Assembly (NCBI GenBank): GCA_016839425.1
Contig: JAEOUI010000192.1
Coordinates: forward strand, 1-16,587
DNA length: 16,587 bases
DNA from: Promethearchaeota archaeon
GTDB lineage: Archaea > Asgardarchaeota > Lokiarchaeia > Sigynarchaeales > SOKP01
Reading direction: 5' to 3'
The notes beneath the pieces were generated by a model. The model did no database searches. It was given only the letters and a program-made list of their open reading frames with translations, and had not been told where the DNA came from. The position numbers and the translations under genes were made by a program. This document shows positions 1 through 16,587 of the stretch, piece after piece. Position 1 is the first letter of the stretch. Every line of letters begins with the position of its first letter.

Positions 1-128
1 TCCATATCGATGCTTTTCATGCCTTCTGCTTCTAACGCCTCGTCCTTGTCTTCTGCGTCCCAACCCATAGTCTTGGAAGAGGTGGAAGTAGGAGGCCTAG
101 TATCCTCACCTTTCTTTTTTCTCGCCAT
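1..128 (-). CDS. Hypothetical protein, N-terminal fragment
   Basis: An open frame starts at the ATG at 128 and runs off the left edge, giving about 42 residues. The visible part begins MARKKKGED, then a Thr/Ser/Pro-rich stretch, then a highly charged Asp/Glu/Lys segment, and looks disordered. A TATA-like box at 155-160 lies about 28 bases upstream of the ATG, so the transcript would be leaderless or nearly so, which supports this start. No domain can be recognised in the fragment and no function is proposed. Confidence 0.5.
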   Translation of the reverse strand, partial: MARKKKGEDTRPPTSTSSKTMGWDAEDKDEALEAEGMKSIDM

Positions 129-150
129 AGTTGATTACTTTTGTTTTTTT

Positions 151-162
151 ATTGTATATAAC
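151..162 (-). promoter_or_regulatory. Candidate TATA box for the truncated left-edge gene
   Basis: Read on the minus strand the sequence is GTTATATACAAT. Its centre is about 28 bases before the ATG at 128, the usual archaeal TATA-to-start distance for a leaderless mRNA. The rest of 129-261 is A/T-rich with no other recognisable element. Confidence 0.4.
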
Positions 163-261
163 TCCGTTATTGAGTTAATAAACATTTAATCAATATACCT
201 ATAAAATACTTTTTTTTTATAGTTTATAGAGTTTATATTTAATTAAGTTACATATAAACAT

Positions 262-1671
262 TTACTTTTTAGATACTAGGACCAGTAGCATGTCGTTTAC
301 ATTGCACCCGGTAAATCCCGTAATAATGTCGGTACTGAGCTGTTTGAAGTAAAGATTAGAATTATTGTCCTTAAGATATTCTAACGGTATTAATTTATAT
401 TTTTGGGCATCATTAATAACTTGATTGTCCACTAAGGCACCAATAGCGTCACTATTTCCATCCAAACCATCGAAATTAATAGCCATTACGAGAAATTCGT
501 ACTTTATTTCTTGTTCCATCGCATAATCAAGAAACGAAAGGAGCATCTCTTGATTTCTGCCACCAATACCATTTCCTTTGACGGTTACGGTAAGTTCTCC
601 CGAACCTATAAATGCCAAATTTTCAGAACCTAATTGAGGAAGGTTATCATTTGGACCAACTATCAAGTCGCCTAATATTCGACCAAATTTCCTTGCTTCT
701 CCTGAAATGTGTCCTGAAAATTGAACGACACGAAATCCATTACTTTTTATGAAATTAGTGATTTCAATTACAGCGTTTTTCACGCTACCAATCAAATAAT
801 TATATACATTTCTAATTTCTAATGGTCTATATTCCCATTCTTGGAGTTTTGATTCTTTCAAGACATTGAAAATTGAATGAGGAATTTTTTCAATAAGATT
901 ATATTTTTCCAGCACTTTTAAAGCATCTAACGGTGTCGAATGATTCAGAACGGTTGGACCTGAAGCTATTATCTGGAGATCGTCCCCAATAACATCGGAA
1001 ATTATTAAAGATATCATAGTTGCCTTGCTCGATCTTGAAAGCGCTTGGGCAAGCTTTCCACCCTTAACTCTTGATAGGTATTTTCTTACAATATTTATTT
1101 CTTGAATCGAAGCTCCCGATGCTAATAATAACGAATTAACTTTCTTCAATGATTTTAAGGACACACCCCTCCTTGGAAAGACCAATAAAGAAGAACCACC
1201 TCCAGAAATCAAGCAACAAATTAGATCATTATCAGAAGCATCATTAAGGATATTCATCATCAGTTTAGTCCCTTTTAGACCAATATTATCGGGAAAAGGG
1301 TGTGATGCTTCAATAATAGTTACTCTATTAGAAGAGAGATTTAATTCGTTTAGACTACCTTTTGGAATATTTATTACTCCATCGTAGTTTTTGATGCCAT
1401 TCCTAATAAAAAGTTTTTCCAATGCAATAAGCATTCCTAAAACCGCTTTTCCAGCACCAATTATGTGAATTTTCTTAAATTGTTCCAAATTAAAATCATC
1501 ACCATTCACTATCAATCTGGTTCCTTCAAGCTTTAAATTATCATTGATCAACTTCTCGGGATTTATAGCGGAGAGCCCTATTTCAAGAGCGTTCAAAGCA
1601 ATTTTTCTTAATATTTTCAGATTACTATTCAATGATTTCGGTTCTAATTGTAATCTATTTTTTATATGCAT
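262..1671 (-). CDS. Glycerate 2-kinase (MOFRL/GckA family)
   Basis: The 469-residue length and architecture match the DUF4147/MOFRL glycerate kinases, which phosphorylate D-glycerate to 2-phosphoglycerate with ATP. Visible landmarks are a Rossmann-like IGAGKA at 71-76, SHPFPD at 123-128, the glycine/serine loop SGGGSSLL at 156-163, the NIVRKYLSRVKGGKLA helix at about 193-208, and a C-terminal MOFRL domain beginning near residue 350 with GSGELTV and GGRNQE. In archaea these enzymes serve glycerate catabolism or the branched Entner-Doudoroff route and link to serine metabolism. The gene lies 20 bases downstream of the 140-residue gene on the same strand, so the two are probably cotranscribed. 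The ATG at 1671 is kept because conserved family sequence begins shortly after it. Confidence 0.9.
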   Translation of the reverse strand: MHIKNRLQLEPKSLNSNLKILRKIALNALEIGLSAINPEKLINDNLKLEGTRLIVNGDDFNLEQFKKIHIIGAGKAVLGMLIALEKLFIRNGIKNYDGVINIPKGSLNELNLSSNRVTIIEASHPFPDNIGLKGTKLMMNILNDASDNDLICCLISGGGSSLLVFPRRGVSLKSLKKVNSLLLASGASIQEINIVRKYLSRVKGGKLAQALSRSSKATMISLIISDVIGDDLQIIASGPTVLNHSTPLDALKVLEKYNLIEKIPHSIFNVLKESKLQEWEYRPLEIRNVYNYLIGSVKNAVIEITNFIKSNGFRVVQFSGHISGEARKFGRILGDLIVGPNDNLPQLGSENLAFIGSGELTVTVKGNGIGGRNQEMLLSFLDYAMEQEIKYEFLVMAINFDGLDGNSDAIGALVDNQVINDAQKYKLIPLEYLKDNNSNLYFKQLSTDIITGFTGCNVNDMLLVLVSKK

Positions 1672-1691
1672 AAACTTCAGTGCTCTCGTTA

Positions 1692-2114
1692 TTATTTATA
1701 ATCAAATTCATAGAGCAATGTCTTCAAATCCTCTCTCAGGTCTGGAATGTTTCTTAAATCAATCGCAATGAATTCGAGAAAATCCTTATTTACTGCTCTT
1801 TTTGACCATACAACTTCGATCCATTCCTCGATCCACGCTCGTTCTAAATAAGGATCCTTTATGAAGTTCCTTACGGCTAATATTTTTTTAGTTACTGGCA
1901 ATTGGTCTTCGATCATTGATGCAATTGCCCATAAATTAAGGACGGCTTCAACAGACTCGTTTGTAACTACGCTAAATAATTCATCATACAACGATTTTTT
2001 CTCTTCTATCGAGAGCTCGGCTTTTGTCATTTCCTTACCGATAGATCTAGCATTTTCAACTGTTTGGAAGCTTATAAATACCTTAATTAATTTTTCTAAC
2101 TTTTTAGAAAACAA
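1692..2114 (-). CDS. Hypothetical all-helical protein
   Basis: The open frame encodes 140 residues and starts at TTG (2114). On the minus strand GGGATGATC precedes that TTG by a few bases and could serve as a ribosome binding site. The protein has no signal peptide or membrane segment and looks helical throughout, with alternating charged and hydrophobic residues and several Trp in the second half (for example ERAWIEEWIEVVWSKR). I recognise no family. It sits 20 bases upstream of the glycerate kinase on the same strand, which suggests an operon but does not establish a shared function. Confidence 0.6.
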   Translation of the reverse strand: MFSKKLEKLIKVFISFQTVENARSIGKEMTKAELSIEEKKSLYDELFSVVTNESVEAVLNLWAIASMIEDQLPVTKKILAVRNFIKDPYLERAWIEEWIEVVWSKRAVNKDFLEFIAIDLRNIPDLREDLKTLLYEFDYK

Positions 2115-2232
2115 TTCAAGATCATCCCAAAATGATTACTATAAATTATGTTGGTTTGTTAAAAAATTCACATTATTATGTATTTGATCACAAATAGGAT
2201 CCATAAATATTCGATTTCGATCGTTTCTATAT

Positions 2233-2245
2233 TTCACTAGGTGAA
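2233..2245. repeat. 13-bp palindrome TTCAC-TAG-GTGAA in the divergent upstream region
   Basis: A perfect 5-bp inverted repeat with a 3-base centre lies between the divergent 140-residue gene and lpd (2115-2393). It is about 60 bases upstream of the proposed lpd TATA box. It could be an operator. The same TCAC/GTGA theme recurs near 10780, but the spacing differs, so a shared regulator is not established. Confidence 0.3.
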
Positions 2246-2302
2246 TTAATTAGTAGAAAAGACGATTTTTGATCCAATTCACACGATATTCTCTAGATAA
2301 TT

Positions 2303-2312
2303 GTATAAATAA
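2303..2312 (+). promoter_or_regulatory. Candidate TATA box for lpd
   Basis: The sequence GTATAAATAA is a good archaeal TATA element. It predicts transcription starting near 2335, giving a leader of roughly 60 bases before the ATG at 2394. Confidence 0.45.
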
Positions 2313-2393
2313 AGTTAATATTTTCTTCACTATTTTCCTACACAATATATATTCATAAACTTGCAAGTAATTACAATCGTCATTGATGAAAAT

Positions 2394-3884
2394 ATGAGTG
2401 AAATTTACGATGTAGCCGTCATTGGTGCTGGTCCCGGAGGATATCACTCCGCCATCAGGGCCGCTCAATACGGTGCAAAAGTTGCTTTAATCGAGAAAGC
2501 AGAACTAGGAGGAACATGCCTTAACCGGGGATGCATTCCGACGAAAGCATTATACGCCTCAGCGCACTTGATCGATCAAATTAAAGAAGCGGGAGAATTT
2601 GGAGTAGAGGTTTCGTCCTTCACTCCCAATTTCGCCAAAGCAGTCGAACGCAAGAACAAAGTTGTAAGTGAACTAGTTGAGGGTATCGGAGGCTTGCAAA
2701 AAGGATGGAAAAACGATGTTTTCTCGGGTACTGGAAAGATTGTCGGTGGAAGGTTTCCTGAGGGATACGAAATTTCCGTTCAAGGGCAAGACAATACAAC
2801 GATAAAGGCGAAAACCATTCTCATTGCTACAGGATCCTCCCCAGCATTGATTCCTGCTTTTAACATAGACCACGAGAGAATATTAACCAGCGACGATGTC
2901 CTTAGCACGGATTTCAAGACAGTCCCAAATAAAATCTTGATAGTTGGAGCCGGCGTTATTGGTTGCGAATTTGCAAACATCTTTGCGACTTTCGGAAGCC
3001 AAGTCGAATTGTTAGAATTCTTACCCTCGCCCATCGCTACTGAAGAACCAATGATCATCAAGGAACTTCAAAAGAAGCTTGAATCTAAAGGAATCAAGAT
3101 TCACGTTTCACAAGCTGTATTATCGGTTGAGAATACCGGTTCCGGCGTAAAAGCCATGACTTGCTCTGCTGATGTCCCTCGCGACAAGCAAAACGATCCT
3201 GCGACGGAAAAGTTTGCCTATGAAGCAGACTTATGTTTGGTATCCATTGGTAGGGGTCGGGAATCTGCTAATCTCGGATTAGAGGATCTTGGCATTGAGA
3301 TCGATAGGGGAGCAATTAAAATCGACACGAAAACCTGCGAAACTTCTGCCAAGGGAATCTACGCTATTGGCGATGTTGCGGCTTCGGGAGCCCCAATGCT
3401 GGCTCATGTGGCAAGCTATATGGGAGATGTAGCAGTAGCAAACGCCCTCTCAAGTCTAGGAGGATTTCCTGCCAAGCCCATGACAACGAATTACGATGTA
3501 GTACCAGCCACTATCTTTACATCACCAAACATCGGTTCGGTAGGTTTGAGAAGGAAAGTCGCCAAAGATAAAGGTATTGATGTGTTAATGGGACAATTTC
3601 CATTCCAATCTCTCGGAAAAGCTAAGTGCATGGGCGAAGAAGAAGGTTTTATAATGATTTTAGCAGATAAACAGACGCATAAAATCGTTGGTGCCTCGTG
3701 CATTGGTGCTGAAGCCCCAGAGCTCATTTCCGAAGTAGCCTTGGCAATGCAACACGGTCTTACTGTTCACGACATTGGAGAAACAATCCACTCTCATCCA
3801 ACCATCAGCGAGATGGTATTGGAAGGAGCAGAAGCGGTCGTTGGAAAAGCCGTCCACAAAAAAGGAAGGCCAATCCACCACTAA
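2394..3884 (+). CDS. lpdA: Dihydrolipoyl dehydrogenase (E3)
   Basis: The 496-residue product is a flavoprotein disulfide reductase that reoxidises dihydrolipoyl groups of 2-oxoacid dehydrogenase complexes or glycine cleavage H protein, passing electrons through FAD to NAD+. Visible features are the N-terminal FAD loop GAGPGG (11-16), the redox disulfide in TCLNRGCIPTKAL (C42/C47), the second Rossmann loop GAGVIG for NAD, the FAD motif AIGDVA, and the C-terminal interface motif HSHPTISE with catalytic His468 and Glu473. The ATG at 2394 is chosen over a TTG 33 bases upstream because the protein then begins MSEIYDVAVIGAG as the family does, with GATGA just before it. The gene is visibly richer in G+C and in codon choice than its neighbours, which suggests strong codon selection or acquisition. 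No E1, E2 or glycine cleavage gene is in view. Confidence 0.93.
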   Translation: MSEIYDVAVIGAGPGGYHSAIRAAQYGAKVALIEKAELGGTCLNRGCIPTKALYASAHLIDQIKEAGEFGVEVSSFTPNFAKAVERKNKVVSELVEGIGGLQKGWKNDVFSGTGKIVGGRFPEGYEISVQGQDNTTIKAKTILIATGSSPALIPAFNIDHERILTSDDVLSTDFKTVPNKILIVGAGVIGCEFANIFATFGSQVELLEFLPSPIATEEPMIIKELQKKLESKGIKIHVSQAVLSVENTGSGVKAMTCSADVPRDKQNDPATEKFAYEADLCLVSIGRGRESANLGLEDLGIEIDRGAIKIDTKTCETSAKGIYAIGDVAASGAPMLAHVASYMGDVAVANALSSLGGFPAKPMTTNYDVVPATIFTSPNIGSVGLRRKVAKDKGIDVLMGQFPFQSLGKAKCMGEEEGFIMILADKQTHKIVGASCIGAEAPELISEVALAMQHGLTVHDIGETIHSHPTISEMVLEGAEAVVGKAVHKKGRPIHH

Positions 3885-3887
3885 TTT

Positions 3888-3907
3888 CATTTTTTTCTTT
3901 TATTTTT
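3888..3907 (+). terminator. T-rich transcription terminator after lpd
   Basis: Immediately after the lpd stop codon the plus strand is almost all T (runs of 7, 3 and 5 Ts broken by single C or A). Oligo-T tracts of this kind terminate archaeal RNA polymerase without needing a hairpin. Confidence 0.5.
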
Positions 3908-3928
3908 CACCCTTCATTTAAAAAATCT

Positions 3929-3938
3929 ATTATAAACC
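3929..3938 (+). promoter_or_regulatory. Candidate TATA box for the SagB-like gene
   Basis: The sequence ATTATAAACC lies about 67 bases before the ATG at 4001 and predicts a start site near 3960. It follows the lpd terminator, so the nitroreductase is probably transcribed separately. Confidence 0.35.
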
Positions 3939-4000
3939 AATTAATTCAATTTTAGAGTATTAACATTATTTTTTTTAATTCGTCTGAATAATTTGCATTT

Positions 4001-4753
4001 ATGAAGTTCAATAATAGTCATGATGATCAATATGGAAACGATTTTCAGCAAAAATCGAAATATAAGAGAGGAAAATTACCACATCATTATTTAGATTGGA
4101 TTAATAGGCCAAAACAATATAAGATCTATGAAAATGCTCTATTTCGCGTTGAACTTCCAAAACTAGAGTTTCCTTCTAATGTCAATTTTTGGAAAACGAT
4201 TTTAAATCGTCATTCTACTAGATCGTACTCTAAAACACCTCTGAATCTTAAAGAACTTGGTTTACTGCTATTTGGAATGTGCGGTTTGACTAGAATTCAT
4301 CCAGAGTTTGCCTTTCGAACCACGCCTTCTGCAGGAGGGCTTTATCCCATTGAAGTATATCCAATTATAAATAATGTAGAGAACCTAAAACCGGGCGTTT
4401 ATCATTACGACATAAAGGAACACGCTCTTGAATGCATACAAGAGGGAGATTTCAGAGTAGAAACCTGCAACGCGTGTCTTGGCCAAAAATTGGTTAAGGA
4501 TTCAGCCGTAAACTTTATCTGGACGGTAATAATAGATAGATCACGGTGGAAATACCTTCAACGCTGTTATCGATATATCTATCTTGACTGCGGACACATC
4601 GCACAAAACTTTTATCTCGTTGCTGAAGCGTTAAATCTGGGTTCCTGCACTATTGGTGCGTTATATGATGACGAAGTGAACGATATTTTAGGTATCGACG
4701 GTGTTTACGAGACGGTTATTTATATTGGAGTTGTAGGAAAAATGAAATCTTGA
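4001..4753 (+). CDS. SagB/ThcOx-type FMN nitroreductase
   Basis: The 250-residue protein carries the SagB-type nitroreductase signature: an FMN-phosphate-binding arginine region RHSTRSYS (70-77), the hallmark PSAGGLYPIEVY (109-120), and a C-terminal segment (about 205-248) with QNFYLVAEALNLGS and a closing IGVVGK. Relatives oxidise thiazoline/oxazoline rings in RiPP biosynthesis, but many archaeal members stand alone with unknown substrates. No YcaO, E1-like or precursor-peptide gene is visible, so an azole-forming role cannot be assigned. About 60 residues of basic, poorly structured sequence precede the core. The ATG at 4001 is the first in frame. Family confidence is high; substrate is unknown. 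Confidence 0.85.
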   Translation: MKFNNSHDDQYGNDFQQKSKYKRGKLPHHYLDWINRPKQYKIYENALFRVELPKLEFPSNVNFWKTILNRHSTRSYSKTPLNLKELGLLLFGMCGLTRIHPEFAFRTTPSAGGLYPIEVYPIINNVENLKPGVYHYDIKEHALECIQEGDFRVETCNACLGQKLVKDSAVNFIWTVIIDRSRWKYLQRCYRYIYLDCGHIAQNFYLVAEALNLGSCTIGALYDDEVNDILGIDGVYETVIYIGVVGKMKS

Positions 4754-4758
4754 TTAAA

Positions 4759-4767
4759 TTTTAAAAA
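4759..4767 (+). promoter_or_regulatory. Promoter-like A/T box before structured element 1
   Basis: TTTTAAAAA lies about 43 bases upstream of element 1, predicting a start near 4790. A comparable box precedes element 2, so each element may be its own transcription unit. A second TATA-like stretch at 4798-4805 abuts element 1 directly and would instead start transcription inside it. Confidence 0.25.
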
Positions 4768-4805
4768 GACTTATGATAAATTTCATCCTATCATATCTTA
4801 TATAT

Positions 4806-4877
4806 CAAGGTAGCAAAAAAGGGAGTAAACAACTAGTTTAAAATGATTGAATCACCATAGGTGAATATACTGCCTTG
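4806..4877 (+). ncRNA. Structured RNA element, copy 1 (unrecognised class)
   Basis: The sequence folds by eye into a three-way junction. The outer stem P1 pairs CAAGGTAG (4806-4813) with CTGCCTTG (4870-4877), 8 bp with one G-U. P2 pairs TAAAC with GTTTA (4826-4840). P3 pairs TCACC with GGTGA around an ATA loop (4852-4864). The linkers are CAAAAAAGGGAG, AAATGATTGAA and ATATA. A T-rich flank (4881-4899) follows. The second copy at 4951-5028 has the same order of stems and linkers of similar length, with paired changes in P1, P2 and P3. This supports a conserved RNA rather than chance. It does not match any riboswitch, tRNA or C/D or H/ACA guide pattern that I know. Transcription is inferred. 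Confidence 0.55.
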
Positions 4878-4917
4878 AATTTTAATTTCATTTTAATAAT
4901 AGTCCTCACAGTAAAAA

Positions 4918-4925
4918 CTTAAAAA
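4918..4925 (+). promoter_or_regulatory. Promoter-like A/T box before structured element 2
   Basis: CTTAAAAA is centred about 29 bases before the first paired base of element 2 at 4951. Transcription from it would begin almost exactly at the element's 5' end, as expected for an independent small RNA or for a leader of the downstream operon. Confidence 0.3.
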
Positions 4926-4950
4926 CAAAGAAATACCACTAATATCAATA

Positions 4951-5028
4951 CCAAGGTGGCAAAATAACGAGTGAAATCTCATTTATTTCACGGTGAATGG
5001 AAGAACCTAAGGTTCTAATACCACCTGG
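4951..5028 (+). ncRNA. Structured RNA element, copy 2 (unrecognised class)
   Basis: The outer stem P1 pairs CC plus AGGTGG (4951-4952 and 4954-4959, with a bulged A at 4953) with CCACCTGG (5021-5028). P2 pairs GTGAAAT with ATTTCAC (4971-4991, 7 bp). P3 pairs AGAACC with GGTTCT around TAA (5002-5016, 6 bp). The linkers CAAAATAACGA, GGTGAATGGA and AATA parallel those of copy 1; shared positions include GCAAAA after P1, GAGT at the start of P2 and TGAnTGnA before P3. The T-rich flank TTTTATTTTAATAA (5029-5042) resembles the one after copy 1. The element ends 35 bases before the first ATG of the Spo11-like operon, so it may be its leader or a separate small RNA. Confidence 0.6.
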
Positions 5029-5063
5029 TTTTATTTTAATAAACAATCATATGAAATAACCAA

Positions 5064-5723
5064 ATGGATCTTTCAATTGATATCGATTTAAATCCAGATC
5101 TAAAAGAAATTTTAAATAATATTGGAGAATCGGATAATGTTACCGAGAACTTAACAGTTATCTTGAAAGAGTTCATATTTATTAAATTAGAAAAAATAAA
5201 CAAAATAATATTAGAAATTCAAGAAGAAAATCTGCGATCAGCAAATATATCAAAAGAGTTGATGGATCTTTCTAATTATCCAAACGAAAAACTCCTTTTG
5301 ATACAAGAGAAACTCTTAAAAACATTAGAAAAGCTGAAAAAGTTCGAAAAACAGGAATTGACTGAGGAAGATTATTTAGAAATCATCGAAAACTTTGAAA
5401 ATGAGAGCGAAGCAGATGATATCGATTTATTCGACATTCATAACGAGGATAAAGCTCAACAATATAAAGATATGAAAAAATTAGAGAGCAAGTCAATCCA
5501 AATATATAATAGAAAAAAAATAGCTGAATTAACAACAAATAGGATCTTAGAAGCGTTGAACTCAAGCGAACTATTAAACATGAAAGATCTAATTTTTAAA
5601 TTGAAGATTCGCGATATGCTAGATGCTCGTTTCATTCAAGTTAAATTAAAAGAACTTGAACGAAAAGGTTTGGTAGAATCTAAAATCAAGATGGGAAAGA
5701 AATATTGGAGAAAAACAAAATGA
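5064..5723 (+). CDS. Coiled-coil protein with C-terminal winged-helix domain
   Basis: The 219-residue, strongly charged protein opens with an acidic segment (MDLSIDIDLNPD) and continues in long Leu/Ile/Lys/Glu helices (about 30-115) typical of a coiled coil. A very acidic linker follows (about 116-150, with FENESEADDIDLFDIHNED). The C-terminus from about 150 has the helix-helix-helix-wing order of a winged-helix domain, ending in the basic wing GLVESKIKMGKKYWRKTK. It is the first gene of a tight three-gene operon, overlapping the next by four bases (ATGA), and lies just downstream of the tandem structured elements. The architecture suggests a DNA-binding scaffold partner for the Spo11-like protein. 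I do not recognise a named family. Confidence 0.8.
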   Translation: MDLSIDIDLNPDLKEILNNIGESDNVTENLTVILKEFIFIKLEKINKIILEIQEENLRSANISKELMDLSNYPNEKLLLIQEKLLKTLEKLKKFEKQELTEEDYLEIIENFENESEADDIDLFDIHNEDKAQQYKDMKKLESKSIQIYNRKKIAELTTNRILEALNSSELLNMKDLIFKLKIRDMLDARFIQVKLKELERKGLVESKIKMGKKYWRKTK

Positions 5724-6142
5724 AACTGGATGTATTCTTATTGGATTGTTTAAAACACCTAGGATTTGGCACTTATCTTGAAGAGGATTTGCTAAATGTG
5801 TTAATCGAAGTTTTAAAAAATAGAATCTCAAATTTAAAAATACTAGAATTAAAGAATAAAAATCAAAACAAAAAAGAAGATATATCACCTAAAATTAAAA
5901 CGACTCAAGAATTATTCAAAAACACAATTCAAAAAAAAAAAGAATTTAAGGAGTTTAGAGACAAAAAAAAGCGTTATATTGAACAATCAAACAACTTAGC
6001 AAAAATTGTTTTTTTTGGATTAAAAATACCTGAGAAGGAGATTCAAGAAAAATTAATAGATATCTCTAATTCAAGTTTAGCTAACTATAAATATAACACT
6101 TACAACGCATTTCGAGAAAAATTAAAAGAGAAGATGAAATAA
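5720..6142 (+). CDS. Small basic helical protein, middle gene of the Spo11-like operon
   Basis: The protein has 140 residues from the ATG at 5720, whose ATGA overlaps the stop of the preceding gene. An in-frame ATG at 5705 would add five residues, but the four-base overlap is the more typical coupling. The N-terminal 35 residues (MKLDVFLLDCLKHLGFGTY) look like a compact helical domain. The rest is rich in Lys, Asn and Glu, with a basic helix (KKKEFKEFRDKKKRYIEQ) likely to form a coiled coil or bind nucleic acid. The next gene starts 17 bases downstream. No family is recognised. Its position suggests an accessory subunit of the Spo11-like protein. Confidence 0.75.
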   Translation: MKLDVFLLDCLKHLGFGTYLEEDLLNVLIEVLKNRISNLKILELKNKNQNKKEDISPKIKTTQELFKNTIQKKKEFKEFRDKKKRYIEQSNNLAKIVFFGLKIPEKEIQEKLIDISNSSLANYKYNTYNAFREKLKEKMK

Positions 6143-6159
6143 ACAAATATATCAAAATT

Positions 6160-7413
6160 ATGAAGAATAACAAGGATGATAAAGGTTATTTCTGCAATAA
6201 ATGCTCCAGAATGCATTATACGGGAAAGATATTTGAGGAACACGCGGAATACGCTAGAGCATCTGAGGAGCTCAATGATCAAAGGAATATATTACATAAA
6301 GCATACCCCCTCGTTTCTGAAGAGGTTCAAGTTCCACAAAACGCGCTAATTTTTAGAGATTTTGACCGATTATCTCTTCTTGATAAGATAAACGATCTCA
6401 TTAGGATTGTATACAATCAAATCTCGAATGGAAAGATTCCAAAACTCGAAATTCCATTGAGAAGAAGAGAAAATATCGTATATAACGAACAGGGAAATTT
6501 ATTTTTAGGAACTAAAACTCGTACGATTGAATTTGGAGACAAGTATTCAGAACTGGTTAAATTAACACGAATAGCTGTATTTGTAAAAGAGCTTCTTGAA
6601 ACAGACATTTACGCTACTAAAAGGGAGATGTTTTATAATGATGTCCCACTATTTAAGAATCAAAGATACAGCGATAGAATAATCGAAGACCTCGCTGTTA
6701 AATTAGGTACATTTCGAGATAACTTACATGTCGTTGCCTCTCCAAAAGGCTCTTGCATTGGACGTTTAAAATTGAAAGATCAGAATGATATTATTGATCT
6801 CGAAAAACTTGGAACTGGAGGTTGGACCATACCTACTTTTCTTAAAAATATCGAAATCTTAGAATCTGACGCAAATTTCGTCTTAGTTCTTGAAAAGGAT
6901 GCCGCCATGTTGCGTCTTTCCGAAGCTAAATTTTATCACAAAATACCTTGTATCTTGCTAACATCTCAAGGATTTCCGAACTATTCTGCAAGATTATTTT
7001 TAAAAAAGATTACTAACGAATTGAAAATCCCCGTCTTTGGACTTGCAGACGCAGATCCGCATGGATTATCAATTTTAATGGCATATACATATGGTACCAT
7101 CCAATCTGCTCACGAAACTTCTCGACTTGCGACAAATAATTTTTATTGGCTCGGAGTAACATCATCGGACATAGAAGACTACGACATTCCCGAACGTAAC
7201 CGGATTAAGATGACAAAAGCAGAGATGAGAAAAGTTCAAGAGATGCTTGACGATGAGTTCCTTAAGAAACACCCAAAATTAAAGGGAGAATTGAAACACA
7301 TGCAGACTTTCGGTCAAAAAACGGAGATTCAATCCTTTACATTACGAGGATTTCAATTTTTTATGGATTACATTACTTCGAAAATAGATACAGGAGAATT
7401 AATAAAATTTTGA
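6160..7413 (+). CDS. Topoisomerase VI subunit A / Spo11-like DNA-cleaving protein
   Basis: The 417-residue protein has the full Top6A/Spo11 layout. A 5Y-CAP winged-helix domain includes REMFYNDVPLFKNQ, in which Tyr159 aligns with the catalytic tyrosine that forms the 5'-phosphotyrosine link. The Toprim domain has its acidic residues at Glu245 (LVLEKDAA) and Asp297/Asp299 (LADADPHG). The conserved WLGVTSSDI follows. The RExFY and DADPHG forms look more like eukaryotic Spo11 than the TDGDP-type Top6A I recall from euryarchaea. An extra N-terminus of about 75 residues carries C12-x2-C15-x3-H19-x8-H28, a possible zinc finger. No Top6B ATPase is adjacent; two helical proteins precede it instead. 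It could be the cell's only Top6A with Top6B elsewhere, or a specialised paralogue that makes double-strand breaks. Confidence 0.9.
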   Translation: MKNNKDDKGYFCNKCSRMHYTGKIFEEHAEYARASEELNDQRNILHKAYPLVSEEVQVPQNALIFRDFDRLSLLDKINDLIRIVYNQISNGKIPKLEIPLRRRENIVYNEQGNLFLGTKTRTIEFGDKYSELVKLTRIAVFVKELLETDIYATKREMFYNDVPLFKNQRYSDRIIEDLAVKLGTFRDNLHVVASPKGSCIGRLKLKDQNDIIDLEKLGTGGWTIPTFLKNIEILESDANFVLVLEKDAAMLRLSEAKFYHKIPCILLTSQGFPNYSARLFLKKITNELKIPVFGLADADPHGLSILMAYTYGTIQSAHETSRLATNNFYWLGVTSSDIEDYDIPERNRIKMTKAEMRKVQEMLDDEFLKKHPKLKGELKHMQTFGQKTEIQSFTLRGFQFFMDYITSKIDTGELIKF

Positions 7414-7437
7414 GATTTTATTTGGAATAAGGCTTTA

Positions 7438-8778
7438 TTATATGTGATATCGATATTTAAAGCAAACTGTAATGATTGAAATGAGAATAAAAAAAAATAA
7501 TAAATTTCCCAATGATTTAAAATCAAAGATAGGTTCAAAACTCGTATCGTCATTATTTTCATCTTCTTCTTCGGGGATTTCAGGAATTTCAAGATATTGA
7601 TTTATGATATTAAAAATATCCGTGTTCTCAATGGTAGACATATTTTCGAAATTATTCAAGTTAAGTGAATTACTAAAAAAAGGTACATTCTTACTAGTAT
7701 GCCCAGTAGTGGACCAGCTCGTAGTCACATTATTTAATCTTTCCAATCTTATCAACTTGTTCTCAAGAAAGGTGTTGCTTGTTGAGGGAAGAGTATTATT
7801 TAATGAATCATTAATAATTTTGAGCCCTCCAGTCTCGTGGTCTGCGGTCACTATCAACAAGACATCTTGACGTGAGTCAAGATATGAAATAACTTGGGAT
7901 ACAGCATTTAAGAATTCTATAGCTTCCAATGCCGTGTTAATCTTGTTGTTGTCATGACAAGCGTGATCGATCCTCCCGCCTTCCACCATCAAGAAGAATC
8001 CCTTATCGTTAGTATCTAATAGATCTAATGCTTTCAAGGTCATTTCAGTTAGGGAAGGCGTCGTTTCGATATCTCTTTCGAACTCGTAGGGCAAGTGAGC
8101 ATCGGAGAAAAGCCCAAATATCCTTTCCGAATAGGAGCTCATCAAGGAAGTACGATTATAAACAAGATCATAACCTTTTGCTTCTAAAGTATCTAGATCT
8201 GTTTGGTCAAAACGAACAAGCCCGCCACCCAAAACTACATCTACATCGGATTCCTCGACAATTTGTCGGGCGATTTCGGCATAATTGGATCGGGAGCTAA
8301 CATGGCTCATAAATGCGGCGGGAGTTGCGTGCGTTATTTCCGTTGTGGTTGCTATCCCCGTGGATTTATTATTAGTTCTCGACATTTCCAAGATCGTTTC
8401 TAAAATAGAATTGAGAGGAGATATTGATATCATTCCATTATTCGTTTTATAACCCGTAGCCATAGCAGTTGCAGCAGCGGCAGAATCAGTAATTACATTA
8501 CTTGCGCTCGAAGTCGTTACATCTAAATGATACAACAAGTTTTCAACCGTAAGAGATCCTTCCTTCCCGAGTTCTATTAGTTGCGCTAGTTCCATTTGTT
8601 CGAAACCAAATCCATCCCCAATCATCAAGATCACGCTTTTATTGTTGAAAATCTGAGATGTTAGATTGGAATAAGGGGATAAAATATTTTTAGATAAAGA
8701 TTTAGGAAGATTTAAAAACATTAAAGGAAAAATTGTAAAAATTATAATTAGAAATGAAAGCTTAATTTTCTTGTTCAT
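7438..8778 (-). CDS. Membrane-anchored alkaline phosphatase (PhoA family)
   Basis: The 446-residue protein hydrolyses phosphomonoesters outside the membrane. A signal peptide or anchor covers residues 1-30 (basic NKKIK, then a long hydrophobic run). Catalytic and metal ligands are visible: Asp55 in IGDGFG, nucleophile Ser99 in VTDSAAAATA, Thr152 in THATPA, Arg163, Glu266/Asp271/His275 in VEGGRIDHACH, Asp313/His314 in TADHETGG and His360 in TTGHTS. The E. coli D153 and K328 positions are both His here (150 and 272), as in the animal-type enzymes. A Thr/Asn-rich region and an acidic linker (PEIPEEEDENNDD) lead to a C-terminal membrane helix (about 423-441), so the enzyme is probably anchored with its active site outside. 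It converges on the Spo11-like gene, 24 bases away. No Pho regulator is in view. Confidence 0.93.
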   Translation of the reverse strand: MNKKIKLSFLIIIFTIFPLMFLNLPKSLSKNILSPYSNLTSQIFNNKSVILMIGDGFGFEQMELAQLIELGKEGSLTVENLLYHLDVTTSSASNVITDSAAAATAMATGYKTNNGMISISPLNSILETILEMSRTNNKSTGIATTTEITHATPAAFMSHVSSRSNYAEIARQIVEESDVDVVLGGGLVRFDQTDLDTLEAKGYDLVYNRTSLMSSYSERIFGLFSDAHLPYEFERDIETTPSLTEMTLKALDLLDTNDKGFFLMVEGGRIDHACHDNNKINTALEAIEFLNAVSQVISYLDSRQDVLLIVTADHETGGLKIINDSLNNTLPSTSNTFLENKLIRLERLNNVTTSWSTTGHTSKNVPFFSNSLNLNNFENMSTIENTDIFNIINQYLEIPEIPEEEDENNDDTSFEPIFDFKSLGNLLFFFILISIITVCFKYRYHI

Positions 8779-8906
8779 CTTAGAAACACTTAATCATACC
8801 AAATAAATAGTGAAAAACCAACTATTTAATTCTGAGTATTATTAAATAAAATCAGATTAGTCCTTGTTTGAATTATAAAAAATATTTGATAGATTTTAAA
8901 CAATAG

Positions 8907-9458
8907 TCATCCAATCGATCGTTTAAATCGTTCTTTTATTTCTATGGGAGAAAATGGTATGTTTTTTACTGAAGAATTCCCAGGATCGGTCTTTATCAAT
9001 ATAAAATTACAATTATTATTAGCTTGTTTTAAAACGGGGACAATCTCTTCCTGAGATGTAATAACCCTGCTCGATTTAAAACCAGCACCCATTGCCATTA
9101 CTTCCAAGCGAGTCGCTTGACTCGTATGAGTTTTTTGTCCACCTGTCGATCCATAAACCCCATTGTCAATCACAATCAGCGTTAAATTCTTGATATCAAG
9201 GTTTCCAAGGGTGCTCAAGCTCCCTAAGTTCATTAAAAGAGCCCCATCGCCTTCGATACACCAAACTTTCTTATCAGGTTTCGCAATCGCTAGACCAAGC
9301 GCAATAGAAGAAGCTAATCCCATAGAACCCATCATATAGAAGTTTTTATCTCTATCGCTTGCATCATAAAGTTCTTTCGAAGGAACGCCTAAATTACATA
9401 TTACCAACTCGTCTTTTATAGCTCTTGCAATTTCTTTAATAGCGTCGTATCGTTTCAC
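8907..9458 (-). CDS. comE: Sulfopyruvate decarboxylase, beta subunit (TPP-binding)
   Basis: The 183-residue protein is the TPP pyrophosphate-binding half of a split decarboxylase. The TPP/Mg motif is GDG (70-72) with Asn99 in IDNGVYGSTGGQ, and MGSMGLASSIALGLA (43-57) is typical of ComE. Together with ComD it decarboxylates sulfopyruvate to sulfoacetaldehyde in coenzyme M biosynthesis. It starts at GTG (9458), overlapping the comD stop by four bases (GTGA), so the two are translationally coupled. A minus-strand T-run at 8877-8885 could terminate the operon. The main alternative is a related 2-oxoacid such as phosphonopyruvate, but no phosphonate genes are present. Confidence 0.82.
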   Translation of the reverse strand: MKRYDAIKEIARAIKDELVICNLGVPSKELYDASDRDKNFYMMGSMGLASSIALGLAIAKPDKKVWCIEGDGALLMNLGSLSTLGNLDIKNLTLIVIDNGVYGSTGGQKTHTSQATRLEVMAMGAGFKSSRVITSQEEIVPVLKQANNNCNFILIKTDPGNSSVKNIPFSPIEIKERFKRSIG

Positions 9459-9964
9459 TCAAATCCCCCCCATAATCTCCTTTTTAACAATATGGCTTGT
9501 GGCTTGTTTGTTTCTCGGCTTATTCGTACGGCTTTTTCGATGTTTACAATCGATTCAGGTGAATCCACGATTTCAAAACCAACATCTATGCATTTTAACA
9601 AGTCAATGGTAACTTGACCCATAGGCATTTGAGCTGCGATCTTCTCACCTTCTGCTCCACGATGGCTCATAATAAATATAACAGGGATTTCGTATAATTG
9701 AAGTAAGGATTTAATTGCATTTATTGAATTTCCTAATCCAGAATTTTGCATCAATAATGCAGGAGTCTTTCCCCCAAGAGAGGCTCCAGCAGCGATACCA
9801 ACGCCTTCCTCTTCTCTCGTGACAGAAATGTATGGAATATCACCAATTTTATTTACAACATCAATGATACCTTTTAGCATGGCACAAGGAACAGAGAGGA
9901 GAAGATCAATTCCTGATTTTTTAATACTTTCGTATAGTTTTCTATCAACGGTGTGAAACGGCAT
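9455..9964 (-). CDS. comD: Sulfopyruvate decarboxylase, alpha subunit
   Basis: The 169-residue protein is the PYR half of the TPP enzyme. It shows LSVPCAMLKG (23-32), the activating-glutamate region VTREEEGVGIAAGA (48-61), MQNSGLGNSINA (72-83), and SHRGAEGEKIAAQMPMGQ (100-117), which is characteristic of ComD and phosphonopyruvate decarboxylases. It needs ComE to complete the active site, and comE follows with a four-base overlap. The regulator gene ends 13 bases upstream, so all three are probably one transcript. Split subunits, rather than a fused protein, are the arrangement seen in some methanogens. Confidence 0.84.
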   Translation of the reverse strand: MPFHTVDRKLYESIKKSGIDLLLSVPCAMLKGIIDVVNKIGDIPYISVTREEEGVGIAAGASLGGKTPALLMQNSGLGNSINAIKSLLQLYEIPVIFIMSHRGAEGEKIAAQMPMGQVTIDLLKCIDVGFEIVDSPESIVNIEKAVRISRETNKPQAILLKRRLWGGFE

Positions 9965-9977
9965 AACTAACTTTACT

Positions 9978-10580
9978 TTATTTGTTTTTGTTTATACGTA
10001 AAATAAGCGATTCGCTGCGTGGAAATATTTCTACTTCGCATTTTTTTTGTTTTTGAAGAAGTGTAGTGAAATAATTACCCCAATATTTACTATAAGCCAG
10101 GCTATGCATGTCGTGATAAAAAGATACTTGCAGTGATCCTTTATTACCAACTTCAATATCTATCTTGTAGAAATAATTCGCCGCAAGCCAAACATTTTTT
10201 ATCGACTCAATGATTTCGTTTACATCCATATCTTCAATGCTCATCCGTGCGTACCATTCAAGTATATCCACGGCGATATTTTCCTCAAATGCTTTTGTAT
10301 GATCTCCCGAGATATAAGCGAGGAAAGTCGTTTTTCCAACAAGGACCATATTTAGTTCTTCTCTTGCTCTATTCCAAATCGTATTTAAATCTCCTTTTTG
10401 AGGTGTATAATACTCTTCTAACAATTCTAAAGCCCTCTCAATAACACGAGATTTGTTTCCATATATTTTTTCACCATTTTCATCTTCGAGCGAGGCGTAT
10501 TTATCAAGTAATTCGCTTGATTCTTCTGATATCGTGGTATGAATGGTTTTTTTTTCAGTGTTTTTTGAGTTTTTACTCAC
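9978..10580 (-). CDS. Ribbon-helix-helix transcriptional regulator with C-terminal sensor-like domain
   Basis: The 200-residue protein begins with a ribbon-helix-helix domain (about 12-57): a strand KTIHTTIS, helix A (SELLDKYASLED) and helix B (NKSRVIERALELLEEYY). Residues 65-200 form a separate mixed alpha/beta domain with several Trp, Tyr and His residues (for example SFYHDMHSLAYSKYWGNYF) that could bind a ligand or mediate assembly; I do not recognise it. The start is GTG, supported by GGTGATC a few bases upstream. The gene leads comD and comE with a 13-base gap, so it probably controls coenzyme M synthesis and its own expression. TCACYAT motifs overlap its promoter and the divergent one. 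Confidence 0.8.
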   Translation of the reverse strand: MSKNSKNTEKKTIHTTISEESSELLDKYASLEDENGEKIYGNKSRVIERALELLEEYYTPQKGDLNTIWNRAREELNMVLVGKTTFLAYISGDHTKAFEENIAVDILEWYARMSIEDMDVNEIIESIKNVWLAANYFYKIDIEVGNKGSLQVSFYHDMHSLAYSKYWGNYFTTLLQKQKKCEVEIFPRSESLILRINKNK

Positions 10581-10584
10581 CTTT

Positions 10585-10639
10585 GATCACCATCAATCAT
10601 AATTCTTTTGTTCACCATTACTATATATATGGACACTAT
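10585..10639 (-). promoter_or_regulatory. Promoter and operator candidates of the regulator-comDE operon
   Basis: On the minus strand a TATATATAT box (10622-10630) lies about 45 bases before the GTG start. On the plus-strand reading TCACCAT occurs at 10612-10618, next to the box, and again at 10587-10593 in the leader; CACTAT occurs at 10634-10639. These repeats around the TATA element are where a repressor would act. The GGTGATC ribosome binding site overlaps the second copy. Confidence 0.4.
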
Positions 10640-10688
10640 AGCTTAAAAAAATGTGCATAGATCTTGTTCTTTTAGAATTTATTATGAA

Positions 10689-10730
10689 TAAAAATATATT
10701 TAGAGCTAAAAATATATTTAGAGCTAAAAA
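10689..10730. repeat. 18-bp direct repeat, 2.3 copies
   Basis: The unit TAAAAATATATTTAGAGC occurs twice head to tail (10689-10706 and 10707-10724) and is followed by a third partial TAAAAA. It lies midway between the divergent promoters. It may be simple slippage expansion or a tandem binding site. Confidence 0.6.
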
Positions 10731-10764
10731 TGTTCATTATTAATTTTCGGTCTGAACACAACCC

Positions 10765-10791
10765 TTAAATATGATGTTCACTATATTGTGA
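10765..10791 (+). promoter_or_regulatory. Leaderless promoter with overlapping operator palindrome
   Basis: TTAAATAT (10765-10772) lies 26-30 bases before the ATG at 10795, so the mRNA would be leaderless. Between them lies TCAC-TATATT-GTGA (10778-10791), an imperfect palindrome that includes a TCACTAT copy. Binding there would block transcription initiation. GTGATCAA at 10788-10795 also appears, inverted, in the leader of the divergent regulator gene. Confidence 0.45.
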
Positions 10792-10794
10792 TCA

Positions 10795-10986
10795 ATGGTC
10801 ATAGATCTTAATATATATCCAAAAGTACAAAAAAGTCAACAAGCGAAAGAAATAAATTTAGACGATCTTCCGCAATGCTACTCAAACTACGACAAAACCC
10901 ATACAAGCTGTCGTCAATGTATTTTTCAAGAGAAATGCTTAATGCTAGCTCATCCAAGAGATCCTGAATGGTGCAACCCTTTATAA
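10795..10986 (+). CDS. Small Cys-rich protein, copy A
   Basis: The 63-residue protein has a polar N-terminus and a Cys-rich C-terminal half with Cys at 28, 39, 42, 48 and 60, that is C-x10-C-x2-C-x5-C-x11-C, ending in PEWCNPL. The pattern could bind zinc or an iron-sulfur cluster. The next small gene has exactly the same spacing and a matching P-x-W-C ending, so they are tandem paralogues. It is divergent from the RHH-comDE operon and lies upstream of the PLP enzyme, which suggests a link to sulfur metabolism or its regulation. No named family is recognised. Confidence 0.7.
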   Translation: MVIDLNIYPKVQKSQQAKEINLDDLPQCYSNYDKTHTSCRQCIFQEKCLMLAHPRDPEWCNPL

Positions 10987-11118
10987 AAATTAAGACCTTT
11001 GCATTAATATTAATAATTTAATTCAATCGATAGATAGAAAGCTTTCTTAGCAAGAGTTTTAAAAAATTCTATAATTATATTAATTACAAACAAATATTTT
11101 TCCCGAATAGATCTAGAA

Positions 11119-11292
11119 GTGACGAAAATCGATAATATAGACAATATAAAATCAGGACAAGAAACAAGAAAAAACAACTATCCATCTTGTTTTGGTAATT
11201 ATTGCCCGAATCACGAGGCCTGCTCTGATTGTACCTATAAAAAGGAATGCAAAGAAATAAAAAATCCTAAGGAGCCAGGATGGTGCCAATAA
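11119..11292 (+). CDS. Small Cys-rich protein, copy B
   Basis: A 57-residue frame starts at GTG 11119 (MTKIDNIDN) and has Cys at 24, 35, 38, 44 and 56 in the same C-x10-C-x2-C-x5-C-x11-C spacing as copy A, plus an extra Cys29. It ends EPGWCQ. The preserved cysteine spacing and P-x-W-C end, with little other identity, argue that this is a real gene although it is short. No ATG is available nearby, so the GTG start is provisional and no clear ribosome binding site is seen. The PLP-enzyme gene follows 45 bases later, with its own TATA-like box. Confidence 0.65.
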   Translation: MTKIDNIDNIKSGQETRKNNYPSCFGNYCPNHEACSDCTYKKECKEIKNPKEPGWCQ

Positions 11293-11308
11293 TCATTTAG
11301 ATCAATTT

Positions 11309-11316
11309 TTATAAAA
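11309..11316 (+). promoter_or_regulatory. Candidate TATA box for the PLP enzyme
   Basis: TTATAAAA is centred about 25 bases before the ATG at 11338, consistent with a leaderless or nearly leaderless transcript. Confidence 0.45.
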
Positions 11317-11337
11317 TAGGATGTAAACCTTAAAATC

Positions 11338-12513
11338 ATGAGTTTTAACGAGTCTGAATTTATTGGAGGAAAGGAGTGGCAATTTAGCGACGATATATAT
11401 TATGATCTGACGGGATTATCTATATCTTCCCAATTTAATCCCAAGATCCCTGTTAAAATTCAAAAAATTCAAGATTTAATAAAAGATAAGAATTTATTCA
11501 TTTTACGTTGGGGAACACCCACATTTAAGGACATAGATTGTAACTACTTACTTCATGCTCACGATGGTGAAAATATCGAATATGTTGTCTCAACATCTTC
11601 TGGGAACACAGTAGAAGGGATGGCAAGAGCATTACGGAAATATAACCAGGAAAATAATAATGCAAATCTTAAAGGTCTATTACTTGTTCCTGCTCTTTCT
11701 TCTTTCAAGGTATCTAAAAGTGCATTTTATGACAACCCTGGCGTTAAACTTATAGAACTAAAAAATTCTACCTTAGACAGTATTCGGATATTCGCTACAA
11801 ATTTAGTCGAAAAACTGCGTGAGGCTCACAATGTCGTCATTGCTAATGCGGATCTAAAAACTGCTGCTTATGCACAAATGGGATTATATTTAAACAAATG
11901 CAACCTTTTAAATGACACTTGTTTTGTTCAAACGGTCTCTGGTGGAGTGGGACCAGCAGGAGTAATAGAGGCATCTCGAAAATTTAAAACTAACACTGAG
12001 ATATTAGTAGTTCAAACCACAAATGGACCATCTTCTCCCACCATTGACGCATTAGAGGAACATGCACATGGAGGAGATCCCTTTGAACTCATTGAGAACG
12101 GGAAGTACGAAACAGCCAGTTTTGAAACAACTCTCGGGAGCACTAAACCGATTTATTCTGTAAAAAAATACATTCAATGGAGAGAAGAGGGTGGTCAGGT
12201 AATTGGTGCTCGCGTTTCGGAGGAAGAATTATACCAAGAACGAGAAAAAGTTCTACAATGCTTATTGCGTGCTGGAGTTTATTCTAACGAGAATATCGGA
12301 TTGAGGTATTTTAACTTAGAGAGGAGCGGTTTTATCGCATTTGTAGGGTTACTAAAATCGTTGGAACACATTAAATCTAAGAATATAGTAATTAATTACA
12401 CTGGAAGATATAAAGATCCCGTTCTTGCTTTTCCAGAGGTTGCTAAACCTCATATCTCATTTAATCCCGAAGAAGGTGTAGAATCCTTTATAGAAAAGCT
12501 AGACTGGAATTAA
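11338..12513 (+). CDS. Fold-type II PLP enzyme, cysteate/threonine synthase-like
   Basis: The 391-residue protein has the landmarks of the threonine synthase/cysteate synthase branch: the Schiff-base lysine K64 in TPTFKDID, the Asn-containing STSSGNT loop (85-91) that contacts PLP, the glycine-rich phosphate loop SGGVGPAG (201-208), and a late NYTGRYKD segment equivalent to the family's final Gly/Thr motif. Cysteate synthase, known from Methanosarcina, makes cysteate from O-phosphoserine and sulfite, feeding sulfopyruvate to ComDE after transamination. Proximity to comDE and the Cys-rich genes favours that role. The N-terminal zinc-binding segment of some family members is absent. Threonine synthase or another beta-replacement enzyme remains possible. 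The PLP fold is secure; the substrate is inferred from context. Confidence 0.75.
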   Translation: MSFNESEFIGGKEWQFSDDIYYDLTGLSISSQFNPKIPVKIQKIQDLIKDKNLFILRWGTPTFKDIDCNYLLHAHDGENIEYVVSTSSGNTVEGMARALRKYNQENNNANLKGLLLVPALSSFKVSKSAFYDNPGVKLIELKNSTLDSIRIFATNLVEKLREAHNVVIANADLKTAAYAQMGLYLNKCNLLNDTCFVQTVSGGVGPAGVIEASRKFKTNTEILVVQTTNGPSSPTIDALEEHAHGGDPFELIENGKYETASFETTLGSTKPIYSVKKYIQWREEGGQVIGARVSEEELYQEREKVLQCLLRAGVYSNENIGLRYFNLERSGFIAFVGLLKSLEHIKSKNIVINYTGRYKDPVLAFPEVAKPHISFNPEEGVESFIEKLDWN

Positions 12514-12571
12514 TTTACTCTTTAACAAGGATTTTTTATAAAATCTCGGTTTAATTTATTTAGGATTAGAA

Positions 12572-12581
12572 TTTATAAATA
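12572..12581 (+). promoter_or_regulatory. Candidate TATA box for iorA
   Basis: TTTATAAATA lies about 42 bases before the ATG at 12619 and predicts a short leader of roughly 17 bases containing GAGGT (12613-12617). An oligo-T run at 12532-12537 upstream could end the preceding PLP-enzyme transcript. Confidence 0.45.
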
Positions 12582-12618
12582 TTAGCGATATTTAAATCAC
12601 TCCTTAGTATTTGAGGTA

Positions 12619-14673
12619 ATGTTGTTGACGGAGATTTCGAAGTTATTTAAAGACGAACCTGGAAAAAAAATATTGATGTCAGGAAACGAAGCTTTTGCGA
12701 GAGGTATCTTTGAAGCGGGTGTTAAATTTTCTGCTAATTATCCTGGAACACCATTAAGCGAGGTGGGAGATTTATTAAAATACTTGTCAGAAACAGATCA
12801 GTCTTTTACATTTGATTACGCTTTAAACGAGAAAATTGCTTTAGAATCCTGTATTGGAGTGAGTTGGGCAGGCTTGAGAAGTGTAGCGATGTTTAAGCAT
12901 GTTGGATTAAATGTAGCAGCAGATCCCTTACACACATTTCCTTATTCAGGAACGAATGGAGGAATGCTTATCATATGTGGTGGCGATCCTGGTATTTTAT
13001 CTTCTACAAATGCTCAAGATAATCGGTTTTATTCATTGCATACTAAAATTCCCATCATCGAACCTTCTACAGTTCAAGAGTGTAAGACATTCGTAATTGA
13101 AGGACTTAAATTGTCAGAAGTTTATCAAATACCAATTTATATTCATGTAACTACCCGCCTTTGCCATAGTCAAGGAATTGTTGAATATGGTTCAATAGAA
13201 AAACACGATAAGATGGGTCGATTTGAAAAAAATCCAACGCGTTACGTGAACACGTTATGGAAAGCCAAGACAAATCAACAAGAATATTATAAAAAAATTA
13301 GCCAACTTGCAATAAAACGGGACTTATTTGAAACTTTCAATTCGATTAAATGGAGTAATAGTAAAAATAGCATCGGAGTTGTTTCTAGTGGAATTTGTTA
13401 TAGCTATGTTGTCGAAGCCTGTCACGCTTTGGAAATTCAACCCCCCATACTCAAGTTAGGGTTGATCTATCCAATTAATAGAGCGCAACTCATTGAATTT
13501 GCACAAAAATTTCATTTAGAAACAATCTTAGTAGTGGAGGAACTAGAACCATTTCTAGAATTATGTGTTAAGGAAGCGTTTTGGAAATTTTCGGGCAATA
13601 TTAAAAACATAAATATACATGGTAAGGATTTTTTACCCAAAACAGGCGAATTAGGCACGGAACAGGTGATCAGGTTTTTAGCAAACCATTTCAATCATGT
13701 AAATAAAGAAATATTGAGCAATATTGAGAGAAAAGAGAGCGCTCTTGTAGAAATAATCCCTTCTCTGCCCATTCGAGAGCCCACATTCTGTCCTGGGTGT
13801 CAGTACCGTCCCGTGTTTTATCAACTTAAAAAAGTTGTTACCGAACTTGGAAAAACGAAAGGTTGGGAATTTATCTATTCGGGAGATATTGGTTGCTACA
13901 CGCTTTCTGAGGCCTATCCGTATCAAATGTTAGACTGGGTAGTATGTATGGGTGCAGGAATAGGAATAGCTCAAGGAATGGTCCACGCAATTAATCCAGA
14001 AAAACAAAAACTCATTGCCTTTATTGGAGATGGAACTTTTTTTCATTCGGGAATCCAACCGTTATTAAACGCACTTAAAAACGACCTTGATATCACGATC
14101 TTGTTATTTAACAACGACTGGACGGCAATGACAGGACATCAAGAGCACCTTGCCACACCAAGAGATGCCATTAAGCATTTCGGCACAAAATCGAGCGTAG
14201 ATAAAATTGGTGTCGATTTGATTAGCATTCTTGAAAATTTAGGAATAAAAAATCTAGTGATTACTGACGCTTATGACCTTCATAAGCTTGAAAGAATTTT
14301 TTCAAACACGCTCCAGAAAAAAGGGATTAAAGTCATCATTATTAAAGAAGAATGCACCTTGGAAAAGTACAGAAGGCTAAAAAGACAGCCTAAAGGTAAA
14401 AAAGAGCAAGACATTGAAACATATTACACTCTATCGGAATCTTGCGTGAAGTGCAACGAGTGCATTGATGTCTTGGGCTGTCCAGCAATAAATGCTAAAC
14501 AAGTGCGAAAAGACAGTGATGATAACGATTTTGATATATTTGAAACAGAAACCATATATTACATTGACGAGGCTAGATGTGTTCCTGAGATATGTCCCGG
14601 TGTTTGCAAAATGTCGTGTCCAAATAATATGATACGCAAAACAACGATATTGCGGAATTTAAAGGATAATTAA
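12619..14673 (+). CDS. iorA: Indolepyruvate/2-oxoacid:ferredoxin oxidoreductase, alpha subunit
   Basis: The 684-residue protein oxidatively decarboxylates aryl or other 2-oxoacids to acyl-CoA while reducing ferredoxin, together with a beta subunit. Domains in order are an N-terminal PYR domain (MSGNEAFARG, YPGTPLSE), a transketolase C-like middle, CPGC (391-394), a TPP domain with GDG (470-472) and FNNDWTAMTGHQEH, and a C-terminal ferredoxin domain with C609-x2-C612-x2-C615-x5-C621 and C654-x4-C659-x3-C663-x3-C667; the second cluster has looser spacing than usual. GAGGT sits only one base before the ATG at 12619, so a TTG at 12625 is an alternative start. The usual partner iorB is not adjacent: a reverse-strand gene intervenes and the only iorB-like sequence (from 16257) is frame-disrupted. 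Confidence 0.92.
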   Translation: MLLTEISKLFKDEPGKKILMSGNEAFARGIFEAGVKFSANYPGTPLSEVGDLLKYLSETDQSFTFDYALNEKIALESCIGVSWAGLRSVAMFKHVGLNVAADPLHTFPYSGTNGGMLIICGGDPGILSSTNAQDNRFYSLHTKIPIIEPSTVQECKTFVIEGLKLSEVYQIPIYIHVTTRLCHSQGIVEYGSIEKHDKMGRFEKNPTRYVNTLWKAKTNQQEYYKKISQLAIKRDLFETFNSIKWSNSKNSIGVVSSGICYSYVVEACHALEIQPPILKLGLIYPINRAQLIEFAQKFHLETILVVEELEPFLELCVKEAFWKFSGNIKNINIHGKDFLPKTGELGTEQVIRFLANHFNHVNKEILSNIERKESALVEIIPSLPIREPTFCPGCQYRPVFYQLKKVVTELGKTKGWEFIYSGDIGCYTLSEAYPYQMLDWVVCMGAGIGIAQGMVHAINPEKQKLIAFIGDGTFFHSGIQPLLNALKNDLDITILLFNNDWTAMTGHQEHLATPRDAIKHFGTKSSVDKIGVDLISILENLGIKNLVITDAYDLHKLERIFSNTLQKKGIKVIIIKEECTLEKYRRLKRQPKGKKEQDIETYYTLSESCVKCNECIDVLGCPAINAKQVRKDSDDNDFDIFETETIYYIDEARCVPEICPGVCKMSCPNNMIRKTTILRNLKDN

Positions 14674-14711
14674 AATGAATAAAAATCAAAATTATAAATA
14701 TACGACATATA

Positions 14712-15896
14712 TCATTCGAGTAACCCTCTCCGATTAATGAAATCAATCATATTTATGAATTCTTCAAAATCTTGAAAATTTCCTAATCTTTTAGTAAAGT
14801 CCACGATGCTTTTATCTTGAAAAAAAAAAGCTAAAACGAATACTTTATCAATGTTAAATTCAGATATGAGCTTTTTAAGAATTTGATCGATGCTATCTAA
14901 ATACTTTAGTTGAATCCTTGAATATAACAGATCATCGAGAAGAAATCGCTTAATTAGAGGTATTTTTTCATCAAGAATTTCGTTTTCTTTAAAAAAATCG
15001 CTTAAAAGAAGTAATCGTGGACAATCGGAAATCAACTTGTCTTTTAACGAGCATTGTTGTAGAAATTCTGGGAGAATGGGTTTTAACCAAGCGATATTTC
15101 TTTCGTTCTTTAGGTTCATACATAGTATGTTTGATTCATAAATCCATAAGTGAAATAATTTATCGGCAATCGAGAAAGTCATATACGATGGAACTTCTGA
15201 ATAAAATCTCATTACTTCTTGAATCCGTTTGTAAATAATATGAGTGAGTTCAACTGCATCGAATAGGGGAGAACAAACCAAATTATACATCCAATGATCG
15301 GAAAGGTTAAAGAAAACAAGCATATCGTAAAGCTGATGCGATTTAATTACTTTTTTGCTCTCATCGGTATAATTAAAGAACTTTAAATTTAATTGCTTTT
15401 TATCATTGAATTGTTCTAATTTCACGGCGTTAGATTTGATAATATCAATCACGATTCCATTTTTTTCTACTATTACTGTGTTTACATGCATTTCGTTTTT
15501 GTAATAATGGATGACCTTGAAAGCACATAATTCCTTTCCCAAAAATCGCTCATATGGTTCCATTGCGAGATAAGAGTTCTTGTCATTAGTACTAAATCTA
15601 ATACTAGCATTACATAATTTACAATTGAAATTGATTATACCAGATCCTTCAATTACTTCGAAATCAACTATTTGATATCCTCGAATAGTCAAACTCGTAT
15701 CTAAGAATATTTGAAATTGATGCTTGCAAATAGTATCTTTTGGAATTGAAATCGTAGTTAAACCAATTTTTTTTATCATATTTTTTGGAATATGTATGAT
15801 ACTACTAAGGTGACAAGTTGGGCATTGTACTTGCACGCTTCTCTCTTTGGAATCCTTATCGCTAAGCAAAAAGGCATTATCCTTAATTTCAATCAC
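14712..15896 (-). CDS. Zinc-knuckle protein of probable Asgard-type family
   Basis: The 394-residue protein has an N-terminal region with CPTC (25-28), C57-x-H59 within IPKDTICKHQFQIFLD, IRGYQIVDF (71-79) and CKLC (92-95), which looks like a small zinc-stabilised domain. From memory, this CxH-F..F.D....RGY..DF pattern recurs in Asgard proteins, often with small-GTPase-related or roadblock/longin-like domains; this is a recollection and was not searched. The middle (about 125-160) has a strand-rich segment (HVNTVIVEKNGIVIDII). The C-terminal 200 residues are mainly helical with no recognisable active site. No signal peptide is seen. It is convergent with iorA (38-base gap) and separates it from the iorB-like fragment. 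Function unknown. Confidence 0.75.
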   Translation of the reverse strand: MIEIKDNAFLLSDKDSKERSVQVQCPTCHLSSIIHIPKNMIKKIGLTTISIPKDTICKHQFQIFLDTSLTIRGYQIVDFEVIEGSGIINFNCKLCNASIRFSTNDKNSYLAMEPYERFLGKELCAFKVIHYYKNEMHVNTVIVEKNGIVIDIIKSNAVKLEQFNDKKQLNLKFFNYTDESKKVIKSHQLYDMLVFFNLSDHWMYNLVCSPLFDAVELTHIIYKRIQEVMRFYSEVPSYMTFSIADKLFHLWIYESNILCMNLKNERNIAWLKPILPEFLQQCSLKDKLISDCPRLLLLSDFFKENEILDEKIPLIKRFLLDDLLYSRIQLKYLDSIDQILKKLISEFNIDKVFVLAFFFQDKSIVDFTKRLGNFQDFEEFINMIDFINRRGLLE

Positions 15897-16256
15897 ATCT
15901 TATTTATAATAATTTTAAGATCTTAAGGAGATTCGGTTAAAATCATTACAGCTTTTTTTATCCCCGAAAGTAAAGTAAATTACTTGATAGTCTAGTGGTA
16001 ACATACCATATTTAAGTCTTTCCTTCTTTTCGCGGGAAAATAGGGAAGTGGAATATCATTCTCGATCTATCTTAATAACTAAAGTTTTGTCATTTTTCTA
16101 TTTAATTGGATTTATATTCGTGCTACAAGTCTCAAGAAAGATTATAAAATAAAAGAATATATTTCAAGCATTTAATAAAAGTAGTCCTGAATTATATCGT
16201 TGTTTAGTAATAATAATTAAATTTTATTTCTCCTTACCATTTACAAAAGAAGAATA
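15897..16256. other. Non-coding stretch with palindrome and hairpin
   Basis: This A/T-rich 360-base stretch has no convincing gene. It holds a 13-base palindrome (15973-15985, AAGTAAATTACTT), a tRNA D-arm-like TAGTCTAGTGGTAA at 15988-16001, and a strong nested hairpin at 16018-16048 (CTTTCC with GGGAAG, inner TTTTC with GAAAA, loop GCGG). No T-arm or acceptor stem could be fitted, so a tRNA is not called. It contains the presumed divergent promoters of the zinc-knuckle gene and the iorB-like gene. Confidence 0.4.
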
Positions 16257-16587
16257 ATGAAAAAAGTGAGAATAAAATAGGAGACATATATAACATATTA
16301 TTAACAGGTGTGGGCGGTCAAGGTGTTGTACTTTTAGGTAATATATTACGAGAATATGGTTTGAGGTCTAAATTAATAAAAAATGTCGTTGGTACGGAGA
16401 CCAGAGGCGTTTCGCAGAGAGATTTTTGCGTGTTTAGCAATAATCCTGCATGGAAGGCTCGGTCTTAGCTACTATAAGATACCTCATTGACGGGCAGATA
16501 TATTCTTTAGATCAAAAATATGATGTTGAAGATTTAATATCTCCTACAATTCCAATGAACGATGCCCATCTCGTATTAGGCTTGGAA
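16257..16587 (+). pseudogene. iorB-like beta subunit, frame-disrupted and truncated by the window end
   Basis: Conceptual translation gives NILLTGVGGQGVVLLGNIL and ETRGVSQR, the N-terminus of the 2-oxoacid:ferredoxin oxidoreductase beta/gamma domain, then EGSVLATIRY and a closing AHLVLGLE, all typical of IorB. Two breaks separate these pieces. The ATG at 16257 is one base out of frame, fixed by adding one A to the six-A run at 16260-16265. A 32-base segment (16421-16452) then intrudes between GVSQR and EGSV, where relatives run straight through, and shifts the frame. Read as is, the frame stops at 16466. It may be a decaying gene or a sequencing/assembly error near a contig end. It would be the partner of IorA. 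Confidence 0.7.

What the first reader, a model, noticed from the sequence alone, without database searches (positions are those of the whole stretch)
4806..5028. Two tandem copies of an unrecognised three-way-junction RNA-like element
Both copies share an outer stem, two hairpins in the same order and linkers of nearly equal length. Stem bases differ between copies while pairing is kept: P1 T-G becomes T-A and A-T becomes G-C, and P2 and P3 differ wholly in sequence. Conserved unpaired bases (GCAAAA after P1, TGAnTGnA before P3) suggest a binding or tertiary role. Each copy has a promoter-like box upstream and a T-rich 3' flank. This is what a pair of small RNAs or tandem aptamers would look like.
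Basis: seen in the sequence. Interest (0 to 1): 0.85.

Follow-up and report, generated by a model that had tools for sequence, protein, structure and literature searches.

The report
Paired three-stem RNA elements, Asgard archaeon
Two side-by-side copies of a short folded element, kept in shape although their letters have changed, sit between two genes of an uncultured Asgard archaeon; they look like real structured RNAs of an undescribed kind, but what they do is not known.

Summary
Two elements (4805-4878 and 4950-5029, + strand) in the 310-nt gap between a SagB-like gene and a winged-helix/Spo11-like operon share an outer stem, two hairpins in the same order and similar linkers. The 16 pairs compared are kept in both copies, four through changes on both sides. 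A model built from copy 2 alone finds copy 1 at 44.4 bits with structure and 11.9 bits without. The flanks are no more alike than shuffles. No Rfam family reaches its cut-off. No convincing homologue was found in 80 Spo11-like loci or 227 Asgard genomes; those genome searches scored few candidates each, and the window's close relatives are not held. With two copies, family-level covariation cannot be tested. In this contig 7 of 9 examined genes have an all-A/T 7-mer at -30 from the start codon. The winged-helix gene has one right after copy 2, which weakens a 5'UTR-aptamer reading. Best reading: paralogous structured RNAs, more likely stand-alone than leader aptamers; function is inferred. Transcription is unproven, and promoters of the copies themselves were not supported.

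The parts
4805..4878 (+). Copy 1 of the element: P1 4805-4813/4870-4878, P2 4826-4830/4836-4840, P3 4852-4856/4860-4864
   Evidence: Minimum-energy fold of the copy alone gives these stems, z -3.25, 0 of 200 shuffles as low; found by a model built from copy 2 alone at 44.4 bits
4950..5029 (+). Copy 2 of the element: P1 4950-4959/5021-5029 with a bulged A, P2 4971-4977/4985-4991, P3 5002-5007/5011-5016
   Evidence: Fold z -2.81, 1 of 200 shuffles as low; the 16 aligned pairs are kept against copy 1, 4 with both sides changed. P2 competes with another hairpin in its own fold
4814..4825 (+). Copy 1 linker P1-P2; conserved CAAAA...GAG, counterpart in copy 2 at 4960-4971 (its last G opens P2 there)
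   Evidence: Alignment of the two copies
4841..4851 (+). Copy 1 linker P2-P3 with TGATTGAA; counterpart in copy 2 (TGAATGGA) within 4992-5001
   Evidence: Alignment of the two copies
5029..5042 (+). TTTTATTTTAATAA: A/T box 22-35 nt before the ATG of the winged-helix gene; possibly its promoter, and at the same time a T-rich 3' flank of copy 2
   Evidence: 7 of 9 examined genes of the window have an all-A/T 7-mer starting at -30; by the 6-gene matrix 74 of 1000 shuffles score as well here; inference
4001..4753 (+). Upstream gene: SagB-like nitroreductase-fold dehydrogenase
   Evidence: PF00881; TIGR03605 157.4 bits, cut-off 78.4
5064..5723 (+). Downstream gene: 219 aa; its C-terminal part (called winged-helix-like here from its look, no family matched) matches the C-terminus of a Lokiarchaeal Topo VI B-like protein
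   Evidence: 56% identity over 82 aligned positions to L001:2874-5951; that protein carries PF09239; no Pfam match of its own
5720..6142 (+). 140 aa gene of unknown family in the same apparent operon
   Evidence: No Pfam match, no NCBIfam match
6160..7413 (+). Spo11 / topoisomerase VI subunit A-like gene
   Evidence: PF21180, PF04406, PF20768; relatives named Promethearchaeota among its matches

Best explanation
The two elements are paralogous copies of one structured RNA of an undescribed family, read from the + strand, each about 75-80 nt long. An outer stem closes a junction from which two hairpins project, and two conserved linkers, one of them A-rich, form the likely contact surface. Shown here: the shared fold, compensatory changes, and that similarity is confined to the element. 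Inferred: that the copies are made as short stand-alone RNAs, or cut out of a transcript reading through from the SagB-like gene, and act by binding a protein or another RNA through the conserved linkers. The downstream winged-helix/Spo11-like operon probably has its own leaderless promoter between copy 2 and its first ATG, so the elements are more likely not part of that mRNA.
For: Structure adds 32.5 bits to the detection of copy 1 by a model of copy 2 (44.4 bits; 11.9 bits without structure). The 16 compared pairs are kept, 4 with double changes plus one U-G/U-A change. Alignment 0 of 2000 shuffles and consensus fold 0 of 1000. Flanks not similar beyond chance, as expected if the folded element alone is under constraint. 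One U-G pair in P1 of copy 1 is a pair on the + strand and an A-C mismatch on the - strand; consensus fold -12.25 on + against -9.85 on -. No coding signature: stops in the three + frames and mismatches without a consistent codon-position bias. An all-A/T 7-mer starts at -30 in 7 of 9 examined genes and at -29 in 7 of 9, the winged-helix gene among them. [quoted passage not shown]
Against: Only two copies, in one contig; no convincing homologue in 80 loci or 227 Asgard genomes. The - strand of each copy also folds well (z -2.78 and -3.98), so orientation rests mainly on one wobble pair. The whole gap folded as one transcript is not unusually stable (z -0.74) and its minimum-energy fold loses P1 of copy 2, though the centroid keeps it. 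A promoter matrix from 6 window genes gives no support for a start site at either copy (282 of 1000 shuffles do as well for both) and only modest support for the winged-helix gene's own box (74 of 1000). tRNA flanks from three Lokiarchaeal genomes showed no single clear box position to compare with. No transcript evidence.
Confidence: 0.45

Rival explanations
1. Tandem cis-regulatory aptamers (riboswitch-like or protein-sensing) in the 5' leader of the winged-helix/140 aa/Spo11-like operon: each copy binds a ligand or the operon's own protein, and the T-rich stretch after each copy ends transcription when the outer stem is closed.
For: Copy 2 ends 34 nt before the start codon. [quoted passage not shown] PMC2864571, passages seen). 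T-rich stretch after each outer stem. The promoter matrix supports the winged-helix gene's own box only modestly (74 of 1000 shuffles).
Against: An A/T box at the position typical of this contig's genes lies between copy 2 and the start codon, which would put the mRNA start at or near the ATG, after both copies. No terminator-like site by consensus scan (bacterial-type rule, of limited value for archaea). No Rfam riboswitch at cut-off. No similar element in 80 loci around Spo11-like genes.
Confidence: 0.28
2. A DNA-level element: a tandem palindromic site (operator for a regulator, ssDNA structure used by a DNA-handling protein, or remnants of a small mobile element) that also folds as RNA.
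For: Both strands fold. A topoisomerase-like gene lies in the downstream operon, and STAXI elements, repeated structured motifs near topoisomerase and other DNA-handling genes, were discussed as possible ssDNA structures (PMC2864571 section 26, read; the authors thought RNA more likely). Copy 2 abuts the probable promoter of the winged-helix gene.
Against: The change T-G to T-A in P1 makes sense as RNA, less so as a DNA palindrome. The conserved parts include unpaired linkers, not only the arms. No direct duplications were seen at the edges by reading; no phage match and one 38-bp plasmid match, E 0.02.
Confidence: 0.15
3. A diverged member of the AdoCbl-II cobalamin riboswitch family.
For: Copy 2 is the best Rfam match of the gap: 21 bits, E 0.023 when 401 nt are searched.
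Against: E 0.95 over the whole window and far below the gathering score of 36.5; copy 1 is not listed; the alignment marks non-standard pairs and some conserved letters of the model, such as the third G of GGGAA after the outer stem, are not kept. None of the families matched by neighbouring genes is a cobalamin gene, though some neighbours match no family.
Confidence: 0.03
4. Chance: two unrelated A/T-rich palindromes that happen to align.
For: Only two sequences; 34 of 500 shuffles of the 3' letters reach the pair counts.
Against: Alignment 0 of 2000, consensus fold 0 of 1000; half-against-half alignment of the gap 0 of 1000; E 2.7e-8 for copy 1 with a model of copy 2.
Confidence: 0.04

Closest known systems
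STAXI motif (Weinberg et al. 2010, PMC2864571, section 26 read)
   Same: A structured element repeated in tandem near genes for DNA-handling proteins, topoisomerases among them; the paper leaves open RNA or ssDNA and leans to RNA.
   Different: STAXI is mainly a pseudoknot, usually three copies, often with UUCG tetraloops; here a three-way junction, two copies, P3 closed by ATA/TAA triloops and no TTCG in either copy.
Tandem regulatory RNA candidates such as glnA and pan (PMC2864571, passages seen)
   Same: Structured units in a row upstream of genes.
   Different: No Rfam match; a probable promoter lies between the elements and the gene. Their conserved letters were not compared one by one.
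AdoCbl-II riboswitch (RF01689)
   Same: Outer GGTGG/CCACC stem and an A-rich stretch after it in copy 2.
   Different: 21 bits against a gathering score of 36.5; copy 1 not matched.
Pyrococcus abyssi intergenic and 5'UTR-derived ncRNAs (PMC3124441, abstract and section 14)
   Same: Short archaeal intergenic structured RNAs, some promoter-associated or cut from leaders.
   Different: No sequence comparison with them was made beyond Rfam; the paper reports Northern blot and RACE evidence, there is none here.

Membership tests
Any Rfam 15 family | Match at or above the family's gathering score | tested here: not met
   0 matches in 16,587 bases against 4227 families
AdoCbl-II riboswitch (RF01689) | Score at or above 36.5 bits with the conserved core | tested here: not met
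   21 bits, copy 2 only, with non-standard pairs
STAXI motif | Pseudoknot repeated two to three times, UUCG tetraloops frequent | tested here: not met
   Three-way junction without TTCG in either copy; definition from PMC2864571 section 26. Pseudoknots were not computed, and whether a STAXI model is in the Rfam copy was not checked.
STAXI motif | Tandem, near DNA-manipulating genes incl. topoisomerases | tested here: met
   Two copies, the second 1.1 kb before a Spo11/Topo VI A-like gene. A likeness of setting only.
Riboswitch (tandem aptamers) | Lies in the 5' leader of the regulated mRNA | tested here: inconclusive
   Probable promoter box of the downstream gene lies after copy 2 (modest support); no start site data
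Riboswitch (tandem aptamers) | Binds a metabolite or ion | not testable with these tools
   Needs in-line probing or a similar assay
Stand-alone small RNA | Own promoter | tested here: inconclusive
   All-A/T 7-mers at -29/-28 of copy 1 and -31 of copy 2 from the outer stem, besides others further upstream; a 6-gene matrix gives no support: 282 of 1000 shuffles score as well for both
Stand-alone small RNA | Discrete transcript | not testable with these tools
   No transcript data held
Structured RNA family by comparative criterion | Covariation over several homologues | tested here: inconclusive
   4 of 16 pairs with double changes between two copies; no further homologues
tRNA | Detected by ARAGORN or the Rfam tRNA model | tested here: not met
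   0 genes; 0 Rfam matches

The most novel reading that the evidence does not exclude
A new RNA class of Asgard archaea: tandem three-way-junction RNAs that sense a ligand or a DNA-handling protein and control a Spo11/topoisomerase VI A-like operon that has lost its neighbouring Topo VI B gene.
Probability: 0.15. Interest if true: 0.75.

Novelty: new member of a known kind. Interest (0 to 1): 0.45.

Why it matters
Three searches of the held open-licence library, Asgard archaea with riboswitch (7 papers), Lokiarchaeota with small RNA and transcriptome (6 papers) and Asgard with noncoding RNA and Rfam (2 papers), listed no paper that by its title and abstract start describes an element like this one; RNA topics listed there include SECIS elements, 5S rRNA expansions, group I introns and IS200/IS605 omega RNAs. 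I saw the listings only. Two diverged copies that keep the same fold are a good entry point for finding a family once close relatives of this contig can be searched, and their place in front of a Spo11-like operon would make regulation of such genes in Asgard archaea testable. By itself it is one more orphan structured RNA candidate.

Tried and rejected
Homologue searches that led nowhere. R1 on 80 Spo11-like loci (the best 80 of 239 confirmed stretches): best other match 21.0 bits, E 0.74. R1 on 28 genomes reached through loci: 2 of 28 with E <= 1. R1 on 227 Asgard genomes: 2 of 227 with E <= 0.1, at most 19 candidates scored per genome in the rows shown. R1 on two batches of 40 of those genomes, up to 112 candidates each: 4 of 40 and 2 of 40 with E <= 0.5, about what chance gives. 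I looked at the alignments of these nine distinct places (L081-L084, L116-L120). The best, L083 at 29.1 bits, lies inside an open frame of 239 aa. L118 overlaps the end of a 224 aa frame and does not fold that way; L120 does not fold that way. The other six were judged from the alignment alone. R2 on 48 sources (the window and 47 of the 80 loci): best other match 18.4 bits, E 0.97. R2 on 227 genomes: 0 of 227 at E <= 0.01; the tool warns that an empty answer without a positive control shows nothing, and the window's own genome is not held.

Pattern AGGTNGCAAAAN{3,12}GAGTNAA in 227 genomes: 11 of 227 with a match, none folding as the element by its minimum-energy fold; R1 on these 11 and on 8 viral-contig matches: 0 matches. 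Spo11 alignment in viral contigs: 52 stretches matched a pattern, none a relative. Phages: no match; plasmids: one 38-bp match, E 0.02.

Considered and rejected: coding remnant (stops in the three + frames, no consistent codon-position bias); tRNA; AdoCbl-II; bacterial-type promoter sites (3 found, 2.8 expected). A motif search over 301 upstream regions from the 80 loci found no positioned A/T box (gene starts there were crude longest-frame guesses). A tRNA-flank control used 27 of the 30 fetched loci (three dropped, next to another tRNA or near a contig end) and was inconclusive.

Selections to know. One search used 9 of the 15 gene starts printed; the six dropped lie inside apparent operons or have uncertain starts (one coordinate printed there, 2391, is not a start codon). 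One search trained its matrix on 6 of those 9 genes, leaving out the winged-helix gene as a test and two others (orf200, orf394) that I judged by eye not to show the box, so it is small and biased. The structure given to R2 was drawn with both copies in view.

Full report
WHERE IT IS. The window is a 16,587-base contig, by its proteins from an uncultured Asgard archaeon. The Spo11/topoisomerase VI A-like protein at 6160-7413 has its best relative at 53% identity (P0005, unnamed source); named relatives in the list are Promethearchaeota and other Asgard archaea. Its best match in the scanned genome collections is 44-45%. No whole genome is held for the window. The elements lie in the 310-nt gap between a SagB-like dehydrogenase gene (4001-4753) and a 219 aa gene (5064-5723) that starts an apparent operon with a 140 aa gene and the Spo11-like gene.

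WHAT IS THERE. Copy 1 folds on its own into the three stems described, z -3.25, 0 of 200 shuffles as low; copy 2 gives z -2.81, 1 of 200. In copy 2 the outer stem and P3 appear in both the minimum-energy and centroid folds, while P2 competes with another hairpin. Aligned, the 16 compared pairs are standard in both copies. Four have changed on both sides (one in P1, one in P2, two in P3) and one is U-G in copy 1 and U-A in copy 2. Sliding the partner by 1 to 3 columns leaves 28-52% of cells paired. In the same of 500 letter shuffles reached the observed counts, so pair counts from two rows are weak by themselves.

IS IT MORE THAN CHANCE. The copies align at score 125 against 62.8 +/- 11.0 (0 of 2000 shuffles), and the consensus fold is -12.25 kcal/mol against -1.35 +/- 1.49 (0 of 1000 column shuffles). 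The strongest test builds a covariance model from copy 2 alone and asks whether it finds copy 1: 44.4 bits, E 2.7e-8 over the window. Without structure the same letters give 11.9 bits, E 0.004. The structure given to the model was drawn with both copies in view, a mild circularity; copy 1's own fold gives the same stems independently. Similarity ends at the element: 547 of 2000 shuffles of the upstream flanks and 321 of 2000 of the downstream flanks do as well. This is what constraint on the folded element predicts, and it argues against a recent duplication of the whole stretch.

STRAND. The U-G pair favours the + strand, as does the consensus energy (-12.25 against -9.85). Against this, the - strand of each copy also folds well (z -2.78 and -3.98).

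WHOLE GAP. Folded as one 311-nt transcript, the gap is not unusually stable (z -0.74, 22 of 100 shuffles as low), and the minimum-energy fold loses P1 of copy 2, though the centroid keeps it.

CODING. The three + frames are interrupted and mismatches show no consistent codon-position bias.

KNOWN FAMILIES. Rfam gives 0 matches at gathering score. The nearest in the gap is AdoCbl-II at 21 bits, copy 2 only, E 0.95 over the window, with a gathering score of 36.5.

HOMOLOGUES. None convincing in 80 Spo11-like loci, in 227 Asgard genomes with two models, in deeper searches of 28, 40 and 40 genomes, or by sequence pattern. These negatives are limited: few candidates were scored per genome, and genomes close to the window are absent.

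PROMOTERS. Of 9 examined genes in the window, 7 have an all-A/T 7-mer starting at -30 and 7 at -29 from the start codon, against 0-3 of 9 at positions outside -36 to -24. This looks like leaderless archaeal promoters; [quoted passage not shown] The winged-helix gene has such a box (5029-5042) directly after copy 2, so its mRNA probably starts after both elements; a matrix trained on 6 other genes supports this only modestly (74 of 1000 shuffles score as well). The same A/T test finds 7-mers at -29/-28 of copy 1 and -31 of copy 2 counted from the outer stem, besides longer runs further upstream, which would suit independent RNA genes. But the matrix does not support start sites there: 282 of 1000 shuffles score as well for both. 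It prefers starts at 4790 and 4923, which would give 5' extensions of 15 and 27 nt. I treat the promoters of the copies as undecided.

WHAT IT MOST LIKELY IS. A pair of paralogous structured RNAs of an undescribed family. I put 0.45 on stand-alone or processed RNAs and 0.28 on leader aptamers, together 0.73 for a selected RNA of a new family; 0.15 on a DNA-level element; 0.03 on a diverged AdoCbl-II; 0.04 on chance. The conserved linkers are the natural candidates for contacts; this is inference.

COMPARISON. The setting, a tandem structured element near a topoisomerase-like gene, resembles STAXI (PMC2864571, section 26), but the fold does not and I do not file it there. Archaeal intergenic RNAs that are promoter-associated or cut from leaders have been described in Pyrococcus abyssi (PMC3124441, abstract and section 14).

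VERDICT. It stays an orphan until relatives or transcripts are seen.

Noticed in passing
window 5064-7413: In the two Lokiarchaeal loci tested, the frame before the Spo11-like gene is 1026 or 1131 aa with a Topo VI B transducer domain, and its C-terminus matches the C-terminal part of the window's 219 aa protein (for L001). That part matches in 66 of the 96 loci then held (twelve of the 96 are second fetches of places already held), and 27 loci listed before script 34 stopped have frames of 987-1210 aa there. In the window that place holds only a 219 aa and a 140 aa protein: a Spo11-like gene without an adjacent Topo VI B, keeping only the tail domain.
   Followed up: partly
P0002, P0003: The same C-terminal segment occurs near the N-terminus of two 256 aa proteins that carry PF04326: a segment shared between different architectures.
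   Followed up: no
window 10795-10986 and 11119-11292: Two adjacent small Cys-rich proteins (63 and 57 aa) look like paralogues: 28% identity over 46 aa, E 2e-12 for the single comparison, with several cysteines and a P..P.WC end kept.
   Followed up: partly
window 10689-10724: Exact 18-bp tandem repeat TAAAAATATATTTAGAGC x2 in the gap between a 200 aa gene on the - strand and the Cys-rich gene; GTTCAC half sites lie nearby, possibly operators.
   Followed up: no
window, upstream of start codons: 7 of 9 examined genes have an all-A/T 7-mer starting at -30 from the start codon: this organism may use mostly leaderless mRNAs.
   Followed up: partly
window 4001-4753: SagB-family dehydrogenase gene (157.4 bits, cut-off 78.4) with no recognised peptide-modification partner among the window genes scanned.
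   Followed up: no
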